Below are positions 1 to 64,000 of a DNA stretch of 64,000 nt, piece by piece. The notes below the pieces were generated by a model that did no database searches, was not told the DNA's origin, and worked only from the letters and a program-made list of their open reading frames with translations. Position 1 is the stretch's first letter. Every line of letters begins with the position of its first letter. Made by a program: the position numbers and the translations under genes. The DNA comes from Cardinium endosymbiont of Dermatophagoides farinae (GTDB taxonomy: Bacteria > Bacteroidota > Bacteroidia > Cytophagales > Amoebophilaceae). The stretch is taken from the NCBI RefSeq assembly GCF_007559345.1, contig NZ_VMBH01000001.1, forward strand, positions 1,194,869-1,258,868, given 5' to 3'.

Positions 1-154
1 ATAGAGTGACAAATATTTATATTGCCTTTGTGGTTCCATTTGCAGTTGCAAAGCACATTTTTATTAAACGTTAAGAAATTTATATGTCAAAAATCATAGG
101 AAGGAGCTTGATAAACATGTTCTTTTCCTACTTAATTTAATTTGTTAATATTAG

Positions 155-532
155 ATGCAACATAGAGGAGCAATTGTTGAATATGTAGCGAGAACAAGCG
201 GTCTTTCTTTTTCAATATTAGCTGCAAGAGTAGGTATAAGTAGAAATACGCTTTATAACAGGTTTAAAGAAAAGAATCTGAGCTTTGACTTTATATTAGC
301 CTTAGGAAGGATATTACACTATAATTTTTCTGCACACTTTCCTGAGATGACGCCAGATGCAGCACTTCCGGATGACCTCCGGCCAGAGCTTTTTGAATTT
401 GAGAGGAAATATAACAACCTATTGGAAAGATATAATTGGTTATTGCGGTTTTTGCTCAAAAAATCGCAAGATGCGAACCAGCATGTTTTGCATGAACAGG
501 TTAAGGCATTAATCAATGCTTCTTCTTTTTAA
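155..532 (+). CDS. Small helix-turn-helix protein with C-terminal coiled coil
   Basis: The 125-residue protein has an N-terminal helix-turn-helix of the Cro/Fis type. Residues about 10-40 read as helix, turn and recognition helix, including VGISRNTLYNRF, and a charged segment at about 78-110 probably forms a coiled coil. Short proteins with this layout are common in Bacteroidota and are presumed DNA-binding regulators. The gene ends 9 bp before rsmA on the same strand, so the two are probably cotranscribed. I do not recognise a named family, and the target is unknown. Confidence 0.7.
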   Translation: MQHRGAIVEYVARTSGLSFSILAARVGISRNTLYNRFKEKNLSFDFILALGRILHYNFSAHFPEMTPDAALPDDLRPELFEFERKYNNLLERYNWLLRFLLKKSQDANQHVLHEQVKALINASSF

Positions 533-541
533 CGGTTACCC

Positions 542-1324
542 ATGCTACCTTCTATAAAGATTAAAAAATCATTGGGGCAGCATTTTTTAAGAGACGATGC
601 TGTGTCCAGTCAAATAGTTAATCTATTAACAGATGAAAGCCTTATAGGTACGGTAGTTGAAGTAGGACCTGGTAGGGGGAGCCTTACAGACTTATTGGTC
701 TGTAAGGCTATTGCTAATTTATACCTTGTAGAGGTAGATAGGGAGCTTATACCTTATCTAAAAAAGAGATATCCTCAATTAAATGGTAGAATTATAGCGG
801 CAGATTTTTTAGCTTTATCCCTAACAGAACAGTTTCAAGGTGCACGGTTGACTATTATTGGCAATTTTCCCTATAATATTTCTTCTCAAATTTTGTTTAA
901 AATTTTAGATAACCGTTATGTGGTAAATGAAGTAGTAGGCATGGTTCAGAAGGAAGTAGCACAACGAATAGCTGCTAAACCAGGTAGTAAGGTGTATGGT
1001 ATGCTTAGTCTGTTTTTACAAGCATTCTATACCATAGAATACCATTTTACAGTGCCTCTGCACCTCTTTCTGCCGCCTCCTAAGGTCGACTCTGCGGTTA
1101 TTACCATGCATCGCAATGGTGTAGCAAAACTGCCATGTGATGAGCAACTATTTTTTCAAATAGTTAAAAGTGGTTTCCAGCAACGTCGGAAAAAGTTGCA
1201 AAATGCTTTGCGCGCTTTTAATATATCCAATATATCTTGTCCTGATTTGTTAAGTAAACGTGCAGAAGAACTAAGTGTAGCTGAATTTGTAACGCTGACC
1301 AATGCGTTGGGAGCTGGCCGTTAG
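542..1324 (+). CDS. rsmA: 16S rRNA (adenine1518/1519-N6)-dimethyltransferase
   Basis: RsmA (KsgA) dimethylates two adjacent adenines in the 3' hairpin of 16S rRNA during late 30S assembly. The start KKSLGQHFL is the family hallmark. The SAM-binding motif VVEVGPGRGSLT follows at about residues 38-49, and the catalytic NFPYNISSQILFK (family NLPYNxS) at about 107-119. The 260 residues match the usual 260-270. The start at 542 is supported by the family N-terminus. It probably forms an operon with the HTH gene just upstream. Confidence 0.95.
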   Translation: MLPSIKIKKSLGQHFLRDDAVSSQIVNLLTDESLIGTVVEVGPGRGSLTDLLVCKAIANLYLVEVDRELIPYLKKRYPQLNGRIIAADFLALSLTEQFQGARLTIIGNFPYNISSQILFKILDNRYVVNEVVGMVQKEVAQRIAAKPGSKVYGMLSLFLQAFYTIEYHFTVPLHLFLPPPKVDSAVITMHRNGVAKLPCDEQLFFQIVKSGFQQRRKKLQNALRAFNISNISCPDLLSKRAEELSVAEFVTLTNALGAGR

Positions 1325-1530
1325 TTTGGTTGAATCAATGACAAGCTTACAAGAAAAAAACACCCCATTGAAAAAATTCGCGATCAAAAAGTCTACTTTA
1401 CAGCATAATTGCGTTTTATCTCCCAAATTTTACTTTCATGCTAACCATTTATTTCTATAAATATCAATCAATTATTTTTTTTTGCTAGATTGCGGATTTC
1501 AAATTCGTATTATCAACGCTTGATCTATCT

Positions 1531-3030
1531 ATGATATTATATAATATCCCTCTTCTAATGGTATTGGCCTTTTTATTGTTGACCCTAATGGTAGGTCTCT
1601 ATGTTAGCAAACAGGCAACTACGTTTCGACAATATGCTGTGGGTAATAAGCGGTTTCACACGACGAGCTTAGTGGTTACAATATTGGCTACAATCTTTGG
1701 AGGAGGTGCCCTGATGCGTGAAGTACCCAAGGTCTATGAATTTGGTATCCATCGCATAGCCTTTTTATTTACCATGCCAGTAACTTTTTGGATAATCAGT
1801 CTACTGGGGCTGCGTATGGGGCCATTTATGGCGCATCTTTCTATTGCAGAGACGATAGGTAGCGTATATGGTAGGTATCCAAGAGTGATTGCTGCGCTAT
1901 TAGGTATCTGTTTTTCTATTGGTGTTGTGGCCATTCAGATCAATGTAATGTCCGCTGCTATTGGCATGTGTATAGGTTCGATTGACCCTCGTATCGTGAC
2001 TGTACTGGCTACCTTAATCCTTATTGTCTATTCTATGTTTGGGGGTGTTCGTGCCATTACTATTACTGATATATTGCAATTTGCAACCTTTACTATTATT
2101 CTTCCCCTTGTCATTAAGTTTGTATTTGTAAAAACAGATCAGTCATTCTTAGAAATTATATTGTTTTTGCAAAAACAAGAAAAATTTCAGTTTAGTAGAC
2201 TCTTCCATTTTGATAAAAAATTAATGAAACTTGTTTTTGATGATCTATGTATGATATTTATTCTAGCCCCCTCAGTGCTACAAAAGGTGTATATGGCTTC
2301 TGGTCCGATTCAAGTCTACAAGGTTTTTTTGCGTACAACGCTTTTTAGTGTTATTATAACGGCCTGTATCGTGTCAATTGGTCTGCTTGCTTTTGTAGGA
2401 GCTCCAATACTATCCGTAACAGAAATTTGGCCATATATTCTGGCTGATATATCACCTGCCTATACAGGATGTCTGGTCATTTGCTTATTAGGGATGACCA
2501 TGTCCACAGCTGATTCCAGCTTACATGCTGCTGCCATTATGGTGAGCCATGATATGGTGGAAAGCATTCGGGGTGTAAAAACAGTCCCCTATATGCACCA
2601 GCTTCGACTGGCTAAATTAACTGTACTAGTTGCTGGTCTACTCGCTATGGTCGTAACGGTTTATTATCCTAACCTATTTGAGTTAAGCAGTTTTGTGTTT
2701 AGCTTTTTTATTTCTTTTTTTATAGGCGCAGTAACGCCTCTTTTTATTTTAGCTGTTTTTGGTTTTCGGGGTAGCACGTGTACAGCTTTAATCGGAATGG
2801 CTATGGCTATACTTGTTGATTTGGCTTTGGAAAATTTTATTAAACCTAAAGTAGGCGTAGGCTTCGAGTTTTTTCCAGCAGTAGCCAATGGATTGGCTAT
2901 GATGGCTGCGCATTATCTATTGCCCCAACCGGCTGATAAAGGGTGGATTGGGCGAAATGATCAACAGAAAAGAATGCAGCAGCTGATACGCGCGTTTAAA
3001 AAATATAAAAAAAGCATAGACTTGGAATAA
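1531..3030 (+). CDS. Sodium:solute symporter family (SLC5/SSS) protein
   Basis: The 499-residue integral membrane protein has about 13 hydrophobic segments. Family-typical sequences include YAVGNKRF near residues 35-42, FGGVRAITITDILQF near 170-185 and the late MSTADSSLHAAA segment near 325-336. The substrate cannot be read from sequence; proline, pantothenate and sugars are all transported by this family. The C-terminus (about 465-499) is a basic cytosolic tail. It resembles the transporter half of the 1120-residue fusion protein at 34267-37629, so the two look like paralogs. The 205 bp upstream hold no gene. Confidence 0.85.
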   Translation: MILYNIPLLMVLAFLLLTLMVGLYVSKQATTFRQYAVGNKRFHTTSLVVTILATIFGGGALMREVPKVYEFGIHRIAFLFTMPVTFWIISLLGLRMGPFMAHLSIAETIGSVYGRYPRVIAALLGICFSIGVVAIQINVMSAAIGMCIGSIDPRIVTVLATLILIVYSMFGGVRAITITDILQFATFTIILPLVIKFVFVKTDQSFLEIILFLQKQEKFQFSRLFHFDKKLMKLVFDDLCMIFILAPSVLQKVYMASGPIQVYKVFLRTTLFSVIITACIVSIGLLAFVGAPILSVTEIWPYILADISPAYTGCLVICLLGMTMSTADSSLHAAAIMVSHDMVESIRGVKTVPYMHQLRLAKLTVLVAGLLAMVVTVYYPNLFELSSFVFSFFISFFIGAVTPLFILAVFGFRGSTCTALIGMAMAILVDLALENFIKPKVGVGFEFFPAVANGLAMMAAHYLLPQPADKGWIGRNDQQKRMQQLIRAFKKYKKSIDLE

Positions 3031-3204
3031 AGCATCTTACATTCCGCACCACATTCAACTTTTTAGGCATTTATTATCCAGGAGGAATTTTTTGGATTAT
3101 TTTCTTGGCTTCAGCCTAATGTAAGGTGAAAGAAGATGTCAAATGTGTAAGTAAATGCCTGTATACCTTATTAGGCATAGAACCAAGATGGTAAAAAAGA
3201 TGTA

Positions 3205-5031
3205 TTAGGCTTCTATACCTTTTGATGCTACTTCTTGAAAATAACCAACGGAATTAACCGCAAAGTTTTTACGTGGCATCACCTGAAAAGTATGTTGTTC
3301 ATCGTATTGATGTACTTCAATAGCTGCTTCTGTAATATTAAGTCTTACAGGATCATATTTTAAGCCTACGCATACTTTTTTATAGCATGTGTTGAAGGTC
3401 ATGCTGTAATCTTTATCGTAGATTTGCTGCAAAGCTTCTGAAACTGACTTGCCTACTTTTAACTCAAAAATGTAAGCAGTTTGGTGTAGTTTATCCTCTA
3501 GCGCAATATCCAAACGGCCTGACCCACTAGCTAGCTCAGCATTCACTTGCATGCCTTGCGTGGTATGAAAAACACCGTTTAAAAAGGAATATAAAGCACC
3601 CTGAAAACTCCTTTCTGTTTTATCTAGAAAATGGTAGCCTGCTTTAGCTAAGCAAGCTCCCTTAATAAGATTTAAAAAGCCACACCACTTTTCATTTCTT
3701 AATGCATCTAAAATAGAAGTGCTATATGCTATTCCTGTTTCTTGTTGTTTTTGAATTATAAACCTGGATAATGTTAACTTTAATGAGGATTGAACTTCCT
3801 GATTAGGAAACTTTAAATAGTAGTCCATTGGATTTTTATCTGCTCGTGTGTCTTCTTTAAATCCATTAGGATCTAGGGTAAGATAACCTGTTTGGTACAT
3901 TAATGGGAATAAGGCTATTTCGGAAATAGCGCCTGCTAAGCTTTCAAAGTCTAGCTGATTGATCGAAAAGCTGGATTGATCCCAAGGGATCGTAAATCTA
4001 TCGATATTGTTTTTTATTTGTTGTAGTAAGATAGCAGGATGACCAGAGTTGGACCAATAGTTACCAAATGATCTATCTCTAAAGAATTTTAATATAGAGT
4101 CTGGATTATACATCCGCTTAGTACTCTTATTTCGGCTAAAACAGTAGCCATTATAATAATCTTTTAATTCTTGCTTTAATTGTTCATCTGTATAGTTGTC
4201 TGATTTACCCCAGTTTTCCTGTAGACTGCTTATTACTTCATTAAGATATACCTGTTTATCGTTAAAAAATAGCTTTTCAATATCATCTTCCGTATATCCC
4301 AACATCTCTGCATAATCCTCATGCAATGATATATCATTGGCAGAGTTAGCACCTGATGTAAGTCCAGATAAATGAAATTTAGTTACGCCTGTTACAAAAA
4401 TAAATTTACAGTCCTTCTGACGTGCTTTTAAAACTTTGAAAAACGAACTAAGAACAGAAAGTACCGCTTCATACTGCTCTTTTTCACAAGAGATTAATGG
4501 ACTGTCGTATTCATCGATTAGAATAATGGGAGTAGGTTCGTAACCTTCTTGAAGCCTTCCTAGGATATTGATTAGTTCACCCAGTTTTGTGTTAAGTGAA
4601 GGCGCTTTTAGTTCATTGAAGCCATATTTATTTGCAACTTCTAAAAGCTTATATTGAAGTTCTTTTTCCAATAAGTCAGGCTCTTTAGAAACTAACTCTG
4701 AAAAATTCAACCAAATGACTGGATATTTTTTCCACTTATAGGTTTTATGCTTATAAATATTACAACCTTTAAATAATCTTTTATTTCCTTTAACTATTTG
4801 GTCTATGGTATCTAGTAGTAGAGATTTACCAAATCTGCGTGGTCTTATAAAGAAGTAGTACGTTCCCTCATCTTCGAATAGTTTAGAAATATAATCAGTT
4901 TTATCTGTATAAAAGCCAGCCTCTATCATCTGTTTGGCGCTAGATTTTCCAATAGGAATGCGTACACCTCTGGCAGCAATTTCTTGTTGATCCTCGTTCC
5001 TTAATCCTTTATCTCCTTTTTTAGAATCCAT
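3205..5031 (-). CDS. AAA-ATPase-like / PD-(D/E)XK nuclease domain protein (family copy 1)
   Basis: This 608-residue protein belongs to the family pairing an AAA-ATPase-like domain (PF09820 type) with a C-terminal PD-(D/E)XK nuclease-like domain (PDDEXK_9 type). The N-terminus has IPIGKSSAKQMIEAGFYTDKT, the Walker A-like RPRRFGKSLLLDTI and the Walker B-like IILIDEYDSPL. The nuclease core has GSGRLDIALED and IFELKVGKS, so the D...ExK residues are kept. Its role is not established; the genes are greatly amplified in Amoebophilaceae. Close relatives lie at 12448-14298 and as fragments around 55.2 and 59 kb. It is preceded by a leader shared with other members. Confidence 0.88.
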   Translation of the reverse strand: MDSKKGDKGLRNEDQQEIAARGVRIPIGKSSAKQMIEAGFYTDKTDYISKLFEDEGTYYFFIRPRRFGKSLLLDTIDQIVKGNKRLFKGCNIYKHKTYKWKKYPVIWLNFSELVSKEPDLLEKELQYKLLEVANKYGFNELKAPSLNTKLGELINILGRLQEGYEPTPIILIDEYDSPLISCEKEQYEAVLSVLSSFFKVLKARQKDCKFIFVTGVTKFHLSGLTSGANSANDISLHEDYAEMLGYTEDDIEKLFFNDKQVYLNEVISSLQENWGKSDNYTDEQLKQELKDYYNGYCFSRNKSTKRMYNPDSILKFFRDRSFGNYWSNSGHPAILLQQIKNNIDRFTIPWDQSSFSINQLDFESLAGAISEIALFPLMYQTGYLTLDPNGFKEDTRADKNPMDYYLKFPNQEVQSSLKLTLSRFIIQKQQETGIAYSTSILDALRNEKWCGFLNLIKGACLAKAGYHFLDKTERSFQGALYSFLNGVFHTTQGMQVNAELASGSGRLDIALEDKLHQTAYIFELKVGKSVSEALQQIYDKDYSMTFNTCYKKVCVGLKYDPVRLNITEAAIEVHQYDEQHTFQVMPRKNFAVNSVGYFQEVASKGIEA

Positions 5032-5101
5032 ATTCTATTACTTTTTATTTAGAGGTATATAATCGTGCTACACACTACAAGGTAGATAGTTTTTATAGAA
5101 T
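5032..5101 (-). promoter_or_regulatory. Conserved leader upstream of AAA-ATPase/nuclease gene 1
   Basis: About 70 bp immediately upstream of the AAA-ATPase gene match, with very few differences, the last 63 bp of the window (63938-64000, opposite orientation). They also match, more loosely, the region upstream of the 12448-14298 gene. Shared blocks include CTATCTACCTTG and CACGATTATATACCT. Conservation outside coding DNA suggests either a promoter/5' UTR or DNA carried along when the gene was copied. I cannot assign a -33/-7 promoter with confidence. Confidence 0.6.
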
Positions 5102-5182
5102 TTAATCGACTTGTTTTAGGCCTTGACACAGTTTATTGAACATTTCCTTTTTTTCTTGGGGTAGTGTTGCCACTAGGAACAA
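5102..5182 (-). pseudogene. 3' end fragment of an unidentified gene, cut by a repeat
   Basis: On the minus strand an open frame of 25 codons ends in GLKQVD and a stop. The same C-terminal LKQVD plus following leader occurs at 63937, at the end of an Rpn-like fragment. The left side is bounded by the repeat at 5183-5311, which probably interrupted the gene. The fragment is too short to name. Confidence 0.45.
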
Positions 5183-5311
5183 TAGACCTTCTGCAAAACC
5201 TATTTGTGATCAGCAGTTTTTAGGAGAAGCGCAGTCGCCAGCATACTAAATGTATTTGAGGAGCATAGACCACAAAATTGCCATTTAGCAATAGGTTTTG
5301 CAGAAGGTCTA
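5183..5311. repeat. MITE-like intergenic repeat, copy 1
   Basis: The ends are inverted repeats of about 21 bp (AGACCTTCTGCAAAACC... at one end, its complement at the other). The interior carries GATCAGCAGTTTTTAGGAG and TACTAAATGTATTTGAGGAG, as in the other copies. The stop codon of fabV (5309-5311) lies inside its right end. Confidence 0.9.
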
Positions 5312-6513
5312 ATTTAAAGAGGGTATGGGAACTTCTATAACCTGAGGTTGATTGTAATCCACCCCTTCTACTTCAAAACCAAATAATTTGTAGAATTCAT
5401 GACGATAGCCTACAAAGTCAGTGATGGTAGCTACATTGTCATCATTCACCTTTGACCAAAGGTCAGCAACGGCTTGTTGTACATCCTCCCGCATCTCCCA
5501 ATCATCTATACGAATCAGGCCTTCTGCATCTACCGGTATCTTGCCATCTTGTCTATACAAGCGGTCTGCATACAATCTGTAGATTTGTTCTATACATCCT
5601 TCGTGTAGCTTTTTTTCTTTCATGATCTTGTAGAGCAATGAAATATAAAGCGGCACTACTGGTATGGCTGCACTTGCTTGTGTCACCAAGGCTTTATTGA
5701 CAGAAATAAAAGCTTTTCCATGGATAGCATGGAGCTGTTGTTGTAGTATTTTGCTGGCTGCTGCTAAATCTTTTTTTGCTGCTCCAATGGTTCCTTTTGA
5801 ATAGATGGGATCGGTTAGTTTGGGCCCAATATAAGAGTAGGCTATTGTTTGGGCAGCCTCGGCCAGTAGCTTTTCCTTTAATAGTGCTTCTATCCACATG
5901 ATCCAATCCTGGCCGCCCATAACTGCAACGGTAGCGGCTACTTCTTCAGGCGTTGCGGGCTCAATGCAAACGTCCGAGAGCTGACCACTGATGGTATTGA
6001 TGGTTTTGTTGCTATAGGGCACTCCAATAGGTTGTAAAGTGGATTTAAAAGATAGCCCCGTTTGCGGATGGGTGCGACGTGGGGATGCTAAGCTATAGAT
6101 AACCAAGTCTACTCCCCCCCCCCAATCCTGTTTTATGAGCGAAATGGTTGCTTGCTTTATCGCATCTGAAAAGGCATCGCCATTAATACTTTTAGCATAA
6201 AGCCCCGCTTGATGAGCGGCTTGCTCAAAAGCGGCTGTATGGTACCAACCAGGAGAAGCAGTTCGTTTACCGTCAGCTGCCCGCTCAAAAAAGAGACCTA
6301 TCGTCTGGGCTTTTGCACCAAAAGCAGCTGCGATTCTACTGGCTAGGCCATAACCGGTAGATGCACCTATGATCAGTACTTTTTTAGGACCAGATGCAAT
6401 CGGGGCTGGCTGGTTATAAATTTGATTTGCTCGTGCACATTTTGGGCACAGCCTACTGGATGCGCTGTGGTGCATAGGTATCCACGTACTTTTGGTTCTA
6501 TTAGCATATGCAT
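5309..6513 (-). CDS. fabV: Trans-2-enoyl-ACP/CoA reductase (NADH), FabV type, frame-shifted near N-terminus
   Basis: FabV performs the last reduction of the type II fatty acid elongation cycle. The main frame (about 388 residues) has the NAD-binding [11 protein letters not shown] and the catalytic Y-x8-K, visible as [10 protein letters not shown]. The C-terminus [19 protein letters not shown] is typical. The true N-terminus lies in another frame: from ATG 6513 or 6507 it reads [20 protein letters not shown], the FabV start. The frames join if one base is added at the C4 run (6402-6405 on the plus strand as G4), giving about 400 residues, the family length. ATG 6513 is 3 nt after the bactofilin stop, so the M23, bactofilin and fabV genes look like one operon. 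Either a sequencing error or a young lesion is possible. Confidence 0.88.
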
Positions 6514-6515
6514 AT

Positions 6516-6989
6516 TTAAGGTGTTATGGATTTGGATGATGGTAGATTTTCTATATTGCTTGTGGTATATTCAACAGTTCTAGCCTTAGCAGATAGATCA
6601 GTAGGGTTATCTAAGTTATAGTCATGTATCGCTTTATGTTCCTTACCCATTTTACATTTCCCATCAAAACAAGCGCCCTCTTCAAAAACCAGCTTACTGG
6701 AAACAATATCGCCCCATACGGTTGCAGTTGATTTCAGCACAAGCAATTCTACCACTTCTATTGTCCCTTTTACTTCTCCACCAATTTCAGCATTGTGTGC
6801 TACAATATTGCCTTCTATCTGAGCAGTATGGCTTAACACTACTTTTGCTTTTGTTTTGATACTGCCTGTTACCTTACCCTCTATACGTAAATTGCCTGTG
6901 GTGCTTATATTGCCTTCTAAGTGAGATCCCTGACCTATAATGTTGCTAATGGTTACAGGATTTGCATTTTTTATTTTGTTATTGAACAT
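6516..6989 (-). CDS. Bactofilin (polymer-forming cytoskeletal protein)
   Basis: The 157-residue protein has the bactofilin core. A right-handed beta-helix repeat runs from about residue 17 to 115, with regularly spaced hydrophobic and glycine positions ([48 protein letters not shown]). Bactofilins self-assemble into filaments at the membrane and recruit cell-wall enzymes. The gene follows an M23 peptidase by 7 bp, a gene pair known from many bacteria (for example Helicobacter CcmA with Csd1). That supports a role in cell shape or division. Confidence 0.92.
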
Positions 6990-6996
6990 TTTTTTT

Positions 6997-7821
6997 CTAG
7001 AAATTAATGTAATCTTCAGGGTTTAGTGCAACGCCTTCGCTCCAAAGCTCAAAGTGCAGATGAGGCCCCGTAGAAATTTCTCCGGAGTTGCCCATAAGGG
7101 CGATTACGTCACCTGCTCTAACCAAGTTACCAACTTTTTTAAATAAAATAGCACAATGTTTATAGATTGAAACAACGTTGTTATAGTGTTGAATGACAAC
7201 AACCCATCCCGTATCGACCGACCAATCAGAAAAAATCACGACGCCAGCTGATGTGGCTTTAATGGGATCTTTTTCTTTTGCTACAATATCAACGCCATAA
7301 TGATTGCCTTCCTTATGGAATGATTTTGTAACCATTCCGTTAATAGGCGGAAACAATAGAGGTGATCTATTGTTGGTAGGTTGCTTCTGATTGGTTGCTG
7401 CTGCAGATGGCTCAGTCCGTGAGACGGTTTCTGTTGGTTCTGGAGTACTCGGAGGGGGTGTATGGGCTAGGGGGTGTTTAGATTTTCCTCGAATGATTTT
7501 TTGAAGGGTAGCAATAAAGGCTGTTTGGGATGTAAATTGTTTTTCGAACGTTTCTACTGTACGTGCTAAGGAAAGTATTTTTTTTTGATTTTCTGTTTCT
7601 ATATAGATAGGGTTCATCCATCTGGCTAAAGCAGTTTTAGCCAGCCACAGGCTAAGACCAAAACTGATACATAACCACGATAGCAATAGTGTAATGATGG
7701 TTGCATAGCTAAAAGGAGGCGTTATATGCTCGGCGAAATTTTCAACATTTCGAATAACCAGCTGATACCTACGTTCGAAATAATCCAGAAATCTTCTATG
7801 GGTACGCAATGATCCATTCAT
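6997..7821 (-). CDS. Membrane-anchored M23 (LytM) metallopeptidase
   Basis: The protein has 274 residues with one transmembrane segment at about 38-62 and a periplasmic linker rich in Pro/Thr/Ser at about 118-152. The C-terminal M23 domain lies at about 155-270. Metal ligands are visible: HYGVDIV (H-x3-D) and HLHFE (H-x-H). The family cuts peptide bridges in peptidoglycan. It starts the operon with bactofilin and fabV, and the pairing with bactofilin suggests localised wall remodelling. An intact active site is notable for an intracellular symbiont, where peptidoglycan is often reduced. Confidence 0.9.
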   Translation of the reverse strand: MNGSLRTHRRFLDYFERRYQLVIRNVENFAEHITPPFSYATIITLLLSWLCISFGLSLWLAKTALARWMNPIYIETENQKKILSLARTVETFEKQFTSQTAFIATLQKIIRGKSKHPLAHTPPPSTPEPTETVSRTEPSAAATNQKQPTNNRSPLLFPPINGMVTKSFHKEGNHYGVDIVAKEKDPIKATSAGVVIFSDWSVDTGWVVVIQHYNNVVSIYKHCAILFKKVGNLVRAGDVIALMGNSGEISTGPHLHFELWSEGVALNPEDYINF

Positions 7822-7880
7822 TTAATAGTAAGTATGTAAACGGCTCTTTTACCACTTGGCAGTGCAGTTGCTTTGAATAT

Positions 7881-8023
7881 TAGACCTTCTGGGAAACCTA
7901 TTTCTAATGGCAATTTTGGTGTCGAAGCTTGTCTATGCTCCTCACATACATTTAGTATTCTGCGGTGCTCGACTGCGCTTCTCTTAAAAACTGCTGATCA
8001 CAAATAGGTTTTGCAGAAGGTCT
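7881..8023. repeat. MITE-like intergenic repeat, copy 2
   Basis: Reverse orientation relative to copy 1 and the long interior form (it includes GGTGCTCGACTGCGC). It lies between the M23 gene and tRNA-Val. The left end has GGG in place of GCA near position 12, so the terminal pairing is slightly imperfect. Confidence 0.88.
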
Positions 8024-8039
8024 CATCTATACAGCGTTG

Positions 8040-8114
8040 TGGGCGGCATTGGATTCGAACCAACGACCTTTCCGATGTCAACGGAATGCTCTAAACCAGC
8101 TGAGCTAACCACCC
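8040..8114 (-). tRNA. tRNA-Val (GAC)
   Basis: The 75-nt cloverleaf folds fully. The acceptor GGGTGGT pairs with GCCGCCC, the D arm has GCTC/GAGC, and the anticodon stem TTCCG/CGGAA encloses loop TTGACAT (anticodon GAC). The T arm is GTTGG-TTCGAAT-CCAAT. No CCA is encoded. Confidence 0.93.
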
Positions 8115-8161
8115 CGAAAGACTTTTGTAAGGCTATATCAATCTTTTAATGTTAAAATCCA

Positions 8162-8296
8162 TAGACCTTCTGGAAAACCTATTGCTAAATGACAATTTTG
8201 TGGTCTATGATCCTCACATACATTTAGTATTCTGCGGTGCTCGACTGCGCTTCTCCTAAAAACTGCTGATCACAAATAGGTTTTGCAGAAGGTCTA
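8162..8296. repeat. MITE-like intergenic repeat, copy 3
   Basis: It lies between the two tRNA genes and shares the terminal inverted repeats. Inside it has the short left form (GTGGTCTATG) and the long right form, so interior segments have been shuffled between copies. Confidence 0.88.
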
Positions 8297-8314
8297 CTAT
8301 ATACAGCTTTTGCG

Positions 8315-8396
8315 TGCGCACGGGGGGACTCGAACCCCCACACCCGAAAGCACCACCCCCTCAAGATGGCGTGTATACCAATTTCACCACATGCGC
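8315..8396 (-). tRNA. tRNA-Leu (GAG)
   Basis: An 82-nt class II tRNA. The acceptor GCGCATG pairs with CGTGCGC, the anticodon stem CCATC/GGTGG encloses loop TTGAGGG (anticodon GAG), and it has a variable arm and T arm GGGGG-TTCGAGT-CCCCC. No CCA is encoded. Confidence 0.93.
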
Positions 8397-8523
8397 AGAA
8401 ACCTTAGCTGCTTTATACTTTAATTTCAACTGAAATTAACCAGTCCAATTTAGGATATATTGAGGTATATGCCAAATCTTTAGGGGGTGATTTGTAATAC
8501 TGGATTTCCGCTTGCTAACTCCA

Positions 8524-9191
8524 TTAAGCAGCGACATGTCTTTTGGTTAGGCTTTTATTAATATCTACATTCATATCCATCTTTACCCTACAGACGGGGC
8601 AGTTCAAAAGGCGCAAAGGTGTAGCTTGGATGTATGTTATAATGCAGTCTATATGAAGATAGTGGGAGGGGCAAGGGCAATCTGGAAGTGGATATAGAGG
8701 TTGGTTACTGTTACCAGGCTCAAGACATATCGGGCATTCTTCATTTTCACGAGGTTGTACGTCTTGCTTCTCTTTCATTGCTTGCACGAAGTGTTGAGTC
8801 TGCTTATCGGAGGCTTTGCTATTATAAAAAAGACTATATATATAACCTGAGCAAGCAATAAAAACCAGGCCAGTAGAAACAATAAGCGAGCGCTTAACAT
8901 AAGGCAGATCATCAGTATAAGCAAATAAAGCAAGAGAAGTACCAAACAAAACAGTAGTAAAACCAGCAGCAACCTTAACCCCAAAGATAGCAGCATCAAC
9001 ATTAGGCGGAGTCCTTGGAGCGGACGAGTTCTGATTTTCCTTAGGAGACGCAGCAGTAGTAGCAGTAGTAGGCTTAACAGGGGAATTAATAGCAATAGCA
9101 TGATCAGTAGCATTACTATAATCTTTTTGAACTATATTTGTACATCCTGCTAACATGAGTAGAAGGGATAAAAAAGTTTCTTACCTACCAT
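8524..9191 (-). CDS. Lipoprotein with two TM segments and a C-terminal RING-H2 finger (leader frame-shifted)
   Basis: The main frame (from 9156) starts inside a lipobox, LAGC. Going back to ATG 9191 and adding one T to the T6 run (9170-9175) gives the complete lipoprotein leader MVGKKLFLSLLLMLAGC. Two hydrophobic segments lie at about residues 56-80 and 88-110 of the 210-residue frame. The C-terminus has zinc ligands in exact RING-H2 order: C141, C144, C162, H165, H168, C171, C186, C189. RING-H2 domains are usually eukaryotic E3 ubiquitin ligases, so a host-directed effector is an inference. Codons are strongly T-ending (GCT, ACT, GTT), as in the lipoprotein genes at 50.3-52.6 kb. Confidence 0.8.
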
Positions 9192-9390
9192 GATATATGC
9201 AAATTATAAAGCATTTACGTTATTATTTATTTGTATAATATGCGCAATGCAGTTTTATATTAAGTCCCTCGTTTGATACGGTCCATAAATTGGCTACCTT
9301 TTGTGGAGACGCTACCAGTGCATGTATGTTATTAGCGTAATTAAATTTTAATTAAAATGCTATAATTGTAGCATCGATAGGCTATTCAAA

Positions 9391-9533
9391 AGACCTTCTG
9401 CAAAACCTATTTGTGATCAGCAGTTTTTAGGAGGAGCGCAGTCGAGCACCGCAGAATACTAAATGTATGTGAGGAGCATAGACAAGCTTCGACACCAAAA
9501 TTGCCATTAGAAATAGGTTTCCCAGAAGGTCTA
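9391..9533. repeat. MITE-like intergenic repeat, copy 4
   Basis: Long form. It lies in the divergent spacer between the RING lipoprotein gene and pssA. The right end reads TTTCCCAGAAGGTCTA, a small divergence from TTTTGCAGAAGGTCTA. Confidence 0.9.
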
Positions 9534-9746
9534 AAGTAAAAAATATTTTTTCAGATCTTGGTTATCCTATACTACAAATGTAGGGTTCAGGTTACTGGGA
9601 TGGGTAATATGTATTGTTGCAGCATGCAAATAGATGGCCTTATGATTTTAATATCGAGCATAAATCAGCTATATTGCTACTGTTTATAGCAGCATGATTT
9701 TAACCTCTATAGTAGAGGTTGGCACTATCCTTTATTTGATCAAGGT

Positions 9747-10433
9747 ATGAAAAAATATATTCCAAATTGTTTATCTGTTTTAAACCTAATCAGTGGTGCA
9801 ATAGGTACCCTATTGGCTCTAAATGGGCACTTGGTCTATGCTGGTTATAGCATTTTTATAGGTGCTTGTTTTGATTTTTTAGATGGTTTTGTAGCGAAAT
9901 TGCTTTGTGCGCAGTCTGCCTTTGGCAAGCAGTTAGATGCATTAGCAGATCTTATTACATTTGGTATGTTGCCTGGGGCTATCCTTTATATGTTGATTAA
10001 AACATATGAAAGCTGTCCTTATCGTCCTTATGCAGCTTTGTTAATCGTTGTCTTTGCTGCACTTAGGTTGGCTAAGTTTAATGTGGATCCCAAACAAGTA
10101 GATCGATTTATAGGGTTGCCCACACCAGCTAGTGCCATCATAGTAGCTACATTGCCTATTATGTTAGCGCGTGCCCTTTATCCGCACTTGGTGCATGGGC
10201 TCACGCAACCCCTGGTGTTGCCTTTGCTAACCATGCTACTTTCTTATCTATTGGTTTCCAATATTCCATTTTTAGCTTTTAAATTTCAAGGGTTTTCTTT
10301 TCAAGCGAATAGGTCTCGTTACTTTTTAATAGCGTTAGGTGCATTATTAATAGCTGCTATGCATATTGAAGGACTTTTTTGTAGTGTGTGGCTATATATA
10401 TTATACGCTTTATGCAGTGCCAAGAAAAGATAG
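9747..10433 (+). CDS. pssA: CDP-diacylglycerol-serine O-phosphatidyltransferase
   Basis: PssA makes phosphatidylserine, the precursor of phosphatidylethanolamine, at the inner membrane. The 228-residue protein starts with IPNCLSVLNLISG, typical of bacterial PssA. It carries the CDP-alcohol phosphotransferase signature DG-x2-A-x9-G-x3-D-x3-D, here DGFVAK through GKQLDALAD, although the usual AR is AK. Several transmembrane segments follow. trpS begins 21 bp downstream on the same strand. Confidence 0.93.
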   Translation: MKKYIPNCLSVLNLISGAIGTLLALNGHLVYAGYSIFIGACFDFLDGFVAKLLCAQSAFGKQLDALADLITFGMLPGAILYMLIKTYESCPYRPYAALLIVVFAALRLAKFNVDPKQVDRFIGLPTPASAIIVATLPIMLARALYPHLVHGLTQPLVLPLLTMLLSYLLVSNIPFLAFKFQGFSFQANRSRYFLIALGALLIAAMHIEGLFCSVWLYILYALCSAKKR

Positions 10434-10454
10434 GTTTAATCAAGGATACAGCAA

Positions 10455-11447
10455 ATGAAAAAGAAAATCTTAACGGGTGATAGGCCAACGGGGGGGCTCC
10501 ATTTAGGTCATTATATTGGCTCTTTACAAAATAGAGTCAAGCTACAAACTGAGTATGACCAGTATATCCTAGTGGCGGATCTACAAGCATTAACCGATCA
10601 TTTTGATCATCCAGAAAAAGTTACCCAAAATATTGTTGAAATTGCCAAGGATTATTTAAGTGTTGGGATTGACCCTGACCAAACAACCATTTTCATTCAA
10701 TCTCAGATACCAGAAATTGCAGCATTAACCATTTATTATCTAAACCTTGTTACCTTGGGTAGGTTAAGCAGAAATCCTACTGTAAAAGCTGAAATGCAGC
10801 AAAAAGGATACAATGAGACTGTTCCGGTTGGTTTTTTTTGTTATCCTATTAGTCAAGCGGCAGATATTACCCTATTTCAGGCGGAGTTGGTACCAGTTGG
10901 GGCGGATCAACTACCCATGATTGAGCAAACCAATGAAATTGTTAGGCGTTTTAATAGAATCTATCACACCAACGCTTTAAAAGAATGTAAGGCTATTTTA
11001 AGTACAACCTCCAGATTAGTCGGTATAGATGGAAAATCCAAGTCCAGTAAGTCACTGGGCAATGCCATTGCGCTTGCTGATCCACCAGAGGTGATCAAAC
11101 AAAAAGTCTTTCAAATGTATACAGATCCTGACCATATTAAAGCCAGTGACCCTGGCCGTGTAGAAGGGAATGTTGTATTTAGCTATTTGGATGCCTTTCA
11201 TTATGATCAGGAAGCTGTGGAAGTTTTAAAAGCCCACTACAGGCGTGGTGGATTGGGAGATGTAGTCATTAAAAATATATTAAACGACAGTTTGCAACTT
11301 TTATTGGCACCCATTAGAGAAAAAAGGAATGGTTTGGATGCTAAAATGGTAAAAGCAATGCTCCATCAAGGCACCGAAAAAGCAGCTCAACTGGCTAAGG
11401 GAACGATAGCAATGGTACGAGAAGCCATGGGTATTACCGCTTTTTAG
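10455..11447 (+). CDS. trpS: Tryptophan-tRNA ligase
   Basis: A class I aminoacyl-tRNA synthetase that charges tRNA-Trp. The HIGH-type motif is GGLHLGHYIGSL near residue 13, and the KMSKS-type motif is GKSKSSKSLGNAI near residues 196-208. The Trp-binding region has VGADQLPMIE. The 330 residues match the compact bacterial form. It lies in a likely operon with pssA upstream and the GNAT gene 17 bp downstream. Confidence 0.96.
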   Translation: MKKKILTGDRPTGGLHLGHYIGSLQNRVKLQTEYDQYILVADLQALTDHFDHPEKVTQNIVEIAKDYLSVGIDPDQTTIFIQSQIPEIAALTIYYLNLVTLGRLSRNPTVKAEMQQKGYNETVPVGFFCYPISQAADITLFQAELVPVGADQLPMIEQTNEIVRRFNRIYHTNALKECKAILSTTSRLVGIDGKSKSSKSLGNAIALADPPEVIKQKVFQMYTDPDHIKASDPGRVEGNVVFSYLDAFHYDQEAVEVLKAHYRRGGLGDVVIKNILNDSLQLLLAPIREKRNGLDAKMVKAMLHQGTEKAAQLAKGTIAMVREAMGITAF

Positions 11448-11464
11448 GATAAAAAATCTATGCA

Positions 11465-11956
11465 ATGCATATAGACTATACATTTGATCCGAGCACTGAG
11501 GATGTAAACTTTTTAAGGCATCAACTCAATCAAGTAGCTGAAGGGTTTAAATCGGTTGATCCTTTTGGTTTTTTTATCAAGGATAAAGCCAAGCAAATTC
11601 AAGCAGGTGTGAATGGCTGTATGATCTATGGTGTGATTTATGTTGATCAACTTTGGGTGAATAAGGATAAAGCCAAGCAAATTCAAGCAGGTGTGAATGG
11701 CTGTATGATCTATGGTGTGATTTATGTTGATCAACTTTGGGTGAATGTTGATTATCGTAATCGGGGTTTAGGGCGCCAACTTATGGAGGAGGTACATGCA
11801 CTTGGTCGTAAGGAGGCCTGTTCCATGGCAACTGTTTGTACCGTGAGCTTTCTAGGTGCTCAGAACTTTTATGAACGTCTGGGTTATAAGGTTGATTTTA
11901 TAAGGTCGGGTTATGCAAATGATGCAAGCTGTGTATTTTTAAGTAAAAAATTATGA
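11465..11956 (+). CDS. GNAT family acetyltransferase with an internal 28-residue duplication
   Basis: The C-terminal half has the acetyl-CoA-binding motif YRNRGLGRQLMEE and the GNAT ending AQNFYERLGYK. The substrate is not predictable. Residues 39-66 and 67-94 are identical (KDKAKQIQ...DQLWVN), encoded by an exact 84-bp tandem repeat. Removing one copy leaves about 135 residues, which aligns naturally with a single-domain GNAT. The duplicated part would be the central strands just before the cofactor motif, so the product may be misfolded or altered. A collapsed or expanded assembly repeat is the alternative. Confidence 0.82.
   Translation: MHIDYTFDPSTEDVNFLRHQLNQVAEGFKSVDPFGFFIKDKAKQIQAGVNGCMIYGVIYVDQLWVNKDKAKQIQAGVNGCMIYGVIYVDQLWVNVDYRNRGLGRQLMEEVHALGRKEACSMATVCTVSFLGAQNFYERLGYKVDFIRSGYANDASCVFLSKKL
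11579..11746 (+). repeat. Exact 84-bp in-frame tandem duplication
   Basis: Two identical 84-bp units (11579-11662 and 11663-11746) lie inside the GNAT gene. The lack of any substitution between them indicates a very recent event. Confidence 0.95.
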
Positions 11957-11973
11957 TGTGTGGTGGGTGCACC

Positions 11974-12302
11974 TCATATAGCGCTTGGTTGCTGTTTGGC
12001 TGTTAGATCTTGATCTTTTTCTAGATTATCGATTAATTTTTGCACCTCTTTATCAGAGTTGAACCTCGTAGCGCATTCAAAAAGTCTTTAGCAGGTGTTG
12101 TTTTAAGTTTTCCTTTTCTAAAAAGTTGTGCATCCTTGAATGCTTGCGTAAGATTGGTCAAAATTTTCTCCTTAGCATCACCTTCATCTGTCTTATGTTT
12201 TTTGCCTTTTTTATGCAAACGTATGTGTTTGAGTAGCTCTAAATCTTTTAAAAGCTTTAGCGCATTGTCATTAATAATAAGGTCTATCGTTATTGTTTTC
12301 AT
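11974..12302 (-). CDS. Small basic hypothetical protein, antitoxin-like N-terminus, frame-shifted
   Basis: The first frame (89 residues from ATG 12302) begins MKTITIDLIINDNALKLLKD, resembling the beta-strand/helix start of many orphan antitoxin-like proteins. It loses frame at GGTTCAAC. One extra T in that TT (plus-strand AA at 12062-12063) restores RGFNSDKEVQKLIDNLEKDQ and a stop at 11974, giving about 109 residues. No toxin partner is seen beside it. A plus-strand open frame over the same DNA is considered a shadow. Confidence 0.5.
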
Positions 12303-12370
12303 AGTAACATTATGGCACGTTAGCGCTGCAATGGAAATAGCTTAAAAGTAGTTTTGTACCAAACAATTGA

Positions 12371-12433
12371 CTAATGCAAGTTATGAATTTTTTCTTTAAG
12401 TTGATCTATGGTCTCAGCAGATTTTCTATTCCT
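12371..12433. repeat. 63-bp imperfect direct repeat, left copy (flanks AAA-ATPase gene 2)
   Basis: Starts CTAATGCAAGTTATGAATTT and ends TTTTCTATTCCT. It matches 14394-14456 in the same orientation with about six or seven differences. The pair brackets the AAA-ATPase gene and its leader. Confidence 0.8.
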
Positions 12434-12447
12434 CGTGCGGTCGTCAT

Positions 12448-14298
12448 TTATTTCGATCCTACCTCTTGAAAATAACCAACGGGATTAATGGTAAAGTTTT
12501 TAGGTGGCATTACTTGAAACTCATTTTTATCATCTTTTTGATGCACTTCAACAGCTGCTTCTGTAATATTGAGTTTTATAGGATCATATTTTAGACCTAT
12601 AAGCACCTTCTTATAGCATAAATCATATTGCATGCTATAATCTTTACTATGTATTTGCTCCAGAGCGTATAAGGGTGATTTGTCTACTTTTAATTCAAAA
12701 ACATAGACAGTGCTTTGATCATTATATTGGTCCTCCATAATGATATCTGTACGGCCTATGCCACTATCTCTTTCAGCACTGGCCCACGTATCATAAGTGG
12801 TGTGAAAAGGACCATTAAGAAAAGAATATAAAGCACCCTGAAAGCTCTTTTCGGTTTTATCCAGAAAACGATAACCTGCCTTGGCCAAACAACCACTACG
12901 GATAACGTTAAGAAAAGCAACCCATGCTTCTTTTCTTAACGATTCTAAAATAGAAGCGCTATATATTTTTCCTGTTTCTTGTTGTTTTTGAGCTATAAAC
13001 CTAGATAAGGTCAGCTTTAAAGAGGACCGAACTTCCCTGTTAGGAAATTTTAAATAATATGTTATATTGTATACATTATCAAGCCCATCTATACATTCAT
13101 CCTCTACATGATCTTTGATAGGATCAAGACTCATGGTAAGGTAACCCGTTTGATACATTAATGGAAGTAAGGGTATCTCATGGATAGAGCAAGCTAAATT
13201 TTTAAATTCGTTTTTTTTAATTGGGAAACTATCTTTCTCCCAATTCATATCAAATCTATAAATATTTTGTTGTATCTGTTTTAGTAAGATGGTAGGGTTT
13301 CCTGAATTAGACCAATAATTTCCAAAGCCTTTTTCATAAAAAAATTTTAGTATAGAGTCTGGGTTATAGACCCCCTGCTTAATACTTCTTGCAAAATAAT
13401 ACCCGCTATAATAGTTTTTTAATTCTTGTTTTAATTCGTCAACTGTGTATTCTTTGTTTCCCCTATATTCTTTTTTTATGTTTTCTATAATTGCATGAAT
13501 ATTGTCTTCTTTTCCTTTAAAAAATAAGTTATTGATATCCTCTTCCGTATAGCCCAACATCTCTGCATAATCCTCATGCAAGGATATGTCATTAGCTGAG
13601 TTAGCCCCTGAGGTAAGGCCAGATAAGTGAAATTTAGTTACACCTGTTACAAAAATAAGTTTACAGTCCTTCTGACTTCCTTTTAAAACTCTGAAAAATG
13701 AACTAAGCACAGAAAGCACCGCTTCATACTGTTCTTTTTCACAAGATATTAATGGACTGTCGTATTCATCGATTAAGATAATGGGTGTAGGTTCGTACCC
13801 GTTATCTAGTTTTGTTAACGCATTAATCAACTTTTCTAGTGTACCCTCTAATGTTGGTTCACCTATAATAGGATCTATTTCATTTCTATCTATAGTATAA
13901 TTTTTAGCAAAGGCATATAATATGTCTATCAAGTTGTTTTGTAGTTTTTCTGAGCTATCCTTAGCCAGCTTTGAGAAATTCAACCAGATAACCGGATATT
14001 TTTTCCATTTATATGTTTGATCTCGATAAATAGCACATGTTTTAAATAATTCTTTATTTCCTTTTGCTATTTGGTCTATGGTATCTAGGAGTAGAGATTT
14101 TCCAAATCTTCGTGGCCTTGTAAAGAAGTAATATATGCCATTCGTTTTGAAGAGTTTGGTTATATAGGGCGTTTTATCTGCATACAACTTTTGTGCGATC
14201 ATCTCTTTGACATCAGCACTGCCAACTGGTATTTGTACACTTTTTTCTCCTTGTTGATTAGCTGTTTTTAGTGCTTTGTTCTCTTTTTTATACTCCAT
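12448..14298 (-). CDS. AAA-ATPase-like / PD-(D/E)XK nuclease domain protein (family copy 2)
   Basis: The 616-residue protein has the same architecture as the 3205-5031 gene. Visible motifs are VQIPVGSADVKEMI, the Walker A-like RPRRFGKSLLLDTI, the Walker B-like IILIDEYDSPLI, and a nuclease core with GIGRTDIIMED and VFELKVDKS. The region around 13560-13780 is almost the same as 4300-4520 at DNA level, which suggests recent duplication or gene conversion. The gene plus leader sits between 63-bp direct repeats, as expected if it arrived as a unit. Confidence 0.88.
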   Translation of the reverse strand: MEYKKENKALKTANQQGEKSVQIPVGSADVKEMIAQKLYADKTPYITKLFKTNGIYYFFTRPRRFGKSLLLDTIDQIAKGNKELFKTCAIYRDQTYKWKKYPVIWLNFSKLAKDSSEKLQNNLIDILYAFAKNYTIDRNEIDPIIGEPTLEGTLEKLINALTKLDNGYEPTPIILIDEYDSPLISCEKEQYEAVLSVLSSFFRVLKGSQKDCKLIFVTGVTKFHLSGLTSGANSANDISLHEDYAEMLGYTEEDINNLFFKGKEDNIHAIIENIKKEYRGNKEYTVDELKQELKNYYSGYYFARSIKQGVYNPDSILKFFYEKGFGNYWSNSGNPTILLKQIQQNIYRFDMNWEKDSFPIKKNEFKNLACSIHEIPLLPLMYQTGYLTMSLDPIKDHVEDECIDGLDNVYNITYYLKFPNREVRSSLKLTLSRFIAQKQQETGKIYSASILESLRKEAWVAFLNVIRSGCLAKAGYRFLDKTEKSFQGALYSFLNGPFHTTYDTWASAERDSGIGRTDIIMEDQYNDQSTVYVFELKVDKSPLYALEQIHSKDYSMQYDLCYKKVLIGLKYDPIKLNITEAAVEVHQKDDKNEFQVMPPKNFTINPVGYFQEVGSK

Positions 14299-14372
14299 AT
14301 CCTATTTTTTTAATTTAGAGGTATATAATCGTGTTGCAGACTGCAAGGTAGATGGTTTTCGTAGGAATTTAA
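14299..14372 (-). promoter_or_regulatory. Conserved leader upstream of AAA-ATPase/nuclease gene 2
   Basis: Shares CATCTACCTTG, CACGATTATATACCTCTAAAT and GATTAAATTC with the leaders at 5032-5101 and 63938-64000. It contains TTGCAG-T-CTGCAA, a perfect palindrome where the other leaders have a less symmetric version. Confidence 0.55.
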
Positions 14373-14393
14373 TCAAATTGTCGCTAATAAGGT

Positions 14394-14456
14394 CTAATGC
14401 AACTTATGAATTTTTCCTTTAAGTTGATGCATGGTCTCAGTAGCTTTTCTATTCCT
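14394..14456. repeat. 63-bp imperfect direct repeat, right copy
   Basis: Partner of 12371-12433. It overlaps the last two codons and stop of the carbonic anhydrase gene, so the ancestral site of insertion was probably the 3' end of that gene. Confidence 0.8.
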
Positions 14457-15066
14457 CTACATCCAATAAAACTTCATATCTATTTTTATCATTGGAATAG
14501 GTATAAATTTGACCAGTTTGGATATCAAAAAACCATAAATGAATGGTAAGCTTACCCTTTTCTGTTCGTTCTTTAATCCAGGGAAAGGTTATAGCATTTT
14601 GATAAGATTGCGCTAATGACAATTTGGCATAATCATCTGCTTGGTGTTTTTTAAAATCGGGCGTTTTGATTAAAGCAACCCAGTTGGTAATAAAATCATC
14701 TTGTTTTAAATCCTCACTTGCTAATAAAGCTTTAATGCCCCCACATTGGCTATGGCCAAGTATAATTAGATGCGCTATGTTAAGGAAGCAAATACCGAAT
14801 TCTAAAGCAGCACTTGTGCCATGATGCCTGGTATCCTTTTCATAAGGAGGTATAATATTGGCTACATTCCGCACAACAAATAAATCCCCCGGATCACACT
14901 GTAATATTAAAGCTGGATCTACTCTAGCATCACAACAGGCAATCACCATCACTTTAGGTTGTTGTCCATTCCGATGCAAGCCATACATAATAGATTCATC
15001 AGCATTGGTATATTTTTCTCTAAATGCTTTGTAACCTTTTAATATTTTTTTTAAATCATCTTCCAT
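14449..15066 (-). CDS. Beta-class carbonic anhydrase
   Basis: Interconverts CO2 and bicarbonate, supplying bicarbonate for carboxylases. The 205-residue protein has the zinc-binding set CCDARVDP (Cys and Asp) and HSQCGG (His and Cys), plus the typical VVRNVANIIPP. The length fits bacterial beta-CA. The final codons lie in a 63-bp repeat, so the native C-terminus may have been slightly changed. Confidence 0.95.
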   Translation of the reverse strand: MEDDLKKILKGYKAFREKYTNADESIMYGLHRNGQQPKVMVIACCDARVDPALILQCDPGDLFVVRNVANIIPPYEKDTRHHGTSAALEFGICFLNIAHLIILGHSQCGGIKALLASEDLKQDDFITNWVALIKTPDFKKHQADDYAKLSLAQSYQNAITFPWIKERTEKGKLTIHLWFFDIQTGQIYTYSNDKNRYEVLLDVEE

Positions 15067-15182
15067 AGGCTTTTTTTGATTTTTTGTGACTACTTGGGTA
15101 CCTTTGTTTTATAATAGGGCATATCCTTCTAAATTTTAGGTAAGGTAAAAAAAGTAAGCCTTTCCTGAAGGAAAAAGAAATG

Positions 15183-15325
15183 AGACCTTCTTCAAAACCT
15201 ATTTGTGATCAGCAGTTTTTAGGAGAAGCGCAGTCGAGCACCGCAGCATACTAAATGTATTTGAGGAGCATAGACAAGCTTCGACACCAAAATTGCCATT
15301 AGAAATAGGTTTTGCAGAAGGTCTA
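15183..15325. repeat. MITE-like intergenic repeat, copy 5
   Basis: Long form, in the divergent spacer between carbonic anhydrase and pdhA. It ends 22 bp before the pdhA start, so the pdhA promoter must lie within or next to it. Confidence 0.9.
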
Positions 15326-15347
15326 TGATCGCAATCTAAGTATAACC

Positions 15348-16376
15348 ATGGTCTCATCAACAATAGCTAAAACGGAATCTCCTGTATCGCCTATTGGTGA
15401 TCTTTCGTCTTTTTATGCGCAATGGTATGCGCTTATGTTGCTGATACGTAAATTCGAAGATAAGGCCGCCCAACTCTATGGACAGCAAAAAATCCGAGGG
15501 TTTTGTCACCTATATACAGGGCAAGAGGCTTGTATAGCTGGTGTGGTGACCGCATTGCGTCAAGGGGATAAATACATTACAGCTTATCGTGACCATGCCC
15601 ATCCTATTGCATTGGGAACGAGCCCGAATCATATAATGGCGGAACTCTATGGTAAAGCTACGGGTGTTTCTAAAGGGTATGGAGGCTCGATGCATATGTT
15701 CGATAAGTCGCATCATTTTTTAGGTGGCCATGGCATTGTTGGTGGGCAAGTGCCTTTAGGAGTGGGCATTGCCTTTGCTGAGCAGTACAAAAAAACAGGT
15801 AATCTCTGTATTACCTTTATGGGAGATGGTGCCGTACGCCAAGGTGTTACCCATGAAGCTTTTAATTTAGCGATGCTTTATAAGCTACCTATTATTTTTA
15901 TAATTGAAAATAATGGGTATGCTATGGGTACTTCAGTAGAACGGAGTTCTAATGTTACAGCACTCTATCAACTGGGTAGCAGTTATGCTATGGATGCAGA
16001 GCGTTTAGATGGATTATGTGTAGAAGCAGTACACCGTGCTGTAGAACGAGCAGCTGTAAAAGCTAGACAGGGCATACCCAGCTTATTGGAGTTTGCCACC
16101 TACCGTTATAAAGGCCACTCCATGTCTGATCCTGCTGCTTATCGTACTAAAAAAGAGGTAGAAGCGTATAAAGAGCAAGATCCCATTCTTAAGCTTAAAG
16201 CGTTGATGCTAAAAAAGAAAGTTGTAGATGAAGGCGCATTAGAAGCTATTGATCGAAAAGTCAAAGATCAAATTGCCCAGGCAGTTGCTTTTGCCGAGGC
16301 ATCTGCCTTTCCAGACCCAGCTACTGTTTATCAGTATGTTTACAAACAGATGGATTATCCATTTCTTCAGTATTAA
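15348..16376 (+). CDS. pdhA: Pyruvate dehydrogenase E1 component, alpha subunit
   Basis: E1-alpha binds thiamine diphosphate and decarboxylates pyruvate with E1-beta. The sequence has RKFEDKAAQLYGQQKIRGF and the phosphate-binding GGSMHMF. The ThDP motif is GDGAVRQGVTHEAFNLA through ENNGYAMGTS. The frame is open upstream from a TTG at 15312, but that lies inside the repeat. ATG 15348 (MVSSTIAK) is preferred, giving 342 residues. The beta subunit gene is not adjacent. Confidence 0.93.
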   Translation: MVSSTIAKTESPVSPIGDLSSFYAQWYALMLLIRKFEDKAAQLYGQQKIRGFCHLYTGQEACIAGVVTALRQGDKYITAYRDHAHPIALGTSPNHIMAELYGKATGVSKGYGGSMHMFDKSHHFLGGHGIVGGQVPLGVGIAFAEQYKKTGNLCITFMGDGAVRQGVTHEAFNLAMLYKLPIIFIIENNGYAMGTSVERSSNVTALYQLGSSYAMDAERLDGLCVEAVHRAVERAAVKARQGIPSLLEFATYRYKGHSMSDPAAYRTKKEVEAYKEQDPILKLKALMLKKKVVDEGALEAIDRKVKDQIAQAVAFAEASAFPDPATVYQYVYKQMDYPFLQY

Positions 16377-16381
16377 ATTTT

Positions 16382-17068
16382 ATGAAAATAATAGATATAA
16401 ATAGCATTCCTAGAAATCTTTCAGCAGACCATAAAGAAAAAGAAATAGTAGACCCTCCAAAGGGAGGTAAACGAAAATGGTATGTCATCGGCATTGGTCT
16501 AATCTTGCTTGCAGCGGCTGTGTACTTTGGGTTTTTGTATCTAAAGGAGTCCAAGAATGTACAAGCACAAGATGATGTTTTTCAAGCCATTTATCATTTT
16601 GAAGCCGGTGATTTTGATAAAGCGCTAAAGGGGGATGGGGTTAATAAAGGCCTTTTGGAAGTCATTAAACAGTATCCTTATACTGCAACAGCCAATCTGG
16701 CCTGTTTTTATGCAGGGATTGCCTATATGCACCAAAAAGAGTATGATCAAGTGCGTGCTTTTTTAAGCAGGTTTAAAGTCAACGATTATATTGTACAAGC
16801 CCGTGCTTGGTGTGTGATGGGTGATGCCTATAGTGAACAAAAAAACCATAAGCAAGCGGCTATCTATTATATGAAAGCTGCTCGTTATAAAGCAAATAGT
16901 GTCTATACACCTGGCTATTTGGTTAAAGCAGCTGTTGCTTTTGAAGCAGATGCGCAGTATAAAAATGCCTATGATTGCTATCAGGAGATTGTAGAAAAGT
17001 ATCCAATCTCTCGGTATGGTAGCGGTTTGGCTATTAAAGAGGCGAGTCGTTTGTCAGGGCTTTGCTAA
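16382..17068 (+). CDS. Membrane-anchored TPR protein
   Basis: The 228-residue protein has a cytosolic basic start, one transmembrane segment at about 37-57 and tetratricopeptide-like helix pairs from about 65 to 225. Repeated signatures include AIYHFEAGDFDKAL, ACFYAGIAYMHQKEYDQV and YDCYQEIVEKYP. The family resembles YfgM/BamD-like scaffolding proteins at the envelope. It starts 6 bp after pdhA and is followed by recJ after 25 bp. Confidence 0.8.
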   Translation: MKIIDINSIPRNLSADHKEKEIVDPPKGGKRKWYVIGIGLILLAAAVYFGFLYLKESKNVQAQDDVFQAIYHFEAGDFDKALKGDGVNKGLLEVIKQYPYTATANLACFYAGIAYMHQKEYDQVRAFLSRFKVNDYIVQARAWCVMGDAYSEQKNHKQAAIYYMKAARYKANSVYTPGYLVKAAVAFEADAQYKNAYDCYQEIVEKYPISRYGSGLAIKEASRLSGLC

Positions 17069-17092
17069 GTTGGATCAGTTTTTATTGCGCTT

Positions 17093-18802
17093 ATGCACAA
17101 ACGTTGGGTGATTCAATCTTTTAAGGAACCTGATAAGGTCGCAGGATTAGAAAAAGTGCTGGGTACGCCCGCTGCTATTTCATCCATTTTGGTCCATAGG
17201 GCAATAGAAACCTTTGAAACTGCTAAACATTTTTTCCGTCCCTCCTTGGCTCAGTTGTGTGATCCCTTTTTAATGCAAGGTATGGCACAAGCAGTCACGC
17301 GCTTGCGCCAAGCGTTAAGCAAAAAAGAAAAAATATTGATTTATGGTGACTATGATGTAGATGGCACTACAGCTGTGGCCATGGTGTATGATTTTCTTCA
17401 ATCATTACCTGGTGCAACAGTAAGCTATTATGTGCCAGACCGCATGAGAGAAGGCTATGGGGTTTCCATGCAAGCTATAGAAAAAGCATACCAAGAGGGT
17501 ATTCAGCTGATCATTACCTTAGACTGTGGCATAAAAGCCTATGCATCTATTGCCCAAGCGGTCGAAAGGGGTATAGATGTAATTGTTTGTGACCATCATG
17601 AAGTAGGAGCGGTCTTACCACCAGCTTATGCCATTTTAGATCCAAGGCAACCAAGTTGTCCCTACCCCTTTAAAGAATTATCAGGTTGTGGTATAGGTTT
17701 TAAACTCTTACAAGCTTTTTGTAAGCAATGCGGATTAAATCCTGAAATTCCTTATAGCTATTTAGACCTTGTAGCGGTTAGCACAGCTTGTGATATTGTT
17801 CCATTAGTAGATGAAAACAGGATTTTAGCTTACTATGGCATTAAACAGTTGGAAGCCAAACCTCGTCCAGGTCTACAAGCATTAATGGAACTGGGGCGTT
17901 TTGCTGCTACGATTACCATTTCTGATATTGTATTTAAAATAGGCCCACGGATTAATGCTGCTGGGCGCATGAGCCATGCTGCTTTAGCGGTTCAGTTACT
18001 TGTAGAAAAAGATATAGTAAAAGCCTATCATTTGGCTCAGTCTATTGACCAGCAGAACCTTTTGCGCCAATCGCTTGACCATACCATTACGCAAGAAGCC
18101 TTGGCTATGATAGAAAATAGGCCCCAGCAAAGCAAAAGCAATGTTCTTTTTAACCCAGATTGGCATAAAGGTATTATTGGTATTGTAGCCTCTCGTTGCA
18201 TTGAACAGTGGTATAGACCTACTGTGATTTTAACGCTTTCTGATGGCCAAGCTACTGGTTCTGCGCGTTCTATACCTGGTTATAATATATATGAAGCGAT
18301 TTCCGCATGTAGTCCGCTTTTACACCAATATGGTGGCCATGCTTTTGCTGCAGGGCTTACTATGCCACTAGCGCATATGGCTAGGTTCCAGAAAAAATTT
18401 GAGGAAGTAGTATCAGAAACCATAACGGATGATTTATTGATACCTCAGCAGACCATTCATGCCCTTATTCCCTTTCAGGCCATTACGCAGAAGTTTGTAA
18501 ACATTTTAATGCAAATGGCTCCTTTTGGTCCAGGAAATGCTACACCAGTATTTGCTAGTGAAAAAGTTTATGCCCGTAAATTTCATTTGATAAAAGAAAG
18601 GCATCTTAAACTGGAACTTTACCAAATAGACTGTATGCAGTCGTATGAAGCCATAGGGTTTGACTTGGGTGGCTACTTGCCACTTGTTTCAAGTGGGCAG
18701 CCATTTGCTATCGCCTATACGATAGGGTATAATTATTATTTAGGCAATAAATCTTTACAGCTTATAGTAAAGGATATTAAAAAAGGAGCATGTGTGGGTT
18801 AA
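17093..18802 (+). CDS. recJ: Single-stranded-DNA-specific exonuclease RecJ
   Basis: RecJ degrades ssDNA 5'-3' in recombination and mismatch repair. The 569-residue protein shows the DHH-family metal motifs YGDYDVDGTTAVAM, LDCG and VCDHHEVG, then DHHA1-type RINAAGRMSHA and GGHAFAAG, and the C-terminal PFGPGNATPVF. Length is as in the family. Confidence 0.96.
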   Translation: MHKRWVIQSFKEPDKVAGLEKVLGTPAAISSILVHRAIETFETAKHFFRPSLAQLCDPFLMQGMAQAVTRLRQALSKKEKILIYGDYDVDGTTAVAMVYDFLQSLPGATVSYYVPDRMREGYGVSMQAIEKAYQEGIQLIITLDCGIKAYASIAQAVERGIDVIVCDHHEVGAVLPPAYAILDPRQPSCPYPFKELSGCGIGFKLLQAFCKQCGLNPEIPYSYLDLVAVSTACDIVPLVDENRILAYYGIKQLEAKPRPGLQALMELGRFAATITISDIVFKIGPRINAAGRMSHAALAVQLLVEKDIVKAYHLAQSIDQQNLLRQSLDHTITQEALAMIENRPQQSKSNVLFNPDWHKGIIGIVASRCIEQWYRPTVILTLSDGQATGSARSIPGYNIYEAISACSPLLHQYGGHAFAAGLTMPLAHMARFQKKFEEVVSETITDDLLIPQQTIHALIPFQAITQKFVNILMQMAPFGPGNATPVFASEKVYARKFHLIKERHLKLELYQIDCMQSYEAIGFDLGGYLPLVSSGQPFAIAYTIGYNYYLGNKSLQLIVKDIKKGACVG

Positions 18803-19030
18803 ATAAATATGAAAGTTTGTCTAGTCCTAATCTTGGAACACGATTAGAAAAGCTTACCTAAACAGATAGAGGATAAAATATTTTTCTCTTGAAAAATGTA
18901 TCCATATAAATGGCTAAAAATATTGATAAATAAAAAATTAAACACTAGCTTAAAGGATGGTGGTTAGCTAGCATACTTACCGTTGCATAATCATAAAATT
19001 ATAATAAGTAACAACAAAAAATAATTTATT

Positions 19031-19533
19031 ATGAGCATGAAACACTTGATTATTTGGCATTTGGTACTAATCTGTATTTTACCAGGTATGTTAGGATGTT
19101 CTTTACACCATAAGCTTTGTATAAACAATTGTAATAGTGCGCTCACAAGCAGTGAGGGTATATCAGAGATAGCATACGCTACTAGTGAGCATATTGATGA
19201 TCAGTACCTTTTAATAGCAGCTGGTAAAAACGAGAAGAAAAAAAAGATCAAAAAATCGAAGGAACAAAAAAAAATAAGCGTGACTATCTAATAGGAGCGG
19301 GCGCTGTCATCGGCGAAGTAGCAGGGACAGCTCAAGCAATTGTATTAGTCGAGTCTATTCCATGTACTTCCATATTGGGAGCAATGGGTGCAACATTAAG
19401 TGTGGGATGGATCCCAGTTCTAGGAGCATTCGTAGGGGGATCAGGAGTGTATGCAGGCTATAAAGCCTATAAAAAATATAAAAACTTGCATAAGAATTCC
19501 AATGCTCAGTTCCTTGGCTATAAAAGCCTATAA
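19031..19533 (+). CDS. Lipoprotein with glycine-zipper C-terminus, frame-shifted at an A9 run
   Basis: The first frame (to 19291) is a lipoprotein leader with lipobox MLGC followed by a short Cys-containing segment and a Lys-rich stretch. It stops just after an A9 run (19266-19274). Adding one A continues the frame as KRDYLIGAGAVIGEVAGTAQ and then GAMGATLSVGWIPVLGAFVG, ending at 19533 (about 167 residues). The glycine-rich hydrophobic repeats resemble membrane-inserting glycine zippers. The function is unknown. An open frame on the other strand (19355-19552) is a shadow. Confidence 0.65.
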
Positions 19534-19633
19534 CTTGCATAAGTTTTTTCAAGAAAATAGGCTTTTGAAACAGTCATTTTGGTTAACCTGATTTATGTAG
19601 CCACTACTCGTAGTAAACTGGTAGCAGGTTAGC

Positions 19634-20467
19634 TTATCCACCCACACCAATGCGTTTGAATGTGGTAACGGTTAAGGATGGCGCAACGGTTTGAAGATGT
19701 TGGGCTACGGTCACCTTACCATTTTTTACAAATGGTTGTTGCAATAGCGTGTTTTCTTGAAAAAACTTATGCAACCTACCCTGTGTTATTTTGGCTGCTT
19801 TAGCTGCATCATGTCCTTCTTCTACAAGTTGTGCATGGATAATAGCCGATTCTCTTTCCACTACAGTTGGGTCGATTTGATCTTTATCAACTGCTATTGG
19901 GTTCATAGCTGCGATTTGCATGGCTACATCTTTACCTGCAGCCATTACATCCGCACCTTGTGCGCCTTGTAAAGCTACCAGAACAGCTAAGCGATTGCCT
20001 GTATGGATATATGGAACCGTTACCTCAGCTGTTAAGGTTTCATAAGTAGAAATCGTAATTTTTTCACCAGTGGTACCAGTAGATGCTATAATGGCCTCTT
20101 GAACCGTTCCACCACCCAATGGTAAAGCTTCTAATGCTGCTATGGAGCTCGGTTTGTGTGCTGCTGCAACCTCCAAAATTGCTTTACCCAATTGCAAAAA
20201 CAATTCGTTTTTAGCGACAAAGTCAGTCTCACAATTCAATACCAATAAGAATGCCTCTTTATGATCTAAGCTTGCACAAGCAAAAACAGCGCCTTCACAT
20301 GCATGATGTCCCGCGCGATCTGCAAGTATTTTTTGTCCTTTTTTTCTAAGCAGATCAATGGCTTGTTCAAAATCGCCTCCTGTTTCAATCAATGCTTTTT
20401 TACAATCCATCATGCCTGCACCTGTTCTTTTCCTTAGTGCAGCTACCTCTTGTGCTGTAACGACCAT
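19634..20467 (-). CDS. tsf: Elongation factor Ts
   Basis: EF-Ts exchanges GDP for GTP on EF-Tu. The 277-residue protein has the N-terminal RTGAGMMDCKKAL and the EF-Tu contact NCETDFVAKN. It follows rpsB by 23 bp in the classic rpsB-tsf order and is the last gene of the rplM-rpsI-rpsB-tsf operon. Confidence 0.97.
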   Translation of the reverse strand: MVVTAQEVAALRKRTGAGMMDCKKALIETGGDFEQAIDLLRKKGQKILADRAGHHACEGAVFACASLDHKEAFLLVLNCETDFVAKNELFLQLGKAILEVAAAHKPSSIAALEALPLGGGTVQEAIIASTGTTGEKITISTYETLTAEVTVPYIHTGNRLAVLVALQGAQGADVMAAGKDVAMQIAAMNPIAVDKDQIDPTVVERESAIIHAQLVEEGHDAAKAAKITQGRLHKFFQENTLLQQPFVKNGKVTVAQHLQTVAPSLTVTTFKRIGVGG

Positions 20468-20490
20468 ATATTATAGAATACTCAAATGAC

Positions 20491-21396
20491 TTAATTATTA
20501 TTATTATTTTCTGGCTGAGCCTTAGGTGGAGCAGCAGGCGCAGCTACCTTCTGCTTAGCTGGAGGTGTGACAGGTTTAGCTTTAGCAGGCGCGGCTTTCT
20601 TGATTACTACACCTTGTACCACTTTTATACCCCTTCTAGGAGCCGTTTTATTACCTGCGTTACTGACAGCTTCTTCCTCTTTTTTAGGAGCCGTTTCTGC
20701 TTTTTCTTTTTTATATGATGCGATTCCTTCTTTAATTGCGCTAGCAAGATAACGTACGACAATGTCTACAGAGCGGAATGCATCATCATTACCAGGAATA
20801 GGAAAATCAACCATATCTGGATTTGCATTGGTATCCACAAGTGCAAAAACAGGAATACCCAGTTTTCGGGCTTCCTCAACAGCAATATGTTCCTCCTTAA
20901 TGTCAATTACAAATAGTGCAGATGGCAACCTTGTGACATTGGCTAATCCCTGCAATATTCTATTGAGCTTTTCTTGCTCCCGAGCAATAACCAACCTTTC
21001 TTTTTTTGCTAAGTTTTTATAACCAGCTGTATGCATGTTTTTTTCTATGGAAAGCATGCGCTTTAATAGCTTTCGGGTGTTGACAAAATTAGTAAGCGTA
21101 CCACCCAGCCACCGTTCTGTCACATAGGGCATCCCTAAATCTTTGGCCGTCTGTTCTACAGAAGCTTTAATCTGTTTTTTAGTAGCCACAAACAAAATCT
21201 TTTTCCCAGCTTGTGCCATTGCATTGAGCTGCAAAGCAGCCCCCTCCATGCAGGTAATCGTTTTGTTCAAATCGATAATATGTATCCCATTTTGCTTCAT
21301 AAAAATAAAGGGAGCCATCTTAGGATTCCATTTCCTAGTTAAATGACCAAAATGGACGCCAGCATCAAGTAGTGTTTTGAATTCTAATTTTATCAT
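20491..21396 (-). CDS. rpsB: 30S ribosomal protein S2, with a long C-terminal tail
   Basis: The S2 core shows LLDAGVHFGHLTRKWNPKM and GTLTNF with GIPVFALVDTNANPD. The open frame extends to 21417, but MIKLEF at 21396 fits the family start, giving about 301 residues. The last about 75 residues are a low-complexity tail rich in Ala, Lys and Pro ending in NNNNN, longer than in most S2 proteins. Similar tails occur in some Bacteroidota. Confidence 0.96.
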   Translation of the reverse strand: MIKLEFKTLLDAGVHFGHLTRKWNPKMAPFIFMKQNGIHIIDLNKTITCMEGAALQLNAMAQAGKKILFVATKKQIKASVEQTAKDLGMPYVTERWLGGTLTNFVNTRKLLKRMLSIEKNMHTAGYKNLAKKERLVIAREQEKLNRILQGLANVTRLPSALFVIDIKEEHIAVEEARKLGIPVFALVDTNANPDMVDFPIPGNDDAFRSVDIVVRYLASAIKEGIASYKKEKAETAPKKEEEAVSNAGNKTAPRRGIKVVQGVVIKKAAPAKAKPVTPPAKQKVAAPAAPPKAQPENNNNN

Positions 21397-21438
21397 TATA
21401 GGTATAGGTAACAACAAATAATAACTATGGGACTAGGA

Positions 21439-21828
21439 CTAACGTTTTGTAAACTGGAATTTCTTTCTCGATTTTTTACGACCATATTTCTTACGTTCCA
21501 CAACTCTGGCATCTCTGGTTAAGAAGCCCTCTTTTTTTAGTACAGGTCTATTCTTTTCTAAGTCTAGTTTACAAAGCGCCCTAGCAATACCTAAGCGAAT
21601 CGCTTCAGCTTGCCCACGTAAGCCCCCACCAATAACATTAACTTTCAGATTATACTGATCTGCAATAGCTAATTTTTCCAAAGGTTGCTTAACAATTAGG
21701 CTAATTTCTTCTACTGGGAAATAATCTAAAAGCGGCTTATGGTTAATGATAATATCCCCTGTCCCGTTCATAAGATAAACCCTAGCTATGGCGGTTTTTC
21801 TTCGACCTACTGCATTGACTGTTTCCAT
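21439..21828 (-). CDS. rpsI: 30S ribosomal protein S9
   Basis: 129 residues. The start has VGRRKTAIARVYL and the conserved C-terminus RKKYGRKKSRKKFQFTKR, which reaches the P-site tRNA. It follows rplM by 24 bp, the usual pairing. Confidence 0.97.
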   Translation of the reverse strand: METVNAVGRRKTAIARVYLMNGTGDIIINHKPLLDYFPVEEISLIVKQPLEKLAIADQYNLKVNVIGGGLRGQAEAIRLGIARALCKLDLEKNRPVLKKEGFLTRDARVVERKKYGRKKSRKKFQFTKR

Positions 21829-21852
21829 CCGTTAATAATTAGTATTTTAGGG

Positions 21853-22287
21853 TTATTGGGGTTGGTTTTTGAGCTGTATATGGATGCGTAGCCCTTCACA
21901 AACATGTAAGTTGTGAAACAACCTTCTTCCTAATCTATTTTTAGGCAACATACCCTTTACTGCATGCTCTATAACACGCTTTGGGCGGGCAGCTTGCACT
22001 TCTTTAGGGGTAGCACGTTTTAATCCACCAGGATAGCCTGAATAAGTGGTATAGGTTTTTTTGATCCATTTGTTACCCGATAAAGCTATTTTACTAGCGT
22101 TCAAAACGATTACATGATCTCCCCCATCTATATGAGGCGTAAAATCGGGCTTATGCTTGCCACGAATGATGTAAGCAACCTGGCTAGCCAATCTACCCAA
22201 CGGCTGCGATGAAGCATCAACAACAACCCATTGTTTGTCAACGCTCTGCTTGTTAGCATATTTTGTCTTATAACTGATATAATCCAC
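21853..22287 (-). CDS. rplM: 50S ribosomal protein L13
   Basis: 144 residues. Family motifs are WVVVDASSQPLGRLASQVA, HIDGGDHVIVLNA and GMLPKNRLGRRLF. First gene of the ribosomal operon that runs on to tsf. Confidence 0.97.
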   Translation of the reverse strand: MDYISYKTKYANKQSVDKQWVVVDASSQPLGRLASQVAYIIRGKHKPDFTPHIDGGDHVIVLNASKIALSGNKWIKKTYTTYSGYPGGLKRATPKEVQAARPKRVIEHAVKGMLPKNRLGRRLFHNLHVCEGLRIHIQLKNQPQ

Positions 22288-22507
22288 GCTTTTTTAAAGA
22301 AAAAGTTGAACCAACAAAAAAAATTTGAGGACCGTATACAAAAAACTAAAGGCTTCAAATATACCTTTTTATTGCATCAAATGCAAATTAAAGGGCGCTG
22401 AAGCGTTATATCGTAACGCTTCCCATTATAGCGTTAGGTACACTAGTGTACCACTACTTCTGTAAAAGAATCTAAAGATAAGTATTTTTGTGCTAAGTTT
22501 CTAACTT

Positions 22508-23704
22508 CTAGCGGGTTATGTTACGGACCTGATGGTAAAATCTAGTATAATAACTTTGGTCTAACCCATGTAGATGGGCTGATTGAAACTTTTGCATAAC
22601 AGAAAAAGGATCATTAATAGTGGTTAAAAAATGGCCCAGCAAGTAATTTTTAACATTTTGTAAGGCTTCCTCTTCAACCAGTTCATGCTGCAGCATTGCT
22701 ATTTCTTTATAGATTTCTTGGATGGTTTCCTTGGTTACTTCCTCGGCTACTTCTGTAGTAATGGCTAGGTAACCAGCTTGTAGAAATGCTACCATACTGG
22801 AATGAATCCCATAGGTATAGCCTTTTTCTTCTCGAATATTTCGCATCAACCGAGAGCCAAAATAACCACCTAATAAGGTATTGACCACAACCATGGGTAA
22901 AAAATCTACTTCCTTTTTAAGCAATAACTTTTTACCGATTACAATAGCGGATTGCAAATGTTGCCCATCCACTAAGTCTACTTTTTCAGGAGGATGACTA
23001 CATGGAATTTGCTCTGCTTGCAGACTTTTATTAGAAGGCAACTTTTCTAGGGCTTGTTTAATGCGTTGTAGGGCTGCTGGGGTCACTTGGCCACTCACAA
23101 AAGCAATGCAATTGGCAAAGAGTGCTTGTTTATAGTGATCGTATAAATCAGCCCGTTGAATCTGGGCAACATCTTGTACGGTTAGATGTCTGCCATATGG
23201 ATGCGCTGTTGTAAAGAGCGCTGTGCAAAACCGTTTATAGGCTACCTGATGATTTTTTTTATCAGCCATTTGAATGGCTTGTGTTTTTACACTTTTTAGC
23301 AATTCGAGTGATTTTTCTGGAAAACTAGCGGTTAATAGCACCTCTACCAATAGGTCTAATACTGGGCTAAGATGTTTAGCAAGTGTCGAAAGCGAGATGG
23401 TAGCAAAATCTTTCTGTACACATGTACTAATGGTTGCGCCATAATAATCAATAATTTGCGCAATGGCTTGCGTATCTTTAGTGGCCGTACCCTCTAGTAG
23501 CATAGCAGTAGTAAAATAGGCTGCACCTGGATGTAGCTCGTAGGCGCTACCAGATTTAAAAACCAATTCTAATTCTATAATGGGTTGATGGCCCATATTT
23601 AACAGATAAAGCGGAATCTTATTCGAAAGCATATGCCGCTCTGGCCATGGGAAATCAATTGTTTCAATTGCTTTAAACTTTGGTGGAATGGTTCTATCGA
23701 GCAT
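22508..23704 (-). CDS. M16 family peptidase homolog lacking the HxxEH zinc motif
   Basis: The 398-residue protein has the M16 fold: FKSGSAYELHPG near the N-terminus and the C-terminal substrate-clamp region LLGGYFGSRLMRNIREEKGYTYG. At the position of the catalytic HxxEH the sequence reads AAYFTTAML, so the zinc ligands are missing. Many Bacteroidota encode an active and an inactive M16 pair that act together, and this would be the non-catalytic partner. The active partner is not in the window. Confidence 0.88.
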   Translation of the reverse strand: MLDRTIPPKFKAIETIDFPWPERHMLSNKIPLYLLNMGHQPIIELELVFKSGSAYELHPGAAYFTTAMLLEGTATKDTQAIAQIIDYYGATISTCVQKDFATISLSTLAKHLSPVLDLLVEVLLTASFPEKSLELLKSVKTQAIQMADKKNHQVAYKRFCTALFTTAHPYGRHLTVQDVAQIQRADLYDHYKQALFANCIAFVSGQVTPAALQRIKQALEKLPSNKSLQAEQIPCSHPPEKVDLVDGQHLQSAIVIGKKLLLKKEVDFLPMVVVNTLLGGYFGSRLMRNIREEKGYTYGIHSSMVAFLQAGYLAITTEVAEEVTKETIQEIYKEIAMLQHELVEEEALQNVKNYLLGHFLTTINDPFSVMQKFQSAHLHGLDQSYYTRFYHQVRNITR

Positions 23705-23768
23705 AAAAAAATAGACTTAAAAGGGAAATCAGAAGCCGCTCCGCGGCTCCATTAAACTAATTGGGTAC

Positions 23769-23902
23769 TAGATCTTCTGCAAAACCTATTTGTGATCAGC
23801 AGTTTTTAGGAGAAGCGCAGTCGCCAGAATACTAAATGTATTTGAGGAGCATAGACAAACGCCAAAACTGCCATTTAGCAATAGGTTTTTGCAGAAGTTC
23901 TA
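23769..23902. repeat. MITE-like intergenic repeat, copy 6
   Basis: Short form. Matching divergence at both ends (GATCTT at the left, AAGTTC at the right). Confidence 0.88.
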
Positions 23903-24075
23903 CTGATTTATTCATTCAGCCATATGGCATTACTACTTCGAAAACAAGGAAAAAGTAAGATAAAAATGCCTGCTTTATACATTCAATCCATCACTTTTTC
24001 CTGAATTTAATACCATTTCTACTTTCTGGCAAGACGAAACCATTGCAATAGCAATTCAGATTTGTAATATATCAC

Positions 24076-24208
24076 TAGACCTTTTTCAAAACCTATTTGT
24101 GATCAGCAGTTTTTAGGAGAAGCGCAGTCGCCAGAATACTAAATGTATTTGAGGAGCATAGACAAGCGCCAAAATTGCCATTTAGCAATAGGTTTTGCAG
24201 AAGGTCTA
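24076..24208. repeat. MITE-like intergenic repeat, copy 7
   Basis: Short form, same orientation as copy 6 and only about 170 bp away. The space between (23903-24075) shows no gene. Confidence 0.88.
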
Positions 24209-24376
24209 CTTAACTTAGTTCAAACTGGTTGATGTATATAGCAGTGAGTTATATTTTATAGCGTTAATATTCCGATCTTTTATTTGATCTTTCCAATAAA
24301 ATTTATTAGCATAGGGAAGAAGTCGATGCTATGCATCGAATGTGACCTGCTTGGTGCTAATCATTATTATTTATGG

Positions 24377-24511
24377 ATGCGTATAGCGATTGTAGGAGGA
24401 GGGTTTGCAGGGCTTGCCACTTGTTATCACCTTTTAGCTAAAGACCGTAATGTAAAAATACAATTAATTATTAAATGCAGCAGCACGGGCTATAGACAAA
24501 CCAACCTATAG
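24377..24511 (+). pseudogene. N-terminal fragment of an FAD-dependent oxidoreductase
   Basis: From ATG 24377 it reads MRIAIVGGGFAGLATCYHLL, a Rossmann GxGxxG start of the DadA/MnmC-like FAD family. After about 30 residues the sequence loses similarity to any oxidoreductase and stops at 24511, just before the AAA-ATPase gene. It is probably a gene truncated by arrival of the downstream cassette. Confidence 0.65.
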
Positions 24512-24544
24512 ATCAAGTGGTAATAAATCTTAAATCTTCTCATC

Positions 24545-26305
24545 ATGAAAAAATTACCGATTGGTGTTAGTAATTTTCATAAGCTGGTATCTAACGATTA
24601 CCTGTTTTGTGATAAGACGGCTATGATTGCTGATTTCCTAGAAAAAGGCGATGAAGTTACCTTAATTACCCGTCCTCGCCGTTGGGGAAAGACACTTAAT
24701 ATGTCTATGTTGCAACATTTTTTTGCCTCAGAAGTAGATGGGGTCACTACAGCAGGTTTATTTGATGATTTAGCCATTGGTAAGTTAGAGGGAGGTAAGT
24801 ACATTAGAGAACATCAAGGAAAGTACCCTGTCATTATGATCAGTTTTAAGGATGTCAATGCAGATGATTTTCAAGGGGCTTATAATGCGGTGTATGAATT
24901 GATATCGACTCTTTATGAATCCTATACTTATTTATTTAAAAGTAATAAGGTTAATCAAATACAGCTAAAAAAACTGTATAGAATTATAAATAATGAGGCC
25001 AACCAGCAACAGTTAGAAAAATCTTTAAAACTTCTTAGTCAATGCCTCTACCAACACCATGGCCGGAAGGTTTATATTCTGATAGATGAATACGATACAC
25101 CACTCAATAAAGCTTATGGTAATAAGCCATACTTGGGCGCTATGGTCGCATTTATGCGTAACCTGTTTAGTGATGCCTTAAAAGACAATACTATACTAGA
25201 AAAAGGGGTATTAACGGGTATATTGCGTGTTTCCAAGGATAGTATGTTATCTGGGTTGAATAACCTAGAAACCTATACCATACTAGATGAAGATTATAGT
25301 GCTCGTTTTGGTTTTAGTGAAACGGAAGTTTCCTCTTTATTTAAAGCAAAAGATTTGGCTACTTCTATGGAAGAAGTAAGAAATTGGTACAATGGTTATA
25401 AGGTAGGCCACTTGGTTATGTATAATCCATGGTCTATTATTTCTTGTATCAATAGATCAGGTCGTCTTGATGTTTACTGGGTCAATACAGGCAATAATGA
25501 TTTAATCAAGCAGTTGATTTTTGCCTCGAATGAGGACATTAAAGAAGCATTTGAACAATTGATGCAAGGAGCAGCGTTAATGGTATCTATCGATAAGCAT
25601 CTTGCTTTTGATCTACTGCCTAGAAATGAAACTGCTTTCTGGAGCCTTTTGCTATTTGCCGGCTATTTGACTTTGGAAAAGAGTAGTTTAAGTCAAAATA
25701 GTGATTTATATGATTGTCTAGTTAAGATTCCCAACAATGAAGTACGTAGGCTTTACAATCGTTTTTTTGAAGAATGGTTGGTGGGCAAATTTCCTAGTCA
25801 GTCTAGGTATCATAGCTTTTTAACTCATCTTTTAGTTGGTAACGTAAATGATTTTACCCGAGATTTAAGTGCATACCTCTTAGATAGTGCTAGTTTTTTT
25901 GATACTAGTTCGACAAAACAAGGGGAAAGTTTTTACCATGGTTTCGTTTTAGCGATGCTGGCTAGTATTAGTGATAGGTACGCTATACGCTCGAATCGAG
26001 AAAGTGGCTTTGGAAGATATGATCTACTACTAATCCCTAAAAAAGAGAGCGCAAAGGCATTGTTGTTGGAATTTAAGCAGGTGCGTAAAGAAGAAGAATT
26101 AGAAACTGCTTCTAAACTTGCCTTAGATCAAATACAAGCACAAGCCTATCATACGGAGTTATTGCAGTATCCTCATGTTCAGGAGGTGATAGAGGTAGGC
26201 ATTGCTTTTTCTGGGAAGTCAGTTGTGGCTGCCTATGCAACGTATGACTTAGTTCGCAAACAATCTGGTTATGTTATTTTAACGGATAGATATGGTCAGC
26301 AATAG
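24545..26305 (+). CDS. AAA-ATPase-like / PD-(D/E)XK nuclease domain protein (divergent subgroup, copy 3)
   Basis: The 586-residue protein starts KKLPIGVSNFHKLV, the common start of the PF09820-type family. Walker A-like is RPRRWGKTLNMSM, Walker B-like is VYILIDEYDTPL, and the nuclease core is SGFGRYDLLLIP with LLLEFKQV. It differs clearly from copies 1 and 2 (RRWGKT instead of RRFGKS) and lacks their shared leader, so it belongs to another subgroup. The function is unknown. Confidence 0.87.
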   Translation: MKKLPIGVSNFHKLVSNDYLFCDKTAMIADFLEKGDEVTLITRPRRWGKTLNMSMLQHFFASEVDGVTTAGLFDDLAIGKLEGGKYIREHQGKYPVIMISFKDVNADDFQGAYNAVYELISTLYESYTYLFKSNKVNQIQLKKLYRIINNEANQQQLEKSLKLLSQCLYQHHGRKVYILIDEYDTPLNKAYGNKPYLGAMVAFMRNLFSDALKDNTILEKGVLTGILRVSKDSMLSGLNNLETYTILDEDYSARFGFSETEVSSLFKAKDLATSMEEVRNWYNGYKVGHLVMYNPWSIISCINRSGRLDVYWVNTGNNDLIKQLIFASNEDIKEAFEQLMQGAALMVSIDKHLAFDLLPRNETAFWSLLLFAGYLTLEKSSLSQNSDLYDCLVKIPNNEVRRLYNRFFEEWLVGKFPSQSRYHSFLTHLLVGNVNDFTRDLSAYLLDSASFFDTSSTKQGESFYHGFVLAMLASISDRYAIRSNRESGFGRYDLLLIPKKESAKALLLEFKQVRKEEELETASKLALDQIQAQAYHTELLQYPHVQEVIEVGIAFSGKSVVAAYATYDLVRKQSGYVILTDRYGQQ

Positions 26306-26448
26306 GAATCTATTGTTCTTTGAACATTTGTGAGCTGTGCTTTCAGCGCTTTTTTTCATCAGTGCTTGATTTTTTGTTGCGTTTTGATCAAGCAAAAAGT
26401 AAGGTAAAAACTTCTTTTACCATGAAACCATTTATAAACGGGCTATTA
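26306..26448. other. Spacer between AAA-ATPase gene 3 and Tn3 copy 1
   Basis: No gene is supported. It contains TTTTGATCAAGCAAAAAGTAA, in shorter form also present at about 42290-42310, perhaps the relic of a common element. A short open frame here runs into the transposon end and is not considered real. Confidence 0.4.
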
Positions 26449-26471
26449 GGGGTCTCCTTGGATATGGGAAA

Positions 26472-29308
26472 TTATTGTACGTTAAGGCTGTTTTTGTATT
26501 TTTCTATGTTAGCCGGTCGTAGAGGTCGGAACTTACTTAATGTTTTTTTACGCTTTCTTGTCCAGATATAATCTCCTGTCAAATTGATATGCTCCCATCC
26601 TAATGGAGATAGATGTGATAACAATTGATCATTGATTTTTATTCCCTGTTTTTTCAGAGAGTCTACAGCTCTTTCGATGTAGACCGTGTTCCATAGCGTG
26701 ATGGCAGCTGTGAGCAGTGTTAGTCCACTGGCACGGTAGCTCTGATTTTCCAGGTTTCTGTCCCTGATTTCCCCCAACCTGTGCATAAATACCGCACGGG
26801 CAAGGGCATTACGGGCTTCTCCTTTATTAAGCCCTTTTTGTACACGTCGACGCAATGCTGGATCTCGAAACCAGTTCAGCATGAATAATGTTCTTTCTAT
26901 TCTCCCGATTTCTCTGAGAGCTTTTGCCAGACCGTTCTGTTTTGGATAACTGGCCAACTTCTTGAGCATTAGGGATGCAGTAACTGTCCCCTGGCTGATC
27001 GAGGTGGCTAGACGAAGCACGTCAGCCCAGTTTGATTTAATATCTTTCAGATTCAGGCTGTTCGAAGATATAATAGACTGAAGTCCAGGGTATTGTTGGG
27101 CTTTTCCTTGAATAAAAAGTCGTTTGTCATGTAGATCTCGAATTCTTGGGCAGAATTCAAAACCAAGTAGGTGCATCATGGCAAATACATGATCGGTGAA
27201 ACCAGATGTATCGGTATAGTGTTCCCGGATTTCTAGATCACTTTCGTGATACAGCAAGCCATCGAGTACATGAGTTGAATCTCTTACCCGACTGATAACC
27301 CTGGTATAAAATGGACTGTATTGATCAGAGATATTCGTATAAAACTGAATACCAGGATCCTGTCCATATTTAGGATTGACTTGTCCAGCGTAGCGTCTAA
27401 GGTTTCCGACTCTGAAGTTCTGACCGTCTGAAGACGATGTAGTACCGTCACCCCAGTATATCGCCATAGGTTGCTTTCCCTGCGCATTAACTAATTCAGC
27501 AAGAGCAGCTGAATACGTTTCATCTCGTATATACCACGCCTGAATACTTTCCAGTGAAGATCTAGTAACTCCAGGACAGGCCTCTGCCATTTTACCTAGC
27601 CCAAGGTTAATTCCATCAGCCAGGATAATGGTTAGGAGGAGCCGAGTATCAGGGCGGATGACCTCATTTTTGAGATGAGAAAAATGGTTAGTAAACGCTG
27701 TCCAGTCGTTTACTTCATCCAGTATCTCTGTAATTTTAGGATGAGGTAACATACTATAAACCAGGGCTGTCAGCGGTGAAACCTCTGCAGGAACACTATT
27801 ATCCAATGGCGTGACCTTTACTCTTTTATATTAGATATTTCAACATTAGGTAAATCACCTATAAGGGCCATTTTGTTTACCTCTTCGAGTCGTGATTTCA
27901 ATAATGTTAGGCGACTTCCAATATATTGACTGTAATCAAAAGGGACAGAAAGTGGTAACTGATGATTCTGAATCAACTTATTAAACTCCTTTTTAGGAAT
28001 GAGGTAATCGTCAAAATTTTTATATCGGCGAGAACCTTTTACCCAGATATCCCCTGAACGAAGCGCGTCTTTCAGTTCGTTAAGAGCGAAAAATTCATAG
28101 TACTGTCGATTTATTCCGGTGGGTGCAATAACCACTTTCCTCCAGCTTTCAGGAATAAAATCCAACGGTTCCATTGGTGGGACCTTTCGTAACTGTTTAT
28201 GATACATTTCTCTGATGACTGTCAGAGCCTCGGCTAGTGACTGTGTAGCTGGCGTGGCATTCAGTTCCAACGCAGACAACATTCTTGGAGCGTATTTACG
28301 TAACGTACTATATTTCTCAATAATAATATGCAGTGGATCAAAATTACTTTTTTTGGTCAAAAAACGGGTTTCTTCTAGACTTATAATAAATTTTTGCCAT
28401 GGCATAACATGTTCAATAGCAGTCCATGGATCTTCTCCGGATTCACGGGCTTCAGTTAATGCTTGACCAATAGCAATATACTGGTACAGTTTAGACTGGA
28501 TAAGTTTACCTGTTTGCTGGAGTCGCTCCGCCTGAGTTCTTTTAGCCCGGCTGAACATACTGTTCAAGATACGCTCATGCAAATCGATGATCTCATCTGT
28601 AAGTGTAGCTCTGGCTTCTTCAATCACACATATTAGAATAGCGTATCGTCTGCTTGATGAGAACTTAGTCAAATCTCGGCTGCTCATATTCCGACCCTCA
28701 CGGGCCAGTTTCAGTAACCGATTCTGATGAACTAAACGTCCGATCCCTACCGGTAAGTCTATTGCCACGATCGTATTCAAGCATTCAATGTGCTGTAATA
28801 CATTTTTTCCGTTAATTTTACCAGGAGGTTGAAGAATCCAAGATAGACGTGAAAGATGATTATTTGATGCAATCAGAAGGCTGTCTAGATTGACCTTATG
28901 CTCTGATATAAGTTGAGCATTCAGTTCCGAGAATATTATTTTATCGCCAGCAGCCATGGCCTTTGAGCACGTTCGCTCCAGTACATCAATAGTGGGAATA
29001 ATCACGCAATTCCGCTGCATATACTTTAGAAGTTCTTGTGCAAGAAGAATACCCTTGTCAGTGCGTTTTGCAAGTGGAATTAAATACGAAATGCAATCAT
29101 TTTGAATCTGTTTTGTAAATTTTTTTAGTCCTAGATAGTGGTATAGTTCTATTAAATGTTCCCTGCGAGTGGTGTCTCGTCCTGATGCGTAATCTTTCCA
29201 AAGTTCATTTGATAAATTAAGTCTGCTAGCGATATGCTTGAGTAAAAAATCGGAAAGTAGTGATTTTTTATTTGGGATCATCCCTATGTTCTTCAGGTAA
29301 CAAAGCAA
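26472..29308 (-). pseudogene. tnpA: Tn3 transposase TnpA, 5'-truncated and frame-shifted (copy 1)
   Basis: Two frames (29308-27818, 496 residues, and 27806-26472, 444 residues) together make most of a Tn3-type TnpA of about 990. The second holds the DDE core, with [15 protein letters not shown]. Compared with copy 2, copy 1 has an extra TA at about 27827-27832 that breaks the frame after LPNVEISN. The frame also extends upstream without an ATG to about 29377, reading ANRFGFSVLLCYLKN, which corresponds to an internal part of the TnpA N-terminal region, so the true start is lost. Confidence 0.9.
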
Positions 29309-29362
29309 GACAGAAAAACCGAACCTATTGGCTGGCTTGCGGTGCGTATTAATAAGCGCTAA

Positions 29363-29854
29363 ATCCTGAATGATATTCTACTAGTAGAACAAATAGATCG
29401 GCTGACCAGACTTAGTAACAGTGACTGGCTAACACTCAAAAAGCAGATTGAACATATTGAACATCATGAATTGAGAATTGTAAGTCTGGATATCCCAACT
29501 TCATGGCAGGTTTTGTCTGACAAAGAACCATCACAAAATGATCCAATAACTCGTGCTGTGATTTCTGCCATCAATAATATGCTCATGGATCTAATGGCCG
29601 CAATGTCGTATAAGGATTGGTTGAGCCGTCAGCAACGGCAAAAACAGGGAATCGAAAGAGCACGTCAAGAGGGTAAATATCGTGGAAAACAGGCTGATCA
29701 TGAGCGTCACCAGAAGGTAATATATTATCGAAGTGTTAAAAAACTAAGCATTCAAGATACCGCACAAGCTACCGGGTACAGCGCTTCGCAGGTATGTCGT
29801 ATTCAGAAATTGTACTTTGTAAACAATGAAAAAAGCGATGCTAAGCACTTTTAA
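29363..29854 (+). pseudogene. Serine resolvase fragment (Tn3 copy 1)
   Basis: The frame reads DILLVEQIDRLTRLS, a part of the serine-recombinase catalytic domain, then GIERARQEGKYRG and a C-terminal helix-turn-helix (TAQATGYSASQVCRIQ). The N-terminal part with the catalytic serine is missing. The frame has no start until 29471 and is preceded by a stop at 29360. The divergent tnpA start is lost at the same place, so one deletion removed both 5' ends and the region between, where res would be. Confidence 0.85.
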
Positions 29855-30001
29855 TAAATTGCTGGAAAGTGGGAAAAGTAATGTCTGAAACATGTTGCTA
29901 ATCAGGTAAATTTATACAATAACCTGGAAGAAAAAGAAGAACATCTTTAGTACAGAAAACAGCCTTAACGTACAATAATTTCCTATATCCAAGGAGACCC
30001 C

Positions 30002-30978
30002 TATACCAGAAAAGTTCTCTAGTTCTGCACCTACTTTGAGACGTTTATAGCACTCTTCTATATGCCATCTTAACCCATAAGCCTTCTTGAGGCTTTCTAA
30101 TGTAAATTTTTCGCGGTCAAAAAGTGAGGTAGTCAATACCTCTACTGTGCTATTGGATAACATAAAGGATACCACTCTTACCTTTTGGCTGATCTTTTTA
30201 TCTTTACTCTCTACGATACAATCAAAATCTGACTCTCCAGATTGAACACGTTCCCATAGCTTTTTATAATGGTGTCCTTGCACACGAAAAATAAAATCTG
30301 CTTTATAATCATTGTGTTCTTTCATAAACTTTGCAGAAGTGTACCCACGATCATAGATAAACAATAATTTATCTTGCTTTAAGGAACGCATTTGATCAAC
30401 CACTTCAGGTAGTTGTGCTTCTGCCAATGTCTGCTCCCCTACATCCCAAGTTCCAAGTCGAGCATTACAAATCAGAGATGTACACAAATCCACAAATAGA
30501 GAAATCCTAGCTAAGGGCGGCATCGTTCCATTGGTCCCATTTGGTTTAAAACGTCCAAATTCAGATATGATTTCTCCGGAAGCAGGTAAGTGCATAGAAG
30601 AACCATCTACTGCAATAACCCTATGTTCTTTCCATGTTCCATAAGTAGGATCATTTTGGTAAGCTATTCGGATGCTGTCTTCCAATAATTCTTTAAAGCC
30701 AGTATGAGCAAATTTGTACCTTGCTTTAGAAAAAGCTTGCTTGAAGGGGGGATTTTCGATGTTAATGGTTCCATAAGTTCACACTCTATACCTAAACTTC
30801 TCTTAACCAGCTGTAAAATGGTACTAAATACTATTGGGAAACTAAGTTTCCTATTGCGTATAAAGGTATTTTTGCCTCTTGAATGTCTTTGCTGAAACAC
30901 TTGTGCATAAACTTTATTTTTAACATTGGAAACGAAGTTTTTTCCTAAAAATTTTTCATAAAAAAACGCATTATACAT
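30002..30978 (-). pseudogene. IS4-family transposase, frame-shifted and 3'-truncated
   Basis: Two frames: 30978-30664 (N-terminal part) and 30685 to about 30002, the second with the DDE motifs VIAVDGSSMHLP, LLFIYDRGYTS and the YREK-like GLRWHIEECYKRLK. They join if one base is added to the G6 run at 30746-30751 (C6 in the coding sense). The 3' end is cut by the Tn3 right repeat, after KVGAELENFSG. No target repeat or left end was identified. Confidence 0.88.
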
Positions 30979-31087
30979 TTTATTTTATAAAATAACAAAA
31001 AATAATTTATAAAAAAGAACTAAAAATGTAAATCCAAAATTATATGCTTTTATTTGATAATCAGTAAAATATAGAGATTAAGTTGAC

Positions 31088-31248
31088 GCCATTGTCCGTT
31101 CACCACTGTGGCGAAGATTTGCTTTTCAGTCTGTCTCAGGCATGATTTTAGGATAAATTTTTAGCATAAACGCCTAATTTTTGTTCCAAATTTTAGTAAA
31201 AAGCTAGAAAAAACGCGTTTTTTGCCAGTGTGCTGAACGGACAATGGC
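31088..31248. repeat. 161-bp element with perfect 15-bp inverted ends
   Basis: GCCATTGTCCGTTCA at 31088-31102 is repeated in inverse at 31234-31248. Nothing coding lies inside. This looks like a MITE or the ends of a deleted insertion sequence. It is unrelated to the common repeat family and occurs once in the window. Confidence 0.75.
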
Positions 31249-31281
31249 CATAGTAGGAAAATGTTCCTGTAAAAAGGTCTA

Positions 31282-32469
31282 TTATCGTCCTAAGCTAGAA
31301 ACCACACATCGAAATCCAATTGTAGCCGTAGCACTATCTTTATTCAAATAGCGCCGGGTTCCTATTTGTAAAAAGTAGGCAGAATCTGCCCAAGAACAGC
31401 CTTTATATACTTTATCATGCGCATTAGTAAGGGAACCTTTATGGTGATCAGCCTGATCCGGAGATCCATCACGGATAACAGGGTTTAAGTCACCTGAGTC
31501 TTGTAGAGCAAGCGGGCTGTAGGTATCACTTACCCAACAACAAACATTACCCACCATATCATAGAGGCCTAGATCGTTTGGAGGGTAAGCATAAACGTAA
31601 GAAGTAGGTGCAGCATGGTCAGACTCACCAGCCATACCTTTGTAGTTGCCCTTGCCTCGCTTAAAGTTAGCTAAGAATTGACCATTTTTTCCTCTTGGGG
31701 AAGAACCATCCCATGGGTAAATCCGTTGATGGCGCTGTAAATAGTCTATATTAGCTGTGCCAATTATAGCGTGCGCAGCGTATTCCCATTCTGCTTCACT
31801 AGCTAAGCGAAATTCGGGGCACCTGCTTATTATTGCCTCTATATCTTCATTATTGATGGCAGTTGTTTGACCTTCTTCAGCATCAGGCTGAGGTGTTAAC
31901 TTTGCTTTATATTTCTTAATCTCTTCCTCCTGAAACTTTTTGGTACGCCATTTACAATATTCCGTAGCTTGCTCCCAGCTCACACCAACAACCGGGTAAT
32001 AGGCAAAACCGGGCGCATTTAGATAATTTTCTAAATATAGATTATTGTAGCTAAAGCCCTCTAGCAAAGCCTGTTGATTGGGCATAGCAGCCTTATATGC
32101 TTCAGTTAAACTATTCTTTTGCAAGTCATATAGATACTCCCTATAGTCTAAATTGGTAATAGGTGTTTGATCTATGTAAAAAGAAGTGATGGTAACAGGT
32201 TTCGTAGACCCCCCTCCTGTACCCAGCTTATCCTCCACTAAATTACCCATGGTCATATAACCTCCCTCCACATAAATCATACCCGGAATAGGTGGACCTT
32301 GCTTATGAGGGACGACAGGCAACGTATCTGGTTGATTAAAACGGCGCCCCGTTGTCAAACTTACCTTACCTGGTCGGGCGCTAGTAGGATGACTTTTCCC
32401 GTAAGCTGTAGCGTAAACCAAAACAAATAAAAAATATCCTAATCGGGAAATACGAAAAATCATAGCCAT
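31282..32469 (-). CDS. GldJ/GldK-like formylglycine-generating-enzyme-fold protein
   Basis: The 395-residue protein has an N-terminal signal or anchor segment and an FGE-sulfatase (SUMF1) fold. Visible motifs are GGYMTMG, FYIDQTPITNLDYREYL, FRLASEAEWEYAAHA, NDLGLYDMVGNVCCWVSD and the ending TIGFRC. It resembles GldK at 45034-46080. In Bacteroidota, GldJ and GldK are such lipoproteins of the gliding/type 9 secretion machine; catalytic activity is not expected. I cannot decide between GldJ and a GldK paralog. No lipobox Cys is obvious. Confidence 0.8.
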   Translation of the reverse strand: MAMIFRISRLGYFLFVLVYATAYGKSHPTSARPGKVSLTTGRRFNQPDTLPVVPHKQGPPIPGMIYVEGGYMTMGNLVEDKLGTGGGSTKPVTITSFYIDQTPITNLDYREYLYDLQKNSLTEAYKAAMPNQQALLEGFSYNNLYLENYLNAPGFAYYPVVGVSWEQATEYCKWRTKKFQEEEIKKYKAKLTPQPDAEEGQTTAINNEDIEAIISRCPEFRLASEAEWEYAAHAIIGTANIDYLQRHQRIYPWDGSSPRGKNGQFLANFKRGKGNYKGMAGESDHAAPTSYVYAYPPNDLGLYDMVGNVCCWVSDTYSPLALQDSGDLNPVIRDGSPDQADHHKGSLTNAHDKVYKGCSWADSAYFLQIGTRRYLNKDSATATIGFRCVVSSLGR

Positions 32470-32566
32470 ATCAATAGTTTTGCACAGGTTATAAAAAAAT
32501 CATTTTAGGCGATCAAACACAATAAAGCGCACATAAAAATATACAAAAATCTACCTTTAAAAGTAT

Positions 32567-33148
32567 TTAGTCTGGCACAGACTCATGGGGCTGCAACGTA
32601 GTGGCTACATACTCCTTCCTAGGGAGCATACAAGGACGAATCATAGCCGTTCTTATTTTTTGTACTAAAGTTAAATAGACAAAATAGGCCTCTAGCCTAT
32701 CTAAGAAAAAACCAAGCTGTACAGTATAATGGGGCTGCCTATAATGGAGCTTAGATGTATGCCCAAGCCTACCAATCAAGTCTTGTTTCTTTAATGCTGC
32801 AGTTCTACTGCTACCCATATAGAGCTGTATAGTATACCCCTTTAAGCACTGCATATGCTCATAAGCTAGCTTGCGTTGCGCCAAACGTTGCGCTAAATTT
32901 TTGGTTTGATCTAATGGACAGACAAGCGACACGGAACTTTCTTTTTTTTTCGTTTTAAGTTCTTTGCAACATTTCATTCTGTTTCTGTATACAGTAAGAT
33001 CTTCGTCATAGGTTCCTTTTTTTACTTGATTCAAGATTTTTTTCAAGCTAGGTGGAGGTGCCGCTTTTAACGCTATACATGCAGTCAGACTGACTAAAAA
33101 GGCCGATACGAGGCGACCTATTGTTATTTTACTTATATGGGAACACAT
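32567..33148 (-). CDS. Secreted SPOR-domain-like protein
   Basis: 193 residues with a signal peptide (about 12-30, ending near ALKA) and a charged middle part. The C-terminal region (about 105-170) fits a SPOR fold: GYTIQLYMGSSRTAALKKQD, then YTVQLGFFLDRLEAYFVY. SPOR domains bind denuded peptidoglycan glycans. The next gene in the same direction is the GldJ/K-like protein, so an envelope operon is possible. Confidence 0.65.
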   Translation of the reverse strand: MCSHISKITIGRLVSAFLVSLTACIALKAAPPPSLKKILNQVKKGTYDEDLTVYRNRMKCCKELKTKKKESSVSLVCPLDQTKNLAQRLAQRKLAYEHMQCLKGYTIQLYMGSSRTAALKKQDLIGRLGHTSKLHYRQPHYTVQLGFFLDRLEAYFVYLTLVQKIRTAMIRPCMLPRKEYVATTLQPHESVPD

Positions 33149-33264
33149 TGCTCAAATTTAAAGATAAAATAGTGGAAAACCGAGCATACTTTAATTTAAA
33201 GTAAAGATATCACGCCAAACCAGACAGCGCACAACCTCACTACTTGCAGCCATCCTAAAATTAA

Positions 33265-33393
33265 TAGACCTTCTGCAAAACCTATTGCTAAATGGCAATT
33301 TTGTGGTCTATGCTCCTCAAATACATTTAGTATTCTGGCGACTGCGCTTCTCCAAAAAACTGCTGATCACAAATAGGTTTTTCAGAAGGTCTA
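33265..33393. repeat. MITE-like intergenic repeat, copy 8
   Basis: Short form, reverse orientation, in the divergent spacer between the SPOR protein and rpmH. Confidence 0.88.
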
Positions 33394-33527
33394 ATAGCAT
33401 TTAATCCCATTTCCTGAAGAAATAGCTAGAATAATTTGGATGCTACCGTAGATTTACATACCTTGCCAGGACAAATCTATAGAAGTTCTTGTTTATCTAA
33501 AATCTATAAAGGTCATTAAACTAACTT

Positions 33528-33686
33528 ATGAAAAGAACATTTCAACCATCACTGAGAAAAAGAAGCAATAAACATGGTTTTAGGGAGCGTATGTCAACTG
33601 CTAATGGCCGTGCTGTATTGGCCAGAAGGCGCGCTAAAGGAAGAGTGAAATTAACCGTTTCTGATGAGCCTAGGCATAAGTGCTAG
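33528..33686 (+). CDS. rpmH: 50S ribosomal protein L34
   Basis: The 52-residue frame begins [20 protein letters not shown] and continues with the classic [19 protein letters not shown]. rnpA follows 15-21 bp downstream, the near-universal rpmH-rnpA pair. Confidence 0.97.
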
Positions 33687-33701
33687 TCTTTCCTTCTGCT
33701 A

Positions 33702-34112
33702 TTGGTTATGGGAAAAAGCAGCCTGCCCAAATGCAGTAGACTAACCAACCGCAAGCATATAAAAATGCTTTTTCAAGAAGGAGCTATTTTAAAGCTATAT
33801 CCTTGTACCATCTTTTACCTCCAAAAAAAGAAAGAAGACTTTTTATGCAATAAAGTTCTTTTTTCTGTCTCTAAACGCCATTTCCCTTCTGCTGTCCAAC
33901 GCAATAGAGTAAAGCGTTTGCTTAGGGAAGCCTATCGACTCAATAAATATATATTGGATCATGCGTTAGATACCGCCCGTTCTGAATTTGCCTTTTTAAT
34001 AGGATATGTGTATACTGGAAAACAGGAAGAGATCCACTATCCTATTTTGAATAGGGCTGTTATTAGATCGTTGCAACATTTTAGCGTTTTGCTAGATGAA
34101 GAACTATCTTAA
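33702..34112 (+). CDS. rnpA: Ribonuclease P protein component
   Basis: RnpA assists the catalytic RNA in maturing tRNA 5' ends. The signature VSKRHFPSAVQRNRVKRLLREAYR is present in about residues 50-75 (RNRVKR core). The start may be at 33702 or 33708. The usual downstream yidD/yidC is absent; the next gene is the symporter-HD fusion. Confidence 0.93.
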   Translation: MVMGKSSLPKCSRLTNRKHIKMLFQEGAILKLYPCTIFYLQKKKEDFLCNKVLFSVSKRHFPSAVQRNRVKRLLREAYRLNKYILDHALDTARSEFAFLIGYVYTGKQEEIHYPILNRAVIRSLQHFSVLLDEELS

Positions 34113-34266
34113 TAGTTTTTCAGTAGTCTCTTTTGCTGTTTCGTATGGCTTTAATAATTGGTTTACAAATCCTTTTGTTTCTTGTCTAGACAATTTGACA
34201 GGTGGCTCTGGTGTAAAATTTTTATAGAAAGCACATTTTTTCAGCAATATAATTACAGGACCGGCA

Positions 34267-37200
34267 ATGGGTTTAGACAGTATTATTTTTATTCTTTTTT
34301 TATTGATCCATCTATTTGTTGGCATTCGTGCTATTAAACATTCCACTATCCAACATACGCATTGCGCTACGCCCCATATTATAGCAGCTATCCTGGCCAT
34401 AACCTATGGAGGGGAAGTACTCTGTAGTCCGCTTGATATGGATTGCTTATTACGTTTGGCAGGTAGTATGATCAGCTATTTTATAATAGGCAACCTGCTG
34501 GCACATCGTTTGCATCTTTTTTTAAATAATCGTTCAGTAGCAGAAATAATGGGGCGATGCTATGGCAATGCTATTCGAAAAATTGTAGCCATATGTGGCC
34601 TATTGCATAGCGCTTCGGTAGTTGCCATTCAATTTAAAATGCTTTCAATGGCGATATGTTGGTTTTTTGCTATTCAGCCACATTATAGTCTGCTTATGGC
34701 AGCGCTCTTTGTGATGTTTAGTGTTGGGTCAACTATCATACAACCACTGGTGCTGGTACGTGTAGTACGTTGTGCTTCCTTTGGAATATTCCTACCCATT
34801 GTCGCTTGGACTTTATGGAAATGTATGGTAAACCAATATAATGTTGATCAAGCCAATCTTGCTTTAGCCATTAAGGACTCTTGGAATAGCTTGATTCATG
34901 GTCGTCTTGGTCTACTGGACTATATTATATATTTTATTGTTTGCTCTATACCCGCTTTCTATCCTGCTCAGGTAGTTCCTATGCTCATTTCCGCAAATGC
35001 CACCCAAATCAAGCGTTCCTTTAATGGTGCTGGTTTCTTTGCATTAAGCATAAACTTGTTTTTGTTATGGGTTGCCGTGTTGGTACAGAACAATGCTGGC
35101 AAGTCGGTCCTATCAGCTATTCCCTTAACCATTTTTGATACCCATCTAGGGCTAAAAGGGATGTTGATGATAAGCGTTGCTGCCTTAACCATCTCTACAG
35201 CAGGTGCCAACTTGCATGCAGCTACTGGTTTAATAACCGATGACCTACCGGATCTATTCAAGTGGGTTAAAAAGCCCATTATCCATCTGGCTATAGTAGG
35301 TGTGATGGCAATGTTTCTTGCACGATACACTACATACCAAATGATATGGATGACCATTTTTTTGTTTAAAGCTGTTGTGAGCCTACCATTGCTATGCTCT
35401 TTAATGGGTGTTTCCCTACATGCATGTACAGTTTTAGTAGGGATGCTAGCAGGTGGTGTAACCACTATCTTGTGGTTTTGTTTTGCACCTAATCCAGGTC
35501 TCAATAGCTTGCTTCCAGCCATTGGAATGAATCTACTAAGTATTATTGTCATCCAGTTTTTCAAGGGCAAACGCACCCCAGACCAGCATCACTTAACCAA
35601 TAGCTTGCCTCAAGACCCATTCCCTAAGCCTCCACTATTATGGAAGCAGTGGCCTAAATATATTACCTTTCATAGGATGAAGCAATTCAATTTTTTCGAT
35701 TACCTTCAGAAACAATTACCTAAAGATAATTTATCCTATATACTTTTTAGTTTTTATATTCTGCTGACAGGTTATGGTTCTTTTTATACTTTTTCCGGCA
35801 ATCCCATATGGCATGCTATATTAGAAGTGCTTATTCTATTTCCAAGTCTCTTGGTTGCCACATTTTTCTTAGTATATATTTTTTCCGCCCAATCATATGT
35901 TCGTAAAATTGTCTCAATAATGTGGCCATTGAGCCATATTTACTTTCTTTTCTTAGTAGGTACTGGCATGACCATACTTAGTAAGTTTGCCCATTTACAT
36001 AATATTATTTTTATACTCAACCTCTTCTTATCTCTTTTTATTACCCCATTGAGTGTCATCTTGTTTGGATCTATACTCAGTATTATAGTAGTGTCGATCT
36101 TACTCCATTATATGGACAGTAATATCACATTAATCGATTGCTTTTTAGACCTGAACATAAATATTGCTTGCGTAATATTTATGCTATTCATTTTAGTTGG
36201 TGGCTTTTTGTACCATAACAACAGCTTAGGCAAGCTCTTATCCATCATACAGGTGTTAACCAGTGAAAAGGAAGAGCAAAATGCAAGGCAATTTTTTAAT
36301 AAGCAACAAGTAGAAGCACTTGCTTATGAAAGCAGCTATATCATATGCCAATTGAACAATTGGCTCACTCGATTAGAGGAATCAGATCAGCGCTTGCTTG
36401 CTTATTCCGCCCAAGCCACTAGGTTGAATAAGTATTTTAACAGCGTTTTTCAACATTTAAAGCATAATCTCCATTTAGTCACCAATTGGATTAGCATGGA
36501 TCAACTATTAGCCGAATGTTTCGATGCTATAAAAATTAGCAATATATACGATACGCCCTATGTAGTGATTAATACAAAACACCTTTATATGCAGTGTGCC
36601 ATAGAAAGTATAAAAAATCTAATTATCAGCAGTTTATATTCCTGCAGTGCATACCAATCTCTACATAGCCATCAAAAAAAGGATATCTATATGTATATAG
36701 ATGATACACAGTTGGGCTATCGGTTAACCCTTTTACAGGGTAAATTGCAAAAAATCAATGCGATCCGATTTGTGATTACAACTGCAATCAGGCTACCTAT
36801 GATACGTCCAACCTATAAGGTCGCAGAGATGGCAGATATTCAGATTTTAGCTGACAGTGAAGAAAAAATAGACTTAGGAAACCAACATATTGTCCATGCA
36901 CATTACGGTTACTATGAGCGGCATGCTTCTGAATCAGAAATCACTCATTTATATGTAATACCTGTAAACGTCAAAGAGATTACTAAGGCATTTGCGGCCC
37001 TTTCACCTGTTGTGCATACACAAAAAATGGCATTGGACCCAATAAGCATAAAGGAAGAAGCCGCATTTTTAGAACAAGTAAAAAAGAAAGCAGGGCTTGA
37101 TGTTGCGCTGGTTATGGATGCATTACAGTTGATTAAAGTTTATTATACCACGCAAAGAAGAAAAACAGGAGAACTATTTTACTTACATCCCATGGCAGTG

Positions 37201-37629
37201 GCCTCTATTTTACTCACTATAACCCAAGATGCTAATGTTATTATTGCTGGCCTGGTCCATGATGTAGTACAAAATACCCCGCTGACAGAAGCAGGTTTAA
37301 CTACCCTATTTGGTGCTGCTATTACACAGATTGTATCAGCTTCAGCGTGCTTAGAGAAAGAACTACCAGGCCAAACAGATGACTATACTGCCTATATCCA
37401 AGCTATAATGGGTGATACAAATCATGATGCGATACTGGTTAGGCTGGCAGATGTGTTACATAATGCAAGAACCATTTCTGGTCATACTATTGAAAAACAG
37501 ATAGAAAAAGCAAGGTTAATCCAAAAATTTTACCTGCCATTGGCCATGCACATACAACTAGTCGATATAACCCATGAATTACAGTTACATAGTGAAAAAG
37601 TATTAAATATAGCCATGGGAAAAGAGTAG
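34267..37629 (+). CDS. SLC5-type symporter fused to a RelA/SpoT-type HD domain with altered ED dyad
   Basis: The 1120-residue protein has an SLC5/SSS transporter part (about 1-440, including STAGANLHAATGLI). A second membrane part of about 6 segments (about 490-665) resembles the spacer of symporter-histidine kinase proteins. A cytosolic region (about 670-900) has no clear family, and an HD domain follows (about 935-1110). HD ligands are H974 in FYLHPMAVAS, H998-D999 in GLVHDVVQNT and D1062 in VRLADVLHNARTI. Spacing from H974 to H998 equals that in Rel hydrolases (H53 to H77). The catalytic E-D that should be at 1002-1003 is Q-N. A sensing rather than hydrolysing role is an inference. No kinase H-box or ATP-binding motif was found. 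Confidence 0.85.
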   Translation: MGLDSIIFILFLLIHLFVGIRAIKHSTIQHTHCATPHIIAAILAITYGGEVLCSPLDMDCLLRLAGSMISYFIIGNLLAHRLHLFLNNRSVAEIMGRCYGNAIRKIVAICGLLHSASVVAIQFKMLSMAICWFFAIQPHYSLLMAALFVMFSVGSTIIQPLVLVRVVRCASFGIFLPIVAWTLWKCMVNQYNVDQANLALAIKDSWNSLIHGRLGLLDYIIYFIVCSIPAFYPAQVVPMLISANATQIKRSFNGAGFFALSINLFLLWVAVLVQNNAGKSVLSAIPLTIFDTHLGLKGMLMISVAALTISTAGANLHAATGLITDDLPDLFKWVKKPIIHLAIVGVMAMFLARYTTYQMIWMTIFLFKAVVSLPLLCSLMGVSLHACTVLVGMLAGGVTTILWFCFAPNPGLNSLLPAIGMNLLSIIVIQFFKGKRTPDQHHLTNSLPQDPFPKPPLLWKQWPKYITFHRMKQFNFFDYLQKQLPKDNLSYILFSFYILLTGYGSFYTFSGNPIWHAILEVLILFPSLLVATFFLVYIFSAQSYVRKIVSIMWPLSHIYFLFLVGTGMTILSKFAHLHNIIFILNLFLSLFITPLSVILFGSILSIIVVSILLHYMDSNITLIDCFLDLNINIACVIFMLFILVGGFLYHNNSLGKLLSIIQVLTSEKEEQNARQFFNKQQVEALAYESSYIICQLNNWLTRLEESDQRLLAYSAQATRLNKYFNSVFQHLKHNLHLVTNWISMDQLLAECFDAIKISNIYDTPYVVINTKHLYMQCAIESIKNLIISSLYSCSAYQSLHSHQKKDIYMYIDDTQLGYRLTLLQGKLQKINAIRFVITTAIRLPMIRPTYKVAEMADIQILADSEEKIDLGNQHIVHAHYGYYERHASESEITHLYVIPVNVKEITKAFAALSPVVHTQKMALDPISIKEEAAFLEQVKKKAGLDVALVMDALQLIKVYYTTQRRKTGELFYLHPMAVASILLTITQDANVIIAGLVHDVVQNTPLTEAGLTTLFGAAITQIVSASACLEKELPGQTDDYTAYIQAIMGDTNHDAILVRLADVLHNARTISGHTIEKQIEKARLIQKFYLPLAMHIQLVDITHELQLHSEKVLNIAMGKE

Positions 37630-37775
37630 GGAAGCGTTATCGTTTTGTCACTTTATCCATCTATCCTGAATAGTATATAAAGTGAGGCTGTTAAACTTTT
37701 GTTTTTTTATTAAAAAAACATTAAAATCTGATTAAGAGTATCATCTCTGTATTAACTTTCAGAAATATCAGAAAT

Positions 37776-38927
37776 ATGGGTTTGACAAAAAGTATACAGC
37801 GCATCAAGTCCGTAAGTTTATCAATTCTTGTATGGACGAATATTTTACTAACTACTTTGAGTTGCATCAAGTTTCATACGTCATATGGCCTTGTAGAACC
37901 CGCTACTTCTGAAACAGAAAAACCCCTAAAGCTACAAAGCTTAAAGAGTTTGTCTTTAGCAGCTAATATGGGTACTATCATTACTAAAATTACTAAAGAT
38001 AATCAAGACGTAGTGTTCCATGCGTTTTTCGAAAATAAAGATCTTCAAGAAAAGTGGAGTAAGTTGTGTAGTAGTGGACATTACCATCAGTGTATGGGAA
38101 ATCTTGCTAGGCTCATTGAGGATAATAAACTTACATTAGGGATACTAGATGGTAACGGATATGCTCCTATACATTACGTAGCACAAAACCTTAACCTAAA
38201 AGATCCGCATGTTATAGATCTTTTTGAGAAGCTACTTGACTATAGCAAAGCTTATGTAAATTTATTCTCTGAGCCTAGAGATCTTGAGCCCGGTAATACT
38301 CCTTTACATCTAGCAGCAGGGTATAATAATAACCCAGTGATCACTACGTTATTGTTATTGATAAATAAGCGTACTGATGTAAATCAAGAAAATGAGGATT
38401 GTAATACTCCTTTACAGCTAGCAGCTATGCATAATCATAACCCAGAGATAATTAGTATACTAAGAGCTAAGAGTCCTAAGGTAAATCATAAAGACATTTA
38501 CAGGAATAATCTTCTACATCTAGCAGCTAGGTGTAATGATAGTCCAACGGTCATTCAGGAATTAGCGGCTAGCGGTGTTGGTATAAATCAAAAAATCGTC
38601 AAAGATGGACTCCTTTACATGTAGCAGCATTTAATATTAATCTACCAGTGGTTAAAGAGTTATTAAATCTAGGTGCTAGAGTAAATAAAAAAATAAAGAC
38701 GGGGATACCCCTTTATATCTAGCCGTATGCCCCGATATAAACAAAAAAATAGATGATAATAATCTGCCAATCGTTCAGTTATTAATAAATAAGGGTGTTA
38801 AAGTAAATAAAAAAATAAAGCTGGAAAGACTCCTTTAGATACAGTAAAAGCTAACTCACCGATAGCTCTGATGTTGCAACAGTACAAAGATAAAGGATTG
38901 AAAACGAAAAATCTCAAGAGGGATTAA
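37776..38927 (+). CDS. Ankyrin-repeat lipoprotein, with three one-base frame breaks
   Basis: The start gives a lipoprotein-like leader (LVWTNILLTTLSC). Ankyrin repeats begin at about residue 125 (GYAPIHYVAQNLN, NTPLHLAAGYNNNPVITTLL, NTPLQLAAMHNHNPEIISIL, NNLLHLAARCNDSP). The frame is lost at A6 (38590-38595), A7 (38687-38693) and A7 (38809-38815). Adding one A at each continues TPLHVAAFNINLPVVKELL, TPLYLAVCPDI and TPLDTVKANSP, ending at 38927. A further added A near 38910 would extend it to 38977. Ankyrin proteins of symbionts often interact with host proteins. Confidence 0.8.
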
Positions 38928-39078
38928 ACGACGAGCCAGGTTGCTCGAAAAAAAAGCAAAAATTTGATAAGGAATAGTAGTCAAAGTTTAATGTATCCGT
39001 TCTAAATGCATAAGCTTTATTTTTAATATCCTATACGCTACAGTAATCACTGATATTATTTTCTTAAATTGGCATCAT

Positions 39079-39217
39079 TAGACCTTCTGCAAAACCTATT
39101 TGTGATCAGCAGTTTTTAGGAGAAGCGCAGTCGCCAGAATACTAAATGTATTTGAGGAGCATAGACAAGCTTCAACACCAAAATTGCCATTTAGCAATAG
39201 GTTTTGCAGAAGGTCTA
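39079..39217. repeat. MITE-like intergenic repeat, copy 9
   Basis: It has the inner deletion of one short form but the long right arm (AAGCTTCAACACC). It lies 48 bp before fabG. Confidence 0.88.
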
Positions 39218-39264
39218 TTGTATGAACAGATAGATACGATTAAAGTCACTCGATAGCGTTTTTT

Positions 39265-40014
39265 ATGATGCATTTAAAAGGAAAAAAAATATTCATTACA
39301 GGTGCTTCACGCGGCATTGGCAAGGCGATTGCACTTAAACTAGCAGCGGAAGGAGGCGATATTGCTTTTACCTATTGTGGGTCTGATTTGGAAGCAGTAC
39401 AGGCTACAGAAGCGGCATTAAGCGCTTTTGGTGTACAGGTAAAAAGTTTTCATACAGATGCTGCTGATTTTCAGGCTACTGATAAGGCAGTAGCGGATAT
39501 GGTAGCAGCGTTTGGTGGGTTAGATGTATTGATTAACAATGCCGGCATCACGAGAGACAACTTGCTGCTGCGCATGCCAGAAGCCGATTGGGATGCGGTG
39601 CTGAATGTCAATTTAAAGTCTGTTTTTAACACGGTGAAGGCATCGCTAAAAACCTTTCTTAAGCAGCGCAGTGGTTCTATTATCAATATAGCCTCTATTG
39701 TAGGCATTAGTGGCCATGCTGGACAAGCCAATTACGCTGCGTCCAAAGCTGGTATGATTGGTTTAACCAAATCCATTGCTTTAGAGCTAGGCAGTAGAAA
39801 TATACGTGCCAATGTGATTGCACCTGGTTTTATAGCCACTGCTATGACCGATCAGCTTGAAGCATCATTACAGCAAGCATGGATGGAAAAGATTCCACTT
39901 AAGCGTGTCGGGTGCCCAGAAGATGTAGCAAACTGTGCACTCTTTTTAGCTTCTGATGCCTCAAGCTACATTACGGGGCAGGTGATTCAGATAGATGGTG
40001 GGTTGCTTACATAA
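39265..40014 (+). CDS. fabG: 3-oxoacyl-[ACP] reductase FabG
   Basis: Reduces 3-ketoacyl-ACP with NADPH in fatty acid elongation. The 249-residue short-chain dehydrogenase has the nucleotide motif TGASRGIGKAIA, NNAGIT, the catalytic Ser and YAASK, and the C-terminal VIQIDGG. It converges with fabD, the two being separated by a diverged repeat. Confidence 0.96.
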   Translation: MMHLKGKKIFITGASRGIGKAIALKLAAEGGDIAFTYCGSDLEAVQATEAALSAFGVQVKSFHTDAADFQATDKAVADMVAAFGGLDVLINNAGITRDNLLLRMPEADWDAVLNVNLKSVFNTVKASLKTFLKQRSGSIINIASIVGISGHAGQANYAASKAGMIGLTKSIALELGSRNIRANVIAPGFIATAMTDQLEASLQQAWMEKIPLKRVGCPEDVANCALFLASDASSYITGQVIQIDGGLLT

Positions 40015-40019
40015 CATCA

Positions 40020-40137
40020 TGAACCTCTTTCAAAACTCAATTTCTGATGGCAATTTTGGTGTCGAAGCTTGTCTATGCTCCTCCAATACATCTAGTATGC
40101 TGACGACTGTGTTTCTCCTAAAACTGAAAGAGGTTCA
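40020..40137. repeat. Diverged MITE-like repeat, copy 10, with changed but still matching ends
   Basis: The interior (GGCAATTTTGGTGTCGAAGC...) belongs to the common family. The ends are TGAACCTCTTTCA (40020-40032) and TGAAAGAGGTTCA (40125-40137), perfect inverted repeats but different from the family ends. The fabD stop lies inside it. Confidence 0.85.
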
Positions 40138-41000
40138 ACTGATAAGGAAGGAGCGATCTTTCGCACTAGCCCTTGTAAAACCTTTCCTGGTCCACATTCA
40201 ATACATGCTGTAATCCCATCTTCCACCATATGGTGAATCGTTTTGGTCCAGTAAATGGGTGCAACCAACTGCTGTAGTAAGTTTGCTTTAATGGTTTCTG
40301 GATCGGTAACAGGCAGCCCGGTAACATTTTGATAAATAGGACAAATCCCTTTAGAAAAGGGAATAGATGCGAACACCGCTGCAACACTTTCCTGCGCATC
40401 TGCCATCAGCGGAGAATGAAAGCCTCCTTCTACTTGTAACGGTATTACTTTGCGCGCGCCCGCTTCCATTAAAGCTTCTGTAGCCAACGCTACACCTGCT
40501 TGGCTGCCAGAGATAACCAATTGCCCTGGATAATTGTAATTAGCTGGTACGACTACCTCTTGCGTAATCTTTGCGCAAATCGCTTCCACCACCTCATCGC
40601 TTAAACCAAGTACAGCAGCCATTGTACCAGGACAAAGCTGACAAGCTTTTTGCATCGCTTTAGAGCGGACCGCTACCAAACGTAGCCCATCTTCAAATGA
40701 GAGCACCCTGCTGGCCACTAGGGCCGATATTTCGCCCAAAGAATGGCCCGCTACAGCTGCTGGATCAAAGGAATCACTCAAAAAAGCAGTAGCCACTGCA
40801 TGCAAAAAAATAGCAGGCTGTGCCACCGTAGTCTCTTTTAAAGCTTCCTGCCCACCCTCTAACATCATGTAGGTCAAATCCATGCCTAAGATCCGATCAG
40901 CCGTTGCAAACATTTGATGCGCTCTGCTGCTGTGGTGATAGAGCGACTGGCCCATCCCTACATATTGGCTCCCTTGACCAGGAAATAAATAGCCCTTCAT
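40092..41000 (-). CDS. fabD: Malonyl-CoA-ACP transacylase
   Basis: Moves malonyl groups to ACP. The 302-residue protein has FPGQGSQYVGMG at the start, the active-site AGHSLGEISAL (Ser near residue 90), the conserved Arg in the following VAVRSKAMQ, and GGFHSPLMA with the catalytic His. The last about 15 residues (SVLGETQSSAY region) are coded by the repeat at 40020-40137, so the original C-terminus was replaced. Confidence 0.96.
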   Translation of the reverse strand: MKGYLFPGQGSQYVGMGQSLYHHSSRAHQMFATADRILGMDLTYMMLEGGQEALKETTVAQPAIFLHAVATAFLSDSFDPAAVAGHSLGEISALVASRVLSFEDGLRLVAVRSKAMQKACQLCPGTMAAVLGLSDEVVEAICAKITQEVVVPANYNYPGQLVISGSQAGVALATEALMEAGARKVIPLQVEGGFHSPLMADAQESVAAVFASIPFSKGICPIYQNVTGLPVTDPETIKANLLQQLVAPIYWTKTIHHMVEDGITACIECGPGKVLQGLVRKIAPSLSVEPLSVLGETQSSAY

Positions 41001-41030
41001 CCAATTTAAATTTTATGGTATGCCTATACA

Positions 41031-41173
41031 AGACCTTCTGCAAAACCTATTTCTAATGGCAATTTTGGTGTCGAAGCTTGTCTATGCTCCTCAAATACAT
41101 CTAGTATTCTGCGGTGCTCGACTGCACTTCTCCTAAAAACTGCTGATCACAAATAGGTTTTGCAGAAGGTCTA
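41031..41173. repeat. MITE-like intergenic repeat, copy 11
   Basis: Long form, reverse orientation, directly upstream of fabD in a divergent spacer. The remaining spacer to 41473 shows no gene. Confidence 0.9.
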
Positions 41174-41473
41174 CAGACGCTTTCTAGCGTTGCAAAAGTA
41201 TGGATTGGTTACATATTGTGTCCACACTATTCAAAAGTAAGAAAAAAAGACACTTGTAAAAAAGTTACGATGAAAAGTGCTTTATACTCGAATGTATCTT
41301 TTCTAATAAGTAGGATCTGATTTAATCACAGACGTTTAGCGTGATATTTATTTTTTTCCCTTATACTTGCGTTGGAAATAAATGGTTGGGGAGGTCTCCG
41401 TTCCATCACCCTTAGCTTAAGGCAAATAGCATCATCTAATATAATTAACCATTCAATACTGTTGTTCATAACT

Positions 41474-42106
41474 ATGAAAAAACATAAATACTATGGAATA
41501 TCTCTATGCGCTGGTTTATTAGGCTTCCATACCTTGACTTCCTGTGTAAATACAAGGAAAGAACTAGGCTGGTGGCCTTTGCCTTCTAACAAGACGCTAA
41601 CAGCAGCAGCACTAGGATATCTGGCGATTAGTAGTCGTATTATGCCTAATCTGAATAATAATGATAATCCAATCATGTTCATAGATGGCAAATCCATGAA
41701 GTCCCTTGAGAAGAATGGGTATTCGCTAAGAAGTATGGAAGACGTGGTTAATCAAGGGCTAAACATAAATGCACAAAATGAGAATGGAAACACAATCCCA
41801 CTTCTTTTACTAAAAAAAGTTATAGAAGAAGGTAAGAGTAGGGGGTTCCTTACTAGTGATAATAAGATGCAGATCAACGTGGTTCAATATTTCCTAAACC
41901 ATGGAGCTGACCTGTATATAGAAAATGATCAAGGTGAAAATGTGATATCCCTTATAAACGAACTTACAAGCAAATTTTCTAATCTTGAGAAGTTTTTTGA
42001 AGACTCATTACAAAAAGCTAAGGTAAAGAATCCTTATGGGAAGTTTTTTGAACGCCTATCACCAAAAGCCAGGAAAAATAATGCGAAGTACAATACGCCA
42101 AAATAA
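41474..42106 (+). CDS. Lipoprotein with ankyrin-like repeats
   Basis: The preferred start MKKHKYYGISLCAG at 41474 gives a lipoprotein leader ending GFHTLTSC. The frame is open further up to 41372, but those residues do not look like a leader. The mature part (about 211 residues in all) has two degenerate ankyrin-like units, VVNQGLNINAQNENGNTIP and FLNHGADLYIENDQGENVIS. The charged C-terminus has no known family. Related in style to the ankyrin lipoprotein at 37776. Confidence 0.7.
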   Translation: MKKHKYYGISLCAGLLGFHTLTSCVNTRKELGWWPLPSNKTLTAAALGYLAISSRIMPNLNNNDNPIMFIDGKSMKSLEKNGYSLRSMEDVVNQGLNINAQNENGNTIPLLLLKKVIEEGKSRGFLTSDNKMQINVVQYFLNHGADLYIENDQGENVISLINELTSKFSNLEKFFEDSLQKAKVKNPYGKFFERLSPKARKNNAKYNTPK

Positions 42107-42416
42107 TAAGAAGAAACGTTCAAGAAACGTTCGATAAAAAATCCCTAATCAGCGGAAGTAAAAAGCAGTTTAGTGGAAACTACTATAAGGTGGTTTCTGT
42201 TTTTTCAGCTGTAAGCTGCGTTTTCAGCAACTTATATCCTTAGCCATTGATTTTTATTGCTTTTGATCAAGTAAAAATACACACCTCCTTTTGATCAAGC
42301 AAAAAAGTAAAATAACCATTCCTTGTTCCAGAAATTTATTATATTGCTATCGGTATTGCAACAGTAGTCTATTTTGTAAACTTTTTAATTCAGCTGTATT
42401 CAAAACCTTTTGAGTT
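42107..42416. other. Gene-free spacer
   Basis: No coding frame of note. It contains two copies of TTTTGATCAAG about 35 bp apart, similar to one at about 26383. Confidence 0.5.
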
Positions 42417-43076
42417 ATGTCTACCAATTTGACAGATAATAAATTTGGGTTGCCTAAACCAGACTTTCAGGCGCTGCCTAAAAAAAAAGGGCTATCGCCT
42501 ATCCTGGTTATTATAGGTATAGTGCTGATGCTGATCGCAGCAAAAATGAGCTATAATTTCTATTTTAAAGCAGCAAAAAATAGCAGATCTTCTGCTGAAA
42601 CAGTAAATAGTGGTCCCGTTGCCGACCAAGGGGCAAGCATAACTGCCCCATCATCTGCCCAAGCACCGCCTGAAATGGGGAGCAATACAAGTGGCACAAT
42701 CCATCAATCTGGTCCTGGTTGTCAGACATTTAACCATAAAAAAAACAGCAAAGTAAAAAAAAGTATTAGCGCAACTCAAAAAGAGTTGGCAGTAAAACAA
42801 AACAAGCCATTGGTAAAGCCAGGGACCTATCAAGAATTAAAGGAACCACAGGGCATATACCATCTAGTAGTAGTCAGTTATTTAGACAAGCGCGCTGCTA
42901 TGAAAGTAGTGGAGCAGCTTATGAAAAAAAAGTTAGGGGTCTACCTGATTCTACCTAGAAAAGGAGAAAAGTACTATCGCGTTACTATAGGACATAGTAA
43001 AACCCGATATGAAGCAGAGCGCAAACTTGAACATTTCAAATCAACATATAACCAGCTTTTTATTTTGAAATACTGA
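42417..43076 (+). CDS. Membrane-anchored SPOR-domain protein
   Basis: 219 residues. One transmembrane segment lies at about 27-46, followed by a Ser/Ala/Lys-rich linker. A C-terminal SPOR domain at about 140-218 has YHLVVVSYLDKRAAMKVVEQ and YYRVTIGHSKTRYEAERKL. It probably binds peptidoglycan. It is followed by exbB after 54 bp. Confidence 0.82.
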   Translation: MSTNLTDNKFGLPKPDFQALPKKKGLSPILVIIGIVLMLIAAKMSYNFYFKAAKNSRSSAETVNSGPVADQGASITAPSSAQAPPEMGSNTSGTIHQSGPGCQTFNHKKNSKVKKSISATQKELAVKQNKPLVKPGTYQELKEPQGIYHLVVVSYLDKRAAMKVVEQLMKKKLGVYLILPRKGEKYYRVTIGHSKTRYEAERKLEHFKSTYNQLFILKY

Positions 43077-43130
43077 TCCCCCTATATAGGGTGTAGCTTT
43101 AAATATACTAACTATATTATTTATAATTTT

Positions 43131-43742
43131 ATGACTATATATACCACACTATTAGGCCTACTGTTAAAAGGCGGTTGGTTAATGTTTCCCCTTTTACTTC
43201 TATCTTTAATAAGTATTTACATAATAGTGGAGCGTTTATTCACCTATCGGAAGTATTTGAACTTTTCCAGTAGCTTCTTAGAGACAATAGAAGAAGCAAT
43301 AGACAATGGAGATGCATCAAAAGTACAGCAGATCTGCATGGAACAAGATAATATTATACAAAAAGTAATTAGCAAAGGGATAGAGCAGCGGCAGGCTTCA
43401 AATATTACATTGGTTTTAGAAAATGAATCCAGTAGGGTAGTATCCTTTTTGGAAGAAAAGCTTTCTTTACTGGCTACGATTGCTGGAGCCGCACCTATGA
43501 TTGGGTTTTTAGGTACTGTAACCGGTATGATTCAAACATTTATGGCCATTTCCCAAGAAAAGCATCAGCTCTCTTCTCAGGTTTTTTCAGGTGGAATCTA
43601 CCAGGCTATGATTACAACCGTAGCAGGGTTGATTGTTGGTATTATAGCCTATTTAGGTTATAATTATTGTGTTGCTCAAGTTAATAAAGCTACAGTAAGG
43701 TTGAGCTATCTAGTCAACCTTTTTTTAACTAAGGTCAGGTAG
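43131..43742 (+). CDS. exbB: MotA/TolQ/ExbB proton channel family protein
   Basis: 203 residues with three transmembrane segments. Typical TM2-TM3 motifs are present (AGAAPMIGFLGTVTGMIQTF and ITTVAGLIVGIIAYLGYN). ExbB with ExbD uses the proton gradient to drive TonB or a related machine. It precedes exbD and tonB. Confidence 0.93.
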   Translation: MTIYTTLLGLLLKGGWLMFPLLLLSLISIYIIVERLFTYRKYLNFSSSFLETIEEAIDNGDASKVQQICMEQDNIIQKVISKGIEQRQASNITLVLENESSRVVSFLEEKLSLLATIAGAAPMIGFLGTVTGMIQTFMAISQEKHQLSSQVFSGGIYQAMITTVAGLIVGIIAYLGYNYCVAQVNKATVRLSYLVNLFLTKVR

Positions 43743-43779
43743 TCATCGCAGCATACCATGCTGTTAAATAAGAAAAAGA

Positions 43780-44178
43780 ATGAAAATCAGTACAAAAAAT
43801 AAGATAGATGCCTCTTTTAGCATGGCCTCTATGACTGACATTATATTTTTACTATTGATTTTTTTACTGATTACAGCCAGTTATAGCCCCAAGGCCCTTC
43901 CTGTTGACTTGCCATTGAGTACAAATGAAAAAACTGAATCTGCCCAAGTTAATGTAACCGTTACTGCTCAGCCAGCTTATTATGTGGAAGGAAAACGAGT
44001 TGCCTTTAGCCAACTACAAAATGTGTTAGAAGGTTTACTAGTAAAAACATCTAGTAAAGTAGTTGTATTACATATGGATAAAAGACTTTCTATAGCCCAT
44101 ATGGTTAAAGTAGCTGATATAGCTAATGGATTAGGGGCTGCTGTTTCTATAGCAACCGAATTTGAAAAGAAACGATGA
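43780..44178 (+). CDS. exbD: ExbD/TolR family protein
   Basis: 132 residues. One transmembrane helix with the essential Asp in SMTDIIFLLLIFLLITA and a periplasmic domain. It overlaps tonB by 4 bp (ATGA), indicating translational coupling. Confidence 0.92.
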   Translation: MKISTKNKIDASFSMASMTDIIFLLLIFLLITASYSPKALPVDLPLSTNEKTESAQVNVTVTAQPAYYVEGKRVAFSQLQNVLEGLLVKTSSKVVVLHMDKRLSIAHMVKVADIANGLGAAVSIATEFEKKR

Positions 44179-44849
44179 AAACTAGCTGGTTATTTTCCTC
44201 AAATGGAAAAGGAATGGCCATATCGATGGGGTTACATCTATTTGTTTTAGCGTTAGCCTGTTATATACAGCGGATTCCAACGCTAGGCGCTTCTAGTGGA
44301 GTAGCCTATAGCATTGCTATACAGCCGATCACTGCCCATACTGCAACCAAAGAGCAGTCTGCTGACCATAAACCTCAAGAACAAATGCCAGTAGCCCGTC
44401 CAATAACTACTCAAACTGATAAACCACTTAAAAATCAACTAAAAGGTAAACGCTTGCGTCCGCGACAACAGCACCAAAAGAAACTAGGGAAAGTACCACA
44501 GCAAATTAGACAACCTGAGCAACCCTCTAAAATAGATGAAAAAGGGTTATATAACAAAGGAAAAAATTGCACGAAACAAACAGGCGCTACCCTTGAGTTA
44601 AGGGGCTGGGAGTGGGATACCGTGCCTCATCCAAGTGATACTACAGAAGAGTTGGGTAAAATAGTTTTTGAGATTAAAGTAGATAAAAATGGTGAAATTA
44701 TCTCTATTCAAACCATTGAGAAAACAGTTACCCCTATGGTAGAAAAGATCTATGCAGATGCGTTGCGTGTCCTTACCTTTACCAAGACAACCCAGACACC
44801 ATCTAGTATTTCTACAGGTAGGGTTACCTTTGTGATAGTGGCAAAATAG
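44175..44849 (+). CDS. tonB: TonB-like energy transducer
   Basis: 224 residues. N-terminal anchor about 14-31, a long Pro/Gln/Lys linker (about 50-130), and a C-terminal TonB-like fold (GKIVFEIKVDKNGEIISI ... RVTFVIVAK). It couples ExbB/D to outer membrane receptors. Close by is the gld cluster, whose GldL/GldM form a separate proton-driven motor. Confidence 0.88.
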   Translation: MKTSWLFSSNGKGMAISMGLHLFVLALACYIQRIPTLGASSGVAYSIAIQPITAHTATKEQSADHKPQEQMPVARPITTQTDKPLKNQLKGKRLRPRQQHQKKLGKVPQQIRQPEQPSKIDEKGLYNKGKNCTKQTGATLELRGWEWDTVPHPSDTTEELGKIVFEIKVDKNGEIISIQTIEKTVTPMVEKIYADALRVLTFTKTTQTPSSISTGRVTFVIVAK

Positions 44850-45033
44850 CAATTTAATCGAATGGTTCTATTCTAATTTTTGTTGGGGCATGGTTTTTGC
44901 TTTATTCTCTATTACCATGTATGGCCGGGTGGCTGGGCAGGTGATGGATTTTAGTAATGCTATGTAAATTTTGTGAAAAATAAAAAAGGTTCATAGCTTT
45001 GTTTAGTTTATTGCTTAATAAAAGCACCTTTTT

Positions 45034-46080
45034 ATGAAAAATATGCTTATGCTTTTAGCTTTTTATCAATGCTTTTTATTTAAACTTTTTAAGCGCAGCC
45101 TGCCCACGCTATTGGTACTTACTTATGCAATAATGAGCGGTTGTGGCACCATTCCTGATGACGAAGGAGAAATTGTAGGTCACAGCAATAAAGTAAGATT
45201 GACAAGCAAGCCCCCTTTGGGCATGGTCCTTATTCCGGCCGGTACATTTTTAATGGGTGGAGGGGTGAACCAAGGCATGGTGGCCAAAACCAATATCACA
45301 CAAGTTACAACTGTAGCTCCATTCTATATGGATCAAGCACCCATTACCAATGCACAATACCGCGCATTCATAGCTATTGTCCAAGCTGATCCTGCAGCAT
45401 ATGGATTGGACGAAGCATATATCAACGAAAAGTTAATCCCTGACACAACCGTTTGGCGAAAAGATTTTCCTGATATGTTTATGGATGACTCATTTGGTAA
45501 AAGCTATTGGGAGAATCCTTGCTATGATAGTCATCCTGTATTGGGTATCAAGTTCGAAGCAGCGCAGCAGTTTGCACGCGTTCGTACCATTTACAGGAAC
45601 AAGTATTTAGAAGCGAAGGGGAAACCTCCTCTTCCCCCATTTAGGCTTCCTACAGCTGCTGAAAGGGAATATGCTGCAAAAGGAGGCCGATCTTCTGGGC
45701 AGTATCCATGGGGTGGCCCTACTGTAAGAGACCAAAAGAATAGGCTATTGGCTAATTTTCAGGTTACAAAGGGGAATTATGCAGCATCTGGTTATGCCTA
45801 TACTTCTCCCGTAAAGGCTTTCCCACCTAATGACTATGGCTTATACGATATGGCAGGTAATGTTTCAGAATGGTGTGAAGATGTATACACGCCTTTGCTT
45901 ATCCATAAAAGTGCCACGATTAGTCCTTTGTATAAAGAACAAGAAGGCCTGTTTAGGGTCATTAAAGGAGGCTCTTGGAAAGACTATGCCTATATGCTAC
46001 AAACAGGAGTTTCTGATTGTGAGCATAAAGATGTTGCACGTTCTTATATCGGCTTTAGGTGCGTGATGTCTGCCATATAA
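45034..46080 (+). CDS. gldK: Gliding motility / type 9 secretion lipoprotein GldK
   Basis: 348 residues. The leader has a lipobox near AIMSGC (about residue 35). The FGE-sulfatase fold shows GTFLMGGG, FYMDQAPITNAQYRAFI, FRLPTAAEREYAAKGG, NDYGLYDMAGNVSEWCED and YIGFRC. GldK forms the periplasmic outer-membrane ring with GldN. It is the first of four genes in the canonical order gldK-L-M-N. Confidence 0.93.
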   Translation: MKNMLMLLAFYQCFLFKLFKRSLPTLLVLTYAIMSGCGTIPDDEGEIVGHSNKVRLTSKPPLGMVLIPAGTFLMGGGVNQGMVAKTNITQVTTVAPFYMDQAPITNAQYRAFIAIVQADPAAYGLDEAYINEKLIPDTTVWRKDFPDMFMDDSFGKSYWENPCYDSHPVLGIKFEAAQQFARVRTIYRNKYLEAKGKPPLPPFRLPTAAEREYAAKGGRSSGQYPWGGPTVRDQKNRLLANFQVTKGNYAASGYAYTSPVKAFPPNDYGLYDMAGNVSEWCEDVYTPLLIHKSATISPLYKEQEGLFRVIKGGSWKDYAYMLQTGVSDCEHKDVARSYIGFRCVMSAI

Positions 46081-46121
46081 CTGATTATATATTTATTGAC
46101 TATTTAAATTTGCAAAATGTA

Positions 46122-46937
46122 ATGAAAGATAAGCGCACAAATAACCCTTTTACCTATAAGTTTTATAATACCATAATGCCCTTTGTTTACAATATTGGTG
46201 CAGCCGTTGTCATTTTTGGGGCCATGTTTAAGCTATTAAATCTCCCTGGGGGCAACATCATGTTAGGGCTTGGCCTTTCTACGGAAGCATTCATTTTCCT
46301 TTTAAGTGCCTTTGAACCTAAGGAAGAAGCAGTAGATTGGTCACGGGTATATCCTGAACTAGCCCCTGATTATAAGGGTGGGCCTTTGGTAGGTGGTACT
46401 GCAAAGACCCCTCATACCATTGCCCAAAAGTTTGACCAATGCTTGGAAAAAGCCTCTATAGACATCTCTTTGTTAGAAAATTTAGCTGCTGTGATGCGCC
46501 GTTTTTCAGACAATATGGCTAATGTTCCTTCTTTTGCACAAGTTGGTGAGGTCACAGAAGCCTATATGAACCATGTAGGCAAGGCTACCCGGGTTATTGG
46601 AGACCTTGCTAAGGTAAACGATGCCGTTGGGAACGCACTTCAGTCTTTTGCAAGCTTATCTTCCGAGGATAAATTAACCCATTATTTTGGTCAAATGGAA
46701 GAAATGGCCCATACATTAACCTCAATGAATGGGCTCTATAAAAAAGCCTTGGCCCATATGGAAGCCCAAACGAACCATACCAGTACCCTCTATGACCATT
46801 TAGAAACTGCTTTAAAAGCAATGGAAGTAGCAGGTAACGAAGCGCTACACTTTAAAAAAGAACTAGCCTTACTAAATGAAAAAATGACCGCTTTAAATGA
46901 AATATATGCCAAGACTTTAACCGCTTTTAAAAGCTAA
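46122..46937 (+). CDS. gldL: Gliding motility / type 9 secretion protein GldL
   Basis: GldL is the inner-membrane partner of the GldLM proton-driven motor. The preferred start MKDKRTNNPFTYKFYN is at 46122; the frame is open to 46059 inside gldK. Two transmembrane helices lie at about 18-38 and 42-62 and contain the conserved Glu (STEAFIFLLSAFEP). A cytosolic coiled coil follows (about 100-270). About 271 residues. Confidence 0.93.
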   Translation: MKDKRTNNPFTYKFYNTIMPFVYNIGAAVVIFGAMFKLLNLPGGNIMLGLGLSTEAFIFLLSAFEPKEEAVDWSRVYPELAPDYKGGPLVGGTAKTPHTIAQKFDQCLEKASIDISLLENLAAVMRRFSDNMANVPSFAQVGEVTEAYMNHVGKATRVIGDLAKVNDAVGNALQSFASLSSEDKLTHYFGQMEEMAHTLTSMNGLYKKALAHMEAQTNHTSTLYDHLETALKAMEVAGNEALHFKKELALLNEKMTALNEIYAKTLTAFKS

Positions 46938-46988
46938 ATGGTTCTATCATTCATGAAAAAAAAGCCACCAATAAATCTTTAAAATAGT

Positions 46989-48568
46989 ATGGCTACATCA
47001 AAATTAAGTCCTAGACAAAAGATGATAGGCGTCATCTATCTAGTCCTGACTGCCATGTTAGCCCTTCAGGTCAGCTCTAGTGTATTAGATAAGTTCATGG
47101 TGCTGAGTGGTAGTATTGATAAGAGTAGAGAGCTACAATTCAGCCAAAATGAGCGTGCCATTCAGGCATTAAAAAATGGGGTCAAAGATATGGGTAATCG
47201 TCCAGCAGATATCAAAATATTAGAACAACTATTGGCTATGCATCAGGACACAGTAGCAATAGTGCATTATATCGATGGATTGAAAAAGCAATTAATAGAT
47301 TTGGAAGGCGGTTTAGATCGTTTAACCAAACTACCCAAAGGGCTGAAAAGTGACACCATGGTAGCCCGTTTGATGATCAATAAAGGAGAAGGTAATGTAT
47401 TGAAAAACAAGTTAAATAAATATATCGCACAACTTTCCAAATTGGTTCATAAGCCTTATGCACCCATTGCCTTGGATGCAAAAGAGCATGAATTTTTTAG
47501 TTATGATCCGAATCAAGCTAAAAAAGATTTTGTTACATTAAACTTTGACCATACACCCCTTGGTGCTGCATTGGCTACATTGAGTCAGTTCGCATCTGAG
47601 GTGGTCACTACAGAAGCAGATGCCATCCTTACATTGGGGAACGTTATGGGCGCCTCTGATGTTAAGTTTGACACACTTAAATTGTTGGCCAATACCAAAT
47701 CTTATATTGTTGCAGCTGGAAGCAAATATGAAGCGGATCTAATTTTAGCGGCCTCTTCTTCTGGCGTTTCCCCAGAGATGTTTATCAATAACCAACCTAT
47801 TGTAGTAAAAGATGGCGTAGGAAAAATCTCCTTTACAGCCGCGCCTGGCAGCTATGATAGTCATGGATTGGCTAAAAAAAGCTTTAAGGCTGCTGTCAAA
47901 TTGAAACTACCTGGCGGCAAGGAATCTATTATTACAGATGATATCGCTTATCTGGTTGCAAAGCCTGTGATTCAAGTAAAGGCTGCGACTGTACAGTCAC
48001 TCTATCGCAATTGTGGCAACGAGTTGGACATTCAAGTTCCTTCGCTTGGTGTGGCCTATAACCCCGTTTTAAAGTAGTAGGTGGTGCTGTTATACCTGGG
48101 TCTAAAAAAGGCGTTATCACCGTGATTCCTAAGGATAAAGAAGTTAAGTTGAAAGTATATAATGGCGACCACTTAATCGGTATAGAATCTTTTATGGTAC
48201 AAGACATTCCCATTCCACAAATTGCCATTACCACTAGAAATAAGCCTATTGATATGAAATTAGGCGTAGCCGCACCTGGCCCTAGGGTACTTGAAGTGCA
48301 AGTAATCCCCAACAAGTATTTTCAAGATTTTCTACCCAAAGATGCTAGGTATCGGGTAGTAGAATGGGTAATTACGTTGGCACGCGGTAGTCGTCCTGTG
48401 CATACATTAACTGCAAATCAAAGCGTTGTAGATTTGCATAGCATAGCCTCCCTTGCCAAACCCGGTGATCGTTTGGTTATTGAGGTAAAGAAAATAGAAA
48501 GAAAAAACTTTAAAAATGAAATTGAAACCATTATAGATAGATCATGTTTTAATGTTTTACTTAATTAA
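46989..48568 (+). CDS. gldM: Gliding motility / type 9 secretion protein GldM, frame-shifted at C4
   Basis: GldM crosses the periplasm as the motor stalk. The first frame (to 48077) has KLSPRQKMIGVIYLVLTAML with its single TM helix, a coiled coil and the first beta domains. It breaks at the C4 run 48062-48065. One added C gives VAYNPRFKVVGGAVIPGSKK, continuous with the second frame to 48568, for a total of about 526 residues, the family size. The break lies in an essential part, so either it is a sequencing error, it is rescued by slippage, or the machine is dead. Confidence 0.9.
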
Positions 48569-48581
48569 TTGAACCATCTTT

Positions 48582-49370
48582 ATGTCTTTAAACAAGCCTT
48601 TTTTTATCCTATTGATTGGGCTAAGTAGTGCCACGCCATCTTTTGGGCGCACAGATCATTTATCAGAAAGTTATAGTCCCCATGCCACTCGGCCTATAGC
48701 TAGGGCCTATATTTTATACGCCAAAAAAGTTTGGCGGGATATTTATTTAAATGAAAAAAAAAATGGCCCTTGCTTTATGCGTGGCAAAGAAATTTCCAAA
48801 GTCATTGTGGATGGAGTAAAAAATGGACTACTTGTACCTTATACCGATGACACGCTAACCGAAATCATGCCTCAGCCACAATTCTTGAAAAATTTACAAA
48901 TTCCAGGAGAAGATCCATCTTCATCAACCCTGATTCATGAATTTTTTCCAAAAGAGATTTCTATATTAAGGCTGGCAGAGCATGTGATCTTTAATAAAGT
49001 TACCGCTAGACAAGAGTATGATATTGAATCTATTCAGTTAATTGTTCCAGGTAGAAACAATCCACCTACCTATTTAGATCATACCATAGCTACTTTCAAA
49101 TATAAAGATCTAATAGATTACTTTAATAAATTACCTTTTGAATCAATTTGTTGGTATAACACTGCTAATGCTGCAGAAAGCTTAACCTGGATAGATGCTT
49201 TTGCACTTAGATTATTTGGCAGCAGGATTATAAAAGTCGGCAATGTAGATGATGCTACTGTAGATGAGTTGTATGAAAAAAAGCCTGGTGATCCCGGTGG
49301 GCTTATGGCTTCTCAAAGGTTAGCAATAGAAATTGATGTAGATATAGAAGGTGATTTTTCTGAACATTAG
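48582..49370 (+). CDS. gldN: Gliding motility / type 9 secretion protein GldN
   Basis: 262 residues with a signal peptide (about 1-22). Typical motifs are KKVWRDIYLNEKKN, LIHEFFPKEISILRLAEHV, and the late FDSICWYNTANAAE-type region (here FESICWYNTANAAE) with LTWIDAFALRLF. It partners GldK in the ring. Last gene of the cluster. Confidence 0.92.
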   Translation: MSLNKPFFILLIGLSSATPSFGRTDHLSESYSPHATRPIARAYILYAKKVWRDIYLNEKKNGPCFMRGKEISKVIVDGVKNGLLVPYTDDTLTEIMPQPQFLKNLQIPGEDPSSSTLIHEFFPKEISILRLAEHVIFNKVTARQEYDIESIQLIVPGRNNPPTYLDHTIATFKYKDLIDYFNKLPFESICWYNTANAAESLTWIDAFALRLFGSRIIKVGNVDDATVDELYEKKPGDPGGLMASQRLAIEIDVDIEGDFSEH

Positions 49371-49469
49371 GCAAAACCCATTGACCATAAGCCAGCAATC
49401 AGATCAATCATTCTCCAGGAATGGTAATATAGGAAGGTGAAAGATACAAACAGCAAAATTTCTATATAG

Positions 49470-50075
49470 ATGAACAAGATGACTATACAGCTAAAAATAA
49501 AACGATTTTTTACACTTTTGTTTGCATATATTGCTTGTATGTCTGTTTGGGCGTCGCCTATCCAAGCCGCTGCTCCTTTAGGGTCTTATGATACACCCCT
49601 TACTGTAGCAGCTATAGCATTAAACCTACCTTATCCCGTGCACCTCTTGTGCAGCAAAAATGAAAGCCTATATGATCGGTTATCTTATAGAGGGAAGTAC
49701 CAAGAAGCGCTATTGAATCATTCGTTGAATGTGGTCAGTTTTACTGCCTTAAGCAGTGAACTACCTGCCAAACATCTCTTTTTAACAGGGGCTATTTTAT
49801 TCGGTATACAAACCTCTACCCACTTTTTTTGTAAATCTTATGGTGTTTCTTTGATATGGTCTGGCCTAACAGGCATGCTTTTCCATAGATTATGCATCCA
49901 AAAGCAATTTAAATGGCATTTGCTTTTAGCACTATTGCTCAATAGTGCTACATTAGTCTATTATGGTTATAATTCATCAGCGCAAACTACCATTGCCCAT
50001 TTAAGCGGTGTTGTAGCTGGTTTTGGCTTGTCTTTTTTACTGCCTTATAAAAAATCTTCCCCTTCGGTAAAGTAA
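49470..50075 (+). CDS. Rhomboid-like membrane protein
   Basis: The 201-residue polytopic protein has two rhomboid-like sites: GVSLIWSGLTG, aligning with the GxSGxxxGxxG serine motif, and IAHLSGVVAGFGLSFLL, aligning with the HLxGxxxG histidine helix. The residue after the serine is Leu instead of Gly. A rhomboid protease or pseudoprotease is a reasonable but unproven call. Confidence 0.55.
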   Translation: MNKMTIQLKIKRFFTLLFAYIACMSVWASPIQAAAPLGSYDTPLTVAAIALNLPYPVHLLCSKNESLYDRLSYRGKYQEALLNHSLNVVSFTALSSELPAKHLFLTGAILFGIQTSTHFFCKSYGVSLIWSGLTGMLFHRLCIQKQFKWHLLLALLLNSATLVYYGYNSSAQTTIAHLSGVVAGFGLSFLLPYKKSSPSVK

Positions 50076-50349
50076 CCAGCATCATAGTGTCCAGCTGAAG
50101 ATTTCATTCCTTAGAAAGTCCTTCTAACTAAATAAAGAAATAGGCCCACTAATCGTTGTTGACTTGCATCTTTAAATTATATTAACTATGCTTTACTATA
50201 GTATAATATGCAACATAACACTTCAGGCCAAGTATATGTATATATAAATAATTATAGAGGATAGCGTTTATGGGTTAAGTGTTAGGCTAAAGGGTTTTAT
50301 AAGCCAGCGTTGCTGTTGGTTTGCGTTATGTATATCAAATGGGAAAGCT

Positions 50350-51424
50350 ATGATGACGAAGCAATTCTTTTTATGCGCTCTACTAGGCTTGATTGGATGT
50401 AATCATCTAGCGCAGCACAATATGTTGCCTCGTAGTAGGCCCCGCGTTATCTCCTGATGCTCAGGCTCAGGTTTCTGATCCTGATTCGTTTGATTATGAT
50501 CCTTATCCTTCAGCATTGCTATTGAGTTATTGTGTTGCTTCTGCTAAGGAGCTTAATCGTCATGAGCATATATTTGAGCTGCCTGTTCCTGCTGCTGCGT
50601 GTGTGATGACGGTTATTCGTGCTGGTAGGGGTGTGAGGATGGTTGTTCGTGCTGTTGAGGATGCAGCTGATAACGCTATGCTTAGTCTTGACAGTCTTGT
50701 TAAGGCGGTTGCTTATGTCCTTGACCCTAACCCTAATAATATTAATTTACATACTGTTATAGATATTAATGATCGTGCTGCTAGGCTTGGCCTTACCCTG
50801 ACGCCTGAGTTTAGGAATCTCTGTTCTGTACTTTGTACTGCTAGCGCTTGGACGCCTGGGACGGTTGCTAAGCTTAGTATTGCTTATACCATTTGTGCTT
50901 TTTGTAGTGCTTATAATGCTTATAGTGCTTATTATGTCTATGCTACGCTTATGAACACTAGGCGTACTGCTTCTGATCGTGTTTATGCTGCTGTTAATAA
51001 GGCGTTTATTGCTGCTACTGCTGCTCTTATTGCTACGCATCTTACTGCTATTTTTATTAATGAAAGGCGTACTGGTGTTACTGATGTGCTTGCTAACACC
51101 AAGTCTCTTCATGCGCTTATGAGGCTTGCTGCTCGGGCTGGTGTTAAGCTTACGCCTGCTATTATTAATACTATTATTTTTATTGCTTATGCTGCTGCTG
51201 ATCGTACCATTCGTGCTGCCTCTGCTACTACTACCCTTCCTGTTGCTGATCCACTTGATATGATGCAAATTCGTACTGTTCTTGCTACTATTGCTGCGAC
51301 TTTTCCTAACATTGATACTGCTACTGGGCTTGATCATGATCTTGGTGTCTTTCCTACTGATAAGCTCGATCTTCCTCTTGCTAAAGTTGGCCTTGCTGCT
51401 CATGTTGCTAGGGTCTCCCCTTAA
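50350..51424 (+). CDS. Ala-rich lipoprotein A with T-ending codon bias, frame-shifted after the leader
   Basis: The leader MMTKQFFLCALLGLIGC starts at 50350. The frame changes at 50436-50440 (one base too many, or two too few) and continues with GPALSPDAQAQVSDPDS into the long frame that ends at 51424, about 358 residues. The body is rich in Ala and in T-ending codons (GCT, CTT, ATT, ACT, CGT), very unlike nearby genes. Possible hydrophobic segments lie in the middle. No family is recognised. It is a paralog in style of the next gene, with a similar spacer upstream. Confidence 0.6.
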
Positions 51425-51599
51425 ATCACACGCTCTTAATATATAAACTTAACTTGCATTTTTAAATTAAATTTCATAACATGAAGTCAATGGTTATATG
51501 CTTAATATGGTATGGCTTATGTTGAAGCGTTATCTAAAGCCTTTATAAGTGATTATTTGTATGCGGTTCTTTTTATTTATATCTAAAATAAGGTAAGCT

Positions 51600-52567
51600 A
51601 TGCACATGAAGCATTTTTTTTGTCCGTTTTGCTAATGTTAGCTGGATGTAATCATCTGGTTCAGCGTGGTATTACTAGTTCCGGATTAGCCCCTCATCCT
51701 GATCCTCAGGCTACGACTGCTCAGATAAGTAGTCCTGATCTTGCTTTTACTACGTATCTTATGAATGCTTTGGCTGCGCTTGCTGCTGACCCTCATACTG
51801 CCTATCTTGCTACTACTAGTGCCATTCGTGTTGCTATTGATGCCCATCTTACTAAGTATAAGGTTTATCTTGCTAGGCTTGTTGCTTGTCTTGCTGCTGT
51901 TTTTTTGCTGAAGATTATGTGCTGTTACGTGCTATGCGGAATACTGCTCGTGCCGATGCTTATGCTGTTGATGTTGTTGCTGATCCTGAATTTGTAGCGC
52001 ACAATGCATCTAATGATGTGCTCACTGCTGCTTCCGCTGATGATATTGATGATTGATGATCCTGTGGTTTATGCTGCGCGTGCTGTTGATGATGCGTATG
52101 CTGCTGCTAAGCTTGCTATTGATGCTACTGATGCGCCTGATCTACTTCTTGCGCTTCTTGTTGCTACTGCTGCTAATGCTGCTAATGATCGTATTAAAGC
52201 TGTTATTTTGCTTGATAAAGCGAATCTTAAGCGTATTCACGCTGCTGCTACGCACGCTAACCTTGTGGCTGCTTCTGCCAATGTGCTCAATGCCCATAAT
52301 AAGGTTGTTGCTGAAGCTGTTGCTAACCTTGCCAAGGAGCTCCATGATGCTGCTAAGGGCGATGCTAAGTTTGCTAGAAATCTTGCTGATGCTTGTGCTA
52401 AGCATGCTTATAATAGTAACGTTGCTGCGCTGTTTGTGCTTCGTGATGCGCTTGCTCGCGTTCCTAATGATATGGATCACCTTACGCTGCCTGTTTGTGT
52501 TGCTAGAACTGTGCTTGATGTGCATTCTATTAGGGCGTTTCTCAGCTCCGCCATTTCATCTGAATAA
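51600..52567 (+). CDS. Ala-rich lipoprotein B with T-ending codon bias, three frame breaks
   Basis: A leader MHMKHFFLSVLLMLAGC appears if one T is added to T8 (51614-51621). The frame breaks again at T7 (51900-51906; one T added gives FFAEDYVLLRAMRNTARA) and near 52043-52060 (one base too many). The last part is an Ala-rich helix-like stretch ending at 52567. The reconstructed protein is about 320 residues. Its leader resembles those of lipoprotein A and of the RING lipoprotein (GCNHLVQ, GCNHLAQ, GCTNIVQ). The end overlaps the convergent glycosyltransferase gene by 26 bp. Confidence 0.58.
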
Positions 52568-53255
52568 GCCGAAAAATGCTTTCTGCTGCCATCGTTAAAC
52601 CCATTTTAGAGCTACCCCGTACTCTGTTTATAAAGGTAATCGGTAATTCTACTATCTTAGCGCCATATTCATAAGCTAGAAACTTTATTTCTATTTGAAA
52701 GCTATAGCCTACAGAGCTTATATTCAAGATATGTTGCAGTATGGTCCGGCGGTAGCAAACAAATCCAGCGGTAGTATCTTGAATAGGCATACCTGTAATA
52801 GATCGTGCAAGCCAATTGGCTATGCGCGATAGTAGAATCCTAGGAAGCGGCCAATTGACCACACGTCCACCTGTAATGTAACGGGAGCCAATGACCATAT
52901 CGATTGTAGGCCCCGCACACATGGCTAAAAGTCGAGGCAAATCAGTAGGTGCATGCGAAAAATCAGCATCCATGCTGCAAATATAATCGTAATGATACGC
53001 CAATGCCCAACTAAATCCTGCTAAATAGGCTCGACCCAATCCCTCCTTTTTCAGCCGATTTAAAAGATGTAATTGACCAGGGTAGTATGGTTGTAGCCTG
53101 ATAACGATATCAGCTGTACCATCTGGGGAGTGGTCATCTACTACCAGTACATGTAACCCTATGTTTAATCCCAAAATAGCTGTTAACAACAGCTCAATAT
53201 TTTCTTGTTCATTATAAGTAGGTATAACCACTATAGCACGAAGAGGGGTTGACAT
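52542..53255 (-). CDS. Polyprenol-phosphate mannosyltransferase-like family 2 glycosyltransferase
   Basis: 237 residues. IVVIPTYNEQENIELLL, VLVVDDHSPDGTADI, SMDADFSHAPTDLPRLL and the FVCYRRTIL region match DPM1/polyprenyl-phosphate sugar transferases without C-terminal TM segments. It probably loads a sugar onto a polyprenyl phosphate for envelope glycosylation. uvrC ends immediately upstream (about 1 bp). Confidence 0.9.
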   Translation of the reverse strand: MSTPLRAIVVIPTYNEQENIELLLTAILGLNIGLHVLVVDDHSPDGTADIVIRLQPYYPGQLHLLNRLKKEGLGRAYLAGFSWALAYHYDYICSMDADFSHAPTDLPRLLAMCAGPTIDMVIGSRYITGGRVVNWPLPRILLSRIANWLARSITGMPIQDTTAGFVCYRRTILQHILNISSVGYSFQIEIKFLAYEYGAKIVELPITFINRVRGSSKMGLTMAAESIFRLIQMKWRS

Positions 53256-55052
53256 TTATTTTGATCTATTTTGGGTTAAAAAATAATCATGTAATCGCTT
53301 TGCTTTTGATGGACCAATGATTGCAGCTAGTGCTGCTAAAGAACTAGCTTGAATCGTTTTAAAACTACCAAGGTGCCCTACCAATTTGTCTAATGTTTTG
53401 GGGCCAATACCTGGAATAGCTGGATATTGGAATATGCTTTTGCTGCGTTGCTTTCTGTGAAAGGTAATTGCAAAACGATGGGCTTCATTTCTCAACTGTT
53501 GGAGTAGCTTCAAAGAAGAAGATTGCTTATTCAAATACAAAGGAAAAGGATCATTTGGAAAGTAGAGCTCCTCTAGTCGTTTGGCTATACTGATAATGGC
53601 TACCTTGCCATAGATGCCTGATTCTTGTAGCGCCCTTAGGGCAGCATTGAGTTGGCCTTTTCCACCATCTATTACAATTAAATGAGGTAATCCTTCTTCT
53701 GATTTTGAGCCATAACGCCGCTTTATGATTTCATACATAGAGGCACAGTCATTGGCGCCTACTACCGTTTTAATATGATAGTGGCGGTAGTCTTTTTTAG
53801 AGGGCCTGCCATCCTTAAAGCAAACCATAGCAGCTACTGGATGGTCTCCTTGAATATTGGAATTATCAAAACATTCTATCCAATAAGGCACATCTTTTAA
53901 CTTTAAATCATGTTGTAACGTTACAAGCGTTAAATTAGGTTGCGCTTGAAAATTAGATCTTTGATGTAAAAAGTCTTTTTTGCACAATAAAGCATTTTGT
54001 AGCGCCAATGCTACCAATTTCCGTTTGTCTCCAATTTTAGGCATGGTGATGGAAAAGGGGCCTATCGTTAGGTTCAGCGGCAGGTTAACCAACACTTCTG
54101 GCGCATTGCTACCGCTGCAAGAACGAAGCGCACAGACTACTAAAGGTACCAAATCAGCCACTTCTTCTTCCAACTTTTTGGTGAGCACACGGTGTTGGGT
54201 AAAAGAGATCGCACCCTGCTTAATATGCAAATAGCCTACAAAGGCATGGTTTTGATCTGAAATGATAGCTACTACATCTAAATCGCCCACCAGTGGGTTG
54301 ATTACTACAGATTTCGCTTGGTATTGATCCAATACCATTAGTTTTTCCTTAAAGCGCTGCGCTTGTTTGTAGTCAAGTAGTTGCGCAGCTGTCAGCATTT
54401 GTTCCTTTAACTCCTTTTTTACAGCGGAAAAATTATTCTTAAGCAAAGCCTCTATCCGATCTATCTCTTTTTGATAATCGGTTGCATCTTGAAAAGCCTG
54501 GCAAGGGCCTTTACAATGGCCCAAATGGTAATCCAAACAAACCTTAAACCGATTTTTGGTAATGTTTGCTTCCGAAAGGTTATAGTTGCAGGTACGGAAA
54601 GTAAATAATTTTTTGATTACCTCTAAGGTTTGTTTAATAGCGTAGGAGCTGGTAAAGGGGCCATAATATTTTCCCAAAGGTGGCACTGTTTTACGGGTAA
54701 TAATGACCTTAGGGAATCGATCACTTGTAATACATAAATAAGGATAGGTTTTTCCATCCTTAAGTAAAATATTATAGCGTGGTTGCAACGATTTGATCAG
54801 GTTATTTTCTAAAAGCAGGGCTTCATACTCGGAGTTTAAAGCAGTATAGGCAATAGAGGCAATCTGCGTAATCATACGTGCTGTTTTTAGGTTATGTACC
54901 TTACCAGTAGCAAAATAATCGCTTACCCTTTTTTTTATATTCTTGGCCTTACCTACATAAATAACCTCCTCTTTTTGGTTGTAGAAGAGATAAATGCCTG
55001 GCAATGTAGGCAAGTGGTGTATAGCATTTGGGGTATAACGTGGCGTTTCCAT
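53256..55052 (-). CDS. uvrC: UvrABC system protein C
   Basis: UvrC makes both incisions in nucleotide excision repair. The 598-residue protein has the GIY-YIG domain (LPGIYLFYNQKEEVIYVGKA), the Cys-rich CLDYHLGHCKGPC, the UVR segment, an RNase H-like domain (CFDNSNIQGDHPVA; VIDGGKGQL) and a C-terminal HhH (IPGIGPKTLDKLVGHLG). Full length. Confidence 0.97.
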   Translation of the reverse strand: METPRYTPNAIHHLPTLPGIYLFYNQKEEVIYVGKAKNIKKRVSDYFATGKVHNLKTARMITQIASIAYTALNSEYEALLLENNLIKSLQPRYNILLKDGKTYPYLCITSDRFPKVIITRKTVPPLGKYYGPFTSSYAIKQTLEVIKKLFTFRTCNYNLSEANITKNRFKVCLDYHLGHCKGPCQAFQDATDYQKEIDRIEALLKNNFSAVKKELKEQMLTAAQLLDYKQAQRFKEKLMVLDQYQAKSVVINPLVGDLDVVAIISDQNHAFVGYLHIKQGAISFTQHRVLTKKLEEEVADLVPLVVCALRSCSGSNAPEVLVNLPLNLTIGPFSITMPKIGDKRKLVALALQNALLCKKDFLHQRSNFQAQPNLTLVTLQHDLKLKDVPYWIECFDNSNIQGDHPVAAMVCFKDGRPSKKDYRHYHIKTVVGANDCASMYEIIKRRYGSKSEEGLPHLIVIDGGKGQLNAALRALQESGIYGKVAIISIAKRLEELYFPNDPFPLYLNKQSSSLKLLQQLRNEAHRFAITFHRKQRSKSIFQYPAIPGIGPKTLDKLVGHLGSFKTIQASSLAALAAIIGPSKAKRLHDYFLTQNRSK

Positions 55053-55152
55053 ACGCTAAAACTACAAAATCCATAAGGATTTTATGTCGTACTGTGTGTT
55101 TGATCAAAAAGTATGCTCAGCTGAAGAATTTGAACCTCAGCATCTATACGGA

Positions 55153-55365
55153 TCAAACTTCCATTCCTTTCGATCCTACTTCTTTAAAGTACCCCGTAGC
55201 ACTAACTGTAAAATTTTTACGCGGCATTATATTAAATTCATTTTTATCATCTTTTTGATGTACTTCAATAGCTGCTTCTGTAATATTGAGCTTTACAGCA
55301 TCGCATGTTAGGCCTATAAGCACCTTTTTACGGCATGTTCCATATTGAATGCTATAATCTCTTTA
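55153..55365 (-). pseudogene. C-terminal fragment of an AAA-ATPase/nuclease gene, cut by Tn3 copy 2
   Basis: On the minus strand the frame reads DYSIQYGTCRKKVLIGLTCD and ends FKEVGSKGMEV-stop, matching the C-terminus of copies 1 and 2. It is interrupted at 55365 by the transposon end. Its missing 5' part is not on the other side of the transposon, which carries a different fragment in the opposite orientation. Confidence 0.8.
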
Positions 55366-55478
55366 GGGGTCTCCTTGGATATAGGAAATTATTGTACGTT
55401 AAGGCTGTTTTCTGTACTAAAGATGTTCTTCTTTTCCTTCCAGGTTATTGTATAAATTTATCTGATTATCAACATGTT

Positions 55479-55997
55479 TCAGACATTACTTTTCCCACTT
55501 TCCAGCAATTTATTAAAAGTGCTTAGCATCGTTTTTTCATTGTTTACAAAGTACAATTTCTGAATACGACATACCTGCGAAGCGCTGTACCCGGTAGCTT
55601 GTGCGGTATCTTGAATGCTTAGTTTTTTAACACTTCGATAATATATTACCTTCTGGTGACGCTCATGATCAGCCTGTTTTCCACGATATTTACCCTCTTG
55701 ACGTGCTCTTTCGATTCCCTGTTTTTGCCATTGCTGACGGCTCAACCAATCCTTATACGACATTGCGGCCATTAGATCCATGAGCATATTATTGATGGCA
55801 GAAATCACAGCACGAGTTATTGGATCATTTTGTGATGGTTCTTTGTCAGACAAAACCTGCCATGAAGTTGGGATATCCAGACTTACAATTCTCAATTCAT
55901 GATGTTCAATATGTTCAATCTGCTTTTTGAGTGTTAGCCAGTCACTGTTACTAAGTCTGGTCAGCCGATCTATTTGTTCTACTAGTAGAATATCATT
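55479..55997 (-). pseudogene. Serine resolvase fragment (Tn3 copy 2)
   Basis: Same fragment as in copy 1, including the missing catalytic N-terminus. The C-terminal tail differs by one base, so it ends in KTMLSTFNKLLESGKSNV. Confidence 0.83.
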
Positions 55998-56057
55998 CAG
56001 GATTTAGCGCTTATTAATACGTACCGCAAGCCAGCCAATAGGTTCGGTTTTTCTGTC

Positions 56058-58891
56058 TTGCTTTGTTACCTGAAGAACATAGGGATGATCCCAGATAAAA
56101 AATCACTACTTTCCGATTTTTTACTCAAGCATATCGCTAGCAGACTTAATTTATCAAATGAACTTTGGAAAGATTACGCATCAGGACGAGACACCACTCG
56201 CAGGGAACATTTAATAGAACTATACCACTATCTAGGACTAAAAAAATTTACAAAACAGATTCAAAATGATTGCATTTCGTATTTAATTCCACTTGCAAAA
56301 CGCACTGACAAGGGTATTCTTCTTGCACAAGAACTTCTAAAGTATATGCAGCGGAATTGCGTGATTATTCCCACTATTGATGTACTGGAGTGAACGTGCT
56401 CAAAGGCCATGGCTGCTGGTGATAAAATAGTATTCTCGGAACTGAATGCTCAACTTATATCAGAGCATAAGGTCAATCTAGACAGCCTTCTGATTGCATC
56501 AAATAATCATCTTTCACGTCTATCTTGGATTCTTCAACCTCCTGGTAAAATTAACGGAAAAAATGTATTACAGCACATTGAATGCTTGAATACGATCGTG
56601 GCAATAGACTTACCGGTAGGGATCGGACGTTTAGTTCATCAGAATCGGTTACTGAAACTGGCCCGTGAGGGTCGGAATATGAGCAGCCGAGATTTGACTA
56701 AGTTCTCATCAAGCAGACGATACGCTATTCTAATATGTGTGATTGAAGAAGCCAGAGCTACACTTACAGATGAGATCATCGATTTGCATGAGCGTATCTT
56801 GAACAGTATGTTCAGCCGGGCTAAAAGGACTCAGGCGGAGCGACTCCAGCAAACAGGTAAACTTATCCAGTCTAAACTGTACCAGTATATTGCTATTGGT
56901 CAAGCATTAACTGAAGCCCGTGAATCCGGAGAAGATCCATGGACTGCTATTGAACATGTTATGCCATGGCAAAAATTTATTATAAGTCTAGAAGAAACCC
57001 GTTTTTTGACCAAAAAAAGTAATTTTGATCCACTGCATATTATTATTGAGAAATATAGTACGTTACGTAAATACGCTTCAAGAATGTTGTCTGCGTTGGA
57101 ACTGAATGCCACGCCAGCTACACAGTCACTAGCCGAGGCTCTGACAGTCATCAGAGAAATGTATTATAAACAGTTACGAAAGGTCCCACCAATGGCACCG
57201 TTGGATTTTATTCCTGAAAGCTGGAGGAAAGTGGTTATTGCACCCACCGGAATAAATCGACAGTACTATGAATTTTTCGCTCTTAACGAACTGAAAGACG
57301 CGCTTCGTTCAGGGATATCTGGGTAAAAGGTTCTCGCCGATATAAAAATTTTGACGATTACCTCATTCCTAAAAAGGAGTTTAATAAGTTGATTCAGAAT
57401 CATCAGTTACCACTTTCTGTCCCTTTTGATTACAGTCAATATATTGGAAGTCGCCTAACATTATTGAAATCACGACTCGAAGAGGTAAACAAAATGGCCC
57501 TTATAGGTGATTTACCTAATGTTGAAATATCTAATAAAAGAGTAAAGGTCACGCCATTGGATAATAGTGTTCCTGCAGAGGTTTCACCGCTGACAGCCCT
57601 GGTTTATAGTATGTTACCTCATCCTAAAATTACAGAGATACTGGATGAAGTAAACGACTGGACAGCGTTTACTAACCATTTTTCTCATCTCAAAAATGAG
57701 GTCATCCGCCCTGATACTCGGCTCCTCCTAACCATTATCCTGGCTGATGGAATTAACCTTGGGCTAGGTAAAATGGCAGAGGCCTGTCCTGGAGTTACTA
57801 GATCTTCACTGGAAAGTATTCAGGCGTGGTATATACGAGATGAAACGTATTCAGCTGCTCTTGCTGAATTAGTTAATGCGCAGGGAAAGCAACCTATGGC
57901 GATATACTGGGGTGACGGTACTACATCGTCTTCAGACGGTCAGAACTTCAGAGTCGGAAGCCTTAGACGCTACGCTGGACAAGTCAATCCTAAATATGGA
58001 CAGGATCCTGGTATTCAGTTTTATACGCATATCTCTGATCAATACAGTCCATTTTATACCAGGGTTATCAGTCGGGTAAGAGATTCAACTCATGTACTCG
58101 ATGGCTTGCTGTATCACGAAAGTGATCTAGAAATCCGGGAACACTATACCGATACATCTGGTTTCACCGATCATGTATTTGCCATGATGCACCTACTTGG
58201 TTTTGAATTCTGCCCAAGAATTCGAGATCTACATGACAAACGACTTTTTATTCAAGGAAAAGCCCAACAATACCCTGGACTTCAGTCTATTATATCTTCG
58301 AACAGCCTGAATCTGAAAGATATCAAATCAAACTGGGCTGACGTGCTTCGTCTAGCCACCTCGATCAGCCAGGGGACAATTACTGCATCCCTAATGCTCA
58401 AGAAGTTGGCCAGTTATCCAAAACAGAACGGTCTGGCAAAAGCTCTCAGAGAAATCGGGAGAATAGAAAGAACATTACTCATGCTGAACTGGTTTCGAGA
58501 TCCAGCATTGCGTCGACGTGTACAAAAAGGGCTTAATAAAGGAGAAGCCCGTAATGCCCTTGCCCGTGCGGTATTTATGCACAGGTTGGGGGAAATCAGG
58601 GACAGAAATCTGGAAAATCAGAGCTACCGTGCCAGTGGACTAACACTGCTCACAGCTGCCATCACGCTATGGAACACGGTCTACATCGAAAGAGCTGTAG
58701 ACTCTCTGAAAAAACAGGGAATAAAAATCAATGATCAATTGTTATCACATCTATCTCCATTAGGATGGGAGCATATCAATTTGACAGGAGATTATATCTG
58801 GACAAGAAAGCGTAAAAAAACATTAAGTAAGTTCCGACCTCTACGACCGGCTAACATAGAAAAATACAAAAACAGCCTTAACGTACAATAA
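56058..58891 (+). pseudogene. tnpA: Tn3 transposase TnpA, 5'-truncated with a stop and a frameshift (copy 2)
   Basis: Relative to copy 1 it has CGA-to-TGA at 56391-56393 and GGGG-to-GGG at 57312-57314. It lacks the TA insertion of copy 1, so its frame continues through [15 protein letters not shown]. The rest (57389-58891) holds the intact DDE core. Neither copy is intact, but each is whole where the other is broken, except for the shared 5' loss. Confidence 0.9.
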
Positions 58892-58914
58892 TTTCCCATA
58901 TCCAAGGAGACCCC

Positions 58915-59719
58915 TATAGCAACAAATGAAGCAAAATATACATCGGTTTAATATGGATTGGGATAAATGTAGTTTCCCAATAGATAAAGTCAGATTTAAA
59001 CTCGTACATCCTTCTCTCCATGAAATGCCTTTGCTACCCTTGATGTACCAAACTGGATACCTTACCATGGATCTTGACCCATCTCATGTACAAGATAAAA
59101 ATAACCTGACTTACTATATTTAAAGTTTCCTAACCAGGAAGTAAAATCTTCTTTAAAGCTTATATTGGCTGATTTTATCGTTCAAGCACACCAGGAAGCA
59201 GGAAAGGCATGTAGCGCATCTGTTTTGAGTGCTTTAAGAAAAGAGGCATGGGTTTCTTTTCTTAACATCGTGCGAAGCGATTGTTTAGCCAAAGCGGGTT
59301 ACCGTTTTTTAGATAAAACCGAAAAAAGTTTTCAGGGTACTTTATATGCGTTTCTAAATGGTGCTTTCCATGAAATGCATGATACAAATGCTAGCGCCGA
59401 AAGAGATAGTGCAATAGGCCGTTTGGATATCGTTATGGAAGATAAGTACAATGAAAAAAGAACCGTATATATCTTCGAGCTAAAAGTAGACAAACCAGCC
59501 TTAGACGCTCTAGAGCAAATACATAGTAAAGATTATAGCATTCAATATGGAACCTGTCATAAGAAGGTGCTTATAGGCCTAACATGCGATGCTATAAAGC
59601 TCAATATTATTGAGGCAACTATTGAAGTACATCAAAAAGATGATAAAAATGACTTTCAACTGATGCCACCTAAAAATTTTGCCGTTAATTCCGTTGGTTA
59701 TTTTCAAGAAGTAGGATAG
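58915..59719 (+). pseudogene. 3' part of an AAA-ATPase/nuclease gene, frame-broken
   Basis: It continues from the transposon end with MKQNIHRFNMDWDKCSFPID, then LPLMYQTGYLTMDL. The frame breaks at about 59112-59123 (two bases extra or one missing in TATATTTAAAG) and goes on with SLKLILADFIVQ to the nuclease core IGRLDIVMEDK and VYIFELKVDKP, ending at 59719. It is the same subfamily as the 55153-55365 fragment, and both are closest to copy 2. Confidence 0.82.
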
Positions 59720-59894
59720 AAAGGGTGTACATATTGTCCCATATACTAAAAACAATGAGTTTCTGGTTTTATGTTTTATAAGATCGATATCTGATACAGA
59801 TAGTTAACTATTTTAGGAGCTGGTTTTGTGTGTCTCGTTTTGTTACGATTGAACAATTGAAAATCAGTGAAGCATAGATCCTGGATAGACATCA

Positions 59895-60623
59895 TTAGGT
59901 CGATTTCTTGTTTACTGTTCTGTCTTGACGTACTCTTACTAAAAAGGAAGCTTGATTATTGGAAGTAGTTTCAAATAAATCGTAAATATCTCCTGCTCTA
60001 TCACAAACAGTAACTATCTTAACAGCCTTTAATCCAGGATGACCAGTAGCCTTTTTAAAAGATGTAATCCAACGTATACTCTCTTTCTCTTCTATAGGAA
60101 GAGCAATATTATGGCTTCTTTTTTTTAATTCTTTTAGTGCTGCATCTAACTCAGGTCTAGCGTTAATTTGTTGATCCAATAATCCTAAAGGCAAGCCTTC
60201 CGTTATGACTGCAAACGTTGTATGCATAACTAACCCATAGGTTTTAAAATTAGTTACTTTGGAGGTCAGTCTTGCTGCTATAACTCTTAACCCTTCAGTC
60301 TTTTTATGGTTTTTATAGGAAATATAGCTTGTGTCTTGTATAGCTAAAATAGTTGAATATGAATTAGATCTTTCAACAGTTTTAAGTGTATGGCTATCTA
60401 ATATCTTACTCACAGCAATAGAATCATTTTAGAAAAATCTATAGGCTGCTTTACTTTGGTACCAATCTTGGCAGGCTTGATTTATCGAACATTCAGGAGA
60501 AGCCGAAAAACTGTTAGCTATTTTTAATAGTCTTTTACTTAATCTTTTATTACCAAAATCTACACTGCTGAATTCATGACCTGACCAACAACTGCTTGAA
60601 ATACTTAAATCTTTTTGTGTCAT
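59895..60623 (-). pseudogene. IS4/Tn5-like transposase fragment with an in-frame stop
   Basis: The N-terminus (from 60623) reads WSGHEFSSVDFGNKRLSKRL and CSINQACQDWYQSKAAYRFF, typical of the Tn5/IS50 DNA-binding start. After a TAA at about 60429-60431 the same frame continues NDSIAVSKILDSHT and TILAIQDTSYISY. It ends near 59895 after VRVRQDRTVN, about half of the usual length. The rest is missing. Confidence 0.78.
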
Positions 60624-61225
60624 TTATGCCCAATACAAAATGCTAATTGAAATATGTCTACTAATCCAATAAATTAGTAAAATATTCTTTAGCATTTTTT
60701 GACTTATGGGTAATAGTAAGCCTAGGAACAGGACAAATAAAATAAATTATGGTCACAACACCTCCCTCCATCAGGAGGCGTTTAAAACCAATAACAGAGA
60801 TGTAAAAGCTAGTAGTAGCCCAAAACCAAGCAACAAAGGTGCGCTAAAAATCTTTATTTACTTACGAAAGTACTTGTCTCGTACGTAATGAAACAATAAA
60901 TAGTTCATTGCAATCATGTATAATGCTATTGCAATGGCAAAACCAGTTTTAAATGATATCATAGACAAAAAAAACAATAGACCAGTGTATTAAAAGAAAT
61001 AATAAGATTAATCTACAATTATTGTTGAAACAATCCAAACAAATCTGTGAAATAGATCTATTTGGCAACCAATTTATATGGTCATCTTGGGTCTGTCCAT
61101 TTAAGTGTGTAAATATTTTAGTTTATGTAAATATACAACCTCAAAAATATTTACACACTTAAAACTAAAGAGTCCGACTACTTAAGGAATCCAAGCTCTT
61201 TAGCTTTCCGACTGCCCAATTTCGC
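60624..61225. other. Gene-poor stretch with a perfect 18-bp inverted repeat
   Basis: No supported gene; a 60-codon open frame at 60706-60888 has no recognisable content. TAAGTGTGTAAATATTTT (61102-61119) is repeated in inverse at 61144-61161, spaced by 24 bp. The outer context GTCTGTCCATTTAAGTG resembles insertion-sequence ends (IS256-like, from memory), so two such ends may meet here. Confidence 0.5.
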
Positions 61226-61495
61226 TCAACTGTAGCCTTTCCTAAGGCTTTTGCAAAGTTCATCATTTTGATGCTTAAGTGCGCTAATTTCTTCTTTATA
61301 CACACCGACAATCTTGGATGGATCAAAGGTTATAGAGGCATTCTCTAAAAACTGACGTTTCCAATTTTGCAGCGTTTTGCTAGTGACGCCATATTTGGAC
61401 GATAGCTCAACTAATGTTAAATCTTCTTGTAGTAAGGCTAATACTATTTTAGTCTTTTCTTCCAAACTAAAATGCCTAATTTTTTTTCTGCCCAT
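61226..61495 (-). CDS. IS3-type transposase OrfA-like protein
   Basis: 89 residues starting MGRKKIRHFSLEEKTKIVLA with a helix-turn-helix (LVELSSKYGVTSKTLQNWKR) and a leucine-zipper-like tail. This is the usual OrfA of IS3-related elements. No OrfB follows, so the element is a remnant. Confidence 0.8.
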   Translation of the reverse strand: MGRKKIRHFSLEEKTKIVLALLQEDLTLVELSSKYGVTSKTLQNWKRQFLENASITFDPSKIVGVYKEEISALKHQNDELCKSLRKGYS

Positions 61496-61560
61496 CTGAG
61501 TGTTCTATTTTATGACTTTGAAACTAAACCATACAGAAAATAAAGTAAAAGATTTTTATC

Positions 61561-61824
61561 CTATTTTTTCAGTCCATTACATTTAGTACAAATACCATAG
61601 TCATCCATTTGATCTGCAAATTCTATATAATAGTAGCAGATTCCTAGTTTTTTTCCTATACCATCTAGTATTTCTCCATTATTGGAATCATATTCCTCTC
61701 CTATTTTCTGTATACCTTTTATAAGAGATAGGATTTTTTCTTTTTCAAGAGTCTCAAAAAATTGATAGGAATCTAATAATATTAATACATCATTTAACTG
61801 ATAACTTCCTGAGTGATTGGACAT
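61561..61824 (-). CDS. Hypothetical protein with a C-terminal CxxC
   Basis: 87 residues, acidic and largely helical, ending YGICTKCNGLKK. I do not recognise it. The base composition is as in the surrounding AT-rich DNA. Confidence 0.4.
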   Translation of the reverse strand: MSNHSGSYQLNDVLILLDSYQFFETLEKEKILSLIKGIQKIGEEYDSNNGEILDGIGKKLGICYYYIEFADQMDDYGICTKCNGLKK

Positions 61825-62682
61825 AACTTTTTTTTATTAAAAAAATATATTAGGGTAAATTGTTATTTTTTTAAAAAAATATAGACTTAAGATCTGAAAA
61901 AAATCTCCTTTGTCTATATTACATACATTATATCAATCAAACTTAAAACTAACATGCATGTCATGTAAATATATGTATTTTTATTTAACCTAAATACTAT
62001 TTAAAAATTAAAATGCTATTATGTAATAATAGAGACAGTCTTACTAACTATCATTAACATTTTGCACTGTTAGGATATTGTGATAGGTCTATAGTATGAG
62101 GTCGTTGTGATAGGTAGACTATAATGGTGTGAAGTTTCAACAGAAACGCTATAAAAAATTTTAATGTAAAATATAACCAAAATGTTAATCATTTAGCGAC
62201 GTTATCGATTTACAACTTATAGCTTTTTATAAACCATATATATATATATATATTCATATATCAATTATTTGTATATAATTTTTGTGTATTTGTAATAATT
62301 ATACATATTTAAATTTAAATATATTTATAACCAATATATGTTTAAAATTACTATATGAATTTATTTCTGTTAATTATTATTATATATTGTATATATAGAT
62401 TGTATAGTTGTAAATCTATGTATATAGTATGATATAGTTTTATATTTTATTGTTGCAGAATTTTTTAGTTATGAATGGTTACATGCATTCATAGGTTATG
62501 CCAATGACATTACGTTGGTTAACCCTGATGTAGCATTAGGTGGTGTCTTCGCAACTAGATTTAATCCTAAGGTTAATAAAAAGTGGTGCAGTAGACTATT
62601 ATAATTTGACCAAATAGATACTGTCTAAGATCTAGCCATCTAACTTATACACGGATATAATTATTTTAATTGGAATAGTATT
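61825..62682. other. Very AT-rich non-coding region with a gene fragment
   Basis: It contains an alternating TA run near 62238-62253 and many short TATA tracts. From 62452 to 62604 a plus-strand open frame reads SYEWLHAFIGYANDITLVNP and GGVFATRFNPKVNKKW, then stops. It looks like a gene end of unknown family. No tRNA or clear terminator is seen. Confidence 0.5.
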
Positions 62683-62978
62683 ATGAAAGAACATGACGAA
62701 AATGAAAAAATGGGCTTCCCCATATTTCCTCAATCAAATAAGATTCATACCCAAAGTAAACAACCTTACCCAGTTCAAATCAATAGTTTAACTTCTGTTC
62801 AATTTAAGCTTCCTGCTGATGTTGTACATAAGATTAGGTGTTACTGCTACTGGGAACGTATCACAACCAACAGTTTTTTGATGATCTGGTAGACAGTTTC
62901 TTTAAAGAAAAAACAGTTGAAGATATTCCGGAATCTGTTAAAAATAGGTATAGAGCAGGTAGAAAAAGAAGATTTTAA
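62683..62978 (+). CDS. Small DNA-binding-like (ribbon-helix-helix) protein, frame-shifted at T6
   Basis: The first frame (69 residues) contains SVQFKLPADVVHKIRCYCYW, like a ribbon-helix-helix start. It breaks in T6 (AACAGTTTTTTGATG, near 62874-62879). One more T continues NSFFDDLVDSFFKEKTVEDI and ends RYRAGRKRRF at 62978, for about 98 residues. Plasmid partition or antitoxin proteins have this form. The partner is not seen. Confidence 0.5.
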
Positions 62979-63173
62979 TTATAGTTAATTTTATTAAATA
63001 TTAAATATAAATTTTATATATATAACTTATAAAATGTATTTACATTGTATTTATTATACAAGTTTTTAATTTGTATAAAATACATTATATACCTTATAAT
63101 AAACAATTAATATATATTTATATATTAATTATATTCTTTTATATATAGTACACTTATTTAAAAAATTTTGATT

Positions 63174-63672
63174 ATGTCCATAGATAACAAAGATTTACCC
63201 TGCACCCACGCACGTGATTCCTATGATGTATATTGCCATTCACGATGCTTTTGATGCTTATAATGTGATGCTGACTATTCTGAAAAGAGATGATAAACCA
63301 GATTTAACCAAAGAGCATTTATGGGTCATTGTATTAAGCGTACGCAATCTTAATTGTAAATATAGAACTGGTTAGTGTAGGTAGTTCCTATTTTACTGCT
63401 GTAGAGCCAAAGGAAATCATGGGTGTGCCTTCTCAGAAAAAAGCAGCTGGAATCATTATGATTCATAACCATCCCTGTGGAGAAATGAAGCTTCTGCACA
63501 TGATTTGGATGCTACAGATCGGATGATTCAAGTAGGAAGAATATTAGATATTCATGTTATAGATCATTTAATTATTTCTAAAAGGCAGTACTGTGGCTAT
63601 TATAGTTTTCAGGACCATAGGCTTATGGATACGCTACGAAAAAGTGTTAAATATATCCAAGCTTTGAAGTAA
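63174..63672 (+). pseudogene. RadC/JAB-domain protein, several frame breaks
   Basis: Fragments in different frames read AIHDAFDAYNVMLTILKRDD, VNIELVSVGSSYFTAVEPKE, the JAMM metal motif IMIHNHPCGE and SAHDLDATDRMIQVGRILDI, then HVIDHLIISKRQYCGYYSF, ending at 63672. The H-x-H ... S-x2-D set is complete, so the fold was once active. At least three indels separate the parts: near 63190-63210, near 63350 and at about 63490. Confidence 0.75.
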
Positions 63673-63937
63673 AACAGAACTTTGAAAAGAAAATTGATTT
63701 CCTATACAAAGCATTTAAAGAAGAAGTAAAATTAACTAAAATTAAAAGTAAACAAGTCGGAAAGGAATTAGGTAAGAAAGAAGGTAAACTAGAGGGGGAG
63801 AAAATAGGACTAGAAAAAGGAAAGAGAAAATAGAAATCGTTAAGACAATGCTTGAAGCAGGTGAACCAGTAGAAAAAGTTATGCGTTTTACAGGATTATC
63901 GATCAAAGAAATAGATCAGCTAAAACAGGTCGATTAA
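63673..63937 (+). pseudogene. C-terminal fragment of an Rpn/PD-(D/E)XK transposase-like protein
   Basis: It follows RadC without a spacer and has no start. A Lys/Glu-rich segment (GKELGKKEGKLEGEKIGLEK) is followed, after a one-base shift near 63829, by EIVKTMLEAGEPVEKVMRFT and GLSIKEIDQLKQVD. This is the typical C-terminus of Rpn-family proteins. The nuclease part is absent. Confidence 0.65.
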
Positions 63938-64000
63938 ATTCTATAAAAACTATCTACCTTGTAGTGTGTGGCACGATTATATACCTTTAAATAAAAGTAA
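63938..64000 (+). promoter_or_regulatory. Conserved AAA-ATPase leader at the window end
   Basis: Almost identical to the leader at 5032-5101. An AAA-ATPase/nuclease gene on the plus strand is therefore expected just beyond the window. Confidence 0.6.

Follow-up and report, generated by a model that had tools for sequence, protein, structure and literature searches.

The window that we analyzed, a stretch of 64,000 nucleotides from the Cardinium endosymbiont of Dermatophagoides farinae, carries a long gene in which a transporter part is fused to an HD domain of the Rel/SpoT type. Where this domain would be expected to have its catalytic E-D pair, it has Q-N. The preliminary description of this DNA had read the open reading frame (34267-37629, plus strand, 1120 aa) and the residues H974, H998-D999, Q1002-N1003 and D1062 correctly. 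The locus comprises the following features:

33702..34112, plus strand: rnpA, the constant upstream neighbour (Pfam PF00825)
34267..37629, plus strand: transporter-HD fusion gene of the QN branch, 1120 aa (ORF call, Pfam and alignment)
34267..35586, plus strand: SLC5-like symporter part, residues 1-440 (hydrophobic peaks; Foldseek on a low-confidence model; SSF matches in relatives)
35728..36246, plus strand: second membrane block, residues 488-660 (five hydrophobic peaks; at the STAC position of CbrA, STAC identity putative)
36247..36450, plus strand: long helices where a kinase DHp would sit, residues 661-728, without H box (structure prediction)
36451..36978, plus strand: predicted histidine-kinase CA fold, residues 729-904, without ATP boxes (structural match and alignment)
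37030..37626, plus strand: Rel/SpoT-type HD domain, residues 922-1120
37258..37275, plus strand: HDVVQN, residues 998-1003, with Q1002-N1003 where the catalytic E-D is expected (alignment)
37450..37455, plus strand: D1062, a kept metal ligand, and V1063, an arginine in the ED class (alignment)
39265..40014, plus strand: fabG-like gene, the constant downstream neighbour (Pfam PF13561)

The rnpA gene lies upstream of the QN gene at all seven other loci compared and fabG downstream at six of them, the contig of the seventh stopping before this point. An ankyrin-repeat gene (37776-38624) stands between the QN gene and fabG; in five of the six relatives that have fabG, the latter begins no more than about 160 bases past the end of the QN gene. 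Elsewhere the window contains an SSF-family symporter of 499 aa without an HD part (1531-3030), an AAA-ATPase-like plus PDDEXK_9 protein of the DUF1703 type (24545-26305), for which an expansion in Cardinium cCpun has been reported (PMC6387759), and transposase genes (Tn3-family and DDE, at 57389-58891 and 29912-30685).

Residues 1-470 contain 13 hydrophobic peaks, and the top Foldseek matches of a full-length structure model (18 rows, mean pLDDT just 54) were CHT1, NIS and vSGLT. Pfam SSF was matched by six of eight relatives scanned (the paralogues L019, L021, L023, L025, L045 and L047) and not by the QN orthologue L015 or the shorter frame L041. The QN protein itself gives no SSF match up to an E value of 10, and its SLC5-type fold, proposed earlier, is putative. 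The second membrane part was seen as described, with five hydrophobic peaks in residues 521-649. Neither this block nor the middle region has a meaningful Pfam match. An identity of the block with STAC was weighed and is putative at most: the block has its five hydrophobic peaks, whereas the STAC of CbrA is a bundle below the membrane (PMC13022988).

The sole Pfam match in the whole protein is HD_4 (residues 952-1093, E 1.7e-16). With an NCBIfam spoT_relA match in the same region and Rel structures matched as well, the Rel-type fold of the domain was borne out, as was the lack of a synthetase motif: Pfam did not find in this protein the synthetase domain (PF04607) that a long RSH would carry. 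The metal ligands H974, H998, D999 and D1062 are all kept, and the catalytic E-D of the HDxxED motif is not present, Q1002-N1003 standing there instead. The protein search gave 17 homologues, of which eight bear a Cardinium label from their source. After setting aside P0014 and P0016, both of which end before the HD domain, 16 of the 18 aligned rows could be compared: 11 have QN, two KN, two RN and one QH. None has ED, which rules out chance and a local or sequencing error as the origin of QN. Each of the eight genomes of the window's genus possesses one QN-type gene (seven QN, one RN). All four ligands are kept in 15 of the 16 rows; the exception is P0017, a distant homologue that has lost H974, H998 and D1062 and keeps D999.

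Using alignments we assigned the SpoT residues E82, D83 and N147 to Q1002, N1003 and N1066 of the QN protein, and K140, R144 and Y51 to R1059, V1063 and F971. For A. baumannii SpoT it is reported that substitution of Y51, E82, D83 or N147 abolishes hydrolysis and that exchange of K140 or R144 for alanine cuts it 5- to 10-fold (PMC9974481). Given these substitution data and the residues Q1002, N1003, F971, R1059 and V1063, the predicted loss of (p)ppGpp hydrolysis, already suggested in the preliminary description, is well supported. PDB 6z3o, by its title a small alarmone hydrolase carrying the mutation E74Q, was considered as a laboratory parallel and set aside; we do not count it as evidence. 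Putative binding of (p)ppGpp is uncertain: R965-K966 are kept alongside the metal ligands and the arginine is lost, and because R1059, V1063 and F971 replace K140, R144 and Y51 the ligand may bind poorly or not at all. The four metal ligands, R965-K966 and N1066, all of them kept, would also suit an active hydrolase with an altered chemistry or substrate, for instance NADPH, as in Mesh1, or an adenosine analogue. Among related HD folds there are, to judge from the structure titles 7smg and 5vxa, some that act on (p)ppApp and some that bind NADPH. We regard this as quite improbable, since substitution of E82 or D83 inactivates SpoT (PMC9974481) and the position of Q1002, occupied by Q, K or R, is too variable to be well suited to catalysis.

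Between the membrane blocks and the HD domain the preliminary description had assumed that the HD domain took the place of the kinase core of symporter-kinases. As residues 751-905 fell below a pLDDT of 50 in the full-length model, a second model of residues 640-1120 (36 rows, pLDDT 81) was used in its place. In this predicted structure residues 729-904 match the histidine-kinase CA fold, so that a replacement of the kinase core by HD is ruled out; what is gone are the kinase boxes. The earlier interpretation as a whole is supported in part: its loss of hydrolysis holds as a prediction, its replacement of the kinase core does not. The H, N, G1 and G2 boxes are absent from the QN gene frame and from ten other fusions, these 11 having been chosen for alignment out of the 45 fusions in our tree, and are present in all three unfused homologues aligned, which come from genome G014. 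The same genome shows the parts of the fusion standing apart. Contig C535 has an HD frame of 226 aa whose ED site is intact, and 120 bases past it a separate 467-aa frame consisting of the second membrane block and the decayed core, with neither symporter part nor HD. Close by, on the opposite strand, is a symporter-kinase of 935 aa in which Pfam matches HATPase.

The QN gene is under purifying selection and its cytoplasmic part is more tightly kept than the transporter. For the 28 pairs of QN genes, dN/dS (Nei-Gojobori, with dS above 1 in many pairs) ranges from 0.13 to 0.41 in the HD domain, 0.09 to 0.27 in the kinase-like part (nine pairs saturated), 0.17 to 0.35 in the second block (one saturated) and 0.21 to 0.44 in the symporter part. 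The closest pair, G008-G009, shows the same parts at 0.15, 0.18, 0.23 and 0.28, respectively. Because the symporter part evolves fastest and lies below SSF detection, transport itself may be lost in the QN protein. That the whole gene is a decaying family member heading for loss and QN a result of drift is very improbable and already disfavoured: dN/dS stays below 0.45 in every unsaturated pair and the locus is fixed between rnpA and fabG. Many paralogues of the own genome do lie in broken or short frames, P0017 has lost further residues, and G007 and G011 each have one TAA inside the stretch that was matched; the frames of these two genomes nevertheless stay open from profile position 1 or 3 to position 1113 of 1118, and those of the other six further.

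For the distribution of the fusion we searched 21 genomes of the same family with a profile of the decayed core plus HD, scoring at most 35 candidates per genome. Among the matches listed, transporter-HD fusions are present in 16 genomes and none was found with this profile in G004, G005, G006, G014 and G016. In a search of 291 genomes of the order, the listed matches outside the family start no earlier than profile position 221, which places them at the HD domain or close to it, and at E 1e-58 the sole match among 395 genomes drawn from the phylum was the own genome of the window. A scan of the genome collection says little on fusions elsewhere, as its patterns lay in the HD domain and 79 of the best 80 rows cover HD and little before it; one further Amoebophilaceae record among these rows reaches part of the middle region. 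The family is strongly multiplied: the own genome has 20 HD_4 places, and G007, a genome of about 1.2 Mb, at least 44. G007 also has tandem arrays of fusions, one of four complete frames plus one cut at either end of the stretch (L124) and one of three complete frames plus one cut (L125).

In the active-site survey 108 HD-bearing frames were reduced to 94 after dropping copies contained in others. They fall into three classes: those with ED and every ligand, those with QN or RN, and, in the window's genus, a branch without the ligands (FRY-type). Two members of the ED class deviate: in L140 (G011) a Y stands in place of H974, and L152 (G020) keeps E-D but has lost ligands. In the third branch the replacements are nearly constant (R, Y, E/D/G, R/V/H, H/R/C/Y, E and D); it includes L047-L051, L053, L056 and L057 of the own genome and L168, L171-L173, L175-L177, L179 and L181-L183 in several genomes of the same genus. 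Since P0017 has lost three of the ligands and this branch does without them, ligand binding is not required family-wide. All eight genomes of the genus have both QN copies and ED paralogues. In a tree of the 45 fusions and three unfused kinases, built by a quick method without bootstrap, the eight QN rows form one clade with an SH-aLRT of 100, nine rows of odd composition including the G007 QN row being flagged. On this tree, in which two long end branches and one ED row that may be falsely joined were also flagged, the ED, QN and ligand-less states can be accounted for by three changes.

Synthetase genes are found in 18 of the 21 family genomes. In all 16 fusion genomes, which are related and thus not 16 independent events, the synthetase D and Q are kept (G003 having C instead of R in the AxR motif) and the HD part of RelA/SpoT is without a complete catalytic set, examples being HDILKD and FAEYLRK in A. 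asiaticus and, in the own genome, LAPPFLQGL and QICDIIR. G016, a genome without fusions, has an intact RelA/SpoT HD (HDVVED and LADRLHN). Among the matches listed G005 and G006 have neither a synthetase nor an HD_4 gene, G004 has a weak synthetase match and no HD_4, and G014 has the standalone ED HD and no synthetase match. The own genome has two RelA/SpoT-like loci, L001 and L002; one is split across two overlapping frames and the other is a 379-aa frame stopping just past the synthetase part.

In each of the 16 fusion genomes at least one ED domain with the complete set lies in a fusion or in a frame derived from one. As the hydrolase half of RelA/SpoT has lost its active-site residues, the ED sister proteins are likely to destroy (p)ppGpp, and it is they that probably carry the hydrolysis of the cell. 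Alternatively, the ED domains of the family would not be the (p)ppGpp hydrolases of the cell, and small standalone HD proteins or an unrelated enzyme would replace the RelA/SpoT hydrolase. Short ED HD frames of about 200-250 aa do exist in several genomes (207 aa in G008, 225 aa in G000); in the own genome a full-length frame (L045, 1156 aa) holds just one of the six ED domains, and the others are in frames of 162-773 aa; and many ED domains, in fusions outside the genus and some inside, have F at the position of the Y51 needed in SpoT. Against this stands G009, where all six HD_4 places (one ED, one QN and four ligand-less) lie in frames of 749-1214 aa, with the reservation that the genome is estimated to be 94% complete and that its ED copy lacks the first ~130 profile positions, the symporter part being without its first helices. 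We consider such a replacement unlikely.

From these observations we tentatively propose, at somewhat less than an even chance, that the QN protein consists of an SLC5-like transporter, a motif-less kinase core of predicted fold and a non-cleaving HD domain, and is likely a sensor which binds (p)ppGpp. The HD domain would bind the alarmone without cleaving it, and its state would reach the transporter by way of the decayed kinase core, or a signal would run in the reverse direction. The main rival to a non-cleaving sensor is a pseudo-enzyme partner of the ED paralogues, which would dimerise with them through the kinase-type helices, switch their hydrolase and need no alarmone. The long helices kept at the DHp position, the lower dN/dS of the kinase-like and HD parts compared with the symporter part in the closest pair, and the joint occurrence with ED paralogues throughout the genus all agree with a partner of this kind, as does RelA, for which no detectable hydrolase activity is reported (PMC9974481) and whose hydrolase domain is reported as a molecular switch (PMC8012599). 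A mere partner would, however, have no need of the kept metal ligands, and we see it as possible yet rather doubtful. Extending the sensor reading to the whole family, it seems to us nearly as probable as its opposite that alarmone hydrolysis has moved from RelA/SpoT to transporter-sensors which lost kinase chemistry, gained HD output and multiplied; the uptake of nutrients by each transporter would then set (p)ppGpp breakdown, and the QN and ligand-less branches would be non-cleaving sensors or brakes.

If this is true, a two-component transporter-sensor has swapped its output to become an alarmone-breaking (ED) or alarmone-sensing (QN) protein, and solute uptake is linked directly, within one protein, to the stringent response. 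It would also explain why A. asiaticus and Cardinium retain sodium/solute symporters of unknown function in their reduced genomes (PMC8831229) and why SpoT-type hydrolases have expanded in Amoebophilus (PMC3153485). A transcriptome study puts these symporters at 19 and reports them as stage-regulated (PMC8831229). The natural set of ED, QN and ligand-less forms makes the function of a pseudo-hydrolase testable. In the searched text of open-licence PMC papers, among them PMC3153485, PMC6232779, PMC8831229, PMC12039267, PMC10732058, PMC12342168 and PMC3486910, we came across no account of a kinase core that has decayed, of a QN branch or of a RelA/SpoT whose hydrolase is dead.

Parts of the family have been met before under other names. 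Atkinson (2011) reported 15 RSHs for A. asiaticus, a Rel[HS] plus an expansion of rickSpo[H] (PMC3153485), and this expansion very likely corresponds to the ED members of the transporter-HD family. There rickSpo is described as HD-only and the H domain of the Amoebophilus Rel as active, whereas the proteins found here are mostly fusions of about 1150 aa, the QN chain is not HD-only, and the Rel HD of A. asiaticus is without E, the last D and N. The 'spoT / sodium glucose cotransporter' homologues of Brown (2018), 18 in Amoebophilus and 7, 3 and 2 in the Cardinium strains cPpe, cEper1 and cBtQ1, are the same family, for which the text available of that paper gives no anatomy, active-site classes or link to the RelA/SpoT hydrolase (PMC6232779). 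SSS/HD fragments of Cardinium have been treated as candidate repeat elements (PMC12039267).

In Orientia the spoT hydrolases are greatly multiplied, and some genomes have one to four fused 'HATPase-SpoT hydrolase' genes with an HD hydrolase and part of a HATPase; PutP-kinases are reported as well (PMC10732058). These are Alphaproteobacteria and, going by the description, no transporter part belongs to the fused proteins, which sets them apart from the family studied here. The SLC5-STAC histidine-kinase transceptors CbrA, CrbS and RpuS share with the QN protein the order of SLC5, linking block and kinase-type core (PMC13022988, PMC9100948, PMC5715377); the QN protein differs by the missing kinase boxes, a hydrophobic second block and HD as output. 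With the Rel/SpoT hydrolases (PDB 7qpr, 6s2t, 1vj7) its HD domain shares the fold over ~190 residues, the metal ligands, R965-K966 and N1066. It departs from them by Q-N instead of E-D, by V1063 instead of the arginine for the 3'-pyrophosphate, by lacking a synthetase and by being joined to a membrane transporter.
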